In this document: piece after piece, positions 1 through 64,000 of the stretch
Layout of the letters: the number at the start of each line of letters is the position of its first letter
Numbering within the stretch: position 1 is the first letter of the stretch
Assembly (NCBI RefSeq): GCF_000688255.1
Contig: NZ_JHYS01000001.1
Span: forward strand, 124,001 to 188,000
Origin: Simplicispira psychrophila DSM 11588
Lineage (GTDB): Bacteria; Pseudomonadota; Gammaproteobacteria; Burkholderiales; Burkholderiaceae_C
Direction of reading: 5' to 3'
Length of the DNA stretch: 64,000 nucleotides
Program-made: the position numbers and the translations under genes
Notes under the pieces: generated by a model
Databases searched by the model: none
What the model saw: the letters and a program-made list of their open reading frames with translations, nothing else
What the model was told of the DNA's origin: nothing

Positions 1-1402
1 AATCTTCGTGTCCCTTGCCCGCGATCAGCACCACATCGCGGGCATCGGCCTCGGCCAGTGCCAGCGCAATGGCGGTGGCACGGTCCGGCTCAACGCGCAC
101 GGTCTCGCCCGCAATCGTGCCTTGCAGCACCTGGTGAAGGATGTGCGCCGGGTCTTCGCTGCGCGGGTTGTCACTGGTCAGCACCACCCAATCGGCTTGG
201 CGCTGCGCGGCTGCACCCATCAGCGGGCGTTTGCTGGCGTCGCGGTCGCCGCCGCAGCCAAACACGCACCACAGCTGCCCGCCGCGCTCCGTCGCCAGCG
301 CGCGCAGGGCACGCAGCGCCTGCTGCAGCGCATCGGGCGTGTGGGCATAGTCCACCGCCACCAGCGGCTGGCCAGCAGCAGCGATGCGCTCCATGCGCCC
401 CGGCACCGGCAACAGCGCCGCGCAGGCCCACACGGCGCGCGCCAGCGGCACGCCGAGCGCGCGCAGGGCGGCAATCACACCGAGCAGATTGGAGACGTTG
501 TAGTCGCCGATCAGCGCGGTTTGCAGCAGATGGCGCTCATCGCCCTCAACCACGGCAAACCGCAGACCAGCATCGCCAAAACCCACGGCTTGCGCCTGCA
601 GCCGCGCGCTACGCTGCATGGACACGCTCCACAGATCCAGCCCACGGCCCGCCAAGGTGGCGTGCAGCGTGGCGCCATGCGCATCATCGATATTGATCAC
701 TGCCGCCTGCAGGCCGGGCCAGTCGAACAGCGCCACCTTGGACTGCCAGTAGGCCTCCATGCTGCCGTGGTAGTCGAGGTGGTCTTGCGTGAAATTGGTG
801 AACACACCGACGCGGATGCGCGTGCCGGCCAGTCGGTGCTCGGCCAGACCAATCGACGAGGCTTCGATGGCGCAGCTGTGCACACCCGCATCAACAAACT
901 GGCGAAACGCGCGCTGCAGCCGCACCGGATCGGGCGTGGTCATGCCCGTGCTTTGCAGGTGGGGTATCACACCCATGCCCAAAGTACCCACCAACCCACA
1001 CGGGGCAAGCGCATCCAGCTCACTATGTTGTAGCGCATCCGCCAACCACCAGGCGCTGCTGGTCTTGCCATTGGTGCCGGTAAAGGCAACGACGTTAAGC
1101 GCCTGTGACGGCTGGGCAAACCACTGCGCCGCGATGTCGCCGGTGGCGGCCTTGAGGCCAGTCAACGCCGCCAGGTCGGCGCCAGCAAGACCAAAAGGCT
1201 CGGCGCCGACCTGCTCGACCAGGCAGGCGCTGGCACCGCGCGCCAAGGCATCAGCCACATGCGCGCGGCCATCGGTGGCAGCGCCGGGCCAGGCGATGAA
1301 ACCGTCGCCGGGGGCAATCCGGCGGCTGTCGGTGTGCAGCGTACCGGTGACGTGCTGGCGCAGCCACTGCACGGCATCCAAGGCGTTATCCAACAGGCGC
1401 AT
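1..1402 (-). CDS. murE: UDP-N-acetylmuramoyl-tripeptide synthetase MurE (3' end cut by window edge)
   Basis: Cytoplasmic ATP-dependent ligase that adds meso-diaminopimelate to UDP-MurNAc-L-Ala-D-Glu in peptidoglycan precursor synthesis. About 467 codons are visible, reading leftward off the window, so the C-terminus is missing. I read the Mur ligase ATP loop TGTNGKTSS near residues 108-116. The DNPRSEDP motif near residue 410 is characteristic of meso-DAP-specific MurE enzymes. The ATG overlaps the ftsI stop by one base (TAATG), which suggests translational coupling. It follows ftsI as in a standard division/cell-wall cluster. The large open frame on the opposite strand is a GC-skew shadow. 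Confidence 0.95.
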   Translation of the reverse strand, partial: MRLLDNALDAVQWLRQHVTGTLHTDSRRIAPGDGFIAWPGAATDGRAHVADALARGASACLVEQVGAEPFGLAGADLAALTGLKAATGDIAAQWFAQPSQALNVVAFTGTNGKTSSAWWLADALQHSELDALAPCGLVGTLGMGVIPHLQSTGMTTPDPVRLQRAFRQFVDAGVHSCAIEASSIGLAEHRLAGTRIRVGVFTNFTQDHLDYHGSMEAYWQSKVALFDWPGLQAAVINIDDAHGATLHATLAGRGLDLWSVSMQRSARLQAQAVGFGDAGLRFAVVEGDERHLLQTALIGDYNVSNLLGVIAALRALGVPLARAVWACAALLPVPGRMERIAAAGQPLVAVDYAHTPDALQQALRALRALATERGGQLWCVFGCGGDRDASKRPLMGAAAQRQADWVVLTSDNPRSEDPAHILHQVLQGTIAGETVRVEPDRATAIALALAEADARDVVLIAGKGHED

Positions 1403-3147
1403 TACAAGGTCTCCTCCGCCACATCGGCAACGATTTGTGGCTTCACCGCCATGTCCGGCGGCACACCCATCATGCGCAGGGTTTGCTGTACCACTTCGCT
1501 GAACACGGGCGCGGCGACGGTACCGCCGTAGTAGGTGCCGTTGTTAGGTTCGTCCACCATCACGGCGACGATGATGCGGGGCTTTTCAATCGGCGCCATG
1601 CCGGTGAACCAGGCACGGTATTTGCCCGTGGAATAAGTTTTGCCAATCTGTTTGCGCGCCGTGCCGGACTTGCCGCCGACCGAATAGCCCTGTGTTTGCG
1701 CCCGCTGTCCGGTACCACCAGGGCCAGCGGCCATTTGCAGCATCTTGCGTACTTGGGCCGCAGTCTGCGGCGAAAACACCGGCACGCCCAAGGCGGGCTG
1801 CTCGCTTTTGAGCATGGTGGCGGTGATGATCTGACCATCGTGCGCAAACACGGTGTACGAGCGCGCCATCTGAAACAGGCTGGCTGACAGACCATAGCCA
1901 TACGACATGGTGGCCTGCTCGATCGGGCGCCAGGTCTTGTAAGCGCGCAAACGGCCACTGACAGCGCCGGGAAAGGCAATTTGCGGCTTTTGCCCAAAGC
2001 CAGCGGCAGAGAAGGTCTCCCACATCTCGCGCGCCGGCATCTGCATCGCAATCTTGGTCGTGCCGACGTTGCTGGACTTCTGGATCACGCCTTCGACCGT
2101 GAGCACACCGTAGTTGTGCGTATCGGAAATGGTCGAACCGGTGATGGTGATGCGCCCGGGAGTGGTGTCCACGATGGTGCCGGGGCGCACGCGCCCGCTG
2201 TCCAGCGCCAAGCCGATGGTGAACGGCTTCATGGTCGAGCCGGGCTCGAAAGTGTCGGTCAGGGCCCGGTTGCGCAACTGCTCACCGGTCAGATTCTGGC
2301 GCTTGTCCGGCACGTAGCTGGGGTAATTGGCCAGTGCCAGCACTTCGCCGGTCACGGCGTCCAGCACCACCACGCTGCCGGCCTTGGCCTTGTGCGCAAT
2401 CACCTGGTCACGCAATTTTTGGTAGGCAAAAAACTGTACCTTGCTGTCAATCGACAACTGCATGTCGCGCCCGTCCATGGGTGGCACGACTTCGCCCACG
2501 CCCTCGACCACACGACCCATACGGTCCTTGATGACGCGGCGCGAACCGGCCTTGCCGGCCAGCAGGTCGTTGAAAGCCAGTTCCATGCCCTCCTGACCCT
2601 TGTCCTCGACGTTGGTGAAACCGACCACGTGGGCAATCGCCTCGCCTTCGGGGTAGAGGCGCTTGTATTCCTTGCGCAAATAGATGCCCTTGATACCCAG
2701 CGCAGTGATTTTCTCGCCCACATCCCAGTCCAGCTGGCGCTTGAGCCAGACGAAGGTCTTGTCTTCATCCGCCAGTTTGGCGCTCAGACTGGCCAGCGGC
2801 GTGTCCATGAGTTTGGCCAACTGCTTGAGTTGGGCGCGCACCTGCGGATCGTCTTGCTCGACGTCTTCCGGAATGGCCCAAATGCTGGCGGCGGGCACGC
2901 TGGAGGCCAGAATCAGGCCATTACGGTCGAGCAACTTGCCGCGGTAGGCGGGCAAATCCAGGGTGCGTGCAAAACGCACCTCGCCCTGGCGCTGAAAAAA
3001 GGCGTTGTCCAGCACTTGCACATAGGCCGCACGCGCGCCCAGACCAAAAAAGGCCACCGCGATCACCCCGACGATCAGCTTGCTGCGCCCGGGCGGTGTC
3101 TTGCTCGCCAGCAGCGGACTGGAGGTGTAACGGATGCTGCGCTTCAT
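1402..3147 (-). CDS. ftsI: Peptidoglycan D,D-transpeptidase FtsI (penicillin-binding protein 3)
   Basis: Septal transpeptidase that cross-links peptidoglycan at the divisome; inner-membrane anchored with a periplasmic catalytic domain. The 581-residue protein has one N-terminal membrane segment (about residues 23-43), a PBP dimerisation domain, then the three transpeptidase motifs: STMK with the nucleophile at S304, SSN at 358-360 and KSG at 493-495. Length is normal for the family. Its ATG overlaps the ftsL stop (ATGA) and its stop overlaps the murE start, so it sits in a tightly packed operon. Confidence 0.97.
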   Translation of the reverse strand: MKRSIRYTSSPLLASKTPPGRSKLIVGVIAVAFFGLGARAAYVQVLDNAFFQRQGEVRFARTLDLPAYRGKLLDRNGLILASSVPAASIWAIPEDVEQDDPQVRAQLKQLAKLMDTPLASLSAKLADEDKTFVWLKRQLDWDVGEKITALGIKGIYLRKEYKRLYPEGEAIAHVVGFTNVEDKGQEGMELAFNDLLAGKAGSRRVIKDRMGRVVEGVGEVVPPMDGRDMQLSIDSKVQFFAYQKLRDQVIAHKAKAGSVVVLDAVTGEVLALANYPSYVPDKRQNLTGEQLRNRALTDTFEPGSTMKPFTIGLALDSGRVRPGTIVDTTPGRITITGSTISDTHNYGVLTVEGVIQKSSNVGTTKIAMQMPAREMWETFSAAGFGQKPQIAFPGAVSGRLRAYKTWRPIEQATMSYGYGLSASLFQMARSYTVFAHDGQIITATMLKSEQPALGVPVFSPQTAAQVRKMLQMAAGPGGTGQRAQTQGYSVGGKSGTARKQIGKTYSTGKYRAWFTGMAPIEKPRIIVAVMVDEPNNGTYYGGTVAAPVFSEVVQQTLRMMGVPPDMAVKPQIVADVAEETL

Positions 3148-3479
3148 GGCACGCCCTTTTTGGGCGCGCCAGCGGACTGCGGCGGCGCTACGGCGGCGCC
3201 TGTGGCGGCAGCAGCGGGCGCATCACGCACATATTCCGTGATGGACGGCGTGGCCGTGCGCATTTGTAGCCGCGTATGGGCCAAGGTTTCGACGCGCAGC
3301 GGCGTGGCTTGCGCCCGCTTGTCCACCTGCAGACGCTCCTGCTCCAGCGCGAGGCGCCGCGCCTCCACCTGGGCACGGTCCAGCTCGGTGTAGAGCAGGC
3401 GCGAGTCGTATTGGTTACGCACCAGATACAAGGCACTGACCAGCACCGCCAACAGCAGCAGCACGTTAAGCCGCATCAT
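3144..3479 (-). CDS. ftsL: Cell division protein FtsL
   Basis: Small bitopic divisome protein of about 111 residues that partners FtsB and FtsQ and activates FtsI/FtsW. It has a short cytoplasmic N-terminus, a leucine-rich membrane segment (about residues 4-18) and a charged periplasmic region likely to form a coiled coil (LDRAQVEARRLALEQERL). The open frame begins 30 bases earlier at 3509, but I prefer the ATG at 3479 because an AAGGGG ribosome site lies about six bases upstream and the membrane segment then starts at the N-terminus. Function is assigned mainly from position between rsmH and ftsI, since FtsL sequences are poorly conserved. Confidence 0.85.
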   Translation of the reverse strand: MMRLNVLLLLAVLVSALYLVRNQYDSRLLYTELDRAQVEARRLALEQERLQVDKRAQATPLRVETLAHTRLQMRTATPSITEYVRDAPAAAATGAAVAPPQSAGAPKKGVP

Positions 3480-3569
3480 GGGCAGCCCCTTGCCGCGGCG
3501 CAGCCACACCCGTCCACACCCACGCCGCTCTCCCTCGGGCAGGCACTGCTGCGGGCGGCACAGAAAGGC

Positions 3570-4499
3570 TCATGCAGGCACCTGGGTGCGTTCGGCCACG
3601 CGCATCACGGCACTGCGGGAGCGCGGATTACCCGTGACTTCGGCAGCGCTGGGCTTGATACGCGCCAGTGCCGTGAGGCGCATGGCCTTGGGCGGCGCAA
3701 ACGGCGCGCGCCGGTCATAGACCTCTTTGGAGTGCTCGGCAATGAACTGCTTGACGATGCGGTCTTCCAGCGAATGAAAGCTGATCACCACCAGACGCCC
3801 GCCGGGCTGGAGCACCGACAAACTGGCTTCTAGCGCTTGCTGCAGCTCTTGCAGTTCGGCATTGATAAAAATCCGAAAAGCCTGAAAGGTGCGTGTGGCC
3901 GGATTTTGGCCCGCTTCGCGGGTCTTGACCGTGCCAGCCACGAGTTCGGCCAGTTCGGCGGTCGTAGCCAGCGGGCCACGTTCTTGTCGGCGCGCAACAA
4001 TCGCCTTTGCAATGGGGCCAGCAAACCGTTCTTCACCATATTCACGTATCACCTCCGCAATCTGCCCCACCTCGGCATAGGCCAGCCACTGCGCCACGCT
4101 CTCGCCACGTGTGGTGTCCATGCGCATGTCCAACGGGCCATCAAAGCGAAAGCTGAAACCGCGCTCGGGGCTGTCAATCTGGGGCGAACTCACGCCCAGG
4201 TCCATTAGCACACCGGCAGCGCTGGCAGGCGCCAAGTCGGCCAGATGGCGAAACCCTTCGTGGCGAATCGAAAAACGCGCATCCTGGATGCGCGCCGCTT
4301 CGGCGATGGCTTCAGGGTCCTTGTCGAACGCCAATAACCGTCCCTGCGGCCCCAAGCGCAAAAGGATGTGCCGCGAATGGCCACCCCGGCCAAAGGTGGC
4401 ATCGATCCAGGTGCCTTGCGGCGCGGTCTCGGCACCGGCCAGCAGGGCATCTACCGCCTCGTCCAGCAGCACCGTCTTGTGTTGTCGTTGTTCGGTCAC
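3570..4499 (-). CDS. rsmH: 16S rRNA (cytosine(1402)-N(4))-methyltransferase RsmH
   Basis: S-adenosylmethionine-dependent methyltransferase (MraW) that modifies C1402 of 16S rRNA in the ribosomal P site. The 309-residue protein has the family N-terminus [13 protein letters not shown] and the SAM-binding motif [14 protein letters not shown] (about residues 33-46). The C-terminal [13 protein letters not shown] is also typical. It lies nine bases downstream of mraZ and upstream of ftsL, the canonical second position of the dcw cluster. Confidence 0.96.
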
Positions 4500-4508
4500 A
4501 CTGCGCCT

Positions 4509-4937
4509 TCAGAAAGCAAAATCGTGGAAGACGTCAGGCATGGGACCCTGCAGGGCTTGCGCCTCTTGTGTCTCGTAAGTCGCCCGGTCCCACAACTCGA
4601 AATGGTGGCCCATGCCCAGCAGCGTGGCGTCACGCCGAATGCCAGCGGCTTGGCGCAACTCGGGTGACACCAGCACACGGCCGGTGGCATCCATATCCAC
4701 GTCCAGGGCATTGCCTAAAAAAATACGCTTCCACCACTGGGCCGACAAAGGCAACTGGGCAATGCGTTCGCGAAATTTTTCCCATTCGGGACGGGGAAAA
4801 ACCATAAGGCATCCGTGGGGGTGTTTGGTAAGAGTGAGCTGGCCTGAAGCAGTGGTGGCCAAAACATCGCGGTGCCGGGTAGGTATCGAGAGGCGGCCCT
4901 TTGCATCCAGACTCAGCGAGGAAGCCCCTTGAAACAC
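4509..4937 (-). CDS. mraZ: Transcriptional regulator MraZ
   Basis: AbrB-like DNA-binding protein that represses its own dcw operon. It has two SpoVT/AbrB-type repeats, with DAKGRLSIP in the first half and DATGRVLVSPELR in the second. I choose the GTG at 4937 rather than the ATG at 4979. It gives the family-typical VFQGASS start and 142 residues, and a GAGGTG ribosome site lies about seven bases upstream; the longer version would add 14 unrelated residues. Three 10-bp direct repeats 64-93 bases upstream are a candidate operator (5001-5030). Confidence 0.93.
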   Translation of the reverse strand: MFQGASSLSLDAKGRLSIPTRHRDVLATTASGQLTLTKHPHGCLMVFPRPEWEKFRERIAQLPLSAQWWKRIFLGNALDVDMDATGRVLVSPELRQAAGIRRDATLLGMGHHFELWDRATYETQEAQALQGPMPDVFHDFAF

Positions 4938-5268
4938 AGACAGACACCTCGCTCTTGATTTTTGCTGGTTCAACGCCAAAAACTGCGACGAAGCCGGCTA
5001 TTTTCCCACTTCATTGCACTTTTTTGCACTGTATCAGGAAATCAATCCGACCGACCACCCCAGGAAACATCTTCTTTCAATGAAATCAACCACTTAGCCG
5101 GCAGATCGAATATTGAAAATAGCAAAACTCTGTACGCACAAAGGCAGTTAGCGCGCTCTCTGCGCCCAACGCCTTCTCCCTACAGAGCATTAGGGTAATC
5201 CCGTATTTCAGCGCATTGAACGAAAAGTGACGTGGACAGCGGACGTGAACAGCCCCCAGTCCCTGGGC
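4938..5268. other. Intergenic region between hslU and mraZ (dcw promoter region)
   Basis: 331 bases without a credible gene between the hslU stop and the mraZ GTG start, both minus strand. It contains the three-unit decamer repeat at 5001-5030 and is AT-richer than its surroundings on the mraZ side, as expected of the promoter for the division cluster. I could not assign -35/-10 hexamers with confidence. A short inverted repeat (AGCCC/GGGCT) sits just after the hslU stop but has no U-run, so I do not call it a terminator. Confidence 0.6.
5001..5030 (-). promoter_or_regulatory. Candidate MraZ operator: three 10-bp direct repeats
   Basis: On the minus strand, reading toward mraZ, three consecutive decamers occur with exact 10-bp spacing: AGTGCAAAAA, AGTGCAATGA and AGTGGGAAAA. 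Known MraZ operators are direct repeats of a TGGG-containing core at about 10-bp periodicity upstream of mraZ, so spacing and position fit. Only one unit here has the GTGGG core and the other two read GTGC. The assignment is inferred from layout. Confidence 0.55.
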
Positions 5269-6600
5269 TCACAGGATGTAGCGCGACAGGTCTTCGTCCT
5301 GGCTCAGGGCCTGGAGCCGCTCGTTGACATACGCGGCGTCGATCTGCACGGTCTGGCCGGCGCGGTGGGCCGCATCAAAACTGACTTCATCCAGCAGGCG
5401 CTCCATCACCGTCGAGAGCCGACGGGCACCGATGTTTTCGGTGCTTTCATTGACGTCAAAAGCAATTTGCGCCAGGCGCGTAATACCCTCAGCAGAAAAC
5501 TCCAGTGTCACGCCTTCGGTCGCCAGCAAGGCCTGGTACTGCTTGACCAGCGAGGCCTGAGTCTGCATCAGGATGGCCTCAAAGTCCTGCACCGACAGCG
5601 ACTCCAACTCCACACGGATCGGGAAACGCCCTTGCAGCTCGGGGATCAGATCGCTCGGTTTGGACACATGGAACGCACCCGAGGCAATGAACAGAATGTG
5701 GTCGGTCTTGACCACGCCGTATTTGGTTGACACCGTGGTGCCCTCAACCAGCGGCAGCAAGTCGCGCTGCACCCCTTGGCGCGACACATCGGCATTGCTG
5801 CTGTCTTGGCGCGAGGCCACTTTATCGATTTCATCGATGAACACGATGCCGTTTTGCTCGGCACTGACCAGCGCGCGGCTCTTGATGTCATCTTCGTTGA
5901 CCAGCTTGCCGGCTTCTTCTTCGATCAGCAGCTTGCGCGCCTCGGCAATGCGCAGCTTGCGCGTGTGGCGCCGCTCTTGCCCCATCTGGCTGAAGACGCC
6001 GCGCAACTGCTCGGCCATTTCTTCCATGCCCTGGGGCCCCATGATTTCGAGTTGCGGGCGTGCATCGGCGACGTCAATCTCGATCTCCTTGTCGTCGAGC
6101 TGGCCTTCGCGCAGCTTTTTACGAAACACCTGGCGCGCTGTGCTCTCGGTGGCGGGCGCAGCAGAGGCGATATCGCTGCTACGCGCGCCGGGAATCAATG
6201 CATCCAGGATGCGCTCTTCGGCCGCATCTTCAGCGCCGGCGCGCACGCGCAACACCTGCGCCTGGCGCTCTTGTTTGACGGCGATTTCCGCCAGATCCCG
6301 AATGATGGCGTCCACATCCTTGCCGACATAGCCGACCTCGGTGAACTTGGTCGCTTCGACCTTGATGAAAGGTGCGTCCGCCAGACGCGCCAGGCGCCGG
6401 GCAATTTCGGTCTTGCCGACACCGGTGGGGCCAATCATCAAGATGTTTTTCGGCGTAATTTCGTGGCGCAGCGCTTCGGGCACCTGCTGGCGGCGCCAGC
6501 GGTTGCGCAGCGCAATCGCCACGGCACGCTTGGCGCTGGCCTGGCCGACGATGTGCTTGTCGAGTTCGGAGACAATCTCTTGGGGGGTCATGGACGACAT
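5269..6600 (-). CDS. hslU: HslUV protease ATPase subunit HslU
   Basis: AAA+ unfoldase that feeds substrates to the HslV peptidase in the cytosol. In 443 residues I see Walker A GPTGVGKT at 57-64, Walker B as IVFIDEIDK in the middle, the intermediate I-domain between them, and the C-terminal tail ending SRYIL. That tail matches the family tail that docks into HslV. It lies about 130 bases downstream of hslV on the same strand, with a copy of the dispersed palindromic repeat in the gap. Confidence 0.97.
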
Positions 6601-6610
6601 GCAAAACCTT

Positions 6611-6657
6611 TGGTCAAATAGGCCTCAAACGCTTATGCAGCAAGCGGTGACAGCTAT
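6611..6657 (-). repeat. Dispersed palindromic repeat, copy in the hslV-hslU gap
   Basis: Reverse-orientation copy of the roughly 46-bp dispersed repeat. On the minus strand the landmarks run in order: ATAGCT, CCGCTTG, TAAGCG, TGAGGCC, TATTTGACC. It is followed by the hslU start region and may affect the hslV-hslU mRNA through its hairpin. Confidence 0.75.
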
Positions 6658-6731
6658 TAAATAAATAGTATTCCAGAAAACTTGGTGCCGTCGCAGCCGC
6701 TACAACCGCTGCAGTGCGCGCGCCGGCAGCG

Positions 6732-7277
6732 TTACAAGGTCTCGATGGTGTGGTGCATGTTGGTGTAAATGCACAAATCGCCGGCAATTTCTAACGACTT
6801 TTTGACAATCTCTTGCGCCGACAGATCGGTGTTTTCCAGCAGCGCCTTGGCCGCAGCCTGCGCATAGGTCCCCCCGGAGCCAATGGCGACGATGCCCTGC
6901 TCGGGCTCGAGCACATCGCCGTTGCCGGTGATGATCAGTGAGGCTTCCAGATCGGCCACGGCCAGCATGGCCTCCAAACGGCGCAACACCCGGTCGGTAC
7001 GCCATTCCTTGGTCAGCTCAATGGCAGCACGCACCAGTTGACCCTGGTGCTTTTCCAGCTTGGCTTCAAAGCGCTCGAACAGCGTGAAGGCATCGGCGGT
7101 GGCGCCGGCAAAACCGGCCAGCACCTTGCCGTGGTACAGGCGGCGCACTTTGCGCGCCGTGCCCTTGATGACCACATTGCCCAGCGTGACCTGGCCGTCA
7201 CCGCCAATGGCCACCTGCACGCCGTTAGGCGTCTGGCGGCGCACGCTGATGATGGTTGTTCCGTGAAATTGTTCCAT
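6732..7277 (-). CDS. hslV: HslUV protease peptidase subunit HslV
   Basis: Proteasome-related threonine peptidase of the HslUV complex. The chosen ATG gives 181 residues beginning MEQFHG then TTIISVRR. Removal of a six-residue propeptide would expose the Thr7 nucleophile, and the GSGG and NMHHTIETL regions are also typical. The open frame extends to 7346, but those extra residues do not resemble the family and would overlap the upstream gene. No strong ribosome site is visible, so coupling to the upstream gene is possible. Confidence 0.95.
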
Positions 7278-7342
7278 AGCGGCCATAGGTGAGAGTGAGA
7301 ATGCCGACGCCCGTGGCAAGCCAAGGCGCTGCGGCAAGGGTT

Positions 7343-9070
7343 TCAATTTTTACGCGGCACCACCCAGGCGTGTTCACTGATGCCAATGACATTGAAGAAC
7401 ACTGCGACCAGGCGGTGCAGATCCTGAAAGCGCACGTCGCGCCCTTTGCCTTGTTGTTCGGCAGCCCAGTTGAGCACCGAACCAGCTGCAGAGAAATCCA
7501 TCCGGATCAGACGTCCGCAATCAATGACCAAGGGCTCGCCAGCAGGCGCGCCGCCGGCCAGCGCATCGAGTGCCGCTGTGGCATCGTTTTCAATATGGCC
7601 ACTGAGCGTGGGCAGCGTCTGCGCCATGTCACTCAGCAGGGACAGTGGCGCCAGTTCAGTGGCAGCGCTCCAGTTGGGTTTGGCCAGCAGTTCTTGCACC
7701 GGGGCGGACGGGGACGCCGCAGCACCCTCCTTGGGGTCATCGGAATACGTGCAGCGCGGCGCGACCCAGGAAGGCGGCGAGACTTCGTAGGTCACGCAGT
7801 AATCCAGCGCCACCAGTTCGAACTCGTCGGAGCGATTCATGAAGCGCAGCGCCGCCATACGCAAGCCCCACCAGACGGCATTGCCGGAACGATCCCCCGA
7901 CTGGGTGTGCGCTTCCAGCAGGGCATGCAGCACCTCGGCGCCAGAGAACACGATCTGCACCTTTTGCTCAGCCCACCGGGTGAATTCTTTTTCCAGCGCC
8001 ACCAGCGCGGCGTCTTCCAGGGTGCGCAAACGCGACCACACCAGCACCCAGGGCGAGGCGGCCCGTTCCAGCGAAGCGTGCAAGCTGGCCACCGATTGCG
8101 CTGTCAGGGCGGCAGGCGCATTCCAACTGAAGTCACGCCGCGCAGGGGCCTGCATCGGCTCGGAGGGCGCGGCGCTGGCCAGACCCAACTGCTCCGGAAT
8201 GGAGAACCACAGCGGTGCCGAGCGGCTGAAACGCGCCGCAAAATCCAGCGCCAGGGTGTCAAAACGCTCTTGCTGGCCGGTGGCACGGTACAGATCAAAG
8301 AGCGTCATCCAGATGTCGAACTGCTGCTCAGGCGGGCTCTGGACATGTTGCGCCAGTACGCCCAGCAGGCCGGCTTCAGCGCCTGCATAGTCGCCATTGG
8401 CGAACCGGATGGCAGCTTCTTCCAAGTCGGGTTCGTGCACGAACTCCTCCATTTCGGCAACAGGGACAGGCACTGCGCCCAGTCGGTTGAGATCAGATGG
8501 CCTGCCACCGGGCAGCGCCAACGACAGGTCGGGTAGAACATCCACTCGATTAACGAACGAACTGTCATCGGCAAACAACGGTGGGGCAGGCGCCAACAGC
8601 TCCATCGGCAGGGACAGCAGCGCCGTGGCGGCAAAATTGGTTTCTACGACAGCCTCGGGCCGCTGCGGCGCTGCAGTACCGCGTGCGCTGGCATCGCCTT
8701 GTGGCTTGCTTTTCCACCACTGCATCGACATCTGCGCTTCAATTTCGTCGATCTTCTTGATGGTGACGGCACGCTCCAGCGGCGACGTCAGGCTGCTCTG
8801 AAAAAACGACGGACGCACGCCCGGCTCTTCGGTGCGCTGACTGGTCAGTGGCCCGCGCTGGCGCAATTTGCGCAGCTGGTCAAACTCACGGCGGCGTACA
8901 AAGTCGTTGCGCCGCTTGCGCTCGATCATTTCCTTGAGCACCTGCTTGCTGTATTGGCTCTCCCGGTCGGCTTGGATCGAGTCCAGATCGTTCCAGTTGA
9001 CAGTTGGGTTGCGTACAAAACGCACTACCTTCGACAACAGTCCACCGGAAGAGCTGTCTTCTTTGCTCAT
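7343..9070 (-). CDS. STAS-domain protein of unknown function
   Basis: 575-residue cytoplasmic protein with no signal peptide or membrane segment. The N-terminal 75 residues are highly charged and probably helical ([19 protein letters not shown]). The middle contains helical repeat-like sequence resembling TPR ([32 protein letters not shown]). The last 90 residues look like a STAS fold ([20 protein letters not shown]), a domain used for NTP binding or partner switching. It lies between dksA and hslV, all on one strand, an arrangement I recall from other Burkholderiales. I cannot assign a function. Confidence 0.85.
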
Positions 9071-9129
9071 ACAGCACCCATGCGGTACGAAGAAGTCAAG
9101 AGCGCGGGCATCACATGGCCTCTGCTGCC

Positions 9130-9906
9130 TTAGTCGCCAAACATTTTTTGCTTCAGCTCACGCCGTTGCTGCGCTTCCAACGACAAGGTGGCTGTCGGGC
9201 GAGCGAGCAGACGGCCGACACCAATGGGCTCGCCGGTTTCGTCGCAATAGCCGTAATCACCCGCATCGATGCGACCAATCGATTGCTCGATTTTTTTCAG
9301 CAGTTTGCGTTCGCGGTCGCGCGTGCGCAGCTCCAGCGCGTGCTCTTCTTCAATCGTGGCACGGTCGGCAGGATCGGGCACCACCACGGTGTCTTCACGC
9401 AGGCTCTCGGTCGTTTTACCGGCGCTGTCGTGGATTTCCTTCTTCAACAGCACCAGTTTGTGGCGAAAGAACGCCATTTGCTGCTCGTTCATGTACTCAT
9501 CGTCTGGCATCGCCAACACCTCGGCGTCACTGAGCGCTTCAACCGGGGTGGTTTTCCAGTTGTTGGCCAGCTTGGCGTCTTTTTTGATCATGCCTGCCGG
9601 CATCGGCACCTGCATGGTCGAGGGCATGGTGTTGGTGTAGATGGCCTTGGCGCCCGTGGAGGCCGTTGTCTGTGCCATGGAAGGCACCGTCAATTGCGCC
9701 AGACGCGATGAAGGCCGGGTACTGCGCACAGGCGTCTGCAAAGCGGCGGATGCGGACTCTACCTGGGCAGCAGCGGGCTCTGCCTGCGCGGCTTTGGAAG
9801 CCGTTCGCACAGCAGATGTCACGGGCACCTCGGCGACGGCGGCGGCTTTGGCAGCGCTCGCCGTGACCTTGGTGGTTACCTTGGATTTGCTGGGTTCAGC
9901 TTTCAA
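9130..9906 (-). CDS. dksA: RNA polymerase-binding transcription factor DksA, N-terminally extended
   Basis: Secondary-channel regulator of RNA polymerase that works with ppGpp. The C-terminal 140 residues carry the DksA coiled coil with DPADRATIEEE at its tip and the GDYGYCDETGEPIG zinc-ribbon region. Only one of the four usual zinc cysteines remains, a state I associate with betaproteobacterial and zinc-independent DksA proteins. The N-terminal 110 residues are a low-complexity Ala/Ser/Thr/Val extension. I place the start at the TTG at 9906 because GAGGAG lies seven bases upstream. The open frame continues to 10050, but that part does not look like DksA. Total 258 residues. Confidence 0.9.
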   Translation of the reverse strand: MKAEPSKSKVTTKVTASAAKAAAVAEVPVTSAVRTASKAAQAEPAAAQVESASAALQTPVRSTRPSSRLAQLTVPSMAQTTASTGAKAIYTNTMPSTMQVPMPAGMIKKDAKLANNWKTTPVEALSDAEVLAMPDDEYMNEQQMAFFRHKLVLLKKEIHDSAGKTTESLREDTVVVPDPADRATIEEEHALELRTRDRERKLLKKIEQSIGRIDAGDYGYCDETGEPIGVGRLLARPTATLSLEAQQRRELKQKMFGD

Positions 9907-10086
9907 TTCCTGTCTCCTCACAGTACGTACGAGCCTGCAGCGGCGCCCCGGGCGTGCTGGCAGGCGGGTGGGCGGTAAACCCCTCTCTTGACCGGGGCGC
10001 GATTGTATCGGCACCTGCTGACAGGCACCGCAGTGTTGCGTAATGCCCACAAACTAATCCACTGCCCCAACGCACCGACGCCTGAC

Positions 10087-11148
10087 TCATGCCAGGCATT
10101 GCTCCAGCCCTTGCTCCAGAATGTCGCGCGGCAGGTCGATGCCGATAAACACCATTTTGCTGGTGCGCTGTTCCCCTTCCGCCCAAGCTGGCCCCAGGTC
10201 GCTGCCCATGAGCTGGTGCACGCCCTGAAAGATCACCTTGCGCTCGGTGCCGACCATGTTCAACACGCCTTTGTAGCGCAACATGCGTGGCCCATAAATA
10301 TTGACGATGGCACCGAGAAAGTCTTCCAGCTTGGCTGGATCAAACGGACGCTGGGCGCGGTAGACAAAGCTTTTCACATCATCGTCGTGATGGTGGTGGT
10401 GCCCATGGCCGTGGCTGTGCTGGTGTGAGGGATGGCTGCAATCCTCGCCATGTGCGTGGTCGTGGTGCGCATGCGCCTCTTCCTGCTCATCTTCCTTAAG
10501 GAAATCAGGGTCAATATCGAGCTTGGTGTTCAGGTTGAAACCGCGCAAGTCGAGCACCTCGGCCAGTGGTACATCACCAAAATGCACTGCCCTGATCGGC
10601 GCGCGCGGGTTCATGTGCTTGAGCCGGTGGATCAGCGCATCGGTCTCCTCGGCACTGACCAGCTCAGTCTTGGACAAAAAGATCTGGTCGGCAAAGCCGA
10701 CTTGGCGGCGTGCCTCCTGGCGGTCGTTGAGTTGCTGCGGTGCGTGCTTGGCATCGACCAGGGTGATGATCGAGTCGATCAGGTAGGTCTCGGCGATTTC
10801 TTCGTCCATGAAAAACGTCTGCGCCACCGGACCGGGGTCGGCCAGGCCGGTGGTTTCGATGACTATGCGCTCAAAGTCGAGCAAACCCTTGCGCTTCTTC
10901 GCCGCCAGCAGCTGCAGCGTCTCGCGCAGATCTTCGCGGATGGTGCAGCAAATGCAGCCGTTGCTCATCTGCAGGATCTGCTCTGTTGATTCAGTGACCA
11001 GGATGTCGGAGTCGATGTTTTCTTCGCCAAACTCGTTTTCAATCACGGCGATCTTCTGGCCATGGGCCTCGCTCAGCAGGCGCTTGAGCAGCGTGGTCTT
11101 GCCCGAGCCCAGAAAGCCGGTAAGGATGGTGACGGGGATGAGGGACAT
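10087..11148 (-). CDS. CobW/ZNG1-family metal-chaperone GTPase
   Basis: G3E-family P-loop GTPase, probably a zinc metallochaperone. The 353 residues contain Walker A GFLGSGKT at 11-18, the CICC metal-binding motif (CxCC, residues 65-68), an ETTGLADP switch region and an SKTE base-recognition motif. A very His-rich loop near residues 240-280 (HSHGHGHHHHHDD and neighbours) precedes the CobW C-terminal domain. The ATG at 11148 has AAGGTG about eight bases upstream, and the longer open frame to 11250 lacks family similarity. No clear Zur box was seen. A pentanucleotide tandem repeat lies 120 bases upstream. Confidence 0.9.
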   Translation of the reverse strand: MSLIPVTILTGFLGSGKTTLLKRLLSEAHGQKIAVIENEFGEENIDSDILVTESTEQILQMSNGCICCTIREDLRETLQLLAAKKRKGLLDFERIVIETTGLADPGPVAQTFFMDEEIAETYLIDSIITLVDAKHAPQQLNDRQEARRQVGFADQIFLSKTELVSAEETDALIHRLKHMNPRAPIRAVHFGDVPLAEVLDLRGFNLNTKLDIDPDFLKEDEQEEAHAHHDHAHGEDCSHPSHQHSHGHGHHHHHDDDVKSFVYRAQRPFDPAKLEDFLGAIVNIYGPRMLRYKGVLNMVGTERKVIFQGVHQLMGSDLGPAWAEGEQRTSKMVFIGIDLPRDILEQGLEQCLA

Positions 11149-11267
11149 GAAAAACACCTTGGTATACGAAAACACGCCACACAGGGCGGACACAAAAGGG
11201 CAGGCACAACAACAAAGCCCGTTATATGGGGCACCGGGCGGCGCAATCAAGGCGCAGCGCCAGCGCC

Positions 11268-11310
11268 CAGCTCAGCTCAGCTCAGCTCAGCTCAGCTCAG
11301 CTCAGCTCAG
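11268..11310. repeat. Pentanucleotide tandem repeat (CTCAG), 8.6 units
   Basis: Eight perfect CTCAG units plus CAG span 43 bases. On the minus strand this is GCTGA repeated, and the DUF484 stop codon TGA is supplied by the first unit. The rest lies in the gap between DUF484 and the CobW-like gene, about 120 bases before its start. Such perfect short repeats are prone to slipped-strand changes in unit number. Confidence 0.95.
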
Positions 11311-12014
11311 CGCAAGCGTGCCAGCGCCGCGCTGGCCATTTCCGTCATGTGCGAGAGAAAGTCCACGCCCATGGTGGCGTCAAAGCGGTGTACGTCGTGC
11401 GAGGCCAGCACCAGCAGCCCAAAGGCCGGGGTGGCGCTGTCCATCGGACCCTCGCGCAGCGGCAGCAGCGCCAGCGACTGCGCACCGGTGCCATCGGCGT
11501 GTGCCACACCGCCCTCGGGCAGCCAGGAAGCCGCCTCAAAGCCCAGGTTCGGGCCACAAAACGGCATGGTCAGCGACGTCGCCAAGGCACGCACGTCGTC
11601 GCTCGCCCCCTGCGCAAAGGCTTCATGCGCGTAGCCCGGTGCCACACCCCACAGACGAATCGCCACCTGCGGCACATCAAACTGCGCGGCAATGCTGTGC
11701 ACCAGTATCTCGGGCAAATCGGCCGGATTTTGCACACGCTGCAACGCGCAGCTCCAAGTGTGGATCTTCTGCGCAGTGGCTGCGTTTTCGTGGCTGTGGC
11801 GCACCATGTCCATGACCCGCTGCTCCAGCGCCTTGATCTTGTCGCGCAGCATCTCGGCTTGGCGCTCTTGCAGGCTGACGGCACGGGTGCGGTGCGGGCT
11901 GTTGATCTGCACGCTGGCCAGCACCTCGGCGTGGCGCTCAAAAAACTCTGGCGTCTGCACCAGAAACTGGGCAATGTCGTCTTCGGTGATGGGGGAAATA
12001 TGGGAAGTGGTCAT
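11307..12014 (-). CDS. DUF484 family (GAF-like) protein
   Basis: 235-residue soluble protein of the DUF484 family. Its N-terminus [20 protein letters not shown] is typical, followed by a coiled-coil segment ([19 protein letters not shown]) and a GAF-like domain. DUF484 genes usually sit between dapF and xerC. Here the ATG overlaps the dapF stop (ATGA), but the next gene is a CobW GTPase, so xerC is absent from the usual place. The stop codon arises at the edge of a CTCAG tandem repeat. Function is unknown. Confidence 0.9.
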
Positions 12015-12889
12015 GGTGTTTCAGGAATATCGATCTGGCCTTCAAAAACCGTGGTCGCCGGGCCGCTCAGGTACACCGGGGCATTCGCTTCGCCCGTCCA
12101 GGCAATACCCAAACGCCCGCCCCGGGTATCGACCTGCACGCTGGCGTCCAGCAGTCCGGCGCGGATGCCCGCCACCACGGCAGCGCAGGCGCCGGTGCCA
12201 CAGGCCAGCGTTTCGCCAGCGCCGCGCTCAAAAACGCGCAAGCGTACTTGGCTGCGGTCAACGATTTGCAGGAACCCGGCATTCACGCGCTGCGCAAAGC
12301 GCACATGCTGTTCGATCAAGGGGCCTTGCTGCAGCACCGGTGCGGTATCCACATCGTCCACCCACTGCACGGCATGGGGATTGCCCATCGACACCACCGC
12401 TACTAAAACAGTAGCTTGTAGCGCTTGTCCTGTCAGCGTTAGAGGCCATTTTTGCACTGAACCCTGCACCACTGGCTGCAAACCCTGGGTATCAAACGGC
12501 ACGCGCGCTGGCTCCCATACCGGGCAGCCCATATCCACTGTCACGCGGCCGTCCGGCGTCAGCTGCGGGGCGATCACACCGGACAGCGTCTGCACACGGA
12601 TGGTGTCCTTGTGCGTCAGCCCTTGGTCGCGCACATAGCGGGCAAAGCAGCGCGCACCGTTGCCGCACTGGCCGACTTCGCCGCCATCGGCGTTGTGGAT
12701 GACGTATTCAAAATCAATGCCCACGCCGGGCGAAGGCCGCACCGTGAGGATCTGGTCGGCGCCGACGCCAAAGTGGCGATCAGCGAGAAAGCGGTATTGC
12801 GCAGGCGTCAAGCCCAGACGGGCCTGGGTTTCGTCCAGCACGACAAAATCGTTGCCCGCGCCCTGCATTTTGGTGAAGCGAATCTGCAT
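12011..12889 (-). CDS. dapF: Diaminopimelate epimerase DapF
   Basis: Cofactor-independent racemase converting LL- to meso-diaminopimelate for lysine and peptidoglycan synthesis. The 292 residues include [12 protein letters not shown], the first catalytic cysteine in GQCGNGARC (C75) and the second in [11 protein letters not shown] chose the ATG at 12889, where the family N-terminus [15 protein letters not shown] begins; the upstream extension is not DapF-like. A copy of the dispersed palindromic repeat (12411-12457) lies inside the gene and is translated as part of the [14 protein letters not shown] stretch. That makes the segment before [10 protein letters not shown] longer than in the E. coli enzyme. 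The reading frame is intact. Confidence 0.96.
12411..12457 (+). repeat. Dispersed palindromic repeat inside dapF
   Basis: Landmarks on the plus strand: TAGCTTGTAGCGCTTGTCC, CAGCGTTAGAGGCC, ATTTTTGCAC. It lies antisense within dapF and keeps the dapF frame open. Confidence 0.8.
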
Positions 12890-12967
12890 GGACGCGATTA
12901 TCACCGTCGCTGTGGCTGTCGCTGGCCGTGCGCCCAACCCCATGCAGCGCCATCCGATAATGCAGCC

Positions 12968-14638
12968 ATGCCCCGCCCCAACCAACAACTCCACCCCCAC
13001 CGCGACCCGGTGCCCACTTTGGCCGCAGCCACGGTACTGCTGCTGCGCGACGCTGCCGACGGCACGCTGGAAGTACTGATGACGCGGCGCTCAGGCAAAG
13101 CCAGCTTTGCCCCCGGCGCCTATGTGTTTCCGGGCGGCGGCATCGACGCCCTCGATGCCGACCCAGCTACCCACGCCGCTGCGGCGCGCCGCCCGGCACA
13201 AAGCGACGAGCACCTGACCCAGGCCATTGCCGCCATCCGCGAGAGCTATGAAGAGCTGGGCGTGCTGCTGGCACGCCATGCCGATGGCCGCGTGGCCAAC
13301 GAGGACGACATCGCCGCCCTGGATCGCCACGCGCCGTTTGCCGCGCAATGCCAGGCACGCGGCCTGACGTTGGCGGCCGACGGCGTATTTGTGCTGGCGC
13401 ACTGGACGGCCGACCGCGACCTGCCCAAGCGCTTTGACGTGCCGTTTTTGGTCGCCCAGATGCCGCCCGGGCAAACGCCGGTGGCCGATGAAAAAGAGCA
13501 GTTTGAGCCGGTCTGGGTACGCCCCGCTGACGCGCTGGCACGCCACACCACCGGCCAGTTTTTCATGATCTACCCGACCATCCGCACGCTGGAGCGCCTG
13601 GCAAAGTTCGCCAACGCCGGCGCCGTGCTCGCCGCCTGCAGCGGCGAAATCCCACTGTGGACCAGCTGCCCACGTGCCGGCCTGCTGGCCGGCAAAGAAG
13701 CACGCTACATGGAAAACGAGCAGCCATTTGGCGAACTGGCCCTGGTCTGCCCCGACGGCCAAATCGTCCATCCGCTGGACTGGCAGAGCGAGCGCACCGT
13801 GGCGCTGCTGAAAAACGTACAGCGACTGACCGCACCCAACCCCGGCGTCATGACCGGCCCCGGCACCAACAGCTACTTGGTCGGCGATCCCGCCACCGGC
13901 TACATCGCTATCGACCCCGGCCCCGCAGATGCCGAGCACCTGGAGCGCCTGTGGCGTGCCGCCGGCGGCGACATCCGCATGATTGTCTGCACGCATTCGC
14001 ACCCCGATCACTCACCCGGCGCGGCGCCCTTGCAAGCCCTGTGCGTGCAAGCCGGCCACGCCGCGCCGCTGATTCTAGGTTTGCCATCCGCACCGACAGC
14101 GCAGGCACACAGCCTGTTCACGCCCGACCGCGCACTACAAAATAATGAGCTACTAGCGCTGACAGGAAAAGGGCTAGACGGCGAAATCACCCATACTTTG
14201 CAGGTCATCCACACCCCCGGCCACGCGGCTAACCACCTGTGCCTGCTGCTGCAAGAGGACGGCCTGCTGTTCTCGGGCGACCACATCTTGAACGGCAGCA
14301 CCACCGTCATCAGCCCGCCCGACGGCAACATGGCCGAGTATTTGGACTCACTGGCCACGCTGGACGCGCTGTGCGTGCAGTACCACGCCGCATTCATCCT
14401 GCCGGCGCACGGCTACGTGCTGGGCAACGCCCGCGGCGCCATCGCCCAACTGACCGCCCACCGCCTGGCGCGCGAGGCCAAAGTTATCGCTGCCATGCAG
14501 GCACTGCCGGACGGCACTTTAGAAGAATGGGTCGCCTACGCCTACGCCGACGTGCCCCCGCGCATGTGGCCGGTGGCACAGCGCTCGCTGATGGCCCACG
14601 TTGAACGCATCCGCGCAATGGAACCCGGTAATGACTGA
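12968..14638 (+). CDS. NUDIX / metallo-beta-lactamase fold fusion hydrolase
   Basis: 556-residue predicted cytosolic hydrolase. The N-terminal half is NUDIX-like. Its signature is split: GGGID is followed by an insertion and then [12 protein letters not shown], which corresponds to the REUXEEXGU part of the box. The C-terminal half is a metallo-beta-lactamase fold of the LACTB2/glyoxalase II type, with THSHPDH near residue 343, [18 protein letters not shown] and LPAHGYVLG. The ATG at 12968 starts just after the divergent dapF gene. A dispersed palindromic repeat (14147-14188) is translated within [16 protein letters not shown] between the metal motifs. Substrate is unknown. Confidence 0.88.
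14147..14188 (+). repeat. Dispersed palindromic repeat inside the NUDIX/MBL gene
   Basis: Landmarks: GAGCTACTAGCGCT, GGGCTAGACGGC, GAAATC; preceded by ACTACAAAATAAT, as in the aroE copy. The gene frame is intact through it. Confidence 0.7.
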
Positions 14639-15419
14639 TACACACCACACCACCCACACCACCGTTCGCCTGGCCAAACGGCTGGCCGAACAACTGCAAT
14701 GCTCGCGCAGCACGGCAGAGCAATACATCGAAGGCGGCTGGGTCACCGTCGATGGCAAGACCATCGAAGTGCCGGGCGCGCGCGTCTCGCCCAAACAAAG
14801 CATCGTGGTCGAGAAAGAAGCCAGCCTGTTCGACCTGGTGCCCGTCACCCTGCTGCTGCACAAGCCGCCGGGCTTTGAGGCCGGCCTCGGCATGGAGGCC
14901 GCCAGCGCCGCGCACGGCAGCCGCAGCCAGGGCGAGCGCCCCGCACAAACGCTGTTGAATATCGCCTCGCACATGGCTGGCGACGCCGCCGACACCCGCG
15001 TGTTGCTGCGCCACTTCAAAGACCTGGAATGCTTCACGCCGCTGCCGACGCCGGCCAGCGGGCTAGTGGTGTTTACGCAAGACAAGCGCATCGCGCGCAA
15101 ACTGGCCGAGGACATCGAATCGCTGGAGCAGGAATGCATCGTCGAAGTGGCCGGCCAGATCATCGACCACGGCTTGAAGCGCCTGTGCCACGGCCTGAGC
15201 TTCAACGGCCGCCCGCTGCCGCCGATCAAAGTCAGCTGGCAGAGCGAAACCAAACTGCGCTTTGCGTTGCAAGGCATTCGCCCCGGACAGATCCCGGCGA
15301 TGTGCGAAGCCGTCGGCCTGCGCGTCATGGCCATCAAGCGCATCCGCATCGGCCGCGTACCGCTGGCCAAAGTGCCTGAAGGGCAATGGCGTTATCTGCA
15401 GGCCTGGGAAAAGTTCTGA
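14631..15419 (+). CDS. RsuA/RluB-like pseudouridine synthase homologue lacking the catalytic aspartate
   Basis: 262 residues with an N-terminal S4 RNA-binding domain (TVRLAKRLAEQLQCSRSTAE) followed by a pseudouridine synthase-like domain. In active RsuA/RluB enzymes the motif is GRLDxxTxGLL with the nucleophilic Asp. Here the aligned segment reads TPLPTPASGLVVFTQD, so both Arg and Asp are replaced by Pro. The C-terminal segment (GLRVMAIKRIRIGRVPL) is typical. The protein may bind rRNA without catalysis or act differently. The ATG overlaps the upstream stop by eight bases, and its stop overlaps the mgtC-like start. Confidence 0.8.
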   Translation: MTDTHHTTHTTVRLAKRLAEQLQCSRSTAEQYIEGGWVTVDGKTIEVPGARVSPKQSIVVEKEASLFDLVPVTLLLHKPPGFEAGLGMEAASAAHGSRSQGERPAQTLLNIASHMAGDAADTRVLLRHFKDLECFTPLPTPASGLVVFTQDKRIARKLAEDIESLEQECIVEVAGQIIDHGLKRLCHGLSFNGRPLPPIKVSWQSETKLRFALQGIRPGQIPAMCEAVGLRVMAIKRIRIGRVPLAKVPEGQWRYLQAWEKF

Positions 15420-15997
15420 TGCAGCCCGACCTGTGGAGCCAGGTCAGCAGCGCGGTGGCGGCGGAATTTTCCGATCTGCCCAATGCGGCAGAGTTCACCC
15501 GCGTCTTGCTGCGGCTGCTGCTGGCAGCGCTGCTCGGCGGCCTGCTGGGCATGGAGCGCGAGCAAAAGGGTAAAGCAGCGGGCGTGCGCACACACATGCT
15601 GGTATCAATGGGTGCGGCGCTTTTTGTGCTACTGGCCAGCCAGGGCGGCATGGAAGACGCTGAACTGAGCCGGGTGCTGCAAGGCGTGATCGCCGGCGTC
15701 GGCTTTCTGGGCGCCGGCACCATCCTCAAGGCCGAGCATGAGGACAAGGTGCGCGGCCTGACCACCGCCGCCGGCATCTGGCTGACCGCCGCCATTGGCG
15801 TGGCCGCCGGGCTGGGACGCGAATCCACGGCCGTGCTTAGCACCCTGCTGGCGCTGGGCGTGTTTGCCCTGGTGCCGGCGCTGATACGCCAACTGCCCGA
15901 GAAAGAGAACGACCTGCTGGACAGCGGTGCAGCCAACGCACCTGCAGCGCCCGAGCAGACAGCGTCGGCGCGCACTGGCGCCCGCGACAAAAAATAA
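15419..15997 (+). CDS. MgtC/SapB family inner-membrane protein
   Basis: 192-residue membrane protein of the MgtC/SapB family. The conserved N-terminal region LGGLLGMEREQKGKAAGVRTH is followed by about four membrane segments and VGFLGAGTILK, the family hallmark. The hydrophilic Ala-rich C-terminal tail is not conserved. Start chosen at the ATG overlapping the previous stop (TGATG). Family members influence membrane potential, magnesium or phosphate physiology, but the exact role here is unknown. It converges on rnpB. Confidence 0.88.
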   Translation: MQPDLWSQVSSAVAAEFSDLPNAAEFTRVLLRLLLAALLGGLLGMEREQKGKAAGVRTHMLVSMGAALFVLLASQGGMEDAELSRVLQGVIAGVGFLGAGTILKAEHEDKVRGLTTAAGIWLTAAIGVAAGLGRESTAVLSTLLALGVFALVPALIRQLPEKENDLLDSGAANAPAAPEQTASARTGARDKK

Positions 15998-15999
15998 AA

Positions 16000-16336
16000 G
16001 TGTGAAGCGCGCCGATAAGCCGGATTCTGTGCACCGCCGGCCCTCTTGCGAAGGCCTGCAGCGTGACCGCCATTACTCTGGGCCGGGTGTCGCCACCACG
16101 GCTCGATGCTACCTACCCGCCAACTCTGCGGAACCACATCAACGTTGGCCTACTTGGTATTGCTGCGCGTAGAGATTGCCCGTTTCACCCGAACTTAATC
16201 GGCTCGTCTCTGTTGCTCTGATCCTCACCTCACGGTGGGCAGCCGTTAGCTGCTACGCTGTCCTGTGCAGTCCGGACGTTCCTCCAGTGCCTGGTTTCCC
16301 AGCTTGCACCAGCGGCGGTCTGGCGCGCTTCACGGC
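16000..16336 (-). ncRNA. rnpB: RNase P RNA (type A)
   Basis: Catalytic RNA subunit of RNase P, which matures tRNA 5' ends. On the minus strand the 5' end GTGAAGCGCGCC (from 16333) pairs with GGCGCGCTTCAC near 16002-16013 to form P1. Conserved core blocks are present: GGAGGAACGTCCGGAC after the 5' stem, CAGAGCAACAGAGACGAG, GGGTGAAACGG, and GAATCCGGCTTATCGG near the 3' end. Size (about 335 nt) fits bacterial type A. Exact ends are uncertain by a few bases. It is divergent from the methyltransferase gene. Confidence 0.97.
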
Positions 16337-16404
16337 GGCGATTATCACCGACGCAAGCGCCCGCCGCGCGCGCACCGTTTATTTCACTCTTGCCCCGTCA
16401 CACC

Positions 16405-17025
16405 ATGACCACTCCATCCACACCCACCACCGCCACGCATTTCGACGTCTCGGCGCGTGACTGGGACCAGCGCCCGATGTCGCAGCAACTGGCCAGCGTG
16501 CCGGCGCGTCTGCTGGCACAGGTGCCGTTGCATGCTGACGACCATGTGCTGGACTTTGGCGCCGGCACCGGCCTGCTGTCCACCGCCATCGCGCCCCAAG
16601 TGGCCCAGGTCACGGCGCTGGACACCTCGGCCGCCATGCTGCAAGTGCTCCACGAGAAAGGCTTTGCCAACATCACCACGCGCCAGCAAGACATTTTTGC
16701 CGGCCTGCCCGAGCGCTATAACGTAGTGGTCAGTTGCATGGCGATGCACCACGTCGCCAACACCGCCGCACTGCTGCAGGCCTTTGCCGACGCGTTGCAC
16801 CGCGGCGGGCGCATTGCCCTGGTGGATTTGGTGACTGAGGACGGCAGTTTTCATGGTGACAACGAGGCCAAGGGCGTACAGCACTTCGGATTCGCACCCG
16901 CAGCCTTGCAAGCCCTGGCCGAACAAGCAGGTGTGACCGATATCGCCTTCAGCCACCTCCAGGAGATGCAACACCGCAATGGCCGCGCCTATCCGCTGTT
17001 TTTGATGACCGGGTGCAAGGCGTAA
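16405..17025 (+). CDS. Class I SAM-dependent methyltransferase
   Basis: 206-residue soluble protein with a Rossmann methyltransferase fold. Motif I is VLDFGAGTGLLS, followed by VTALDTSAAML (acidic residue binding the SAM ribose) and VVSCMAMHHV. It resembles UbiE/BioC-like small-molecule methyltransferases. Substrate is unknown. The ATG at 16405 is preferred over an upstream TTG, though no good ribosome site is visible for either. Monocistronic context, divergent from rnpB. Confidence 0.82.
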   Translation: MTTPSTPTTATHFDVSARDWDQRPMSQQLASVPARLLAQVPLHADDHVLDFGAGTGLLSTAIAPQVAQVTALDTSAAMLQVLHEKGFANITTRQQDIFAGLPERYNVVVSCMAMHHVANTAALLQAFADALHRGGRIALVDLVTEDGSFHGDNEAKGVQHFGFAPAALQALAEQAGVTDIAFSHLQEMQHRNGRAYPLFLMTGCKA

Positions 17026-17094
17026 AGCCTGAGGGCGTTTCGCTTTTCTTCCGCCGGCTGGGTGCATAGTTACGGGTTACCAAAGGTATCCCGG

Positions 17095-18354
17095 ATGAAA
17101 ACTTTTCAACGTAAAACCGCTGGCCGCATTGCTGCGGTCACGCTCCTGATGGCGGCCTGCGCCAGCCCCCTGGCTTGGTTTGTCTCGCGCGAGAACGCCG
17201 AGCAAGAAGTCGTCGCCTTCGCCCAAGAAGAATCGCGCCGCGTCCTCATGGTGCAGGGCAGCCTGCAGCTCGCTGGCCCCGAGGCGCTGGTGCAGGCCCA
17301 AAGAGCGGCGCAGTTGCTGACCGGCGGCCTGTTTGAAATCGCAGAAATCTACGACACCCAAGGCCGCAAACTGGCCGAGTCGGTCACCGAAGATGGCGAG
17401 GTGCTGGAGAAGCAATTGCCCGGCCACGGCACGCCGACATATACCGAGTCGTTTTACGAGAACCTGACCCTGCCCGATGGCCAATGGGCCTTGCGGGTGT
17501 TTGTGCCACTGCGCGCCACCGCCGCCGACCCCATCAGCGGCTACTTTGAGGGGGTGCGCATCATTCCCGCATGGCAGAACCGACAAATTTCGTCCGATGC
17601 CTTCATCGTCAGCCTGATGGTGTGCTTGGCCTCGCTGATCTGCGGTGCCGTCATCTACCCGGTGGTGGTGCACCTGGTAAAAGAGAATGAGCACAAGGCC
17701 CAGCAGTTACTGGAATCGCACATTGCCATGATGGAAGCGCTGGGGCGGGCGATTGCCAAGCGCGACTCTGACACTGGCGCCCACAACTACCGCGTGGCGT
17801 GGCTGGCCGCTCGCACCGCCGAGGCCTTGAAGCTCGAAGGCAGCGCGATGCAGTCGCTGATTGCCGGCAGCTTTTTGCACGACGCCGGCAAGATCGGTAT
17901 TCCAGACGCCATCCTGCTCAAGCCGGGGCGCTTGGACGAAGCAGAAATGGCCATCATGCGCACCCATGTGGCACAGGGCGAGGACATCGTCAGCGGCGCC
18001 GGCTGGTTGGATGGCGCCCGCGACGTCGTCGGCAGCCACCACGAAAAATGGGATGGCTCCGGCTATCCGCGCGGCCTGTCGGGCGAGGGTATTCCGCTAT
18101 CGGCGCGCATCTTTGCCGTGGCCGATGTGTTCGACGCCCTCAGCTCGCGCCGCCCCTACAAAGGGCCGATGCCATTTGCGCAAGTCATGGCCATCCTGCA
18201 CGAAGGCCGGGGCAGCCATTTCGACCCTACCGTACTGGACACCTTTGCCCAACTGGCCCCGGCCCTGGACAGGGCATTACAAGGACTGGACGAAACTGCC
18301 ACCCGCAAACTGATGACCGACATGGTGCATCGGCACTTTGAAATTTTGGTCTGA
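17095..18354 (+). CDS. Membrane-anchored HD-GYP phosphodiesterase-like protein
   Basis: 419 residues. An N-terminal membrane segment (about residues 8-30), a periplasmic sensor-like region and a second membrane segment (about 165-190) precede a cytoplasmic HD-GYP domain. The catalytic motifs are complete: FLHDAGKIGIPD and HHEKWDGSGYPRGL, then FAVADVFDAL. HD-GYP proteins usually hydrolyse cyclic di-GMP. The ATG at 17095 has AAAGG about nine bases upstream. It stands alone between the methyltransferase and cysK. Confidence 0.88.
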   Translation: MKTFQRKTAGRIAAVTLLMAACASPLAWFVSRENAEQEVVAFAQEESRRVLMVQGSLQLAGPEALVQAQRAAQLLTGGLFEIAEIYDTQGRKLAESVTEDGEVLEKQLPGHGTPTYTESFYENLTLPDGQWALRVFVPLRATAADPISGYFEGVRIIPAWQNRQISSDAFIVSLMVCLASLICGAVIYPVVVHLVKENEHKAQQLLESHIAMMEALGRAIAKRDSDTGAHNYRVAWLAARTAEALKLEGSAMQSLIAGSFLHDAGKIGIPDAILLKPGRLDEAEMAIMRTHVAQGEDIVSGAGWLDGARDVVGSHHEKWDGSGYPRGLSGEGIPLSARIFAVADVFDALSSRRPYKGPMPFAQVMAILHEGRGSHFDPTVLDTFAQLAPALDRALQGLDETATRKLMTDMVHRHFEILV

Positions 18355-18464
18355 CGACGGCACAAGTGCTTGCGAGAACCGGCTATATGCAAATAGCCTG
18401 AAGGCTCACACAAGTGGGCCAGAATGTGCTGCATATTCTCTTTTTTCCTTCAGGAGACGCCGCC

Positions 18465-19382
18465 ATGAAATTCGACAACATTTTGCAAACCATCGGCAAC
18501 ACCCCGCATGTGCGCATCAACCGTATTTTTGGCCCCGCTGCCAATGTCTGGATCAAATCTGAGCGCAGCAACCCCGGCGGCTCCATCAAGGACCGTATTG
18601 CGTTGGCCATGGTTGAAGACGCAGAAAAATCTGGCGCCCTGCAACCTGGCGGCACCATCATCGAGCCGACTTCAGGCAACACCGGCATTGGTCTGGCCAT
18701 GGTGGCTGCCGTCAAGGGCTACAAATTAATCTTGGTGATGCCCGACAGCATGAGCATTGAGCGGCGCCGCCTGATGCTGGCCTATGGCGCGCAGTTTGAT
18801 CTGACACCGAAAGAAAAAGGCATGAAGGGCGCCATTGCCCGCGTTGAAGAATTGCAGACGCAAACGCCCAACTCGTGGATTCCGCAGCAGTTTGAAAACC
18901 CGGCCAACATCGAGGTGCACGCGCGCACCACGGCGCAAGAAATCCTGGCTGATTTCCCCGAGGGACTGGACGCACTGATCACCGGCGTCGGCACCGGCGG
19001 CCACATCACCGGCGTGGCGCGCATCCTCAAGGCCAAGTTTCCACAGCTCAAGGTGTTTGCCGTTGAGCCCAGCGCTTCGCCGGTGATTTCTGGCGGCCAG
19101 CCGGGGCCGCACACGCTGCAAGGCCTGGGCGCTGGCTTTATCCCGAAGAACCTGGATGTCAGCCTGCTCGACGGCGTCATCTTGGTGGACGCCGAACCCG
19201 CCCGCGAATACGCCCGCCGCAGCGCGCGTGAAGAAGGCATTTTGGTCGGTATCTCGTCCGGCGCTGCACTGGCTGCCATCGCCCAGAAATTGCCTGAACT
19301 ACCGACCGGCAGCCGCGTGCTGGGCTTTAACTACGACACCGGCGAGCGTTACCTGTCGGTCGAAGGCTTCTTGCCGGCTTAA
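18465..19382 (+). CDS. cysK: Cysteine synthase (O-acetylserine sulfhydrylase)
   Basis: PLP-dependent enzyme making cysteine from O-acetylserine and sulfide. The 305 residues carry [11 protein letters not shown] with the PLP lysine at K42, the substrate loop [10 protein letters not shown] and the phosphate-binding GTGGHITG. Length and the C-terminal [10 protein letters not shown] fit the CysK branch rather than cystathionine beta-synthase. The ATG at 18465 follows CAGGAGA by about eight bases. No linked sulfur-assimilation genes are seen in this window. Confidence 0.94.
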
Positions 19383-19396
19383 AACGGCGTTGATTT

Positions 19397-19443
19397 GGCA
19401 TCAAATCAGCTTCTAGCCCTGTGGATACGTGCGGCATTAGCTA
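19397..19443 (-). repeat. Dispersed palindromic repeat, copy downstream of cysK
   Basis: Minus-strand landmarks: ATAGCTAATGCCGCA, GTATCCACAGGGCTAGAAGC, GATTTGATGCC. It follows the cysK stop and precedes the FAD-dependent gene. Confidence 0.7.
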
Positions 19444-19556
19444 TTTATTGAATAGTGAATTCACCGTACCTGCGCACACCAGCCAACCCCAACCAGTAAA
19501 ATTCGCGCTCTTTTCTTTGCCTCTGCCCCGCCCGATAACTACGGGCCGGCCGCACC

Positions 19557-21368
19557 ATGATTCGCCTCTCCGAACTCAAACTCCCCCTGACGGCGCTGCC
19601 GGTTAATGCCATGCGCAACGCCGATGCCCCGGCCGAAACCGACGCCGACCGTGCCCCGGCACCCCACCCGATCGCGGCACTGCGCCAGTTGGCGGCGCAG
19701 GCGTTGGGCCTGCAGGACGACAGCGCCATCACCCAACTGGACGTGTTCAAGCGCAGCTTTGACGCGCGCAAGGCGGCGCTGTTGGCGGTGTATATCGTCG
19801 ATGTGGCGCTGACGGACGCCACGCAAGAAGCCGCCCTGCTGGCGCAGCACGCCGGCAACTCGCACATCCAACCGACGCCGGATATGGCTTACCAGCCACC
19901 ACCGCACGCCAGTGCAGCGGCCGCAGCAGCAGCGGTGCGCCCGGTGGTCATCGGCTTTGGCCCGTGTGGCATTTTTGCCGCGCTGGTGCTGGCGCAGCAG
20001 GGCTATCGGCCCATCGTCATTGAGCGCGGCAAGGCAGTGCGCGAGCGCACGCAAGACACCTGGGGCCTCTGGCGCAAACGGGCGCTCGACCCCGAGAGCA
20101 ATGTGCAGTTTGGCGAAGGCGGCGCCGGCACGTTTTCGGACGGCAAGCTCTACAGCCAAATCAAAGACCCACGCCACTTGGGCCGCAAGGTGATGCACGA
20201 GTTTGTGCAGGCCGGCGCTCCGGCCGATATTTTGTACGCTGCGCACCCGCACATCGGCACGTTCAAACTGGTCAAGGTGGTCGAAAGTCTGCGCGCACAA
20301 ATCATTGCCTTGGGCGGCGAAGTGCGCTTTGGCCAGCGCGTCACCGACCTGCATATTGAAGACGGCCCCACGGGCCGCCGCGTGCGCGGTCTGCAAGTAC
20401 AAGACCGGGCCAGCGGCACCAGCAGCGAGCTGCGTGCCGACCATGTGGTACTGGCACTGGGCCACAGCGCGCGCGACACCTTTGGCGTGCTGTACCAGCG
20501 CGGCGTGTGGCTGCAGGCCAAGCCGTTTTCCATCGGCTTTCGTATTGAGCACCCGCAAAGCGTCATCGACCGCGCCCGCTGGGGTCGCCATGCTGGCCAC
20601 CCTGTCTTGGGCGCGGCGGATTACAAACTGGTGCACCACGCCGCCAATGGCCGCACCGTGTACAGCTTTTGCATGTGCCCCGGCGGCATGGTGGTGGCCG
20701 CGACCAGCGAACCGGGCCGGGTCGTCACCAACGGCATGAGCCAGTATTCGCGCAACGAGCGCAACGCCAACGCCGGTTTGGTGGTCGGCATTGATCCGAG
20801 CGACTTCCCCACCGACAGTGCCGCCTTTGTTACTGCGCTGGGCACCGAATTTGCTGACACCACGCCGCCTGCTGGGCAAGACATACACCCGCTGGCCGGC
20901 TTGGTGATGCAGCGCCAGCTGGAATCGAGCGCCTACCTGCTGGGCGGCAGCAACTACGACGCCCCCGGTCAGCGCGTCGGCGATTTTCTGGCGGGCAAGG
21001 CATCGACGGTGTTTGCCAGCGTCGCGCCCTCGTATCAGCCCGGTGTCAAACCGACCGATCTGCGCAGTGCGCTGCCGCACTTTGCCATTGAGGCGATGCA
21101 AGAAGCTTTGCCGCAGTTTGGTAAAAAAATCAAAGGTTTCGATATGCCGGATGCGGTGCTGACCGGCATCGAAACCCGCACCTCGGCACCGCTGCAAATC
21201 ACGCGCGGCGCCGACGGGCAAAGCCTCAACACCGCCGGTTTGTACCCAGCGGGGGAAGGCGCGGGCTACGCCGGCGGCATTCTGTCGGCGGGCGTCGATG
21301 GCATCAAGATGGCCGAAGCCGTAGTGCGGCAAATACTGACAGCCACCACACCAAAGAGCCCTGCATGA
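19557..21368 (+). CDS. FAD-dependent dehydrogenase of unknown substrate (COG2509-like)
   Basis: 603-residue flavoprotein. The N-terminal 120 residues form an alpha/beta region (LDVFKRSFDARK) typical of this uncharacterised family. The dinucleotide-binding motif VVIGFGPCGIFAALVLA follows near residue 130. QFGEGGAGTFSDGKLYS and the C-terminal GEGAGYAGGILSAGVDG complete the FAD-binding fold. Expected cytosolic location. The stop overlaps the start of the transporter downstream, so the two are probably cotranscribed. A 597-codon frame on the other strand is a shadow. Confidence 0.88.
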   Translation: MIRLSELKLPLTALPVNAMRNADAPAETDADRAPAPHPIAALRQLAAQALGLQDDSAITQLDVFKRSFDARKAALLAVYIVDVALTDATQEAALLAQHAGNSHIQPTPDMAYQPPPHASAAAAAAAVRPVVIGFGPCGIFAALVLAQQGYRPIVIERGKAVRERTQDTWGLWRKRALDPESNVQFGEGGAGTFSDGKLYSQIKDPRHLGRKVMHEFVQAGAPADILYAAHPHIGTFKLVKVVESLRAQIIALGGEVRFGQRVTDLHIEDGPTGRRVRGLQVQDRASGTSSELRADHVVLALGHSARDTFGVLYQRGVWLQAKPFSIGFRIEHPQSVIDRARWGRHAGHPVLGAADYKLVHHAANGRTVYSFCMCPGGMVVAATSEPGRVVTNGMSQYSRNERNANAGLVVGIDPSDFPTDSAAFVTALGTEFADTTPPAGQDIHPLAGLVMQRQLESSAYLLGGSNYDAPGQRVGDFLAGKASTVFASVAPSYQPGVKPTDLRSALPHFAIEAMQEALPQFGKKIKGFDMPDAVLTGIETRTSAPLQITRGADGQSLNTAGLYPAGEGAGYAGGILSAGVDGIKMAEAVVRQILTATTPKSPA

Positions 21369-21913
21369 TGCTTTTCCCCCGTGCCACCGGCGCCCAATTT
21401 GCCGCTGCCACGCTGGCCATGGCGCTGGTGGTACTGGCGTCCAACATCCTGGTGCAATACCCGCTCAACGACTGGCTGACTTGGGGCGCTTTCACCTACC
21501 CGGTGGCGTTTTTGGTCAGCGATCTGGCCAATCGCCGCTATGGGCCGGACATGGCGCGGCATGTGGCGTGGGTCGGTTTTGCCGTGGCGGTCGCCGCCTC
21601 GTTGGTGCTGGCACCGACGCGCATCGCCATTGCGTCAGGGCTGGCGTTTTTGCTGTCGCAGTGGCTGGACATCGGCCTCTTTCACCGCCTGCGCCAAGGG
21701 CTCTGGTGGCGCGCACCGCTGGTGGCGACCGTGGCGGCGGCCTGCTTGGACACGGCGGTGTTCTGGAGCATCGCCTTCGCCGGCGTCAACGACTTCCCGT
21801 GGATTACGTGGGCACTGGGCGACTTGGGCGTGAAGTTGGCGATTGGCGTGCTGATGCTGTTGCCGTTTCGCCTGCTGATGGGGCGCTTTATGGCGCCGGC
21901 CACCAGCGCGTAA
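21365..21913 (+). CDS. Queuosine precursor transporter (VUT/YhhQ family)
   Basis: 182-residue inner-membrane protein with about five to six hydrophobic helices. Family features include SNILVQYPLNDWLTWGAFTYP near the N-terminus, FLVSDLANRRYG and LDTAVFWSIAF in the middle. Members import queuosine precursors (preQ0/preQ1) for tRNA modification. The ATG overlaps the upstream stop (ATGA). The gene is followed by a REP doublet interrupted by an IS4 element. Confidence 0.85.
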   Translation: MMLFPRATGAQFAAATLAMALVVLASNILVQYPLNDWLTWGAFTYPVAFLVSDLANRRYGPDMARHVAWVGFAVAVAASLVLAPTRIAIASGLAFLLSQWLDIGLFHRLRQGLWWRAPLVATVAAACLDTAVFWSIAFAGVNDFPWITWALGDLGVKLAIGVLMLLPFRLLMGRFMAPATSA

Positions 21914-21930
21914 AAACTCCCGCTACTCTT

Positions 21931-22000
21931 TGTAGGTCGGGTTAGCGCAGCGTAACCCGACAGGCCGCTTTGAAAATGTCGGGTTACGCTGCGCTAACCC
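21931..22000. repeat. REPIN (inverted REP doublet), left part, interrupted by the IS4 element
   Basis: TGTAGGTCGGGTTAGCGCAG begins a REP that is followed by its inverted partner (GTCGGGTTACGCTGCGC). Removing the IS at 22001-23523 and one target duplicate restores a near-perfect inverted pair that ends at 23541. A second, diverged REPIN of the same family lies at 62939-63028. Confidence 0.9.
21991..22000. repeat. 10-bp target-site duplication, left copy
   Basis: GCGCTAACCC directly precedes the left inverted repeat of the IS and is repeated at 23524-23533 directly after the right inverted repeat. A 10-bp duplication fits IS4-family transposition. Confidence 0.9.
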
Positions 22001-23523
22001 GAATGGCACTTACTTTAGCCCTGCGCTCCCAGAAAGCGCCGTAAAGGCCCGCTTGCAAAGAGGTGCGGCTGACACAGGATCGATAGGATGGTTGGTACCA
22101 AACACCCAAACCATCTCTCCAAATGCCAGCCACCACCCATCGTAATGCCCATAGAGCTTTGCAACAACGCCAGCGCACTATTGAACGGCGCGCCAAATCG
22201 ACCTCTGCACTGGAGTTCTTTAACGTCCTGAGCAGCGCGCAGTTTCTGGACACGACCGAGGCGCTGTGGCCACACCACCGCCAGCGGCTGTACCCACCCA
22301 CGGTTGCGCTGTCGATGTTCATGCGCCAGGTGCTGCAGGCCGATGGCTCGTGCCAAGAGGCCGTCAACAGCTGGGCCGCGCAGCGCGCTGCTACTGGGCT
22401 GAGCGCGTGCAGCGTGCGCACCGGCGGCTACTGCAGAGCGCGTCAGCGCTTGCCGCTAGAGGCCATCAGCACCTTGGCACGCAGGGCAGGCCAGTGCCTG
22501 CACCACAAGGCGCTGGCCCCATGGCTGTGGCGCGCGCGCACAGTGAAACTGGTCGAGGGCACCGGGCTGTCCATGCCCGACACCAAGGAGAATCAGGCGC
22601 GCTATCCCCAGCCCAGCTCGCAGGCACTTGGCGTGGGTTTCCCGATGGCGCGGCTGGTCTTGGTAACGTGCCTGGCCACGGGCGCGGTGCTGGAGGCGGC
22701 CATCGGCCCCCTTGGGGGCAAAGGCAGTGGCGAGTTGAGCTTGGTGCGCCCCCTGCTGGCCCGCTTCTCTGCGGGCGACATCGTGCTGGCCGACGCTTTG
22801 TACTGCAACTACTTTCTTATCGCTGCGCTGATGGCTGCAGGAGTAGATGTGCTGATGGAGCAAAACGGCTCGCGCATCACCAACTTCGAGTGCGGCCAAT
22901 CGCTGGGCGCGCACGACCATGTTGTGCGCTGGCCCAAGCCGCCCAAGCGCCCCCCATGGATGACGCCCGAGCAGTACGCACAAGCTCCTCATGAGATCGT
23001 GCTGCGCGAAGTCAAGGTGGCGCATCGGGTGCTGGTGAGCACGCTGGTGAACCACCGCCAGAGCAGCAAGGAGGATTTGTCGCAGCTGTACGCACGGCGC
23101 TGGAACATTGAGTTGGACCTGCGCAGCCTCAAAACCACCTGCGCCATGGACGTGCTGCGCTGCCAGACGCCAGAGATGAACGAAAAGCAGTTGTGGGTTC
23201 ATCTGCTGGCCTACAACGTGATTCGGCTGCTGATGGCGCAGGCGGCCAGCTACGCAGGTGTAGAGCCGCGCAGCCTGAGCTTTAAGCACACGGTGCAGCT
23301 GTGGACGCAGTGGAGCGCAAGGGGCCTGTCGGTGCAGGGCGAGGAGCATCGGTTGCTGGCGTTGATCGCCCAATGCAAGGTGGGCCATCGACCCGGGCGC
23401 ATCGAGCCACGCATGCGAAAGCGCCGCCCCAAACCCTACCCGTGGCTGAAGGTGCCACGGGACGAGGCGCGCCGAGACGTAGCGCTGCACGGACATGAGC
23501 GCAGGGCTAAGTAAGTGCCATTC
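22001..23523 (+). mobile_element. IS4-family insertion sequence, complete (1523 bp)
   Basis: The element is bounded by imperfect inverted repeats. The left end starts GAATGGCACTTACTTTAGCC, and the right end reads the same in reverse complement with one T missing, then AGCCCTGCGCTC on both sides. A 10-bp direct duplication (GCGCTAACCC) flanks it, so both ends are intact. One transposase gene fills it. Insertion is into one arm of a REPIN, downstream of the queuosine transporter gene and the convergent htpX, so no gene is disrupted. Confidence 0.95.
22123..23514 (+). CDS. IS4-family transposase
   Basis: 463-residue DDE transposase. The IS4 YREK signature is complete: YARRWNIELDLRSLK matches Y-(2)-R-(3)-E-(6)-K. 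The second aspartate is in IVLADALYCNYF. The region that usually reads DGT near the first catalytic aspartate reads VEGTGLSMPDT here, with Glu145 in place of Asp. This may reduce activity or be a lineage variant. The frame is full length and the element's ends are intact. Confidence 0.93.
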   Translation: MPATTHRNAHRALQQRQRTIERRAKSTSALEFFNVLSSAQFLDTTEALWPHHRQRLYPPTVALSMFMRQVLQADGSCQEAVNSWAAQRAATGLSACSVRTGGYCRARQRLPLEAISTLARRAGQCLHHKALAPWLWRARTVKLVEGTGLSMPDTKENQARYPQPSSQALGVGFPMARLVLVTCLATGAVLEAAIGPLGGKGSGELSLVRPLLARFSAGDIVLADALYCNYFLIAALMAAGVDVLMEQNGSRITNFECGQSLGAHDHVVRWPKPPKRPPWMTPEQYAQAPHEIVLREVKVAHRVLVSTLVNHRQSSKEDLSQLYARRWNIELDLRSLKTTCAMDVLRCQTPEMNEKQLWVHLLAYNVIRLLMAQAASYAGVEPRSLSFKHTVQLWTQWSARGLSVQGEEHRLLALIAQCKVGHRPGRIEPRMRKRRPKPYPWLKVPRDEARRDVALHGHERRAK

Positions 23524-23533
23524 GCGCTAACCC
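23524..23533. repeat. 10-bp target-site duplication, right copy
   Basis: GCGCTAACCC, identical to 21991-22000. The following GACCTACA completes the interrupted REPIN. Confidence 0.9.
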
Positions 23534-23557
23534 GACCTACAGGGAGCGATTTGCAGT

Positions 23558-24433
23558 TCAGCTCTGCATTCTTTGCAGCGCAGCAATGCGCTCTTCAATC
23601 GGTGGGTGCGTCGAGAACAACTGGCCCATCCCGCCGGCAATACCCATCGCCGCCATGCTCTTGGGCAGCTCGGCGGTGTGCACACCGCCCAAGCGCGCCA
23701 GCGCGTTGATCATCGGCTGGCGCCGGCCCATCAACTGCGCGGCACCGGCATCGGCACGAAACTCGCGCTGGCGCGAGAACCAGGCGACGATGATGGACGC
23801 CAAAAAGCCCAACAAAATATCCAGCACGATGGTGCTGACGTAGTACCCAATGCCGGGGCCGCTGCTGTTGTTGTCGCCCTTGCGCAAGAAGCTATCGACC
23901 GCGTAACCGATGACGCGCGACAGGAACACCACAAAGGTGTTCATCACGCCCTGGATCAGCGTCATGGTGACCATGTCGCCATTGGCAATGTGCGCCACCT
24001 CGTGGCCGATGACGGCCTCGATCTCTTCGTGCGTCATGCTTTGCAGCAGACCAGTGGACACGGCCACCAGCGCCGAATTTTTGAACGCGCCGGTGGCAAA
24101 GGCATTCGGGTCGCCCTCAAAAATGCCGACTTCCGGCATTCCGATGCCGGCCTTGTCGGCAAATTTGCGCACTGTCTCGACAATCCAGGCCTCGTCCTGG
24201 TTGCGCGGCTGCTCGATGATTTGCACGCCGGAACTCCACTTGGCCACCGGCTTGCTGATCAGCAGCGAAATGATGGCGCCGCCAAAACCCATGATGAAGG
24301 CAAAGCCCAGCAGCGCGCCCAGGTTCAGGCCATTGGCCGTCAGAAAGCGGTTCACGCCGAGCAGGCTGGCGACGATGCCCAGCACCACTACCACGGCAAC
24401 GTTGGTCAACAAAAACAAGGCAATACGTTTCAT
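23558..24433 (-). CDS. htpX: Membrane zinc metalloprotease HtpX
   Basis: Inner-membrane stress protease of the M48 family that helps degrade misfolded membrane proteins. The 291 residues contain two N-terminal membrane segments, the zinc-binding HEVAH (H144-H148), two further hydrophobic segments and the downstream [13 protein letters not shown] with the third zinc ligand. Length is normal. It is convergent with the IS4 transposase and 35 bases away from it. Confidence 0.95.
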
Positions 24434-24495
24434 AAATTTTCCTCAGCGAAGGAATCAAAACCCGTCGCTGCTAAATGGGGGAAGGGGGATGGCTT

Positions 24496-25290
24496 TCAAG
24501 CCGTCGGAATGCTGGCCGGCCCAGGCAGACGCGGGCGGCAAACACTGCGAAACACCGCAGCGTCATCATAGAAGCAAACATTCTCATTCGCAGGCCACCA
24601 GCCCGGCACACCCAGCAGCGGCAATGGGGTAAAGGGTTTGGTCGCCAAGTGCTCGGGCGATAGCACACCGGGCAGCCAGGCGTCCACATCAACTCCTGAT
24701 TTCATAGCTGTAGGCGCACAGTAGATATGGGCTACGACCGATTTTCGTGGATAAACCAGCTTTTCCAGCACGGCATGGCCAAACACCTGCAAACGGGCCT
24801 GCGTCCACAGCGGTCGCAAGTCAATAAACAGCCGCTGCCAGTCGCGCGCCCGCAGCGCCTGCCACAGCGGCGCCGGCGCTTGCAAGAGGGCGCCGCTCTC
24901 ATCCAGCAGTGTCAACGCATCGCGCAGCGGCCCACGCACCGGGCCGACACCCTGCGCGGCAATCGCCTGCGCCTGCCATTGGTTCAGACGCCGCTTGGTC
25001 TGCGGGTAGTGCTGCCAGATCAGGCCATTGAAAAAATCGTGCAAATTGTCGCGCGTCGGTACGCCGCCAGTGCCGAAGATGAAGCTCTCGTAGGCGGTGC
25101 CGGCGGGCAAGTCCGCTTGGGGGACGAAGCGGATGGGCGTGTGCGGCTGGGCGCCAAGGGCTTGGGCGACGCTGGCGCCGTCCAACACGCGCTGGTGTGC
25201 GCTGGCGCCGATGGCGCGCAGGTCGTGTAGCCACGGGGCTTGCCAGCTGATGTGGTGCAGCGGCGCCAGCGCATTCGGATCAGTTATCAC
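24496..25290 (-). CDS. DUF3025 family protein
   Basis: About 264 residues, soluble, function unknown. Family features are ISWQAPWLHDLRAIG near the N-terminus, FIFGTGGVPTRDNLHDFFNG, and PFTPLPLLGVPGWWPANE near the C-terminus. The start is uncertain. I use the GTG at 25290 that overlaps the end of the upstream NYN gene; an ATG at 25356 would add 22 Arg/Ser-rich residues. A dispersed palindromic repeat (24704-24747) is translated within SVVAHIYCAPTAMKSG. Confidence 0.8.
   Translation of the reverse strand: MITDPNALAPLHHISWQAPWLHDLRAIGASAHQRVLDGASVAQALGAQPHTPIRFVPQADLPAGTAYESFIFGTGGVPTRDNLHDFFNGLIWQHYPQTKRRLNQWQAQAIAAQGVGPVRGPLRDALTLLDESGALLQAPAPLWQALRARDWQRLFIDLRPLWTQARLQVFGHAVLEKLVYPRKSVVAHIYCAPTAMKSGVDVDAWLPGVLSPEHLATKPFTPLPLLGVPGWWPANENVCFYDDAAVFRSVCRPRLPGPASIPTA
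24704..24747 (+). repeat. Dispersed palindromic repeat inside the DUF3025 gene
   Basis: Plus-strand landmarks: ATAGCTGTAGGCGC, ATGGGCTACGACC, GATTTTCG. It is more diverged than other copies but has the same order and spacing. The gene frame is uninterrupted. Confidence 0.6.
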
Positions 25291-26338
25291 GGCAAGGCGC
25301 GGTGTACGGCAGCTGCATCGGCTGGTGCGCCGGGCTGAGGGTGAAATACGCCGCATAAGGGGCAAAAAATTCCGTGGACTTGGCGTGTTTGCCCAAAATC
25401 GTTTTCTGGCGCAGCACCGGCACGGCCTGACTCAACATCTGTGGCTCATAACGCAAATCCGGCAGGGCTTTCAAGATGCGCGCGACCTCGTCAGGCACAG
25501 CAGAAGGGTGCTGCGGCGCTATGGGCGGCCACTGCCGCGCGGGTTCTGGATCCCCTCTCTGCACCGGCACGCTGTGCGGCTCCTGCAGCGGGTGGGCCGC
25601 CGCCGATGGTTTTTGATAGATGATTCGATTCGGCACCGGCTGGGGTAATAAGCGAAACGCCAAAGCCCACTTCTCGAACCAAGCCGCCGTTTTAATGCTT
25701 TTATTCAAAATGCCGTACTGCCGCAGCACCGCCACCACTTGGCTAAGCTGCTGTGGCTCACCACTGCGCAGCGCAGGAAAAGCTGTCAACACCTGCTCCA
25801 CCATGTCGAGGTGGGGTTGACCAGTGACCGGATAGAGCGGCTGGACAGAGGATGCCGAAGGAGTTTCAGCCGCAGCGGACTCATCCTCCACCACCTCCAA
25901 CAACACCACGTCATCGTAAAAACTCTCTGGATTGGCAAAAATTTTGTTGGCCAGGCTAAAGCAAAAAACGTAACAGCCCCGCTCCCTCATCCACGTGACC
26001 AGTGGCACAAAATCCGCATCGCCCGAGCAAATGGCCACTGCGTCAATGTGGTTGCTGCACACCGCCTCGACCGCATCAATCACCAAGGCGCTGTCGGTAG
26101 TGACCTTGTTGACAATCATGTTGGCCACCGGGCGCACGCCGTGGCGCCACAGCACGGCTTCAATGCCTTTGAGGCTTTCTGTCCGACCATAGGCGCGCTT
26201 GTAAAGCACCCGCTCCGCTTTAGAGCGCAGAGTCGTCAACACATGGTCCAAAGCGGTCGGATCGTTCAAGTTGTCCGCATCAATGAACACGGCCATATTT
26301 TTGGCCGTGGTGGTTCGTGCTGCGCTGTCTGCGCTCAT
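25280..26338 (-). CDS. NYN-domain ribonuclease-like protein with two OST-HTH/LOTUS-like repeats
   Basis: 352 residues. The N-terminal NYN (PIN-like, DUF88/LabA) domain has the acidic motifs [10 protein letters not shown] and [13 protein letters not shown], expected to coordinate metal for RNA cleavage. Two similar C-terminal segments follow: [20 protein letters not shown] and [19 protein letters not shown], each continuing to a conserved hydrophobic end. These look like tandem OST-HTH/LOTUS modules, which bind RNA. A proline-rich linker separates them. The ATG overlaps the pyrC stop (ATGA) and the stop overlaps the DUF3025 start. RNA target unknown. Confidence 0.85.
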
Positions 26339-27390
26339 TTCACCAAGCGCCACGGCAGTGCTTCACCGGCGCGCAGGGGTTTGAGTTCAGCCTCGCCAAA
26401 GGCAAAGCTGTCGGGTGGTGTCCAGCTTTCGCGGCGCAGGGTGATGGTGCTTTGGTTGCGTGGCAGACCGTAAAAGTCGGCGCCGTAGAAGCTGGAAAAG
26501 CCTTCTAACTTGTCCAGCGCGCCGGCGTTGTCGAAGGCTTCGGCGTACATCTCGATGGCGGCATGGGCGGTGTAGCAACCGGCACAGCCGCTGGCGTGCT
26601 CTTTCAGGTGCGCGGGGTGCGGCGCGCTGTCGGTGCCCAAAAAGAATTGCGGCGATCCGCTGATAGCCGCTTGCACCAGCGCCAGACGGTGCGTTTCGCG
26701 CTTGAGCACTGGCAGGCAGTAGTAGTGCGGACGGATGCCGCCGGTGAAGATGGCGTTGCGGTTGTACAGCAGGTGGTGCACCGTCAGCGTGGCAGCGGTA
26801 AAGCGGTCGGCGCTGGCGACGTACTGCGCCGCGTCTTGCGTGGTGATGTGCTCGAAGACGATTTTCAGCTCGGGGAAGTCGCGCCGCAGCGGGATCAGCT
26901 GGGTGTCGATGAATACCGCTTCGCGGTCGAACAGGTCAATCTCGGGCGCGGTGACTTCGCCGTGCACCAGCAGTGGCATACCGGCGCGTTGCATCGCTTC
27001 CAGCGTCGGGTAAATGTTGCGCAGGTCGGTCACGCCGGCATCGCTGTTGGTGGTGGCACCTGCCGGGTACAGCTTGGCAGCGACCACGCCAGCGGCTTGG
27101 GCGCGGGCGATTTCGTCGGGCGGCAGCTGGTCGGTCAGGTACAGCGTCATCAACGGCTCAAAGGCCACGCCGGCGGGCACTGCGGCCAGGATGCGTTCTT
27201 TGTAAGCCAGCGCCTGCGCGGCGGTGGTCACGGGCGGGCGCAGGTTGGGCATGATGACCGCCCGGCCAAATTGCGCCGCGGTGTGTGGCACGACGGTGAG
27301 CAACGGCTCGCCGTCGCGCACATGCAGGTGCCAGTCGTCCGGGCGGATGAGGGTCAGGGTGTTGGGAGTGGGGGCATGAAGGGCGGTCAT
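26335..27390 (-). CDS. pyrC: Dihydroorotase
   Basis: Zinc amidohydrolase of pyrimidine biosynthesis (carbamoyl aspartate to dihydroorotate), class II like E. coli PyrC. The 351 residues include the metal-binding [10 protein letters not shown], the lysine to be carboxylated in [11 protein letters not shown], metal histidines in LVHGEV and VFEHITT, and the catalytic aspartate in GTDSAPH. I use the ATG at 27390 because GGGAG lies ten bases upstream; the ATG at 27399 is too close to it. First gene of a pyrC/NYN/DUF3025 run. Confidence 0.95.
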
Positions 27391-27429
27391 GGGCAGCATT
27401 CTCCCACCCCCCTGAAAAACATCAAAAAA

Positions 27430-27475
27430 ATAGCTGCAACCGCTTACCCTGTATGCCTTAGAGGCCTAAAACACT
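27430..27475 (+). repeat. Dispersed palindromic repeat, copy upstream of pyrC
   Basis: Plus-strand landmarks: ATAGCTGCAACCGCTTACCC, CCTTAGAGGCCTAAAACACT. A further hairpin (GCGCCACC/GGTGGCGC, 27506-27527) without a U-run lies between it and the small gene at 27552. Confidence 0.75.
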
Positions 27476-27551
27476 CATGATTTGGTGTTCTACAGGCGAG
27501 TCCAAGCGCCACCCAAGCAGGTGGCGCAAATTTCAGGCGGCTATCGAGCTT

Positions 27552-27743
27552 TTATTGCGGGTCAATGCCGACGACGTCCAGCGCTTCGCGCAGCGAGTCC
27601 AGTGCGTCGCGCACCAGAAAGGTTTGCGCATCGTCGGCCACGCACTGGCGAATCGCATCATGGCTGACGGTTTTAATGAACTGCGCCAGCGCCTGGGCGT
27701 TTTCTTGCGTGAGGTCGGCAGTGATGAGGACGGGGGTTTTCAT
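27552..27743 (-). CDS. Small conserved-looking protein (DUF7706-like)
   Basis: 63 residues, acidic, predicted alpha/beta, no signal or membrane segment. The N-terminus KTPVLITADLTQENAQALAQ and the later DALDSLREALDVVGIDPQ resemble short orphan proteins that I recall from Comamonadaceae, but I cannot name a function. It fills the gap between pyrC and the PfkB kinase on the same strand. No strong ribosome site is visible. Codon usage matches its neighbours. Confidence 0.6.
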   Translation of the reverse strand: MKTPVLITADLTQENAQALAQFIKTVSHDAIRQCVADDAQTFLVRDALDSLREALDVVGIDPQ

Positions 27744-27819
27744 GCTGGAGTATTTCTCAGGTAACGCACAAGGTGTGCACGTTGCATATTAGTACACGCA
27801 CACCACCATTCAAACGGGT

Positions 27820-28722
27820 TCAGGCTGGTACCGCAAAATCGAGGCTGTAGTTTTGCGGCCCGCGTGTGGCGATTTTCAGCGCGCCCAAGCGATTGCCCAG
27901 TTCAGCGCAGCGCGCCAGCGACCAGCCTTTTTCCAGACCAAACAACAGCGCACCGCGCCAGGCATCGCCGCAGCCGGTAGGATCGACAATGGCGCTCGGC
28001 GTAACCGGGTCGATCCGGATTTTTCCACCGTCCACCCAAACTTCGCAGCCCTGCCCGCCCAACGTTACTACCAGTCCGCGCACCTTGCGCGAGATCTGCT
28101 CCAGACTCCAGCCGGTGCGCTCGCACAGCATCTTGGCTTCGTAGTCATTGACTGCCACCCAGCTAGCCTGTTCGACAAAGCGCGCCAGTTCTTCACCGCT
28201 GAACATCGGCAGACCCTGGCCGGGATCGAACACAAACGGGATACCGGCTGCACGGAACTGCGCTGCGTGTTCCAGCATGGCATCGCGCCCATCGGGGGCA
28301 ATGATGCCCAAGGCCACGCCCGGCACGCCGGCCTCGATGCGGCGGGTGTGCGCCTGCATCATGGCGCCGGGGTGAAAGGCTGTGATTTGGTTGTTGTCGC
28401 GGTCGGTCATGATCATGGCCTGCGCGGTGTAGGTGTCATTGATCTGCGTGACGTGCTGTGTGCTGATGCCCTGCGCCTCCAGGCGTTCGAGGTATTCGTG
28501 GCCATCGTTGCCCAACGCTGCCATCGGCAAGGGCTCACCGCCGAGCAGTTTCAGGCTGTAAGCAATGTTGCCGGCACAGCCGCCAAAGTCGCGGCGCAGC
28601 GAGGGCACCAGAAAGGACACATTCAGGATGTGCAGCTGCGCAGGCAGGATCTGCTCAGCAAAGCGGCCCTCAAAAGTCATGATGGTGTCAAACGCCAACG
28701 AGCCGCAAATTAAAACTGCCAT
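27820..28722 (-). CDS. PfkB-family carbohydrate (adenosine-type) kinase
   Basis: 300-residue cytosolic kinase of the ribokinase/PfkB family. The N-terminal ICGSLAFDTIM and the glycine pair in RRDFGGCAGNIAYSL are family features. The C-terminal DPTGCGDAWRGALL matches the second PfkB signature with the catalytic aspartate. The pattern resembles the adenosine kinase-like subgroup. Substrate (adenosine, fructose or another sugar) is inferred only. It is downstream of the DUF3426 gene. Confidence 0.87.
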   Translation of the reverse strand: MAVLICGSLAFDTIMTFEGRFAEQILPAQLHILNVSFLVPSLRRDFGGCAGNIAYSLKLLGGEPLPMAALGNDGHEYLERLEAQGISTQHVTQINDTYTAQAMIMTDRDNNQITAFHPGAMMQAHTRRIEAGVPGVALGIIAPDGRDAMLEHAAQFRAAGIPFVFDPGQGLPMFSGEELARFVEQASWVAVNDYEAKMLCERTGWSLEQISRKVRGLVVTLGGQGCEVWVDGGKIRIDPVTPSAIVDPTGCGDAWRGALLFGLEKGWSLARCAELGNRLGALKIATRGPQNYSLDFAVPA

Positions 28723-28752
28723 ATCAAGGTTCCATTTCAGCCAGGGGCTGGT

Positions 28753-30348
28753 TCAAGGGTAAAAAGCCAGCACCCGGTAGCCCGCAATCGGCGCGCCGTC
28801 GAATGTCAGCTGGACTTGCAAATTCGCGCTCCAGTCGCCGTGCGCCGCCAGCGTGCGGGGTGCCGACAGGTCTTTGCGCGTAAAGACGCGGCGCAGCACC
28901 GCCTGGTCTTGGGCATCGGTCAGGGTCAGTTCGATGGCTGGTATCTCCAGCACGTTACCCGAGGTATTTTTCAGCGCAATGGCGAACTGGTAGGCATCGC
29001 CTTGGACCTTGTTGAAGGAGGAGCTGTCGATGACGATCGAGGAAATGTGCCGATAGGGGCCTACCTTGCACTGCAAGGGCACACACAAAGTCTGCAGGAA
29101 AGAGCGCCACTGCGGCTGTGCGGCCGCCAGATGGTTACGCTGGTGCAGCGCCACCTGCAGCGCTAATACCACGACCAGCAGCAGACTGAGCAACGCCAGC
29201 GCCAGGCGCACTTCCCACTGGCGCCAAAAGGCCTGGCGGCGGGCGCTGCGGACAAAAGAGGGTTCCAGAGGGCGCTCAGAAGGAGGCAGCGCCGGCGACA
29301 GCTCAGTGTCGGTTTCTTCTTCGGCTTTGGCTGCACCTTTAGGCTCAGGCTCATCACTGGCGTATGCGTGCAGCACGGGCTCAATGCGCTGCGGATCAGG
29401 GGGTCGCACCAGGTTCGTCACCCAGTCGGGCGTCTCCAAAGGCTCAGCAGCGGGCTCTGGCTCGGCGCCGGCACTATCGTCTGGTGACGGCGATACAGGA
29501 GGCAAGGGCTGGCTGGGCGGCGCGAGCAGCACAGGCGGCTTCTGCGACACCGGCAACGGTTCTGGCGGCCTCTCCAGCGCCGGCGCAGTCGGGGACGGCA
29601 TCCAGGGCAGATCAGCTGGATCAACCGGATCGGCCACCAACGGTACCGAAGAATCCGTCGGGGCTGCTTCAAACGGCACGTAAAAATCTGGCGCGGGCTC
29701 TGTATCCGGTGCCGACTCCAAGGTCTCGTAGTCCGCCAGCCACTCAAAATCCGCTTCAGGCAGGTCTGCCGATGGCAATTCATAGCCAGCCAGGGGCGTC
29801 GCCATCACCGGCCCCGGCCGGAGTGGTTCAGGCAGCAAAGGCTCGGGCGCCATCAGCACTGTGTGGCTGCTCTCTGGTTCGACGGGAGCGGCTTCGTCTT
29901 CTGCGGGCTCTGGGCCTTCTGGCGCTTCTGTGGCCGAAGCCAGCTGATCTGCAGCCCTGGGTCCGGCTGCAGGCGCTAAGGCCTGGGGGCTGGCCGGGAC
30001 CATCAAAAAGCCGGGCACAACTGGATCGGGCACGTCGAGCACCGGCGCAACCCGGGGCAATTCAGAAAAAATCGGAAAGCCGTCTGCGTTGGGCGCCGCC
30101 TCCCAACCAGGCACCGGCTGACTGACATCAGCATCAGCATTAGCGGCTCCAGGCAGCGCACGCCCACTGTCCAGCGGCAGCTCCAGGTCAGGCAACAGCG
30201 CCGGATCCAAGGGCTCCTGCAAATGCGCCGTGGCGTCAAAAATCTGCTGGCACTGGCCACAACGCACCCAGCCATCGGAGATGCGCAGTTGATCGGCAAC
30301 CACCTTGAACAGGGTTGCGCAGGACGGGCAGCGGGTGTTCTGGCTCAT
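28753..30348 (-). CDS. Zinc-ribbon (MJ0042) and DUF3426 membrane protein
   Basis: 531 residues. An N-terminal zinc ribbon has two Cys pairs (CPSC and CGQC, residues 8-34). A long Pro/Glu/Ala-rich disordered region runs to about residue 370. One membrane segment (about 380-400, LALALLSLLLVVVLALQ) follows, then a DUF3426 domain predicted to be periplasmic. This architecture usually follows prmA in betaproteobacteria, as here. Function unknown. Confidence 0.87.
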   Translation of the reverse strand: MSQNTRCPSCATLFKVVADQLRISDGWVRCGQCQQIFDATAHLQEPLDPALLPDLELPLDSGRALPGAANADADVSQPVPGWEAAPNADGFPIFSELPRVAPVLDVPDPVVPGFLMVPASPQALAPAAGPRAADQLASATEAPEGPEPAEDEAAPVEPESSHTVLMAPEPLLPEPLRPGPVMATPLAGYELPSADLPEADFEWLADYETLESAPDTEPAPDFYVPFEAAPTDSSVPLVADPVDPADLPWMPSPTAPALERPPEPLPVSQKPPVLLAPPSQPLPPVSPSPDDSAGAEPEPAAEPLETPDWVTNLVRPPDPQRIEPVLHAYASDEPEPKGAAKAEEETDTELSPALPPSERPLEPSFVRSARRQAFWRQWEVRLALALLSLLLVVVLALQVALHQRNHLAAAQPQWRSFLQTLCVPLQCKVGPYRHISSIVIDSSSFNKVQGDAYQFAIALKNTSGNVLEIPAIELTLTDAQDQAVLRRVFTRKDLSAPRTLAAHGDWSANLQVQLTFDGAPIAGYRVLAFYP

Positions 30349-30400
30349 CGGCAGTGAATTGTAGAAGCGCCCAGCAGCGGTACGGCATCCAGCGGTGGGG

Positions 30401-31288
30401 TCAACGTGCGCCTGTCATCAAGATCCAACCATCTTCGGTGTCGGCCACGCTCAGTGCCAGATAAGGGGCGTAGGCATCTTTCAGCTCCTGCGCCTGGCGC
30501 TCCAGAATGCCGGCCAGCACCAGATGGCCACCATCGGCCACATGGTTACACAGCAGCGGCGCCAGCACTTTGAGCGGCGTGGCCAAAATATTCGCCAGCA
30601 CCGTCTGGTAGCAGCCCGTGGCCTTGTCAGGCAGACCCGCATTCAGCTGCACGCCATTGGCCTTGGCGTTGTACTCGGTCGATTCCACGGCGGCCATGTC
30701 AATGTCCACGGCATCAATATCCGTAGCGCCAAACTTGGCTGCACCCATCGCCAAAATACCCGAACCGCAGCCGTAATCGAGTACGCGCCCCAGCCCCGGC
30801 GTGGCGGCTTGACGCGCAATCCAGCGCAAACACATGCGCGTCGTCGGGTGCGTGCCGGTGCCAAAAGCCAAACCCGGGTCGAGGCGAATGACGCGCGTGG
30901 CCTCGGCGGGTGGCTCGTGCCAGGTCGGCACGATCCAAAAATCGGGTGTGATGTCCACCGGGGCAAATTGCGACTGCGTCAGGCGTACCCAGTCCTGGTC
31001 GGGCACAGCGGCCACGCCCAGCACTTGGCAACTGGCAAAGAAATCTTGCGCCGCCAGTAGCTCCACCGCTTCGCGCGCCTGCGCCTCCTGCGTAAACAGG
31101 GCCAGTACGCGGCTGCGCTGCCAGCCGTCTTTGGGCGGTGGCATACCGGGCTCGCCAAACAGCGCCTGCTCGGCGTCGGTCTGGGCATCGGCGTCTTCCA
31201 CCGACACGCTCAGCGCATCCAGCGCGTCGAGTGCATCGCTCAGGGTTTCGACCCGGTCTTCCGGGCACATCAGGCTCAATTCATACAT
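30401..31288 (-). CDS. prmA: Ribosomal protein L11 methyltransferase PrmA
   Basis: Trimethylates ribosomal protein L11. The 295 residues have the N-terminal L11-recognition domain (MYELSLMCPEDRVETL), then the catalytic domain with LAFGTGTHPTTRMCL, SAM motif I VLDYGCGSGILAMGA and the acceptor motif NILATPL. I use the ATG at 31288, where the family N-terminus begins, with GAGG about nine bases upstream. A terminator hairpin separates it from accC. Confidence 0.95.
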   Translation of the reverse strand: MYELSLMCPEDRVETLSDALDALDALSVSVEDADAQTDAEQALFGEPGMPPPKDGWQRSRVLALFTQEAQAREAVELLAAQDFFASCQVLGVAAVPDQDWVRLTQSQFAPVDITPDFWIVPTWHEPPAEATRVIRLDPGLAFGTGTHPTTRMCLRWIARQAATPGLGRVLDYGCGSGILAMGAAKFGATDIDAVDIDMAAVESTEYNAKANGVQLNAGLPDKATGCYQTVLANILATPLKVLAPLLCNHVADGGHLVLAGILERQAQELKDAYAPYLALSVADTEDGWILMTGAR

Positions 31289-31307
31289 GGCGTTGCGCCT
31301 CATTGAC

Positions 31308-31351
31308 AGAAAAACAAAGCGGGCCCGCGCCCCAGTTTGGCGTGGGCCCGC
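31308..31351 (-). terminator. Rho-independent terminator between accC and prmA
   Basis: On the minus strand a strong GC stem pairs GCGGGCCCACGCC with GGGCGCGGGCCCGC around an AAACT loop. It is followed directly by TTTGTTTTTC. It should end the accB-accC transcript before prmA. Confidence 0.85.
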
Positions 31352-31371
31352 GTTCGGGGGCAAGTGCTCGA

Positions 31372-32721
31372 TCAGCGCTGGCGATGCGACAACCACTCTT
31401 CCAGATAGTGGATGTTGGTGCCGCCGTCCATGAACTTGGCATCCACCATCAGCTCGCGGTGCAACGGCACGTTGCTGTTGATGCCTTCGATCACCGTTTC
31501 GGACAGCGCCGTGCGCATTCGCGCCAGGGCTTGCTCGCGCGTGTCGCCGTGAACGATGATCTTGCCAATCATCGAGTCGTAGTTCGGCGGCACATAGTAG
31601 TTGGTATAGATGTGCGAATCCACCCGCACCCCGGGCCCACCGGGGGCGTGCCAAGTGGTGATACGTCCGGGCGAGGGCGTGAACTTGTAGGGATCTTCAG
31701 CGTTGATGCGACACTCGATGGCGTGGCCGCGCAGCTGAATCTGGCGCTGCGTGAACGGCAATTTTTCGCCCGCAGCCACCATGATCTGTGTGCGCACAAT
31801 GTCCACGCCGGTGATCCATTCGGTCACCGGGTGCTCAACCTGCACGCGCGTGTTCATTTCGATGAAGTAGAACTCGCCGTTTTCATAGAGAAATTCAAAG
31901 GTGCCGGCTCCGCGGTAGCCAATTTTCTTGCAGGCGGTGACGCAGCGCTCGCCAATGCGCTCGATCAGCTTGCGCGGAATACCGGGTGCGGGCGCCTCTT
32001 CAATCACCTTCTGGTGGCGCCGCTGCATGGAACAGTCGCGCTCACCCAGATACACCACGTTGCGGTGCTTGTCGGCAAGGATCTGGATCTCGATATGGCG
32101 CGGGTTCTGCAAGAACTTTTCCATATACACCGCCGGATTGCCAAACGCGGCGCCGGCCTCGGCCTTGGTCATCTGCACGGCATTGATCAGTGCGGCCTCG
32201 GTGTGCACCACGCGCATACCGCGCCCGCCGCCACCCCCCGCAGCCTTGATGATGACCGGATAGCCGACGGCCTTGGCCAGACGGCGGATTTGCACCGGGT
32301 CATCGGGCAGCTCACCTTCTGAACCGGGTACGCAGGGCACGCCCGCCTTGATCATGGCCTGCTTGGCCGCTACCTTGTCGCCCATCGTGCGGATGTTCTC
32401 GGGCGTCGGGCCGATGAACTGAAAGCCGCTCTTTTCGACGCGCTCGGCAAAGTCGGCGTTTTCGCTCAGAAAACCATAGCCAGGGTGAATCGCCTCGGCA
32501 TCGGTGACTTCAGCCGCCGAAATGATGGCCGGCATATTCAGGTAGGACAGTGGCGAGGGCGCGGGGCCAATGCACACCGCCTCTTCTGCCAGCTTGACGT
32601 ATTTGGCGTCGCGGTCGGCCTCGGAATACACCATGACGGCCTTGACACCCAGCTCGTGGCAAGCACGCTGAATACGCAGCGCAATCTCGCCCCGGTTAGC
32701 GACCAGTATTTTTTTGAACAT
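31372..32721 (-). CDS. accC: Acetyl-CoA carboxylase biotin carboxylase subunit
   Basis: ATP-grasp enzyme that carboxylates biotin on AccB, the first step of fatty-acid synthesis. In 449 residues I see the N-terminal [15 protein letters not shown], the glycine-rich ATP loop [12 protein letters not shown], the metal-binding [16 protein letters not shown] and the catalytic region up to the C-terminal domain. Length matches E. coli AccC. It starts seven bases after accB. Confidence 0.97.
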
Positions 32722-32728
32722 GGGCGCC

Positions 32729-33184
32729 TTATTCGATCACGAACAACGGCTGTCCGTACTCCACCGCCTGGCCGTTCTCGCCCAGAATGCGGCCGATGGT
32801 GCCCGACTTGTCGGCCTCGATTTCGTTGAGAATTTTCATGGCCTCAATGATGCAGATGGTCTCGCCCTCTTTAACCACGCTGCCGACTTCGACAAATGAT
32901 TTGGCGCCCGGGCTGGAAGCACGGTAAAAAGTGCCGACCATCGGCGACTTGACGACATGGCCCGCAGGCTGCGCAGGAACGGGGGCCGGCAGTTCGGCCA
33001 CTGCGGCGACGGGTGCCGCCGCAGGAGGGGCGCCTGCCGGAGCCGGGGCGCCAGCGTACTGGTGCACTACCGTGGCGCCGCTCTTGACGATGCGGACTTT
33101 GCCCTCGGCCTCGGTGATTTCGAGCTCGGAGACATTCGACTCGGAAACGAGGTCAATGAGGGTTTTGAGTTTTCGCAAATCCAT
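32729..33184 (-). CDS. accB: Biotin carboxyl carrier protein of acetyl-CoA carboxylase
   Basis: 151 residues: an N-terminal domain ([17 protein letters not shown]), an Ala/Pro-rich linker (about 43-75) and a C-terminal biotinyl domain with EAMKILNEI, where K117 is biotinylated. The ATG at 33184 has GGAG seven bases upstream. The longer frame to 33220 is not family-like. Cotranscribed with accC. Confidence 0.97.
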
Positions 33185-33323
33185 GGGGACTCCAACGCTA
33201 AGAATCTGAACAGGGCGCAAATTTACTCTAATTTAGCCCTACTCCATCTTTTGTAGCTTATTTTCGATCAAAAGACGCCAACTTTGAGAGCGCCAAATAC
33301 CCCATGGACTGAGTCAGAGCCGC

Positions 33324-33920
33324 TCAACCCCCAGACGACTCGCGCCAACGCTGCAGGTCTTGTGCTTTGATCTGACCTATTTTACGGTGCAGCACTTGGC
33401 CGCCGCGGCCCAGCACCACCGTAAACGGCAGACCGCCGGTGAGGTTCCCCAGGGCACGCGCCAGCTCGGTGCCGCCCAGACCGGCCATGCCGATGGGAAA
33501 ATGCACCGGCGCGCGCGCCAGAAAGCTGCGCACCGCAGCAGGCTGATCGACGGCCAACCCGACTACCTGCCAGCCCTGGGCAGAATTTTGCTGAAAAAAA
33601 TCATTCAACAGCGGTAATTCGGCAATACATGGCGGACACCAAGTAGCCCAAAAATTAACCACCAGCGGCCGCCCCTGAAACGCCTGCATGGCCAGGGCCG
33701 CGCCGTCAGGGGTCTGAAAATGCTGCGCCCACAGCGTTTGCTCGCTATCGAGCGCGGTATCTGCGCCATGGGGCCGAAACTTCCACCAGGCCCAACCAGC
33801 GCCGCTGGCCCCGGCAGCGGCAGCCACCAGAGCGTACAAAGCACGCCGGCGCGGCGGCATTGGCAATGCCACCGCCGGATCAGTGCCTGAAGAAGACGAA
33901 GAGGAAGAAGGCAGGCTCAC
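33324..33920 (-). CDS. TlpA-like membrane-anchored thioredoxin-fold protein
   Basis: 198 residues. An N-terminal poly-Ser stretch and a membrane segment (about residues 25-46) are followed by a periplasmic thioredoxin fold with VNFWATWCPPC (C95 and C98). It is probably a thiol-disulfide reductase of the TlpA/ResA type used in cytochrome maturation or similar work. The start is GTG, overlapping the stop of the upstream gene. Confidence 0.9.
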   Translation of the reverse strand: MSLPSSSSSSSGTDPAVALPMPPRRRALYALVAAAAGASGAGWAWWKFRPHGADTALDSEQTLWAQHFQTPDGAALAMQAFQGRPLVVNFWATWCPPCIAELPLLNDFFQQNSAQGWQVVGLAVDQPAAVRSFLARAPVHFPIGMAGLGGTELARALGNLTGGLPFTVVLGRGGQVLHRKIGQIKAQDLQRWRESSGG

Positions 33921-34513
33921 GACTCGGACTCCTGTAAAAGCTGGCGCACCGCCGCCGTGTCGCCGCGCGGCGTGCGCCCACGGGCATCGGCACGCAAGGC
34001 GCCGCGCAGGTCATCCAGATCGTAGATCAACAGGTGAATGCCAACGATCACCTCCAACTCGGCCGACGGACAGCCGATACTGAGCGCTTCCACCGGCTGG
34101 CCATGCAAACCTTGCACGGTTTGCACTGCATAGTCGATACCCCGGTCAATCAGCGTGATTTCCGCCGATTTGGAATCATCGCAAAATAATTGCAGGTAAA
34201 TATCGGACAAACGTGTCGCGGTTCCATGCCAGACGGCGCCGCTCAGATAGGGGCGAAACGCCGCCATGCGCTGCATCCACAGCAACGCCATCCGGCGCAG
34301 CGTCTGCAGTTCGGCCGGCTGCGTATCGGCACAAAACAGCGCCAAATGTTCGCGCACTGCCTCTTCCACGCGCTCATTGTCGGGCAGCGCGGTGCGCGCG
34401 GGCAGGCCCAACTGCTTGAGCGCGCGCCGCTTGGCGGGGCCGTATTCCAGACCCTCGTCCACCACCAGAGCGGCAGCGGTTTGGGCAATTTCAGATTCGA
34501 TGGACAGGTGCAT
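33917..34513 (-). CDS. Conserved-looking hypothetical protein upstream of the TlpA-like gene
   Basis: About 198 residues, soluble, no recognised motif. The N-terminal region is rich in Ala/Glu/Leu (SEIAQTAAALVVDEGLEYGP). The centre has FCADTQPAELQTLRRMALLW, and a later segment (DKSAEITLIDRGIDYAV-like) looks alpha/beta. The ATG at 34513 is chosen because the upstream extension crosses the dispersed repeat and looks noncoding. It overlaps the TlpA-like gene by four bases, so the two are likely coexpressed. It is divergent from mpl. No function assigned. Confidence 0.75.
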   Translation of the reverse strand: MHLSIESEIAQTAAALVVDEGLEYGPAKRRALKQLGLPARTALPDNERVEEAVREHLALFCADTQPAELQTLRRMALLWMQRMAAFRPYLSGAVWHGTATRLSDIYLQLFCDDSKSAEITLIDRGIDYAVQTVQGLHGQPVEALSIGCPSAELEVIVGIHLLIYDLDDLRGALRADARGRTPRGDTAAVRQLLQESES

Positions 34514-34627
34514 GGCAAGACTCTTGAGCCGGCATTGTCCCCCCAACGCACCGCACGGTGACAACACCCGGAGCACGTGGGGGCTCTCGGAGTGCAGCCA
34601 ACGGCACCTTATATAACTATTTTTTTG

Positions 34628-34673
34628 ATAGCTGATAGCGCTTATCCACAGGGCGCTACAGCCTGTTTTGACC
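34628..34673 (+). repeat. Dispersed palindromic repeat, copy between divergent genes before mpl
   Basis: A clear copy: ATAGCTGATAGCGCTTATCC, then GGGCGCTACAGCC, then TGTTTTGACC, ending 20 bases before the mpl ATG. It occupies the presumed mpl promoter or leader region. Confidence 0.85.
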
Positions 34674-34692
34674 ACTGGCTTAAAATCCAGCC

Positions 34693-36120
34693 ATGCATAT
34701 ACACATACTGGGCATTTGCGGTACGTTCATGGGCGGTCTGGCCGCTTTAGCGCGCGAGGCGGGACACAAAGTGACGGGCTGCGACGCGGGGGTCTATCCG
34801 CCGATGAGCGACCAGTTGCGCGCTTTGGGCATTGAATTGATCGAGGGATTTGGCGCCGACCAATTGGCGCTGCAGCCGGACATATTTGTCATCGGCAACG
34901 TCGTTAGCCGTGCCCGTCTACCCAATGGCAGCGCCAAGTTTGCGCTGATGGACGCCATTTTGGACGCCGGCCTGCCCTACACCAGCGGCCCGCAGTGGCT
35001 GGCCGAGCACGTCTTGCAGGGCCGCCATGTGCTGGCCGTGGCTGGCACGCATGGCAAAACCACCACGACCTCGATGCTGGCCTGGATTCTGGAATGCGCA
35101 GGACTACAGCCGGGCTTTCTGGTCGGCGGCGTACCGCTGAATTTTGGCGTTTCGGCACGCCTCGGGACGGCTGTGCGGCCCATCGCAGGCACGGGGGCAC
35201 TGGGCAGCGCACCGCTGTTCGTCATCGAAGCCGATGAGTACGACACGGCGTTTTTCGATAAGCGCAGCAAATTCGTCCATTACCGCCCGCGCACCGCCGT
35301 GCTGAACAACCTGGAATTCGATCATGCCGACATCTTTGATGATCTGGCGGCCATCGAGCGTCAATTCCAGCATCTGGTGCGCACCGTGCCGCCCTCGGGC
35401 TGCGTGGTATTTAATGGATTGGAAGACAGCCTGGCGCGTGTGATGCACCAAGGCTGCTGGAGCGCGCAAAGCAGCTTTGGCACCACCATCAGCGATTTTT
35501 CAGCCCAGGGCGAGCCCAACGCTTTTGACGTGCTGCAGCGCGGCCAGGTGGTGGCGCAGGTGGCATGGTCCTTAACCGGCGTGCACAACCAGCTCAATGC
35601 GCTGGCCGCCATTGCCGCTGCCCACCATGTCGGCGTGGCCCCAGCCCAAGCGGCGCAGGCACTGACCACCTTCCAAAACGTGCGCCGGCGTATGGAGTTG
35701 CGCGGCAGTGTGCGCGGCATCACCGTGTACGACGACTTTGCCCACCACCCCACCGCCATTCGCACCACGCTGGACGGCCTGCGCCGCAGCGTCGGATCGC
35801 AGGCGCGCCTGCTGGCGGTGTTTGAGCCGCGCAGCAACACCATGAAGCTGGGTGCCATGAAGGCGCAATTACCGTGGGCACTGGAAGCGGCCGATCTGGC
35901 CTTTTGTCACACCGCCGGGCTGGACTGGGATGCCAACGCCGCGCTGGCGCCCCTGGCACCGCTGGGTTTAGGGCCGGGCCAACGCGCGCAAACCGCGGGC
36001 AACATCGCGCAACTCATAGCCCAGGTGGTGCAAGCCGCGCAGCCGGGCGACCACATTGTCTGCATGAGCAACGGCGCGTTTGGCGGCATCCACCAGCAGT
36101 TGCTGGACGCGCTGGCTTGA
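34693..36120 (+). CDS. mpl: UDP-MurNAc:L-alanyl-gamma-D-glutamyl-meso-DAP ligase Mpl
   Basis: Peptidoglycan-recycling ligase that joins recovered tripeptide to UDP-MurNAc. The 475 residues begin MHIHILGICGTFMGGLA, diagnostic of Mpl rather than MurC. They contain the ATP loop GTHGKTTTT (118-126), EADEYDTAFFDKRSKF and YDDFAHHPTAI. Length is normal. A bidirectional terminator follows the stop. Confidence 0.96.
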   Translation: MHIHILGICGTFMGGLAALAREAGHKVTGCDAGVYPPMSDQLRALGIELIEGFGADQLALQPDIFVIGNVVSRARLPNGSAKFALMDAILDAGLPYTSGPQWLAEHVLQGRHVLAVAGTHGKTTTTSMLAWILECAGLQPGFLVGGVPLNFGVSARLGTAVRPIAGTGALGSAPLFVIEADEYDTAFFDKRSKFVHYRPRTAVLNNLEFDHADIFDDLAAIERQFQHLVRTVPPSGCVVFNGLEDSLARVMHQGCWSAQSSFGTTISDFSAQGEPNAFDVLQRGQVVAQVAWSLTGVHNQLNALAAIAAAHHVGVAPAQAAQALTTFQNVRRRMELRGSVRGITVYDDFAHHPTAIRTTLDGLRRSVGSQARLLAVFEPRSNTMKLGAMKAQLPWALEAADLAFCHTAGLDWDANAALAPLAPLGLGPGQRAQTAGNIAQLIAQVVQAAQPGDHIVCMSNGAFGGIHQQLLDALA

Positions 36121-36140
36121 ATCGGCACGGCCGGCGCAGC

Positions 36141-36180
36141 AATAAAAAAACGGATCTGGCTGGCGCCGATCCGTTTTTGC
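36141..36180. terminator. Bidirectional Rho-independent terminator after mpl
   Basis: AACGGATC and GATCCGTT form a stem around a GC-rich loop. There is TTTTT on the plus-strand side and an A-run on the other, so it can serve mpl and the convergent minus-strand gene at 36238. Confidence 0.85.
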
Positions 36181-36191
36181 TTCTTTTTCAG

Positions 36192-36236
36192 GAGCTGTTA
36201 GCGCTTGTCCAGCAAGCGCTACAGCCACTTTTGACC
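36192..36236 (+). repeat. Dispersed palindromic repeat, copy between mpl and the 103-residue gene
   Basis: Near-consensus copy with a strong hairpin: AGCGCTTGTCC and CAAGCGCT pair perfectly around their centre, flanked by GAGCTGTT and ACTTTTGACC. It lies directly after the terminator at 36141-36180. Confidence 0.85.
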
Positions 36237-36237
36237 A

Positions 36238-36549
36238 TTAATAGCTGATGGACATCGACGCCACATCCACCCGCACCACCGGTTTGCCCAGCGCAGCCTT
36301 GGCGGCGCGGGCAAAGTGCAGCGACCATTCCGGGTCAGCCAACAGGCGCCTGCCGCCGGCCTGCGCCACCGTGAGCACCTTGTCTGCGGCCAGCACCTTG
36401 CCGCTGGCGCGCAGCGGCTCGCACTCCAAGCTGACAAACTGGTCTTCCAGCCAGCGGCGGCCCTCTTCGTTGCTCATGGGCGCCTGATCTTCGAGATCAA
36501 ATTTGAATTCTTCGTTCTGGGACAAGGAGACAGAGACTTCGCTGCGCAT
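36238..36549 (-). CDS. Hypothetical 103-residue protein
   Basis: Small soluble acidic protein, no recognised domain. Visible segments include SLSQNEEFKFDLEDQ, NEEGRRWLEDQF and ADKVLTVAQAGGRRLLADP. The C-terminus VVRVDVASMSISY ends just before a dispersed repeat copy. It lies 46 bases downstream of the DAHP synthase gene on the same strand, so probably shares its transcript and attenuator. Reading frame and codon use look genuine. Function unknown. Confidence 0.72.
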   Translation of the reverse strand: MRSEVSVSLSQNEEFKFDLEDQAPMSNEEGRRWLEDQFVSLECEPLRASGKVLAADKVLTVAQAGGRRLLADPEWSLHFARAAKAALGKPVVRVDVASMSISY

Positions 36550-36595
36550 GGTGGCCTTTCAAGGGGGATCAGGAGGAATGAAAAATAACCCAAGC

Positions 36596-37741
36596 TTACA
36601 CCGTAGGCATGGCTTCTTTTTCAAGGGCGCGGCGGGCCTGCACGGCGGCAGCGAGTTCCCCCAGGGTGTGCAGCGAGTCTTCCCAGCCCAGGCAGGCATC
36701 GGTGATGCTTTTGCCATATTCAAGGCTGCTCGGCAGGTCTTTTCCGGGAGTGAATTTTTGCGTGCCAGCCATCAGGTTGCTTTCAATCATGAGGCCAAAC
36801 ACGCTGCGTGAGCCGGCGGCGATCTGCGCGGCAATGTCGCGCGCCACGTCTTGCTGCTTCTGGTGCTGCTTGCTGCTGTTGGCGTGGCTGCAATCAACCA
36901 TCAGGGTGGCGGGCAATTGGGCTGCAGCCAGGTCCTGGCATGCAGCGGCGACGCTGGCAGCGTCGTAGTTGGGTGCCTTGCCACCGCGCAGGATGACGTG
37001 GCAGTCGCGGTTGCCCTGGGTATCGACAATCGCCACTTGGCCGTTCTTGTGCACCGACAAGAAGTGGTGCCCCCGGCTGGCCGACTGGATGGCGTCGGTG
37101 GCAATGCGAATGTTGCCATCGGTGCCGTTCTTGAAGCCAATCGGCGCCGACAGGCCCGAGGCCAGCTCGCGATGCACTTGACTCTCGGTGGTGCGCGCGC
37201 CAATCGCACCCCAGCTGATGAGGTCGGCAATGTATTGCGGCGAAATGACGTCCAGAAACTCGCTGCCCGCCGGCACGCCCAGGCGGTTGATGTCGATCAG
37301 CAACTGGCGCGCCATGCGCAGGCCTTCGTCGATGCGGTAGCTCTCGTCCAGGTAAGGGTCATTGATCAGGCCCTTCCAGCCGACGGTAGTGCGTGGTTTT
37401 TCAAAATACACACGCATCACGATCTCCAGCGTGTCGGCGTACTGGGCCCGCGCGGCCTGCAGGCGACGGGCGTAGTCCAGCGCCGCCACCGGGTCGTGGA
37501 TGGAGCACGGACCAATGATGACCAGCAGACGGTCGTCGTCGCTGGCCATGATGTCATGGATATTTTTGCGGGTCTGCGTGACCAGCGTCTCGATCGCGGT
37601 GGCGCGGATCGGGAAGAAGCGGATCAAATGTTCGGGAGGGGGCAGCACGGTGATGTCCTTGATACGTTCGTCGTCGGCTTGGCTGGTTTTTTCGACGTTT
37701 CGGTACCAGGCATCGCTGGCGGGGGTGGCTTGAGCCGTCAT
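36596..37741 (-). CDS. aroG: 3-deoxy-7-phosphoheptulonate (DAHP) synthase, AroF/G/H class
   Basis: First enzyme of the shikimate pathway, condensing phosphoenolpyruvate and erythrose 4-phosphate. In 381 residues I see VIIGPCSIHDP, MRVYFEKPRTTVGWKGL, GFKNGTDGN, VDCSHANSSKQH and DACLGWEDS, all hallmarks of the class I AroG-like enzymes. The ATG at 37741 follows GAGAGGAAG. The gene is preceded by an intrinsic terminator and an aromatic-rich leader peptide, which suggests attenuation by aromatic aminoacyl-tRNA supply. Which isozyme this represents (AroF, AroG or AroH) cannot be told from sequence alone. Confidence 0.94.
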   Translation of the reverse strand: MTAQATPASDAWYRNVEKTSQADDERIKDITVLPPPEHLIRFFPIRATAIETLVTQTRKNIHDIMASDDDRLLVIIGPCSIHDPVAALDYARRLQAARAQYADTLEIVMRVYFEKPRTTVGWKGLINDPYLDESYRIDEGLRMARQLLIDINRLGVPAGSEFLDVISPQYIADLISWGAIGARTTESQVHRELASGLSAPIGFKNGTDGNIRIATDAIQSASRGHHFLSVHKNGQVAIVDTQGNRDCHVILRGGKAPNYDAASVAAACQDLAAAQLPATLMVDCSHANSSKQHQKQQDVARDIAAQIAAGSRSVFGLMIESNLMAGTQKFTPGKDLPSSLEYGKSITDACLGWEDSLHTLGELAAAVQARRALEKEAMPTV

Positions 37742-37780
37742 GGTTCGCTTCCTCTCGATGGGTAAATCAACAGACACTTA

Positions 37781-37818
37781 AAAACAAAAAACCGCCGGGC
37801 TCTGCAGCGTCGGCGGTT
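37781..37818 (-). terminator. Attenuator terminator upstream of the DAHP synthase gene
   Basis: On the minus strand AACCGCCG (from 37818) pairs with CGGCGGTT around a 13-base loop and is followed by TTTTTTGTTTTT. It lies in the 5' leader, 40 bases before the aroG ATG. Its 5' arm CCGCC (37813-37817) can alternatively pair with GGCGG at 37859-37863, at the end of the leader peptide, which would prevent the terminator. Confidence 0.85.
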
Positions 37819-37854
37819 GGGTGGGAAGTATTCAGGTGCTTGCGCGCTTGCCTC

Positions 37855-37911
37855 TCATCCGCCTTGGACCGAGAAGTAAAACCAAAAATAAAACGCGCCA
37901 CGTAAATACAT
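37855..37911 (-). CDS. Aromatic leader peptide of the DAHP synthase attenuator
   Basis: An 18-codon frame encodes MYLRGAFYFWFYFSVQGG. Seven consecutive residues (FYFWFYF) are Phe, Tyr or Trp, an extreme run for a random frame. It ends 37 bases before the terminator stem. A weak GAG ribosome site precedes the ATG by about five bases. The GGCGG that overlaps the last codons could pair with the terminator's 5' arm when a ribosome stalls on the aromatic codons. Translation to the stop would cover it and allow termination. This is the logic of trp and pheA leaders in enterobacteria. Confidence 0.82.
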   Translation of the reverse strand: MYLRGAFYFWFYFSVQGG

Positions 37912-37985
37912 GGCGCTCAATGTAGCACAGTCGCGCTGCACTGCAGCATGGCAACAACCCCGCTGTCGCCGCACCAGAAAACCTT

Positions 37986-38522
37986 TCACGACGCGCGATA
38001 TCGCTGCCACCAGGCACGCAGGCGCAGCCACGCCGCGCTGCTGCGCCCGAGTGGCACCGGCGGCGCCTCGCTCAGCGGGCCATTGCCATGCTGGTAGATA
38101 TCCACCAGCAGCACGCCCTCGCCCAAGGTGCGCCAGGCCAGCAGTTCGACGCGGTCAAAGCAGTCGCCCTCGCGCAGGCTGCGCTCCTCCAGCGCCTGGC
38201 GCCAGTCCTGCACGGCGCCAGACAATTCTTGTTGCGCGTTCTGATAAGCGTCAAAGGAATACAGGGTATGCCAAGCAGAATCGAGCCCGGTCAAAAAAAA
38301 CTGGTGCTGGCGCACGCCCTGCCACAGCGCCACCGCACAGCGGGTGATGTGCGCGGCATCGCGGCGCAGGCGGCGTGCCTGCAAGGCATTTTCAATGCAT
38401 TGGGCCAGCGCGCCTAGGCTGGTGCGCCATTGCTGCAACTCTTCCTCGGCCCGGAAATCGCGCCCAAAACGGCTGGAGTGGCCAGACCATGCCGGCGTGG
38501 GTTGCAGGCCGGTGCTCGTCAT
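37986..38522 (-). CDS. Hypothetical 178-residue protein downstream of tldD
   Basis: Soluble protein rich in Arg, Trp and Gln, with helical segments RAEEELQQWRTSLGALAQ and RRLRRDAAHITRCAVALW. A C-terminal part reads GEGVLLVDIYQHGNGPLSEAP and then a Trp/Arg-rich end. No known domain recognised. The ATG at 38522 starts 14 bases after the tldD stop, and upstream codons overlap tldD, so this start is reasonable although the ribosome site is weak. Likely the last gene of the rodA/tldD strand run. Confidence 0.72.
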   Translation of the reverse strand: MTSTGLQPTPAWSGHSSRFGRDFRAEEELQQWRTSLGALAQCIENALQARRLRRDAAHITRCAVALWQGVRQHQFFLTGLDSAWHTLYSFDAYQNAQQELSGAVQDWRQALEERSLREGDCFDRVELLAWRTLGEGVLLVDIYQHGNGPLSEAPPVPLGRSSAAWLRLRAWWQRYRAS

Positions 38523-38536
38523 CGCGACAACAACAC

Positions 38537-40021
38537 TCAGGCGGTGCCGCCCACCGTCAAGCCTTCGATGCGCAGCGTTGGCTGGCCCACGCCCACCGGC
38601 ACGCTCTGGCCCTCTTTGCCACAGGTGCCAACACCGCTGTCGAGCTTCATGTCGTTGCCGATCATGCTGATTTTTTTCAGCGATTCGGGGCCGCTGCCAA
38701 CGATGGTGGCGCCCTTGACCGGGTACAAAATTTTGCCGTTTTCCACCCAATAGGCTTCACTGGCAGAAAACACGAACTTACCCGAGGTGATGTCCACCTG
38801 ACCACCACCAAAATTGCTGGCGTAGAGCCCCTTTTTGATGCTGGCGATAATCTCTTGCGGGTCCTTGTCGCCACCCAACATGTAGGTATTGGTCATGCGC
38901 GGCATCGGAATGTGCGCGTAGCTCTCGCGCCGGCCATTGCCGGTGGGCGCGACGCCCATCAGGCGGGCGTTCAGCGCATCCTGGATATAGCCCTTCAAGA
39001 TGCCATCCTCGATCAGCACATTGCGCTGGCTGGCACAGCCTTCATCGTCCACATTCAGCGAGCCGCGCCGGTCGGCGATGGTGCCGTCGTCCAGCACCGT
39101 CACGCCCTTGGCGGCGACGCGCTGGCCAATACGGCCACTGAAGGCGCTCGAACCCTTGCGATTGAAGTCGCCTTCTAGGCCGTGGCCGACGGCCTCATGC
39201 AGCAGCACGCCAGGCCAACCGGGACCAAGTACCACCGTCATCACACCGGCTGGCGCCGGGCGCGCTTCCAAGTTGACCAGGGCGGCATTGACCGCTTCAT
39301 CGACATACTGGTTGATTTGCGCGTCGTCAAAATAAGCCAAGCCAAAACGCCCGCCGCCGCCGGCCGAACCGACCTCGCGGCGCCCGCCCTGCTCGGCAAT
39401 CACCGTCACCGACAGGCGCACCAGCGGGCGCACATCAGCGGCCAGCGTGCCATCGGCACGCGCCACCAGCACCACGTCGTATTCGCTCGCCAGACCGGCC
39501 ATGACCTGCGCCACGCGCGGGTCCTTGGTGCGGGCGCGCTGCTCGACTCTTTCCAGCAGCGCCACCTTGGCGGTGCTGTCGAGCGTGCTGATGGGATCGA
39601 CACCGTCGTACAGGCTGCGGCTAGGCGCTATCTTTTTTGCAGCTACGCGCACACGTCCTGCCTGCGATACCGCCGAAATAGACCGCACCGTGCGGGCCGC
39701 ATCGCGCAGCGAGGCTTCAGAAATGTCGTCGGAGTAGGCAAACGCCGTTTTTTCACCACTGACGGCGCGCACGCCCACGCCTTGGTCGATGGAAAACGAG
39801 CCTGTCTTGACGATGCCCTCTTCCAGGCTCCAGCCTTCGCTGCGGGTGTATTGAAAGTACAGATCGGCGTCGTCCACCTGGTGGGCACGGATGTCTGCCA
39901 GCGCGCGTGCCAAGTGGCCCTCATCCAGGCCAAAAGGCGTCAGAAGCAACTCACGCGCGATGTCGATACGCCGGGCGGTGGGGGCGCGCTGCGGCGCACC
40001 AGAAGAAGAGCTAAAGGTCAT
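38537..40021 (-). CDS. tldD: Metalloprotease TldD
   Basis: Zinc metalloprotease subunit of the TldD/TldE (PmbA) family involved in peptide maturation and turnover. In 494 residues the active-site [11 protein letters not shown] (HExxxH pattern) is near residue 275, and the conserved metal-binding cysteine lies in [11 protein letters not shown] near the C-terminus. The [13 protein letters not shown] region is also typical. TldE is not encoded in this window. Cytosolic. Confidence 0.95.
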
Positions 40022-40066
40022 CAGCCCATTTTAGATGCGCACGCCAGCGTGTGCACCAGCGCGGCT

Positions 40067-41239
40067 TTAGGGCGCCGGACGGGCCTGGCTGCTAGGCGGT
40101 CGTTGGGCGCGCACGATGGACATCAGGATGCCCAGCGCCAACCCCAGCGTGACCATGGCCGTGCCGCCGTAGCTGACAAAAGGCAGCGGCACGCCGACCA
40201 CCGGCAAAATGCCGCTGACCATACCCATGTTGACAAAGGCATAGGTGAAAAAAATCATCGATACCGCGCCCGCCATCAGGCGGCTAAAGCGCGTCGTGGC
40301 GCCCACAGCAATCGCCAGGCTGCGCCACACCAGCAGCAAAAAGCAGACGATCAGGATCAGGTTGCCGATCAGGCCGAATTCTTCAGAAAAAGCCGCAAAG
40401 ATAAAGTCGGTGGTGCGCTCGGGGATGAATTCCAGGTGCGTCTGCGTCCCGGCCATGAAACCCTTGCCAAACACGCCCCCGGCGCCAATGGCGATCATCC
40501 CCTGGATGATGTGAAACCCTCGGCCCAGCGGGTCGCGCGACGGATCCAGCAGCGTACAGATGCGCTGCTGCTGGTAATCGTGCAGCACTGCCCAGCGCAC
40601 CCCGTCAGCACACAGTTGGGGTTCAAAGCTCACCACCAGCGCAATGCCCACCACTCCAAGCAACACCGGCGGCACGATCAGCTTCCACGACAGACCGGCA
40701 AAAAAGATCACCGACAGTCCTGCCGCCAACACCAGCAGCGAGGTGCCCAGGTCAGGCTGCTTCATGATCAGTCCCACCGGCACCATCAGCAACAAGGTGG
40801 CGACAAAGAAATCCAGGGGGCGCAACACGCCCTCGCGGTTTTGAAACCACCAGGCCAGCATCAACGGCATGGCGATTTTCAGCAACTCGCTGGGCTGGAT
40901 GGTGATACCGACGTCAATCCAGCGCTGGGCGCCTTTTTTGGTGATGCCAAACAACGCCACCGCCAACAGCAAAACCACCCCCAGGCCATACAGCGGCACG
41001 GCCGCTGCCATGATTTTCTGCGGCGGAATCTGCGCCACGACAAACAGCAGCACCACGGCAATCAGCATGTTGCGGCCATGGTCAACAAAACGCGTGCCAT
41101 GGTCGTAGCCGGAGGAATACATGGCCAGCAAGCCAATGCCTGCCAGCATCAGCACAATCGCCATCAGCCAGACATCAAACCCACGAAACAGCGGCAAGAT
41201 GCGCTGCGCGAGCGAAGGTTTGTCAAAAATAGTTCCCAT
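40067..41239 (-). CDS. rodA: Rod-shape SEDS peptidoglycan glycosyltransferase RodA
   Basis: Polytopic inner-membrane glycosyltransferase of the elongasome that works with PBP2. The 390 residues contain about ten hydrophobic helices, ITIQPSELLKIAMPL, the signature KQPDLGTSLLVL and the C-terminal GVPLPFVSYGGTAMV. The ATG at 41239 gives the usual N-terminus; the extension to 41326 is not family-like. mreB and the PBP2 gene are not in the window. Confidence 0.96.
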   Translation of the reverse strand: MGTIFDKPSLAQRILPLFRGFDVWLMAIVLMLAGIGLLAMYSSGYDHGTRFVDHGRNMLIAVVLLFVVAQIPPQKIMAAAVPLYGLGVVLLLAVALFGITKKGAQRWIDVGITIQPSELLKIAMPLMLAWWFQNREGVLRPLDFFVATLLLMVPVGLIMKQPDLGTSLLVLAAGLSVIFFAGLSWKLIVPPVLLGVVGIALVVSFEPQLCADGVRWAVLHDYQQQRICTLLDPSRDPLGRGFHIIQGMIAIGAGGVFGKGFMAGTQTHLEFIPERTTDFIFAAFSEEFGLIGNLILIVCFLLLVWRSLAIAVGATTRFSRLMAGAVSMIFFTYAFVNMGMVSGILPVVGVPLPFVSYGGTAMVTLGLALGILMSIVRAQRPPSSQARPAP

Positions 41240-41315
41240 GGCGCAATTATCGCGGTGCGCCCACCACGCCTGCTCTGACCACCGCTGCGCCCCTACAGCC
41301 CCCCCTGAAACCCTT

Positions 41316-41933
41316 ATGACCACCACCCATTTGCTCTACCTGCACGGTTTTCGCTCTTCGCCCCAGTCTGCCAAAGCCCGCCAGATGGCGGCGCAGGTGG
41401 CCAGCCAACACCCCGATGTCCACTGGTGGTGCCCGCAGCTACCGCCGTCGCCGCGTGCCGCCATGGCGCTGCTCAGCGCCGGCATCGCCGACTGGCCGCA
41501 CGGGGCGATGGCGGTGGTCGGCTCGTCGCTGGGCGGCTATTACGCCAGCTGGGTGGCGCAGCAGACCGGCTGCCCAAGCGTCCTGCTCAACCCGGCCGTT
41601 CACCCGGCGCGCGACCTGGAGCGCTACATCGGTGAGCAAACCGCGTGGCATGACCCGGCCGAGCACTTCTTTTTTGAGCCGCGCTTCATCGACGAACTGC
41701 GCGCACTCGATGTCAGCGCCGTGCCCGCTGCGGCGCGGCAACTGGCAGTGATTGCCAAGGGCGACGAAGTGCTCGACTGGCGCGATATGGTGGCACGCTA
41801 CCCGCAGGCCCAACTGCGCCTGCTGGACGGCGGCGACCACGCCCTGAGCGACTTTGACCAGCACTTGCCCGCCATCATCGAATTTTTACAATTAGCCCCC
41901 TCCCTGCCTCTCTCCACTCGGTCTGCACCATGA
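41316..41933 (+). CDS. YqiA-like alpha/beta-hydrolase (UPF0227 esterase)
   Basis: 205-residue cytosolic esterase-like protein. It begins THLLYLHGFRSSPQSAKA, has the nucleophile elbow GSSLGGYYA (catalytic Ser) and the catalytic histidine in GGDHALSDF near the C-terminus. The ATG at 41316 is the first that gives the family N-terminus. It overlaps the phosphoesterase gene (ATGA), so the pair is coupled. Divergent from rodA. Confidence 0.88.
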   Translation: MTTTHLLYLHGFRSSPQSAKARQMAAQVASQHPDVHWWCPQLPPSPRAAMALLSAGIADWPHGAMAVVGSSLGGYYASWVAQQTGCPSVLLNPAVHPARDLERYIGEQTAWHDPAEHFFFEPRFIDELRALDVSAVPAAARQLAVIAKGDEVLDWRDMVARYPQAQLRLLDGGDHALSDFDQHLPAIIEFLQLAPSLPLSTRSAP

Positions 41934-42691
41934 AAATCGCCCTGCTCTCCGACTTGCATCTCTCGGTCCACCCTATGGATGCACCACCCACTGACGCCGA
42001 CGTGATGGTGCTGGCCGGCGATCTGCACCGCCCGGCCCAGGCCATGGCCTGGGCGCGGCAGTTTGCCCAGCCCACCCTGTTTGTCGCCGGCAACCACGAG
42101 TTTTATGGCTCGGACCTGAGTAGCACGCTGGCGCAACTGCGCACGCACGCGCAGGACAGCCACGTGCGCGTGCTGGAACGCAATGCATGGCAGCACGGCG
42201 GTGTGCGTTTTTTAGGCTGCACACTGTGGTCGGACTACCGGCTGTTCAGCTCGCCCGAGCAGCGCGAAGAAGGTCTGCGCAAAGCACAAGAATTTGTCCG
42301 CGACTTCAGTCGCATCGGTGTGGCGCCCGACTTTGCGGAGCGCTTCACACCCGCCATTTCGCAGTTGCTGTTTGAGCAATCAGTGCAGTGGCTCGATGAT
42401 CGCTTTGCCGAACCGTTTGACGGCCCCACCGTCGTCATCACCCACTTTGCTCCGGCGCGCGGCAGTGTGGCGGCGCAGTTTGCCGGCTCGCCGCTGAACG
42501 CCTGCTTTGTCTCTGATTTAGAAGCGCACATCCTGCGCTGGCAGCCCGTCCTGTGGCTGCACGGCCATGTGCATGACAGCTTTGACTACCAAGTCGGCGC
42601 CACGCGCATCGTCGCCAACCCGCGCGGCTACGCGCCCGAAGGCGTGGCCGAAAACAAACATTTCCAGCCGCTATTGACTATCGAAATCTGA
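41930..42691 (+). CDS. Calcineurin-like metallophosphoesterase
   Basis: 253 residues with the two-metal phosphoesterase motifs: LLSDLHLSVHP, LAGDLH, VAGNHEFYG, VVITHFAP and LHGHVHDSFDY. These correspond to the conserved D-x-H, G-D, G-N-H-E and G-H-x-H blocks. Substrate unknown; related proteins hydrolyse nucleotides or phosphoesters. Coupled by a four-base overlap to the YqiA-like gene. Confidence 0.88.
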   Translation: MKIALLSDLHLSVHPMDAPPTDADVMVLAGDLHRPAQAMAWARQFAQPTLFVAGNHEFYGSDLSSTLAQLRTHAQDSHVRVLERNAWQHGGVRFLGCTLWSDYRLFSSPEQREEGLRKAQEFVRDFSRIGVAPDFAERFTPAISQLLFEQSVQWLDDRFAEPFDGPTVVITHFAPARGSVAAQFAGSPLNACFVSDLEAHILRWQPVLWLHGHVHDSFDYQVGATRIVANPRGYAPEGVAENKHFQPLLTIEI

Positions 42692-42726
42692 AAAGCCGCT
42701 GCGGCACCCATGGGAGAATGCCGCCC

Positions 42727-44820
42727 ATGCACGCACTGTTTGAAGAAACCGGTAAATTTCTGGCCGGCCGCATCCTCTCCGAAGCCGACACCTCGGCGCA
42801 AATTGAGCTGGACTCTGGTAAACGGGTCAAGGTCAAAAGCGCCCACATTCTGCTCAAATTTGACAAGCCCGCGCCAGCCGAATTGATGGCCCAGGCCCAG
42901 GCTGTGGCCGAGAGCATCGAACTCGACCTGGCCTGGGAATTTGCCCCCGAGGACGAATTTGGTTTTGCTGAGCTGGCACGCGACTATTTTTCGGCCAGCG
43001 CCCCGCTGAGCGAGCAAGCCGGCGTACTGTTTGCGCTGTACCAAGCGCCGCACTACTTCCGCCGCGCCGGCAAAGGCCGCTTCAAAAAGGCCACACCAGA
43101 CATCTTGCAGCAGGCCCTGGCCGCTATCGAGAAGAAAAAAGCCCTGCTGGCGCAAATCGACGACTGGGCCGCGCAACTGGGCCAGGGCGTCTGCCCCGAG
43201 CCGATCCGCGAGCAGCTCTACAAAATCCTGTTTCGCCCGGATAAAAACGCGCCCGAATACAAGGCCGTGGTCGAGGCCAGCCGCGCCACGCACACCGCAC
43301 CGCTGGAGCTGCTGCAAAAAGCCGGCGCCATCGATTCGAGCTACCAGTTCCACTGGAAGCGCTTTTTGTTCGACAACTTCCCCAAGGGCACCGGCTTTCC
43401 GGCGCTGGACGCACCCCAGCCGCCGCAAGACCTGCCGCTGGCCGATGTGCAGGCCTACTCCATCGACGACTCCAACACCACCGAAATCGACGATGCGCTG
43501 TCGGTGCAAGGCTTGGGTAGCGGCACCGTGGTGCTGGGTATCCACATCGCTGCGCCGGGCTTGGCCATCGTGCCCGGCAGCGCACTCGACCAGGTCGGTC
43601 GCCAGCGCCTGTCCACGGTGTACATGCCGGGCTACAAAATCACCATGCTGCCCAGCGAGGTGGTGCAGATCTACACGTTGGACGCCGGCCGCGCCAATCC
43701 CGCCGTATCGCTGTACGTCACCTTCGACGAAGCCACGCTGGAGATCACCGCCACCGAAACCAAGCTGGAGCGCGTACCCGTCAGCGTGAACCTGCGCCAC
43801 GACCAGCTCGACCACATCGTCACCGAGGAATGGCTGGCTGATCCGACTATTGAGCATGAAAACACCCCACAGCCCTTACAGGACGTGCGCAACCAGCTAT
43901 CATTTTTATATATTCTCGCCAAGCACCTGAAAGCCCAGCGCGAAGTGGTACGCGGCAAGCCCGAGAACTTCAACCGCCCGGACTACAACTTCAGCCTGCG
44001 CCGCGACGAAGCCAGCAAGGGCAACGAGCCGGATGGCACGGAACAAGTCGTCATCACCACCCGCCAGCGCGGTGCGCCACTCGACCTGATCGTGGCCGAG
44101 GCGGCCATCGTCGCCAACAGCACCTGGGGCAATTGGATGGCCGAGCTGGGTGTGCCCGGCATTTACCGCAGCCAAGCCAGCTTGGCGCCGGGCGTCAAGG
44201 TGCGCATGGGCACCAAGGCGCTGCCGCACGCCGGCATTGGCGTCAAGAGCTACGCCTGGGCGACCTCACCGCTGCGCCGCTACACCGACTTGGTCAATCA
44301 GTGGCAAATCATTGCCTGCGCGCGCCACGGCAACACTGCCGCACTGGCGGCGCCGTTCAAGCCCAAAGACGCCGATCTGTTCTCCATCATCAGCAACTTT
44401 GACGCCACCTACAGCGCCTACAACGGCTACCAGTCGGGCATGGAGCGCTTCTGGACGCTGAAATATTTGGCGCAAAACAACATCACTGAGCTAGAAGTCA
44501 CCGTCTTTAAAGAAGGCTACGCCGGCAGCTATTTGGTACGCGCCGACACACTGCCGCTGGTGTTTCCGGTGCTGGGCGCACAAAACCTGCCGCGCGGCGC
44601 GCGCCTGCGGGTGCGGCTGGGCGACATCGACGACATCACCCTGGACCTGCACGGCACGCTGCTGGAGCGCCTGGACAATCCGGACGATGCAACCGACGAT
44701 GGCCCGGTAGATGACAGCGAAGACAGCGAAGACGACCAAGCCAGCGCCGGCCCGATCGCCATCGCCGTGGACATGAACGAGACCGAGGCACCGGCCAGCG
44801 CTGATAATCCTGCCCCGTGA
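42727..44820 (+). CDS. RNase II/RNase R-like exoribonuclease (RNB domain)
   Basis: 697-residue 3'-5' exoribonuclease-like protein. The RNB catalytic motif YSIDDSNTTEIDDALSV near residue 245 provides the metal-binding aspartates. GYKITMLPSEVVQIYTLDAG and YAWATSPLRRYTDLVNQ are further RNB features. An S1-like domain and an acidic tail (DDGPVDDSEDSEDDQAS) end the protein. I use the ATG at 42727 because GGGAG lies ten bases upstream, while the ATG at 42718 is only three bases from it. A dispersed repeat (43852-43900) is translated as part of HENTPQPLQDVRNQLSF. Confidence 0.9.
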   Translation: MHALFEETGKFLAGRILSEADTSAQIELDSGKRVKVKSAHILLKFDKPAPAELMAQAQAVAESIELDLAWEFAPEDEFGFAELARDYFSASAPLSEQAGVLFALYQAPHYFRRAGKGRFKKATPDILQQALAAIEKKKALLAQIDDWAAQLGQGVCPEPIREQLYKILFRPDKNAPEYKAVVEASRATHTAPLELLQKAGAIDSSYQFHWKRFLFDNFPKGTGFPALDAPQPPQDLPLADVQAYSIDDSNTTEIDDALSVQGLGSGTVVLGIHIAAPGLAIVPGSALDQVGRQRLSTVYMPGYKITMLPSEVVQIYTLDAGRANPAVSLYVTFDEATLEITATETKLERVPVSVNLRHDQLDHIVTEEWLADPTIEHENTPQPLQDVRNQLSFLYILAKHLKAQREVVRGKPENFNRPDYNFSLRRDEASKGNEPDGTEQVVITTRQRGAPLDLIVAEAAIVANSTWGNWMAELGVPGIYRSQASLAPGVKVRMGTKALPHAGIGVKSYAWATSPLRRYTDLVNQWQIIACARHGNTAALAAPFKPKDADLFSIISNFDATYSAYNGYQSGMERFWTLKYLAQNNITELEVTVFKEGYAGSYLVRADTLPLVFPVLGAQNLPRGARLRVRLGDIDDITLDLHGTLLERLDNPDDATDDGPVDDSEDSEDDQASAGPIAIAVDMNETEAPASADNPAP
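43852..43900 (-). repeat. Dispersed palindromic repeat inside the RNase II-like gene
   Basis: Minus-strand landmarks: ATAGCTGGTTGCGCACGTCC, GTAAGGGCTGTGGGG, TGTTTTCATGCTC, preceded by AAAAATG. The gene runs through it in frame. Confidence 0.7.
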
Positions 44821-44899
44821 ACATAGCCCCCATGCTCCACCGTTGCGCGAGTCGCTGCCCCCCGGGGCGGCCGCTTTTTCATCTTGGGGTGGCCCGGCG

Positions 44900-45760
44900 A
44901 TGAAAAAACCTGCCTACTTCCGGTCGTTGAGCACGCTGCAGCTGGCGCTGGGCGTCTCCGTGCTGCTGCACGCCGCCGTGCTATCGGTGCGCTTTGTCGA
45001 TCCCGAAGGCTTCAACCGCGTGTTCCAGGACACGCCGCTGGAAGTGATTCTGGTCAATGCCAAATCGAATGAACGCCCCGACAAGGCGCAGGCCATTGCC
45101 CAGTTTGCACTGGCCGGGGGCGGCGAAGCGGCCCAGGGACGCGCCACCAGCCCGCTGCCCTACTCGGCCCTGACCGCTGTCGGTAACGACTTTGAAGACG
45201 CACAGCGCAAGATGGATACCTTGCAGGAACAGCAAACCCAATTGCTGGCCCAGTTGCGCCGGCAGATCGCCGCCCTGCCGCCGCCCGACCCGCGCCAAGC
45301 GAGCAAAAACAACGCCCAAAGCGTGCAGGACGAAAAGCGCCGCCAACTCGTCAAATTGCTGGCCGAAATTGAAAAGCGCATCAACGAAGAAAACGCCCGC
45401 CCGAAAAAACGCTTTATCAGCCCGGCGACGCGCGAAGAGGTTTACGCCATCTACTACGACGCCATGCGCCGCAAGGTGGAAGACAAGGGCACACAGAATT
45501 TCCCCGAACAAGCCGGCAAAAAACTCTACGGCGAGCTGACCATGATCGTCACCGTCAACCACGACGGGCGCGTACTGGACACTGAAATCGTGCAGGGCTC
45601 GGGCAACCATTTACTGGACAACCGCGCCCAGGCTATCGCCCGCGCGGCGGGCCCGTTTGGCGCCTTCAACCCTGAAATGCGCAGCAAGGCCGACCAGATC
45701 GCCGTCGTCTCGCGCTTCAAATTCACGCGCGAGCAGACCCTGGAGACCAGCGTGCAATGA
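44900..45760 (+). CDS. Energy transducer TonB
   Basis: 286-residue TonB-family protein. It has one N-terminal membrane anchor (about residues 11-30), a periplasmic coiled-coil-like Gln/Lys-rich region (LQEQQTQLLAQLRRQI), and a C-terminal TonB domain (YGELTMIVTVNHDGRVLDTE). It transfers proton-motive energy to outer-membrane receptors. exbB/exbD are not nearby. The ATG at 44900 gives a normal N-terminus. The stop overlaps the aroE start (ATGA). Confidence 0.86.
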   Translation: MKKPAYFRSLSTLQLALGVSVLLHAAVLSVRFVDPEGFNRVFQDTPLEVILVNAKSNERPDKAQAIAQFALAGGGEAAQGRATSPLPYSALTAVGNDFEDAQRKMDTLQEQQTQLLAQLRRQIAALPPPDPRQASKNNAQSVQDEKRRQLVKLLAEIEKRINEENARPKKRFISPATREEVYAIYYDAMRRKVEDKGTQNFPEQAGKKLYGELTMIVTVNHDGRVLDTEIVQGSGNHLLDNRAQAIARAAGPFGAFNPEMRSKADQIAVVSRFKFTREQTLETSVQ

Positions 45761-46629
45761 GCAGCACCGCCGTCTCTACCGATTTATATTGCGTCATGGG
45801 CCACCCGGTCGAGCACAGCCGCTCGCCGTGGATCCACGCGCGTTTTGCCGAACTCACCGGCCAAGTGCTGACCTACGAGCGCCGCTTGGTGCCGCTGGAC
45901 GGCTTCGCCCAGGCCCTGAGCGAGTTTGCCGCTGCCGGCGGACGCGGCTGCAACATCACCGTGCCGTTCAAGCTGGCAGCAGCGCAGCGGGCCAGCCAGC
46001 GCAGCCAACGCGTACAACTGGCTGGCGCCGCCAACACCCTGAGCTTTGTAGGCGGCGCCATCGTTGCCGATAACACCGACGGTCTAGGCCTGGTGGCCGA
46101 CATCAGCCGCAATGCCGGCGTCGAGTTGGCAGGACGCGACGTGCTGTTGATCGGTGCGGGCGGCGCCGCCGCTGGCGCCCTCGGCCCGCTGCTGGCTACC
46201 GGCCCGCGCCGCATCGTCGTCGCCAACCGCACACTGACCCGGGCGCAAGGGCTAGTGCAGGCGCACAGCGCCATTGCCGCACTACAAAAAACAGAGCTGC
46301 TAGCGCTTACCCCACAAGCGCTGGAGGCCGATTTGACTCAAAACGGCAGCTTCGACATCGTCATCAACGCCAGCGCCAGCAGCCTGGCCGGCGATGCCGT
46401 ACCGGTACCGGCCAGCGTGCTGCGCACCGGCAGCCTGGCCTACGACATGATGTACGGCCCAGCGGCGCAAGGCTTTCTGAATTGGGCGACGGCCCACGGC
46501 GCACAGCCACGCGACGGCCTGGGCATGTTGGTCGAGCAAGCGGCCGAAGCCTTTGCCCTGTGGCGCGGCGTGCGTCCGCCTAGTGCCTCGGTTCTGGCCG
46601 AGCTGCGGGCGCTGATGACCGCCGCATGA
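45757..46629 (+). CDS. aroE: Shikimate dehydrogenase
   Basis: NADPH-dependent enzyme of the shikimate pathway. In 290 residues I see VMGHPVEHSRSPWIHARF, the substrate motif GCNITVPFK, NTDGLGL, the dinucleotide motif LIGAGGAAAGA and ANRTLTRAQG. The segment between NRT and DIVINA is about ten residues longer than in E. coli AroE and coincides with the dispersed repeat (46294-46340), translated as TELLALTPQALEADL. The frame is intact. Coupled by four-base overlaps to tonB and mtgA. Confidence 0.96.
   Translation: MSSTAVSTDLYCVMGHPVEHSRSPWIHARFAELTGQVLTYERRLVPLDGFAQALSEFAAAGGRGCNITVPFKLAAAQRASQRSQRVQLAGAANTLSFVGGAIVADNTDGLGLVADISRNAGVELAGRDVLLIGAGGAAAGALGPLLATGPRRIVVANRTLTRAQGLVQAHSAIAALQKTELLALTPQALEADLTQNGSFDIVINASASSLAGDAVPVPASVLRTGSLAYDMMYGPAAQGFLNWATAHGAQPRDGLGMLVEQAAEAFALWRGVRPPSASVLAELRALMTAA
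46294..46340 (+). repeat. Dispersed palindromic repeat inside aroE
   Basis: Near-consensus: GAGCTGCTAGCGCTTACCCC, CAAGCGCTGGAGGCC, GATTTGACTC, preceded by ACTACAAAAAACA. The palindrome AGCGCTT/AAGCGCT is preserved. Confidence 0.85.
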
Positions 46630-47381
46630 AGGCCCTGCTGCGCTGGCTGGCCTTGGTGGTGCTGGCCCTGCTGGCGCTGCAACTGCTGTTTATCGGCCGC
46701 ATTGCCACCATGGCGGTGCTGGGGCCCGAATCCACCACCTTCCAGCGCTCCGAAGCCTGGGCACAAATCACCGGCCCGGGGCCGCTGCGCTGGCGCCAGC
46801 AGTGGGTGCCGTATGCGCAGATCTCCGACCACCTGAAACGCGCCGTCATTGCCTCGGAAGACGACAGCTTCACCCAACACGACGGCATCGACTGGAACGC
46901 CCTGGAAAAAGCCTGGGAGCGCAATGCCTTGGCCGAAGCCCAGGCGGCCAAGGCCCACGCGCGCGCCCAAGCCCGTTCACCCGACGCCGCCCCGATCCCT
47001 GCGCCCACCGCCAAAGTGCGCGGCGGCTCGACCATCACCCAGCAATTGGCCAAAAACCTGCTGCTGTCGAGCGAACGCACCCTGCTGCGCAAAGGCCAGG
47101 AATTCGTGCTGACGCTGCTGCTGGAGCAGTTGCTGAGCAAACAACGCATCCTGGAGATCTACCTGAACAACGTCGAATGGGGTGAAGGCGTCTTCGGCGC
47201 CGAAGCCGCCGCCCAGCACTACTTCAGCAAAAGCGCAGCACGTCTGAGCCCAACCGAAGCTGCCCGCCTGGCCGTCATGCTGCCCGCGCCCAAACGCTTT
47301 GAAAAAATGCCAGGCTCGGCCTATCTGGCCGGCAGAACGCGGGTGATTGCCGCACGGATGCGCAACGCCCAACTGCCGTAA
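46626..47381 (+). CDS. mtgA: Monofunctional peptidoglycan glycosyltransferase MtgA
   Basis: Inner-membrane GT51 glycosyltransferase polymerising lipid II. The 251 residues have an N-terminal membrane segment (about 7-28), the catalytic VIASEDDSFTQHDGIDW, RGGSTITQQLAKNLLLS and ILEIYLNNVEWGEGVFGAE. An Ala-rich insertion (about residues 100-125, AQAAKAHARAQARSPDA) lies between the first two motifs. Coupled to aroE by a four-base overlap, an arrangement common in Burkholderiales. Confidence 0.95.
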   Translation: MKALLRWLALVVLALLALQLLFIGRIATMAVLGPESTTFQRSEAWAQITGPGPLRWRQQWVPYAQISDHLKRAVIASEDDSFTQHDGIDWNALEKAWERNALAEAQAAKAHARAQARSPDAAPIPAPTAKVRGGSTITQQLAKNLLLSSERTLLRKGQEFVLTLLLEQLLSKQRILEIYLNNVEWGEGVFGAEAAAQHYFSKSAARLSPTEAARLAVMLPAPKRFEKMPGSAYLAGRTRVIAARMRNAQLP

Positions 47382-47470
47382 ACGCCAGCACGCGGGCCGT
47401 CAAAAGCCCTCAAACAGACGATGCCAAGGCAGCACGGGCGCCACCACAATCGCTGCAGGAGACACCTGCC

Positions 47471-48718
47471 ATGACCACCACCCTGCCTGCCACCCCCGCC
47501 TGCGATCCGTTCGCTCCCTTCCAACTCGGCCCCATCACGCTGCGCAACCGCTTCATCCGTGCTGGCGCCAATGAGGGCATGTGCGTCGATGGCGCGCCGT
47601 CCAAAGCGCTGGTGAAACACCACCGCGACCTGGCCGCTGGCGGCGTCGGGCTGACCACTGTGGCCTATGGCGCCGTGTCCAAAGTCGGGCGCACGCTGGA
47701 GAATCAGATCTGGCTGCGGCCCAGCATCCTGCCCGACCTGAAGGCGCTGGCCCAGGCGGTGCACGACGCGGGCGGACGCATCAGCTTTCAAATCACCCAC
47801 GGCGGCTCGTTTGTCACCTCGTGCAAAGTCCAAGGCGCCACCCTGAGCGCCTCGTCCGGACTGAACAAGGCTGGCCTGCTGCGCGGCAACTACTGGCACC
47901 GCGCCATGAACGAGAGCGACATGGAGCGCGTCGCCAGCGAATTTGTCACCGCCGCCCAGCTGTGCCGCGAGGCGGGCTTTGACGCGGTCGAAATCCACAT
48001 GGGCCACGGCTATTTGCTCAACCAGTTCATCTCGCCGCTGTCGAACAAACGCCAAGACGCTTGGGGTGGCAGCGCCGAGAACCGTGCCCGTTTTCCGGCT
48101 GAAGTGCTGCGCCGCGTGAAACAAGCCGTGGGCCACGACATGGCGGTACTGGCCAAAATCAACGTCGCCGATGGTGTGCCCGGCGGCGCCACGGTGCAAG
48201 ACGCCATCGTCACCGCACGGGCGCTGCAAGCGGCTGGGGCCGACATGCTGGTACTGTCGGGCGGACGCAATATCGAGTCGGGCTGGTTCATGTTTGGCAG
48301 CAACTTCAACATGGAAGAAATGGCCAAAGTGCTCAAAGGCAGCGGCTGGCTGACGCCGCTGATGCTGAAACTGTCGCAAATGGGCGCCCCCAAAGTGGCG
48401 TTCAAGGAGATGTATTTTCTCGAATACTCACGCCAAATCCGCGCCGCCGTAGAGGTGCCGCTGGGCTATTTAGGCGGCGTCAAATCAATGGACAACGTGC
48501 GCACCGCGCTGGCCGACGGCTTTGAGGCCGTGGTGCTGGCGCGCGCGCTGATCCATGAGCCGGCGCTGGTCCATCGCTTCCAAAGCGGCGAGCTGAGCCA
48601 ATCGGGCTGCAGCAACTGCAACGGCTGCGTACCCTACATCTACCACCCCGCCGGCACGTGGTGCATTGAACGTCCAGCCAACAGCCTGACGCTGAACCAA
48701 ACCCGAGCGGCGGGCTGA
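47471..48718 (+). CDS. NADH:flavin oxidoreductase (Old Yellow Enzyme family) with C-terminal cysteine cluster
   Basis: 415 residues. An FMN-binding TIM barrel starts with FQLGPITLRNRFIRAG, contains FQITHGGSFV, AVEIHMGHGYLLNQFISPLSNKR and GGVKSMDNVRTAL. The C-terminal GCSNCNGCVPYIY and a later Cys could bind an iron-sulfur cluster, as in dienoyl-CoA reductase-like members. The usual C-terminal NAD-binding domain of those long enzymes is missing. CAGGAGA lies eight bases before the ATG. Substrate unknown. Confidence 0.87.
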   Translation: MTTTLPATPACDPFAPFQLGPITLRNRFIRAGANEGMCVDGAPSKALVKHHRDLAAGGVGLTTVAYGAVSKVGRTLENQIWLRPSILPDLKALAQAVHDAGGRISFQITHGGSFVTSCKVQGATLSASSGLNKAGLLRGNYWHRAMNESDMERVASEFVTAAQLCREAGFDAVEIHMGHGYLLNQFISPLSNKRQDAWGGSAENRARFPAEVLRRVKQAVGHDMAVLAKINVADGVPGGATVQDAIVTARALQAAGADMLVLSGGRNIESGWFMFGSNFNMEEMAKVLKGSGWLTPLMLKLSQMGAPKVAFKEMYFLEYSRQIRAAVEVPLGYLGGVKSMDNVRTALADGFEAVVLARALIHEPALVHRFQSGELSQSGCSNCNGCVPYIYHPAGTWCIERPANSLTLNQTRAAG

Positions 48719-48758
48719 AGACAGGTGATAGGTGATAGGCGGGCAGATAGCTTTTTTA

Positions 48759-48803
48759 GGTAAAATACACCGCAAAAGCTTATCTGGTGTACGCTATTAG
48801 CTA
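48759..48803 (-). repeat. Probable diverged copy of the dispersed palindromic repeat before ruvC
   Basis: Minus-strand TAGCTAATAGCGTAC, CAGATAAGC and TGTATTTTACC keep the order of the family, but the centre is poorly matched. It lies in the 121-base gap between the flavin oxidoreductase gene and ruvC. No LexA box was recognised here. Confidence 0.45.
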
Positions 48804-48839
48804 CAAACAGCGTAGCAAAAATCCACATAAATACCCCCT

Positions 48840-49388
48840 ATGAGAATCCTTGGCATCGACCCCGGCCTGCAGACCACCGGCTTTGGCGTGATCGATGTGC
48901 AAGGGCATGCGCTCAGCTATGTGGCCAGCGGCACCATCCGCACTACCGCGCTGGCGCTGGGGGACTTGCCGGGGCGGCTCAAAATTCTGTTTGATGGCAT
49001 CACCGAGGTAGCGGCACGCTACCAGCCCGATGCGTCCACGGTCGAAATCGTCTTTGTCAACGTGAATCCGCAATCCACGTTGCTGCTGGGACAGGCACGC
49101 GGCGCGGCCATCACGGCGCTGGTGGCCAGCAACCTCCCGGTGGCCGAATACACCGCGCTGCAGATGAAGAAAGCCGTCGTCGGCCACGGCCGCGCCGCCA
49201 AGACGCAGGTCCAGGAGATGGTGCGCCGCCTGCTGCAACTGCCCGGCCTGCCCGGCAGCGACGCGGCTGACGCGCTCGGGATGGCGATCACGCACGCGCA
49301 TGCCGGCGCCGCCATGGCGCGGCTGGCCGAGGCCGGCACGCTGCAACGGCGCCAGCACGCGATGTACAAAGGCGGGCGCAGCTACTGA
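48840..49388 (+). CDS. ruvC: Holliday-junction resolvase RuvC
   Basis: Endonuclease that resolves recombination intermediates with RuvAB. The 182 residues carry the four acidic active-site residues: D7 in GIDPG, E69 in VEIVFVN, and D141 and D144 in [13 protein letters not shown]. Length is normal. ruvA and ruvB are not adjacent here. Confidence 0.96.
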
Positions 49389-49449
49389 ACAGCCCCGACG
49401 GCCATCTGCCCATAGCACAAGAGCGGCGTTATTTCTAGAATGCAGTGCC

Positions 49450-49878
49450 ATGCTTCCTCCCTCTGACCCCCCATCGCCGGCTGCGCTGCACCACAGCGCC
49501 TTCTTCATTCCACCGCCACCCGACGTGCCGGCGCAGTTTGTCTATGTGCGCATTCCGCTACAGCCGCGCCAGCGCGTTGACCCGCTGCACCAGCGTGAAG
49601 ACGAGATCGACCAGGCCTTGCACGCACAAGGCATCGGCACCGTGCTGGGCTGGGGCGACTCACTGGGCGAGCGGCGCGCTGACGGCTCGCGGGTGGCGGC
49701 CTATCTCCGCATTGACATCAACGTCTCAGATCTGGCGGCAGCGCGCACCACGCTGCAACAGCTGCTACCGACGCTGGAGGCACCTGCCGGCACCGAAATC
49801 CACTACACCCTGCAGGGCGTGCGCCTGCAGGACAGGGCAACGGCCACAGGCTGGCTGCTGGAGCAGCCAGTGCCCTAG
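49450..49878 (+). CDS. Hypothetical 142-residue protein
   Basis: Soluble protein with a Pro-rich N-terminus (PPSDPPSPAA) followed by a compact alpha/beta region: FVYVRIPLQPRQRVDPL, GTVLGWGDSLGE, AAYLRIDINVSDLAAAR, EIHYTLQGVRLQD. The repeating strand pattern resembles a small ferredoxin-like fold. Start at the ATG 49450. A terminator follows 26 bases after the stop, serving the convergent gene. Function unknown. Confidence 0.7.
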   Translation: MLPPSDPPSPAALHHSAFFIPPPPDVPAQFVYVRIPLQPRQRVDPLHQREDEIDQALHAQGIGTVLGWGDSLGERRADGSRVAAYLRIDINVSDLAAARTTLQQLLPTLEAPAGTEIHYTLQGVRLQDRATATGWLLEQPVP

Positions 49879-49904
49879 CGCACTGCCGACGCCCCCTCCA
49901 GCCA

Positions 49905-49945
49905 AAAAGCAAGAACCCCGCGCTTTGCAGTGCGGGGGCTCCCAA
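49905..49945 (-). terminator. Rho-independent terminator between the 142-residue gene and the RcnB-like gene
   Basis: CCCCGC and GCGGGG stem around ACTGCAAA (minus strand), followed by TTCTTGCTTTTT. The plus-strand reading has an A-rich run before the stem and a weaker tail, so it mainly serves the minus-strand RcnB-like gene. Confidence 0.75.
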
Positions 49946-49954
49946 AAAGCCGGG

Positions 49955-50410
49955 TTACTGGCTCAGGATGATTTGTGCAATCACACCGGTGGCAATAGCG
50001 ATCAACAGGTAGTCAGCGCCGTTTTGCACCCAGTAGTAGCCGCGCGGCGGAGCGGTGAGGTGGTGCATACGCCAGTCGTTGACCACGTAATGCTGTGTGC
50101 GGTACGCCGGCGGCATCCGCGTCCCACGGTACCAATTGTGGTTAGGGCCTGCGCCACGCCGACTCTGAAAATTGGAGGAGGGGCCTCCAGGCCGAAAGCC
50201 AGGGCGATAGTCGGGACGGCCGTCATGGCGATAGTCGGGTCGGTTGTCGGGCCGATTGTCATGGCGATAGTCGGGTCGGTTGTCAGGCCGATGTGCCTGG
50301 GATCGAGGGTCGTCTCGATGGCGCTGATCGTAGGACTGTGCATTGGCCATGGAACTGCCCAGGGCGAGCACGGCCGTGGCAATCCAGAGGGTGCGGGTGA
50401 AATGAGGCAT
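49955..50410 (-). CDS. RcnB-like periplasmic protein with Arg-Pro-Asp repeats
   Basis: 151 residues with a signal peptide (TRTLWIATAVLALGSSMANA, cleavage after about residue 24). A low-complexity stretch repeats RPDNRPDYRHD-like units between residues 40 and 75. The C-terminal RcnB-type domain reads YRTQHYVVNDWRMHHL, then PPRGYYWVQNGADYLLIAI. RcnB proteins are linked to nickel/cobalt homeostasis, but many homologues are uncharacterised. The ATG at 50410 has AAGGAA seven bases upstream. Confidence 0.83.
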   Translation of the reverse strand: MPHFTRTLWIATAVLALGSSMANAQSYDQRHRDDPRSQAHRPDNRPDYRHDNRPDNRPDYRHDGRPDYRPGFRPGGPSSNFQSRRGAGPNHNWYRGTRMPPAYRTQHYVVNDWRMHHLTAPPRGYYWVQNGADYLLIAIATGVIAQIILSQ

Positions 50411-50570
50411 GTGAAATTCCTTTCCTCTTTGAAGCTGCTTGTCGTCGTTTGACGGTCTCCCAGCAGCGGATAAAACCATCTTGCACCCATTGCAGTGCGC
50501 TGCAGTGGGTCATCTGCCAGTTTTACAACAGCTTTGCCTGCCATACCGTAGGACTTTGCCGGAACTTAAT

Positions 50571-50586
50571 GGGGGTCAGAGTTACA
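50571..50586 (+). repeat. Single REP-like copy of the GGGGTCAGAG family
   Basis: GGGGGTCAGAGTTAC matches the ends of the RAYT-flanking sequences at 60401 and 61246 and the element at 51521-51620. It is adjacent to the pseudogene remnant. Confidence 0.6.
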
Positions 50587-50620
50587 GGGCACGACCGTCA
50601 GCGTCCTAAAAACCAGAAGA

Positions 50621-51377
50621 TCATCCCGGGGGACTGACTGCACAGCACAGCACTCCACTTGCTGCGCTGGGCCATGGTGGTGGCGGTGCAGTTGGTGGCC
50701 AAGCTACCCACCCCATTGATCCTGCCATCCGATCCCGACTATCGGCTTTGGCTTGCAACAAAGCCGCATCAGCCCGGTTCAAAGTTTCTGAAAAATGTTC
50801 GCCGAGGCGGTACAGGCTTAAGCCCAGGCTGGCAGAGATGCGGCTCTCCAGGAAAGCTAGCCGAATGGCTTTGATGTCCTGCGAGACCCGCTGCGCGATC
50901 TGGAGGGCGAAATCCATCGGGGAATGGGCCGGCAAGCCCAACATGCTGCAGGCCATTGCCTGCAAGCGAAGCGGATCAAGGTCCACCATCAATGAGGCGC
51001 GGGTGCTGGAGGCGCCCCGGCGTCCCATTCCGGGGAAAAACATCGCACTGTCGTCCGCCCGCCAGTGCATATTTTTTGCCCACACTGGAGAGATTTTGTC
51101 CGTAGAACGGAATCATCAAGGTGGTGTCGTGGGTGTCGTTCACCACCACATCAACATCGGTATTGACGCTGGCGACCAGTTTCATGCCGTTGATGCTCAG
51201 AATGCTGGATTTGTACTGAAAGTCGATGGCGTGGTGGCACGCTTCATAAGATTGGATCGACTTGATCACCGTCGCCATTCGGTCACGAAAGACGTCAATA
51301 TCCGATTCGATCGTCGCATCCGCCTCGCCAAACAGCAGCGGTGGCAAAAATAGGGGCTTGACGGGATGTTTCGACAT
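50621..51377 (-). pseudogene. Decayed AraC-type regulator fused by deletion to a GGDEF-domain remnant
   Basis: From 51377 leftward the frame MSKHPVKPLFLPPLLFGEA begins an AraC-binding-like N-terminal domain that runs to GKKYALAGGR near 51070. The similarity then continues in another frame (SAMFFPGMGRRGASSTRASL, LDPLRLQAMACSMLG), so a frameshift is present. After MDFALQ the sequence becomes the end of a GGDEF domain (SASLGLSLYRLGEHFSETLN, RADAALLQAKADSRDR). No AraC helix-turn-helix and no GGDEF signature remain. I read it as a deletion fusion of two regulators that later frameshifted. Confidence 0.7.
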
Positions 51378-51450
51378 CTGGGGCGTGGTGCGATGCCGTG
51401 GCTAACAAGCCTACGGCTTTGATCCAGTCGGTGCAATTGCTCTGTTATTT

Positions 51451-51499
51451 ATAGCTTCTAGTGCTTATGGAACAAGGGCTAGCGCCTATTTAGCCTCAA
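51451..51499 (+). repeat. Dispersed palindromic repeat, copy upstream of the pseudogene
   Basis: ATAGCTTCTAGTGCTTATGG, AAGGGCTAGCGCC, TATTTAGCCTCAA. It lies 20 bases before the REP-bounded element at 51521. Confidence 0.75.
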
Positions 51500-51520
51500 T
51501 ATCCATTCTGCCGAGGTGCA

Positions 51521-51620
51521 TGGGGTCAGATTCTAAGGATCGCCACACGCGCGCCGGTGTAGCCCGCTTGGGGAGGCGCCCGGTAGCAGCCGAGAATAAT
51601 TGGACTCTGACCCCAATTAA
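51521..51620. repeat. REPIN-like element with inverted GGGGTCAGA ends
   Basis: About 100 bases bounded by TGGGGTCAGATTC on the left and, inverted, TGGGGTCAGAGTCCAATTAT on the right. The GC-rich interior can fold and holds no gene. The right end supplies the TAA stop of the ABC ATP-binding gene. The ends match the sequences flanking the RAYT gene at 60401 and 61246. Confidence 0.75.
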
Positions 51621-52423
51621 AGCATGTGCTCCAGAAACGCCCGCGTACGTGCGTGCTGTGGGTGGGCAAAAAACTCGCGTGCGGGCTGGGCTTCGATCAA
51701 CTCACCCTGGTCCATGAACACCACCTTGCTGGCGACTTCGCGGGCAAAGCCCATTTCGTGCGTGACGACCAGCATCGTCATGCGCTCGTCGGCCAGCTGA
51801 CGCATGGTGCGCAGCACTTCGCCGGTCAGTTCCGGGTCGAGCGCTGAGGTCGGCTCGTCGAACAGCATGATGTCCGGCTCCATCGCCAGCGCGCGGGCAA
51901 TGGCGACGCGCTGCTTTTGTCCGCCGGACAGGCGCGCTGGGTAGCTGCCCGCCTTGTCGCTCAGGCCGACCTTGGCCAGCAGTGCTTCGGCCTTGGGCGT
52001 GATTTCGGCGGCCGTCAGGCCCTTGACCACCATCGGTGCCTCGATGATGTTTTGCAGCACGCTCAGGTGCGGGAACAGGTTGAAGTGCTGGAACACCATG
52101 CCCATCTTGCGGCAGATGCGGCGCGCTTCGCGCTCGGGGGCGTAGCTGCACTGGCCTTGGGCACTGGTGCTAGCCAAGGTTTCGCCCTCGATGGCGATGC
52201 GACCCTGGTCAATCGTTTCGAGGTAGTTCAGGCAGCGCAAAAAAGTACTTTTCCCCGAGCCGGAGGGGCCAATGATGGCCACCACTTCGCCTGGGTCCAA
52301 GCGCAGCGAGACGTTTTTCAGCACATGGAGACTGCCAAAGCGCTTATGGATGCCTTGGGCATCGATCATCGGTGCGCCATCAGTAACGGCCCCAGGGGAG
52401 CGATCAGGCGTCGTGGCGGGCAT
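51617..52423 (-). CDS. Polar amino-acid ABC transporter, ATP-binding protein (GlnQ/HisP type)
   Basis: 268 residues, cytoplasmic ATPase of a PAAT-family importer. Walker A GPSGSGKST, the Q-loop in GMVFQHFNLFPHL, signature LSGGQKQRVAIARAL, Walker B IMLFDEPTSALDPE and the switch His in VVTHEMGFA are all present. The first 18 residues before MIDAQGIHKRFG are unconserved, so translation may start at M19. The ATG at 52423 overlaps the permease gene by 20 bases. The stop codon lies in a REPIN-like element. Confidence 0.94.
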   Translation of the reverse strand: MPATTPDRSPGAVTDGAPMIDAQGIHKRFGSLHVLKNVSLRLDPGEVVAIIGPSGSGKSTFLRCLNYLETIDQGRIAIEGETLASTSAQGQCSYAPEREARRICRKMGMVFQHFNLFPHLSVLQNIIEAPMVVKGLTAAEITPKAEALLAKVGLSDKAGSYPARLSGGQKQRVAIARALAMEPDIMLFDEPTSALDPELTGEVLRTMRQLADERMTMLVVTHEMGFAREVASKVVFMDQGELIEAQPAREFFAHPQHARTRAFLEHML

Positions 52424-53057
52424 AGCGTTTCTCCAAAGTCTGGAAGCCCCAGGTCAGCACCAGGGTCATGGTCAGGTAAAAGGCGGCGGCGACGATGAAC
52501 GGCGTGGTGGTGAAGTCGCGCTGCACAATGCCGCGCGCGGCACGCAGCAAGTCGTTCAGCGCCAGCACGTAAATCAGCGAGGTGTCTTTGACCAGCGTGA
52601 TGGTCTCGTTGCTCATCGGCGGCAAAATGCGCCGCACCATTTGCGGCAGCACGATGCGGCGCATGGTCTGGCCGTAGCTCATGCCCAGCACGCGCGCAGC
52701 TTCGTACTGGCCTTTGTCAATCGACTGGATACCGGCGCGAAAAATCTCGGCAAAGTAGGCGGCGTAATTCAGCGCAAACGCCAGCACCGCCGCCGGAAAG
52801 TCCGGCAGGCGCACGCCAATCACCGGCACAAACGGCAGCGCAAAGTAGATGAACAGCATCTGCAACATCAGCGGCGTGCCGCGCATCAGCCAGATATAGC
52901 CGTTGACCAGCGCACTGAGTGCCGGCCAGCGCGACAGACGCGCCAGCGCCAGCACCAGGCCCAGCGGCACCGCCAGCGCCAGGACAATGAAAAAAAGCTT
53001 GAGCGTCACCGTGGCGCCTTGCCACAGCGGCGCCACCATTGAAAGCACGTAATCCAT
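52404..53057 (-). CDS. Polar amino-acid ABC transporter permease
   Basis: 217-residue inner-membrane permease with about five helices. The cytoplasmic EAA loop EAARVLGMSYGQTMRRIVLP contacts the ATPase, and IWLMRGTPLMLQMLFIYF is typical of the HisM/GlnP family. Only one permease gene is present, so the transporter is probably a homodimer in the membrane. A terminator lies between it and the binding-protein gene. Confidence 0.93.
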   Translation of the reverse strand: MDYVLSMVAPLWQGATVTLKLFFIVLALAVPLGLVLALARLSRWPALSALVNGYIWLMRGTPLMLQMLFIYFALPFVPVIGVRLPDFPAAVLAFALNYAAYFAEIFRAGIQSIDKGQYEAARVLGMSYGQTMRRIVLPQMVRRILPPMSNETITLVKDTSLIYVLALNDLLRAARGIVQRDFTTTPFIVAAAFYLTMTLVLTWGFQTLEKRYARHDA

Positions 53058-53091
53058 ACAAATTGCCTCAAAGCGCCAGCGGCGCTGGAAC

Positions 53092-53135
53092 GAAAAACAC
53101 CGGCAGGCCGCAGTGAAGCGGCTCAGCCGGTGTGC
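53092..53135 (-). terminator. Rho-independent hairpin between the binding-protein and permease genes
   Basis: ACACCGGC and GCCGGTGT stem, with an inner GCCGC/GCGGC stem, followed by TTTTTCG on the minus strand. A leaky terminator here would keep binding-protein mRNA more abundant than permease and ATPase mRNA. Confidence 0.8.
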
Positions 53136-53151
53136 TCATGCAGTGTGCAGA

Positions 53152-53946
53152 TTACTTGATGATGTCCTTGCCAAACCATTGGGTGGCAATCACTGCAGCC
53201 GCACCGTCGGCCTTCATGTCGGCCAGCGCCTTGTTCAGACGGGTATGCAGTTCGGTATCGTCCTTGCGCACACCGACACCGTATTCTTCAGTGCCAAAGT
53301 TTTCGTCCAGGATGGCGTAGTCGGCTGGCTTTTTGGCGACGTAATAGCGGCCCACTACCTCATCGACCACCACGGCATCCAGGCGGCCGGTGGACAAATC
53401 CATCAACGCGGTGACGTTGTCGCCAAAGGTCTTGAGTTCCTTGAACGAAGCGAACACTGCCTCGTCCTTCTTGACGGCATCGACGGCGCTGCTGCCGTCT
53501 TGCGCACCGACCACCTTGCCCGCCAGGTCGGCCTTGGTCTTGACGGAAGAGTTGGCTGCGACCACAACGATCTGGTGGTTTTCCATGTAGGGCGCGGTGA
53601 AGTCGATGTTCTTCTTGCGCTCTTCGGTGATGGTCAGGCCATTCCAGAGGGCATCCACACGCTTGCCGGCCAGCTCGGCTTCTTTGGCGCTCCAGTCAAT
53701 CGGCTTGAATTCGACCTCGACGCCCATGCGCTTGGCAGCTTCACGCGCCATGTCGATGTCAAAGCCGACCAGTTCATTCTTCTCGTTACGGAAACCCATG
53801 GGCGGAAAATTGTCGTCCAGACCGACCACGATCTTGGTGAGGGCGGCGGGCGCCGGCGCAGCGGCAGGCGTGGCAGGTTCCTGCTTGCCGCACCCGGCCA
53901 ACAGGGCGCCTACGGACAACAACAGAACGGCAGTGAATTTTTTCAT
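53152..53946 (-). CDS. Polar amino-acid ABC transporter substrate-binding lipoprotein
   Basis: 264 residues. A lipoprotein signal ends at LLAGC (C19). An Ala/Pro linker is followed by a type II periplasmic binding fold: IVVGLDDNFPPMGFRN, LVGFDIDMAREAAKRMG and DALWNGLTITEERKK. Substrate is a polar amino acid by family, not determined further. It is the first gene of the binding protein, permease, ATPase unit. Confidence 0.94.
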   Translation of the reverse strand: MKKFTAVLLLSVGALLAGCGKQEPATPAAAPAPAALTKIVVGLDDNFPPMGFRNEKNELVGFDIDMAREAAKRMGVEVEFKPIDWSAKEAELAGKRVDALWNGLTITEERKKNIDFTAPYMENHQIVVVAANSSVKTKADLAGKVVGAQDGSSAVDAVKKDEAVFASFKELKTFGDNVTALMDLSTGRLDAVVVDEVVGRYYVAKKPADYAILDENFGTEEYGVGVRKDDTELHTRLNKALADMKADGAAAVIATQWFGKDIIK

Positions 53947-53966
53947 GGTGTGTGGAATTTCGGGGC

Positions 53967-54014
53967 TAAAAAAGACACGCGTGGCCTGCCTGCATCAGGC
54001 AGGCTGCCACGCGC
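53967..54014 (-). terminator. Rho-independent terminator after gltD
   Basis: A long stem (GCGTGGCAGCCTGCCTG paired with CAGGCAGGCCACGC, minus strand) with a short ATG loop is followed by TGTCTTTTTTAG. It separates gltD from the ABC transporter genes. Confidence 0.85.
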
Positions 54015-54068
54015 CATGGATTTATGGAAGCCGGTATTGTCCCCGAATCGGCATGCGCCGCTGCAGTA

Positions 54069-55547
54069 TCAGCGCGGCAGGTCGCTGCACCCCATCAGAA
54101 ACTCGTCCACCGCGCGTGCAGCTTGGCGGCCTTCGCGGATCGCCCAGACCACCAGACTTTGCCCGCGCCGGATGTCGCCGGCCGCAAACACCTTGGCCAC
54201 GTTGGTGGCGTAGCCGCCGATCAGGTCGGTGCTGGCACGGGCGTTGCCGCGCGCGTCCTTGTCGATGCCAAAAGCCTCCAGCACCGGGGCCACCGGGCTG
54301 ACAAAGCCCATCGCCAGCAGCACCAAGTCGGCCGGGTAGTGCTTTTCAGTGCCAGTCACTTCGACCAGCTTGCCGTCCTTGAATTCGACCTGCACGGTGG
54401 TCAAGCCCTTGAGCTTGCCTTTTTCGCCGGTGAACGCCTTGGTGGAGACAGCGAACTCGCGCGTGCAGCCTTCTTCGTGGCTGGAACTGGTGCGCAGCTT
54501 CAGCGGCCAGTAGGGCCAGGTCAACGGCCGGTTTTCGACTTCAGGCGGCTGCGGCATGACCTCAAACTGCGTCACGCTGGCGGCGCCGTGGCGGTTGCTG
54601 GTGCCGACGCAATCGCTGCCAGTGTCGCCGCCGCCAATGACGATGACATGCTTGCCAGTGGCCAGCATCTGGCCCTTGAGCTTGTCGCCGGCGTTGGCCT
54701 TGTTCTGCTGCGGCAAAAATTCCATGGCGAAATGCACGCCGCCCAACTCGCGCCCCGGCACCGGCAGGTCACGCGATTGCTCGGCGCCGCCGGCCAGCAG
54801 CACGGCGTCAAACTGCTGCTGCAACTGCTCGGGCGTGATGGTTTCCTTGGCGTCGCTCTGCACTTTGGAGCCTTTGCCCAGGCCGTCCTTGGCGACACCG
54901 ACAAACACGCCGGTACGAAACTGCACTCCCTCGGCCTGCATCTGCACCACGCGCTTGTCGATGTGGCTCTTTTCCATCTTGAAGTCGGGAATGCCGTAGC
55001 GCAGCAGGCCACCGAGGCGGTCATTCTTCTCAAACACGGTGACGCTGTGGCCAGCGCGCGCCAGTTGCTGCGCCGCTGCCAGACCGGCCGGGCCAGAGCC
55101 GACCACCGCCACCTTCTTGCCGCTCTGGTGGTGCGCCCGTTGCGGCGTGACCCAGCCGTGCTCCCAGGCGCGGTCGATGATGGCGTGCTCGATGCTCTTG
55201 ATGCCCACCGCGTCGTCGTTGATGTTCAGCACGCAGGCCGACTCGCAGGGCGCGGGACAGATGCGGCCGGTGAACTCAGGGAAGTTATTGGTCGAGTCGA
55301 GCACGGCAAAGGCGCTCTTCCAGTCCTGCTGGTAGACCAGATCGTTGAAGTCGGGAATGACGTTGTTGACCGGGCAGCCGTTGTTGCAGAACGGCGTGCC
55401 GCAGTCCATGCAGCGCGCGGCCTGCACTTTGGCCTGCGCGTCGCTCAGGCCGATAACGAATTCCTTGTAGCCCTTGACGCGCTCGGGAGCGGGCCGGTAG
55501 CCCTCCTCGATGCGCTCGTATTCCATGAAGCCGGTGGTCTTTCCCAT
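54069..55547 (-). CDS. gltD: Glutamate synthase (NADPH) small subunit
   Basis: 492-residue beta subunit that supplies NADPH electrons to GltB. The N-terminal iron-sulfur region has [17 protein letters not shown] and [15 protein letters not shown] binding is shown by [18 protein letters not shown] and NADPH binding by [15 protein letters not shown]. The C-terminal [14 protein letters not shown] is typical. It lies 50 bases downstream of gltB. Confidence 0.97.
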
Positions 55548-55597
55548 GTCCGTGTCCTGGTGAATGCTGTGCTGTAGTTGTAGTGTGGAAAACGGGC

Positions 55598-58500
55598 TTA
55601 CTTGGCCGCTATCGCTTCGTTTTCAGGAGCTGCTACCGCAGGCGTGGCGGCGTCTTCGAGCACTTTTCGCTCATACATCTCGGACAGCGCGCGCTTGTAC
55701 TCGGTCGGAAAAACCTTGACAAACTTGCTGCGCGAGACGGCCCAGTGGTCGAGCAGCTCGCGCGCGCGTTTGCTGCCGGTCCAGCGGTTGTGGTCTTCCA
55801 GCATCTTCTTGAGCAGCGCCTCGTCGGTCTTGCCCTGGTGGCGTACCACGCGCGGGTGCGTGGCGATCTGCTCATCGCTGGGCAGGATGCGTTCCAGCGC
55901 CACCATGGCCATGTTGCAGCGCGTGTCGAACAGGCCGTCCTCGTCATAGACATAGGCCACGCCGCCGCTCATGCCAGCGGCAAAGTTGCGCCCGGTCTGG
56001 CCCAGCACCACCACGGTGCCGCCGGTCATGTATTCGCAACCATGGTCACCCGTGCCCTCGACGACGGCCGTGGCGCCCGACAGGCGCACGGCAAAGCGCT
56101 CGCCGGCAATGCCACTGAAGAAAGCCTCGCCGCTGGTCGCGCCATACAGCACGGTGTTGCCAACAATGGTATTGCGCGCGGCCTCACCGCGAAAGTCCAA
56201 GCTGGGGCGCACAACGATGCGCCCGCCGGACAAGCCCTTGCCGGTGTAGTCGTTGGCGTCACCAATCAGGCTCAGCGTGATGCCGCGTGCCAAAAACGCG
56301 CCAAACGACTGGCCGCCGGTGCCCTCGAACTGGATGCGGATGGTGTCGTCGGGCAGGCCGTCGGGGTGCGCGCGTGTCACGGCGCCTGAGAGCATCGCGC
56401 CCACGGTGCGGTTGACGTTGCGCGCCACTTCCATGATCTGCACGCGCTCGCCGTGCTCAATCGCCGGCTGGCAGCGCTGGATCAGCTTGCGATCCAGCGT
56501 GTGGCCCAGGTTGTGGTCCTGCTCTTCAACGTGGAAACGCGGCACCTCGGCGCCGACCTGCGGCTGGGCAAATAGGCGACCAAAGTCTAGACCGCTGGCC
56601 TTCCAATGTTCAATGCCGGCGCGCATGTCGAGCAGGTCGGTGCGGCCGATGAGCTCGTCAAAGTGGCGGATGCCCAGCTGCGCCATGATGTGGCGCACCT
56701 CTTCGGCGACAAAGAAGAAGTAGTTGACCAGGTGCTCGGGCTTGCCGGAGAACTTGGCACGCAGTGTTGGGTCTTGCGTGGCCACGCCCACTGGGCAGGT
56801 GTTGAGATGGCATTTGCGCATCATGATGCAGCCCTCGACCACCAGCGGCGCCGTAGCAAAGCCAAACTCGTCGGCACCCAGCAGCGCGCCAATCGCCACG
56901 TCGCGGCCGGTTTTCATCTGGCCGTCGGCCTGCACGCGGATACGGCCGCGCAGGCGGTTCAGCACCAGTGTTTGTTGGGTTTCAGCCAAGCCGATTTCCC
57001 ACGGGCTGCCGCAATGTTTGATGGATGACCAGGGCGAAGCGCCGGTGCCGCCGTCGTGCCCGGCAATCACCACGTGGTCGCTCTTGCACTTGGCCACACC
57101 CGCTGCAATGGTACCGACGCCGATTTCAGACACCAATTTGACGCTGATGCTGGCGTGCGGCGCGACATTTTTCAGGTCGTGGATCAGCTGCGCCAAGTCT
57201 TCAATCGAATAGATGTCGTGGTGCGGTGGTGGCGAAATCAAGCCGACGCCGGGCACGCTGTGGCGCAGCTTGCCGATGTATTCGCTGACCTTGCCGCCGG
57301 GCAGCTGGCCGCCTTCGCCGGGCTTGGCACCCTGGGCCATCTTGATCTGGATCTGATCGGCGCTGCTCAGGTATTCGGCGGTGACGCCAAAGCGGCCGGA
57401 CGCCACCTGCTTGATGCGGCTGCGCAGCGAGTCACCGTCCTGCAGTGGCAGATCGACCTCGACGTTGGCAGCACCAATGACGCTTTTCAGCGTATCGCCA
57501 ACCTTGATCGGAATGCCCTTGAGCTCGTTGCGATAGCGCGCGGCGTCTTCGCCGCCTTCGCCGGTGTTGCTCTTGCCACCGATGCGGTTCATGGCGACAG
57601 CCAGCGTGGCGTGGGCTTCGGTGCTGATCGAACCGAGCGACATGGCGCCGCTGGCAAAGCGCTTGACGATCTCCTTGGCCGGCTCGACCTCATCAATGGC
57701 AATCGCCTGCGCCGGGTCGAATTTGAATTCAAACAGGCCGCGCAGCGTCATGTGGCGCTTGCTTTGGTCGTTGACCAACTGGGCATATTCCTTGTAGGTA
57801 TTCCAGTTATTGGCGCGCGTGCTGTGCTGCAGCTTGGCGATGGTGTCGGGCGTCCACATGTGCTCTTCACCGCGTGCGCGCCAGGCGTATTCACCACCGG
57901 CGTCCAGCATATGCGCCAGCAGCGGGTCGCCACCAAACGCGGCCTTGTGCATCCGCAGCGCCTCTTCGGCAATCTCGAACACGCCAATGCCCTCGACGCG
58001 GCTGGCGGTGCCGGTGAAGTATTTGGCAATGGTGGCGCTGTGGATGCCGATGGCTTCAAACAGCTGCGCGCCGCAGTAGCTCATGTAGGTGCTAACACCC
58101 ATCTTGGACATGATCTTCGACAGGCCCTTGCCGATGGCCTTGATGTAGTTGGTAACGGCCTTGTCGGCTGACAGGTCGCCCGACAAATCCTTGTGCATGT
58201 CGGCCAGCGTTTCCAGCGCCAGGTAGGGGTGCACGGCCTCGGCGCCGTAACCGGCGAGCACGGCAAAATGGTGCACCTCGCGCGCCGTGCCGGTTTCGAC
58301 CACCAGACCCGCCGTGGTGCGCAGCCCCTTGACCACCAGATGCTGGTGGATGGCCGACAGCGCCAGCAGCGCCGGAATGGCGACCTGCTTGGCGCTGACG
58401 CCACGGTCGCTGATGATCAGGATGTTGGCACCGCCCTTGATGGCATCCACCGCCTGCGCGCACAGCGAGGCCAGCTTGGCTTCGACACCCTCGCGGCCCC

Positions 58501-60337
58501 AGGCCAGCGGGTAGGTGATGTCAATGGTGGCGCTCTTGAACTTGCCCTGCGTGTATTTTTCAATGTCGCGCAGCTTGGCCATGGCAGCAAAGTCCAGCAC
58601 CGGCTGGCTCACTTCCAAGCGCATCGGCGGATTCACCTGATTGATGTCCAGCAAGTTCGGTTTGGGGCCGATGAAGCTGTTGAGCGACATGACGATGGCC
58701 TCGCGGATCGGGTCGATCGGCGGATTCGTCACCTGCGCAAACAGTTGCTTGAAGTAGTTGTAGAGCGGCTTATTCTTGCCCGAGAGCACGGCCAGCGGGC
58801 TGTCGTTGCCCATCGAGCCGATGCCCTCCTCGCCATTCTTGGCCATCGGCGCCAGCAAAAACTTCAGGTCTTCCTGCGTCGTGCCAAAGGCCTGCTGGCG
58901 CTCCAGCAGCGGCAGCGTGGAAACCGGCGCCACCACCGGCGCGTCCAGCACGATGCTATCGAGCTTGATGCGCAGGTTTTCGATCCACTGCTTATACGGC
59001 TTGGTGTTGACGATGTTGGCTTTCAACTCCTCGTCGTCGATCATGCGGCCCTGCTCCAGATCGATGAGCAGCATCTTACCCGGCTGCAAACGCCATTTGC
59101 GCACGATGCGATTCTCCGGCACCGGCAGCACGCCGGACTCGGACGCCAGGATGACCAGATCATCATCGGTCACGCAATAGCGCGACGGACGCAGGCCGTT
59201 GCGGTCGAGTGTGGCGCCAATCTGGCGGCCGTCGGTAAAGACAATGGACGCCGGGCCGTCCCAGGGCTCGATCATCGGCGCGTGGTATTCATAGAACGCG
59301 CGCCGGCGCGGGTCCATGGTCGTGTGCTGCTCCCAGGGCTCGGGGATCATCATCATCACCGCCTGGCTGATGGGATAACCAGCCATGGTCAAGAGTTCAA
59401 GGCAGTTGTCAAACGTAGCGGTGTCGGACTGGTCGGCAAAGCTGATCGGGTAGAGCTTTTGCAGATCCTCGCCGAGCACGGCCGAGGCCATCACGCCCTC
59501 GCGCGCCTTCATCCAGTTGTAGTTGCCCTTGACGGTGTTGATCTCGCCGTTGTGCGCCACATAGCGGTACGGGTGCGCCAGTGGCCACTCGGGGAAGGTG
59601 TTGGTCGAAAAGCGCTGGTGCACCAGACCCAGCGCCGACACGCAGCGCTCATCCTGCAAATCAAGGTAGTACTTGCCCACCTGGTCGGCCAGCAGCAAAC
59701 CCTTGTAGATGACAGTGCGGCTGCTCATGCTGGGCACGTAATACTCTTTGCTGTGCTGGAGCTGGAGCGCCTGGATGGCGGCGCTGGCAGTCTTGCGGAT
59801 CACGTACAGCTTGCGCTCCAGCGCGTCCTGCACGATCACGTCGTTGCCCCGGCCAATGAACACTTGGCGCAGGATCGGCTCCTTGGCGCGTACCGTGGGC
59901 GACATCGGCATGTCGTGGTTCAGCGGCACATCGCGCCAGCCCAGCAACACCTGGCCTTCAGCGCGGATGGCGCGATCCATCTCCTGCTCGCAGGCCAGGC
60001 GGGACGCGTGCTCCTTGGGCAAGAAAATCATGCCCACGCCGTATTCGCCGGCTGGCGGCAGCGTCACGCCTTGCGCCGCCATTTCCTGGCGATACAGCGC
60101 ATCGGGAATCTGGATCAGGATGCCGGCGCCATCGCCCATCAGCTTGTCGGCTCCGACGGCGCCGCGGTGGTCGATGTTCTCCAGAATCTTCAGCGCCTGC
60201 GCAACGATGTCGTGGCGCTTCTCGCCCTTGATGTGGGCGACAAAGCCCAGCCCGCAGGCATCGTGCTCATGCCCGGCCGCATACAGGCCGTGTTGTGTGA
60301 GGTGCGCAATTTCAGCGGCGGTGGTCATGGGGTGCAT
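55598..60337 (-). CDS. gltB: Glutamate synthase (NADPH) large subunit
   Basis: 1579-residue alpha subunit converting 2-oxoglutarate and glutamine to two glutamates. The N-terminal class II glutaminase has C28 ([16 protein letters not shown]), expected to become the N-terminal nucleophile after propeptide removal. The central and FMN domains follow, with [20 protein letters not shown] and [11 protein letters not shown]. Cysteines of the 3Fe-4S cluster lie in [15 protein letters not shown], and the C-terminal beta-helix ([20 protein letters not shown]) completes it. Full length. Start at 60337 or three codons later at 60328; the ribosome site does not decide. Confidence 0.97.
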
Positions 60338-60400
60338 CCATCTCTGGTGTGTTCACAAGGACAACTAGATTAGTGCAATGCAGCATCTTTGCGCAAGCAG

Positions 60401-60427
60401 AATAATTGGGGTCAGAGTCCAATTATT
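60401..60427. repeat. REP palindrome at the left side of the RAYT gene
   Basis: AATAATTGG and CCAATTATT flank GGTCAGAGT, forming a perfect stem. Its core is the inverse of the right-hand copy at 61246-61271. A related TTTGGGGTCACATC lies at 60452-60466. Confidence 0.85.
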
Positions 60428-60473
60428 CGACGTGATTTATGTTGTTAATTTATTTGGGGTCACATCAAATTTA

Positions 60474-60519
60474 ATAGCTTATAGCGCTTTATACATAAGC
60501 GATAAAGGCCTATTTAATC
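60474..60519 (+). repeat. Dispersed palindromic repeat overlapping the RAYT stop codon
   Basis: ATAGCTTATAGCGCTTTATA, TAAGCGATAAAGGCC, TATTTAATC. The RAYT stop codon and last codons lie in its end. Confidence 0.8.
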
Positions 60520-61214
60520 TCTAACTTGGCCGCTGCCGACGGTCTGCCGGCCTTGGCTTTGCTGACCCGGCGTGCTGATTTTTTTTGTAACGCCGCAACA
60601 AAATCATCCTCCCCCAGCGCCCAGCCCCGCAGCGTAGCGTCGGTCAAGACGCTCTGCTGATGGGTGCTGACCCCCGCCTGGACCAGTGCGCCATACGCCG
60701 CCTCGCGCGCAAACGGCGTATTACCCAGCGCCCAATACAGCGCGTGCGGTGTGACCAATTCATCGACACGCCAACCCAAACTGTGCGCATGGCTGGACCA
60801 GCGCCAATCCGCTGCTTGCGCCACCATGCCAGCATGCACCGGGTTCAGATCGATATAGACCATGCAGGCCAGCAGATAGCGCTCGCTCTCGATCAGCGTC
60901 GAGCGGTAGCGCCCCTCCCACAGCGTGCCGCTGCGACCATGGCGGTTGTTGAAATAGCGCACATAGCTGCGCCCCACGGCCTGCATCATCAAAGGCAGCG
61001 CCTCCGCCGTGGCCGGCGTGGCCAACAGGTGGAAGTGGTTGTCCATCAGCACATAAGCGTGCACCGCCACGGCGAACTTCTGCGCGTTCTCAACGAGCAA
61101 CGCCAGCATGGTCTCGAAGTCCTGCGTATCGGTAAAAATCAGCTGGCGGTTGTTGCCGCGCTGAATGATGTGGTGCGGATAGCCGGCAAGGGTCAGGCGA
61201 GGCAGACGGGCCAT
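60510..61214 (-). CDS. REP-associated tyrosine transposase (RAYT, Y1/IS200-like)
   Basis: 234-residue Y1 transposase homologue of the RAYT/TnpA_REP type. It starts PRLTLAGYPHHIIQRGNNRQ, has the metal-binding HUH motif in LMDNHFHLLAT and a candidate catalytic tyrosine in GRSYVRYFNNRHGRSG. The conserved LWEGRYRS and DLNPVHAGMV follow. A Lys/Arg-rich tail ends it. It is flanked by inverted GGGGTCAGAGTC palindromes, probably its cognate REP. RAYTs are single-copy domesticated transposases thought to spread REP sequences. Confidence 0.92.
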   Translation of the reverse strand: MARLPRLTLAGYPHHIIQRGNNRQLIFTDTQDFETMLALLVENAQKFAVAVHAYVLMDNHFHLLATPATAEALPLMMQAVGRSYVRYFNNRHGRSGTLWEGRYRSTLIESERYLLACMVYIDLNPVHAGMVAQAADWRWSSHAHSLGWRVDELVTPHALYWALGNTPFAREAAYGALVQAGVSTHQQSVLTDATLRGWALGEDDFVAALQKKSARRVSKAKAGRPSAAAKLEIK

Positions 61215-61245
61215 GGTGGGGCTCCCAGAATTGCAGTAGCTGTTA

Positions 61246-61271
61246 TTTTAATTCGACTCTGACCCCAATTA
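61246..61271. repeat. REP palindrome at the right side of the RAYT gene
   Basis: TTAATT and AATTAA flank CGACTCTGACCCC, the inverse of the left copy (AATTGGGGTCAGAGTC). Confidence 0.85.
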
Positions 61272-61278
61272 AAAAACA

Positions 61279-61324
61279 ATAGCTACTACCGCTTATCCAG
61301 CGGTCGTTTGAAGCCTAAAACACC
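61279..61324 (+). repeat. Dispersed palindromic repeat, copy upstream of RAYT
   Basis: ATAGCTACTACCGCTTATCC, AGCGGTCGTTTGAAGCC, TAAAACACC, between the right REP and the end of the methyltransferase gene. Confidence 0.75.
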
Positions 61325-61329
61325 AAAAA

Positions 61330-62250
61330 TCAGTCGGCGCCATCCACGGCGGCGGCTGGCAACACCGCCTGCAACCCAAACCGCGCCTCCAACGACTGCT
61401 CCAACCCGAACTCGACCAGAATCGCCCGCAAGCGCTCGGCCGCACTGCGTTTTTTCTGGCCGGTGTATTGGGCAATGATCAGCTCGTTTTTCATGCTGTG
61501 CTCCCAGCCGACCAGTTCGGTCACGGTGACTTGGTAGCCCGACGCCTCCAAGTGCAGACAGCGCAACACGTTGGTGATCTGGCTACCCATCTCGCGCGTG
61601 TGGATCGGGTGGCGCCATAGTTCAGCCAATGGCGTGCGCGACAGTTGCAACGCTTTGCCTTGGCGCAGACACGCTGCCACTTCGGCCTGACAGCAGGGCA
61701 CGATGACCATCGCGCGGGCACGCTTTTGCAGGCCGAAGGCGATGGCGTCGTCGGTGGCGGTGTCGCAGGCGTGCAGCGCGGTGACGAGGTCGATGCGCTC
61801 GGGCAGGTCGGCGGCATCGGCAGATTCGGCCACCGAGAGGTTTAAAAACGACATGCGCTCAAAGCCCAAATGCTGGGCCAAGGCGCGCGATTTCTCCACC
61901 AGCTCGGCGCGCCATTCAATGCCGTAAATATGGCCGCGCCCCAGGGCTTTGAAATACAGGTCGTACAGGATGAAACCCAGATACGACTTGCCCGCGCCGT
62001 GGTCAGCCAGCGTCGGCGCGTGGCCGTCGGCCGACAGCTCTTGCAGCAGCGGCTGGATGAACTGGAACAGGTGATAGACCTGCTTGAGCTTGCGCCGCGA
62101 GTCTTGGTTCAGCCGCCCTTCGCGCGTCAAGATGTGCAGCTCTTTCAGCAATTCCAGCGACTGGCCGGGGCGCAGTTCGGACAGGTCTGAGGCAGCAGCA
62201 GAGACAGCGCCTTTGCCAGCCTTCCCCATTTTCTGGGCAGCGGGCTTCAT
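61330..62250 (-). CDS. SAM-dependent methyltransferase (METTL25/Methyltransf_32-like)
   Basis: 306 residues. A helical N-terminal part (LKELHILTREGRLNQDSRRK) precedes the methyltransferase fold. Motif I is LADHGAGKSYLGFILYD, then IYGIEWRAELVEKSRALA and LHACDTATDDAIAFGL. CCQAEVAACLRQ follows, with a Cys pair often seen in this family. It resembles methyltransferases related to METTL25/RRNAD1. Substrate unknown. The ATG overlaps the DUF1415 stop (ATGA), so the two are coexpressed. Confidence 0.82.
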   Translation of the reverse strand: MKPAAQKMGKAGKGAVSAAASDLSELRPGQSLELLKELHILTREGRLNQDSRRKLKQVYHLFQFIQPLLQELSADGHAPTLADHGAGKSYLGFILYDLYFKALGRGHIYGIEWRAELVEKSRALAQHLGFERMSFLNLSVAESADAADLPERIDLVTALHACDTATDDAIAFGLQKRARAMVIVPCCQAEVAACLRQGKALQLSRTPLAELWRHPIHTREMGSQITNVLRCLHLEASGYQVTVTELVGWEHSMKNELIIAQYTGQKKRSAAERLRAILVEFGLEQSLEARFGLQAVLPAAAVDGAD

Positions 62251-62876
62251 GCTTTGCCCTGTGTGGGCTGGTGCGCCACCGGGCAGCGCGCGCCGACGTC
62301 TAGCGCTTTCCAGCCAGCCAAGCCTAAGCCTTCCAGCACTTCGATGTTGCGCTCAAAAATCATTTCCGCCTCGGGAAACACCGCCACGGCGCGGTCAATA
62401 CTGGCTTCGCGGATCAAATGCAGCGTGGGGTACGGAGCACGGTTGGTGCAGTTGGTGACGTCGTCTTCCGCCGTGCCGGCAAACTGAAACTGCGGGTGGA
62501 AGCTGGCAATTTGCAACATACCGCCCAGGTCGAGCGAGTTCAGCAAGCGGTCGGCCACACTCATAAAGTCGTTGAAATCCAGAAAATCCTGCAGACAACC
62601 GGGCGCCATCAGCAAGGTGGTGTCGCGCTGCTCAGGCGGACTTTTGGCCAAGGCTTCGAGTTCGCGCGCCAGGTCTTGCGCCAGCGCTTCGGCGTCAGTG
62701 GCGGTGCTGACAAAGTAGTGGATTTGCCCCTTGGTGTGTACGCCCTTGGCAAACGGGCACAGGTTCAGGTCGATCACCGCGCGCTCCAGCCAGCGCACGG
62801 TGTCTTGCAGCACGGTATCGGGGTCGTAAGCAGTGGCCGCAAGCGGGACGGAAGATGGCGAGGGCGTGGACGACAT
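62247..62876 (-). CDS. DUF1415 family protein
   Basis: 209 residues, soluble. The DUF1415 core includes WLERAVIDLNLCPFAKGVH, FNDFMSVADRLLNSLDLGG and QIASFHPQFQFAGT, then NRAPYPTLHLIREASIDRAV. The conserved CPFAK suggests a possible metal or redox site. Function unknown. It overlaps the downstream methyltransferase gene by four bases. Confidence 0.9.
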   Translation of the reverse strand: MSSTPSPSSVPLAATAYDPDTVLQDTVRWLERAVIDLNLCPFAKGVHTKGQIHYFVSTATDAEALAQDLARELEALAKSPPEQRDTTLLMAPGCLQDFLDFNDFMSVADRLLNSLDLGGMLQIASFHPQFQFAGTAEDDVTNCTNRAPYPTLHLIREASIDRAVAVFPEAEMIFERNIEVLEGLGLAGWKALDVGARCPVAHQPTQGKA

Positions 62877-62938
62877 ACGGTAGGCCTAACGGGACAAAAA
62901 TTGGCTGATTTTACTGAGCTACCTACAGCCGCACTGTC

Positions 62939-63028
62939 TGTAGGTCGGGTTAGCGCAGCGTAACCCGACACCCCCGCCAACCTTCCCGATACCTGTCGTG
63001 TTACGCCCTTTGGGCTAACCCGACCTAC
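62939..63028. repeat. REPIN of the GTAGGTCGGG family
   Basis: TGTAGGTCGGGTTAGCGCAG at the left and an inverted partner ending CTAACCCGACCTACGG at the right, with a 23-base spacer. The right arm is diverged (CGTGTTACGCCCTTTGGGC). Same family as the copy interrupted by the IS4 element at 21931. Confidence 0.9.
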
Positions 63029-63042
63029 GGCGCGCGCAATGA

Positions 63043-64000
63043 TCAGCCCAGCAAGCGCTGGCCGGTCAGGCGTTCATGCTCACGGGCGGCGTAGCGGTCG
63101 GTCATGCCGGCAATGAAATCCGCTACGGCGCGGGCGCGTTCGCGCTCCGAGACACCATCAGCACGCTGGGCAAAACCAGCCTTCATCGTCTGCGGCTGTG
63201 CCACATAGCAGGCAAACAGCTCGCGCACCACTTGCTGCGCCTTGTCCATCACCTGTACCACCTGCGGATGCCGATACAGCTTGTGCAGTAAAAAATGTTT
63301 CAGCGCCTGCGACTGCACACGCATGTCGGCGCTGAACTGCACCAGCGCCGGTGCCGCGCGCACGTCCTGCACGCTGGCCGGCTGCACCTGCGCCAGCGCA
63401 GCGTTGGTGGCGGCAATCACGTCGTAAACCTGCGCGCTCAACATGCGCCGAATCGCCTCGTACAGCAAACGCCGCTGGCCATCCGCCGCGCCCAGTGGCG
63501 GAAACTCGCTCTGCGCTTCGGCGCGGTAGCGGTCAAACAACGGCAACTCGCGCAGCTGCGCCATGGTGATCAAGCCCGAGCGCACGCCGTCGTCGATGTC
63601 GTGCGCGTTGTAGGCAATCTCGTCGGCCAAGTTGCACAACTGCGCCTCCAAGCTGGGCTGTTGGCGCAGCAAAAACCGTTGGCCGACACCGCCCGGCTCA
63701 GCCGCTTCAAGCTGTTCGGCGTGAAGGCGCGAGCAGTGCTTCAGAATGCCTTCGCGCGTCTCAAAGGTCAGGTTCAAACCATCAAACTGCGGATAGCGCT
63801 CTTCCAGCGCATCGACCACGCGCAGGCTTTGCAGGTTGTGCTCAAAGCCGCCGTAATCGGCCATGCAGGCGTTCAGCGCGTCTTGGCCGGCGTGGCCAAA
63901 CGGCGTGTGACCCAAGTCGTGCGCCAATGAAATGGCTTCCACCAAATCTTCATTGATGCGCAGCGAACGCGCCACCGAGCGCCCGAGTTGCGCCACCTCC
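63043..64000 (-). CDS. dgt: Deoxyguanosinetriphosphate triphosphohydrolase-like protein (5' end cut by window edge)
   Basis: HD-superfamily dNTPase that releases triphosphate from dNTPs. About 319 codons are visible and continue past the right edge, so the true start is missing. I see AQLGRSVARSLRINEDLVEA, the metal motif LAHDLGHTPFGHAG, FEHNLQSLRVV and LADEIAYNAHDIDDG, typical of the dGTPase-like family. It is separated from DUF1415 by a REPIN. Confidence 0.93.
   Translation of the reverse strand, partial: EVAQLGRSVARSLRINEDLVEAISLAHDLGHTPFGHAGQDALNACMADYGGFEHNLQSLRVVDALEERYPQFDGLNLTFETREGILKHCSRLHAEQLEAAEPGGVGQRFLLRQQPSLEAQLCNLADEIAYNAHDIDDGVRSGLITMAQLRELPLFDRYRAEAQSEFPPLGAADGQRRLLYEAIRRMLSAQVYDVIAATNAALAQVQPASVQDVRAAPALVQFSADMRVQSQALKHFLLHKLYRHPQVVQVMDKAQQVVRELFACYVAQPQTMKAGFAQRADGVSERERARAVADFIAGMTDRYAAREHERLTGQRLLG

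Follow-up and report, generated by a model that had tools for sequence, protein, structure and literature searches.

The window, a 64,000-nucleotide stretch of the Simplicispira psychrophila DSM 11588 genome, carries on its minus strand the gene aroG (36596..37741), which encodes a type I 3-deoxy-7-phosphoheptulonate (DAHP) synthase, the entry enzyme of the shikimate pathway, and which is the presumed target of the regulation described here. AroG scored 532 bits against the NCBIfam model TIGR00034 (aroFGH; cut-off 173), and its closest relatives among the best 80 named loci of a larger set were from Acidovorax (87% identity) and Simplicispira (85%), which places the organism in the Comamonadaceae. 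Upstream of aroG, on the same minus strand, are a small ORF, tldD and rodA. The small ORF (178 aa, 37986-38522, minus strand), located between tldD and aroG, had no NCBIfam match; relatives of it were present in 4 of the 80 named loci, and tldD in 54. Directly downstream of aroG is another ORF without NCBIfam match (103 aa, 36238-36549, minus strand), relatives of which, with 46–64% identity, were observed in 13 of the 80 named aroG loci; it is possibly co-transcribed with aroG.

Immediately in front of aroG we found a compact series of elements, all on the minus strand. An extended -10 element, TGC-TACATT (37919..37927), ends 7 nt before the ATG (37911) of a leader ORF, MYLRGAFYFWFYFSVQGG, which together with its stop codon (37857-37855) occupies 37855..37911 and was recognized by its sequence and by codon-level constraint. 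Seven consecutive aromatic codons, F-Y-F-W-F-Y-F (37873..37893), form the core of this ORF, and the last of them starts 12 nt before the motif GGCGG. The 3' end of the aromatic run contains CUUCUC (segment 1, 37871..37876), which can pair with GAGAGG (segment 2b, 37851..37856) to form a 1:2 hairpin. GGCGG itself (segment 2a, 37859..37863) is constant in nucleotides and variable in reading frame. Further downstream are CUUCCC (37823..37828), the pyrimidine strand of a second antiterminator helix in which GAGAGG has its other partner, and CCGCC (segment 3, 37812..37816), which is both the antiterminator partner of 37863-37859 and the 5' arm of an intrinsic terminator (the 3:4 helix, 37780..37818, AACCGCC...GGCGGTTTTTTGTTTTT). 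The 3' arm of the terminator, GGCGG at 37796-37792, is followed by TTTTTTGTTTTT. Direct folding of the terminator gave -16.6 kcal/mol, and the consensus scan gave partial stems only. A first-pass annotation of this DNA had described an 18-codon frame with seven aromatic residues in a row, followed by an intrinsic terminator before aroG, all of which is present. Its placement of the terminator was correct except for the distance to aroG, given as 40 bases; 38 bases lie between the end of the T-run at 37780 and the aroG ATG at 37741. It was silent on the strand, the 1:2 hairpin, the second antiterminator helix and the likely leaderless start.

Conservation of this arrangement was examined in the best 80 named loci, which came from one scan of the larger set and of which 79 had a usable upstream region (L016, with almost no upstream DNA, was left out of all leader counts). 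A leader-like aromatic-rich short ORF was found in 62 of the 79, counted as leaders by judgement, and none in 15; the aromatic ORFs in the remaining two, L048 and L062, were considered chance occurrences and dropped. A terminator of the form CCGCC...GGCGG plus T-run followed the leader in 60 of the 62, so that 60 of 79 named loci had the complete arrangement. The other two (L067 and L072) had the leader together with a GCCGCC variant of the terminator that lies outside the search pattern. Within the family, 119 of 120 genomes had an AroG match, and 40 regions were taken, mostly from the top of the match list. All 36 orthologue upstream regions among them had both leader and terminator, and neither was present in the other four (the second copies, or paralogs, L119, L121 and L122, and one region of 132 nt). 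In the order, 61 of 80 genomes had an AroG match, and 12 of 40 regions from other families (38 genomes) had leader and terminator. In total, 109 loci, including the window, had the leader and terminator core before aroG. The exact GGCGG was present in 104 of them, which made up the 104-row set (the five loci without it were left out); a few family regions were from the same species as named loci, and 101 of the 104 rows were distinct. Since the arrangement recurs in 36 of 36 family orthologues and in 60 of 79 named loci, its presence before aroG is more than chance as judged by comparison, and the check in relatives that had been proposed for the attenuator gave a positive outcome for leader and terminator as well as for the antiterminator pairing. 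The arrangement was missing from several related lineages, a point against the attenuator.

The aromatic run was under constraint at the level of codons. Counts were made over the eight codons up to and including the last aromatic residue, with 728 codons in 91 distinct runs. They comprised 368 TTY codons and one TTR, 154 TAY and no TAR, and 76 TGG, 3 TGY and no TGA. The ORFs had been picked for aromatic density, which favors Phe, Tyr and Trp codons; the same selection gave no ORF in the three second-copy regions and one in only 2 of 17 named loci counted as lacking a leader. Avoidance of TTR and TAR is not what one would expect of T-rich DNA that does not code, and this observation bears on a different explanation of the tract. 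A terminator-like hairpin, GCGCCATGTATTTACGTGGCGC (37916-37895, minus strand), overlaps the leader start codon and is followed by GTTTTATTTT; it might end transcripts arriving from the tldD side or be a chance feature. Being a good hairpin by scan, on the same strand and downstream of both tldD and the small ORF, it raises the question whether the T-rich tract is simply the U-run of a tldD-operon terminator and the aromatic peptide a chance reading of it. However, the run keeps its place in a 56-row alignment in which, by eye, the arms of this hairpin are absent from the other rows, the distance between run and GGCGG is constrained, and the leader also occurs where no tldD was found within 2.5 kb (for example, L040 and L043). 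On the alignment, codon and distance evidence we rejected this origin of the tract as very improbable. Thus, sequence comparison points to a short, coding-constrained leader ORF, predicted to be translated and rich in codons for the products of the pathway, of the kind that characterizes attenuators.

The first-pass annotation had also proposed that the GGCGG of the leader pairs with CCGCC in competition with the terminator. This alternative pairing is present in the window and was borne out by paired changes and swap tests in relatives. In the 56-row alignment, whose rows were chosen for an exact GGCGG, this motif near the end of the leader is invariant. Its frame relative to the leader was 0 in 57, 2 in 46 and 1 in one of the 104 loci, which indicates that nucleotides, not amino acids, are conserved. 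The 2:3 antiterminator consists of GGCGG:CCGCC and a second helix formed by GAGAGG and the pyrimidines before CCGCC. When strands were exchanged among the 104 loci, the cognate 2:3 core, the 3:4 arms and the second 2:3 helix all paired better than any of 400 swaps. Respective numbers of equally good swaps were 1, 1 and 0 of 400 in 74 mainly own-family loci, and 3, 0 and 33 of 400 in 20 loci of Burkholderia or Massilia type; the mainly own-family subsets in the swap tests were set by locus number and contain a few other lineages. Paired changes were seen in both helices. Of 55 rows, one antiterminator pair was C-G in 28, U-A in 10, U-G in 6 and open in 11. The two end pairs of the antiterminator, which is mutually exclusive with the terminator, showed two-sided exchanges in 10 and 1 rows and were sometimes open (unpaired in 11 and 14 of 55). 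The covariation score of the antiterminator was reached by 3 of 500 shuffles. The intrinsic terminator between leader and aroG had paired exchanges at two end pairs as judged by pair counts. In a wider alignment, 12 of 38 terminators showed an A-U pair replaced by G-C. Kinship of the loci inflates both the swap and the covariation tests.

The 1:2 hairpin, in which the pyrimidines closing the aromatic run pair with GAGAGG and which so overlaps the last aromatic codons, had at least four pairs in local folds from 112 of 115 loci. When all loci were used, no swap out of 1000 was equally good; two controls in which no pairing is expected gave 9 and 16 of 1000, and part of the swap signal is therefore relatedness. 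Equally good swaps numbered 9 of 1000 in the 43 loci that do not belong to the main group, and in 72 mainly own-family loci covariation was absent, with 691 of 1000 swaps equally good. Besides, hairpins with exchanged 3' halves had weaker mean energy in 40 of 40 trials. On these comparisons the 1:2 hairpin is likely, not proven.

Of 101 distinct loci, 73, the window included, had a TAnnnT hexamer ending 6–8 nt upstream of the leader ATG, as against 3.4 expected from shuffles, and a TG extension of the -10 box was present in 69 of these 101 loci (0.2 expected from shuffles); matches to a -35 box were mostly poor. Out-of-class loci had TATATG 6–7 nt before the ATG, and xanthomonad-like loci had TATCAA or TATCAC 7–9 nt before it. 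The 28 loci without a close -10 box include those of Burkholderia and Massilia type. A Shine-Dalgarno-like 4-mer preceded the leader ATG in 1 of the 101 loci. Because the -10 box is so close to the ATG and a Shine-Dalgarno-like motif was found in that single locus, the leader ORF is likely leaderless in loci with a close -10 box, and the predicted transcription start in the window is at or next to the A of the leader ATG. A start downstream of the leader, which would have spoken against attenuation, is unlikely given the -10 element directly before the ATG in 73 of 101 loci.

Distance between the aromatic codons and the antiterminator fits the reach of a ribosome. In 78 of 104 loci, the last aromatic codon begins 12, 14 or 15 nt before GGCGG, and a ribosome extends about 12 nt downstream from the first position of its A site. 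Because the spacing is close to this reach, a ribosome stalled at the last aromatic codon would cover segment 1 and just leave GGCGG free, which is the placement expected of control codons. When the RNA was folded as it is before segment 4 exists and a ribosome occupied the last aromatic codon, a setting that frees GGCGG by construction, all five GGCGG:CCGCC pairs formed in 115 of 115 loci; in ribosome-free RNA they did so in 41 of 115. Compared as isolated structures, the antiterminator exceeded the terminator in stability in 77 of 101 loci; in the window it was weaker (-14.3 against -17.1 kcal/mol). Once segment 4 was included, the minimum-energy state was the terminator in 115 of 115 loci if the ribosome stood at the stop codon, in 111 of 115 if there was none and still in 100 of 115 if it was stalled, which counts against a switch at equilibrium. 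Equilibrium folding thus did not reproduce the switch, as the terminator mostly wins, and the choice between the two structures would have to be kinetic, as is usually assumed for attenuators.

Taken as a whole, the leader of aroG is very probably a ribosome-mediated transcription attenuator, as had been suggested for it. Comparison among loci supports a translated leader, the alternative helices 2:3 and 3:4, their spacing and the identity of the target gene; what we infer from this arrangement is where transcription starts, that the ribosome stalls, what part 1:2 plays, that the choice is kinetic and how the switch responds to the individual amino acids. Transcription would probably start at or next to the leader AUG, and translation of the leader would proceed with no Shine-Dalgarno sequence. 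With ample charged Phe-, Tyr- and Trp-tRNA, the ribosome would reach GGCGG and the stop codon. Segment 2 would then be masked or engaged in 1:2, CCGCC would pair with the downstream GGCGG, and transcription would terminate before aroG. If any one of the three were short, the ribosome would stall in the last aromatic codons and cover segment 1, GGCGG-N2-GAGAGG would be free to pair with the pyrimidines and CCGCC, and the terminator would be blocked, allowing transcription of aroG. The strong conservation of nucleotides in GGCGG, GAGAGG and the terminator could also be expected of an RNA that acts mainly without translation, such as a riboswitch or a protein-bound leader. We regard this as highly unlikely in view of the codon-level constraint, the narrow distance between codons and GGCGG, and the absence of an Rfam match at gathering score. 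The search with Rfam 15 gave no match at this score in the window region, in 13 further loci or in 6 more; four matches in the region below gathering score, including ncS54 of Burkholderia, were read as chance.

With regard to the amino acids sensed by the attenuator, codons were analyzed in 115 leaders within a five-codon control window, defined as codons starting 25–11 nt before GGCGG. Its 575 codons included 242 for Phe, 117 for Tyr and 88 for Trp, and the 923 codons upstream of it included 228, 102 and 11, respectively. Thus, 88 of 100 Trp codons were inside the control window, and all three aromatic residues occurred there in 69 of 115 leaders. Placement of these codons, in sequences that are related, suggests that one leader may sense Phe, Tyr and Trp together, as the first-pass annotation had proposed. 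A narrower version, in which the attenuator is real, only Phe (or Phe and Tyr) matters and Trp codons are incidental, draws on the dominance of Phe codons (on average 4.4 per leader, with 1.8 for Tyr and 0.9 for Trp), on the absence of Trp from 16 of 101 leaders, and on the Corynebacterium glutamicum AroR leader, whose read-through, according to a review (PMC11802643), follows Phe and not Tyr. The concentration of Trp codons in the control window and the 69 leaders with all three residues, which come from related and not independent loci, argue against this version, and we consider it unlikely, with perhaps a quarter of the weight.

Regulation of this type has well-known counterparts. The trp, phe and ilv leaders of enterobacteria are attenuators, of which the ilv leaders sense several amino acids; they share with the aroG leader the control codons, the alternative 2:3 and 3:4 helices and the 1:2 helix that is likely here, and differ from it in genes, sequences and the Shine-Dalgarno sites of their leaders. 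DAHP synthase genes in enterobacteria are controlled by TyrR/TrpR repression and their products by feedback inhibition. A parallel in function is aroR-aroF of C. glutamicum, where a DAHP synthase gene is subject to ribosome-mediated attenuation through a leader with Phe-Tyr-Phe (PMC11802643). That system, compared here by description, belongs to another phylum; the review names Phe as the signal, Tyr, although encoded, having had no effect, and Trp is not mentioned in the passages on this system. The uORFC-13-1 motif, reported before aroF in Acholeplasma and environmental sequences only (PMC8632094), is likewise a predicted uORF with a U-run coding for Phe and a terminator in front of a DAHP synthase gene; in contrast to the aroG leader, a ribosome-binding site and at least one Phe are proposed for it, and this comparison is also by description. 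The attenuator RNA of Sinorhizobium meliloti trpL (rnTrpL) begins with the AUG of the leader peptide (PMC7298713, PMC10117765), as is predicted for the aroG leader from its -10 boxes, whereas its target is trpE and trans-acting RNA and peptide have been demonstrated there. In addition, an attenuation hypothesis for E. coli aroF has been cited, and a 2005 survey, which has an entry for Bordetella, lists attenuators predicted for operons that contain tyrA. In Burkholderia cenocepacia, 82 short 5'UTRs were attributed to processing or attenuation (PMC5688073), and the aroG leader may be among them. Our literature search, which mostly did not extend to subscription papers, found no aroG attenuator for these bacteria. 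Each trait of the aroG attenuator thus has a precedent, the combination appears undescribed, and the element is apparently an unnamed RNA family.

Distribution of this family was examined with covariance models. Model R1 had one full-length copy in the own genome, the present locus, and none of 18 weaker matches up to E = 1 was full length. It matched 36 of 150 genomes in the order (E up to 1e-5), 8 of 140 in the class (E 1e-3; three full length), 8 of 40 in the family taken for xanthomonads, and 11 of 120 in the phylum (E 1e-6), five of them outside the class; class names of the out-of-class and xanthomonad-like genomes are inferred. All 30 loci analyzed from the own genome and order had aroG at the match. 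Among the other six order genomes, the matches in G129 and G342 adjoin aroG by coordinates; the match in G370 is on a different contig from its aroG and was considered a false positive, as were matches L173-L178, which had no aroG in the locus. The eight xanthomonad-like and five out-of-class loci of the phylum search had aroG and a recognizable leader. Model R2 matched 7 of 192 genomes of the class to which these out-of-class loci belong, five of them with aroG, and 6 of 232 genomes of the own class. One of the R2 leaders (L225) is at a contig end, and another match (L226, G710), a terminator downstream of a putative argB with no leader in a genome without AroG match, was rejected as a false positive.

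A quick tree built from 110 AroG proteins required 7 changes of the attenuator label, as against a mean of 16.1 for shuffled labels (0 of 500 as low). Labels were assigned by pattern, proteins below 300 residues or with stops being left out, and L042, missed by the pattern, was relabelled by hand; 18 of 128 proteins (17 attenuator-bearing and L016) were omitted by hand, which alters the label counts. The xanthomonad-like and out-of-class AroG proteins, 17 in all, grouped together (SH-aLRT 96) among beta-proteobacterial proteins from loci with the attenuator, and the Devosia MAG locus L067 grouped with the out-of-class loci. Loss in Polynucleobacter and Cupriavidus and joint spread of gene and attenuator would explain this tree, in which the root and several forks are unsure. 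AroG of L045, L047 and L048, from MAG contigs labelled Planctomycetota or Verrucomicrobiia, also grouped with beta-proteobacterial proteins, a placement that would reflect contamination or transfer; the attenuator is absent from these three loci. A far-reaching extension, which we consider doubtful, is that one attenuator family travelled with aroG through alpha-, beta- and gammaproteobacteria as a leaderless sensor of three aromatic amino acids, and that its prematurely terminated RNA, about 130 nt long and, like rnTrpL, a small leaderless mRNA, or its aromatic peptide also acts in trans.

The aroG attenuator is common in the family of the window and occurs in several other proteobacterial families, and the RNA family could be used in annotation. 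Without any regulator protein, a single cis element at the entry of the pathway could integrate the supply of the three aromatic amino acids. It is a natural candidate for a sensor with three amino acid inputs and provides a further probable case of an attenuator with a leaderless leader ORF. The own genome encodes a second DAHP synthase (L082, G000:C2:196046-197101), 55% identical to AroG. Because a sequence pattern search found no attenuator pattern upstream of this copy, the two isozymes may be differently controlled. Elsewhere in the window, the bacterial class A RNase P RNA (RF00010, 209 bits) was identified at 16000-16331 on the minus strand.
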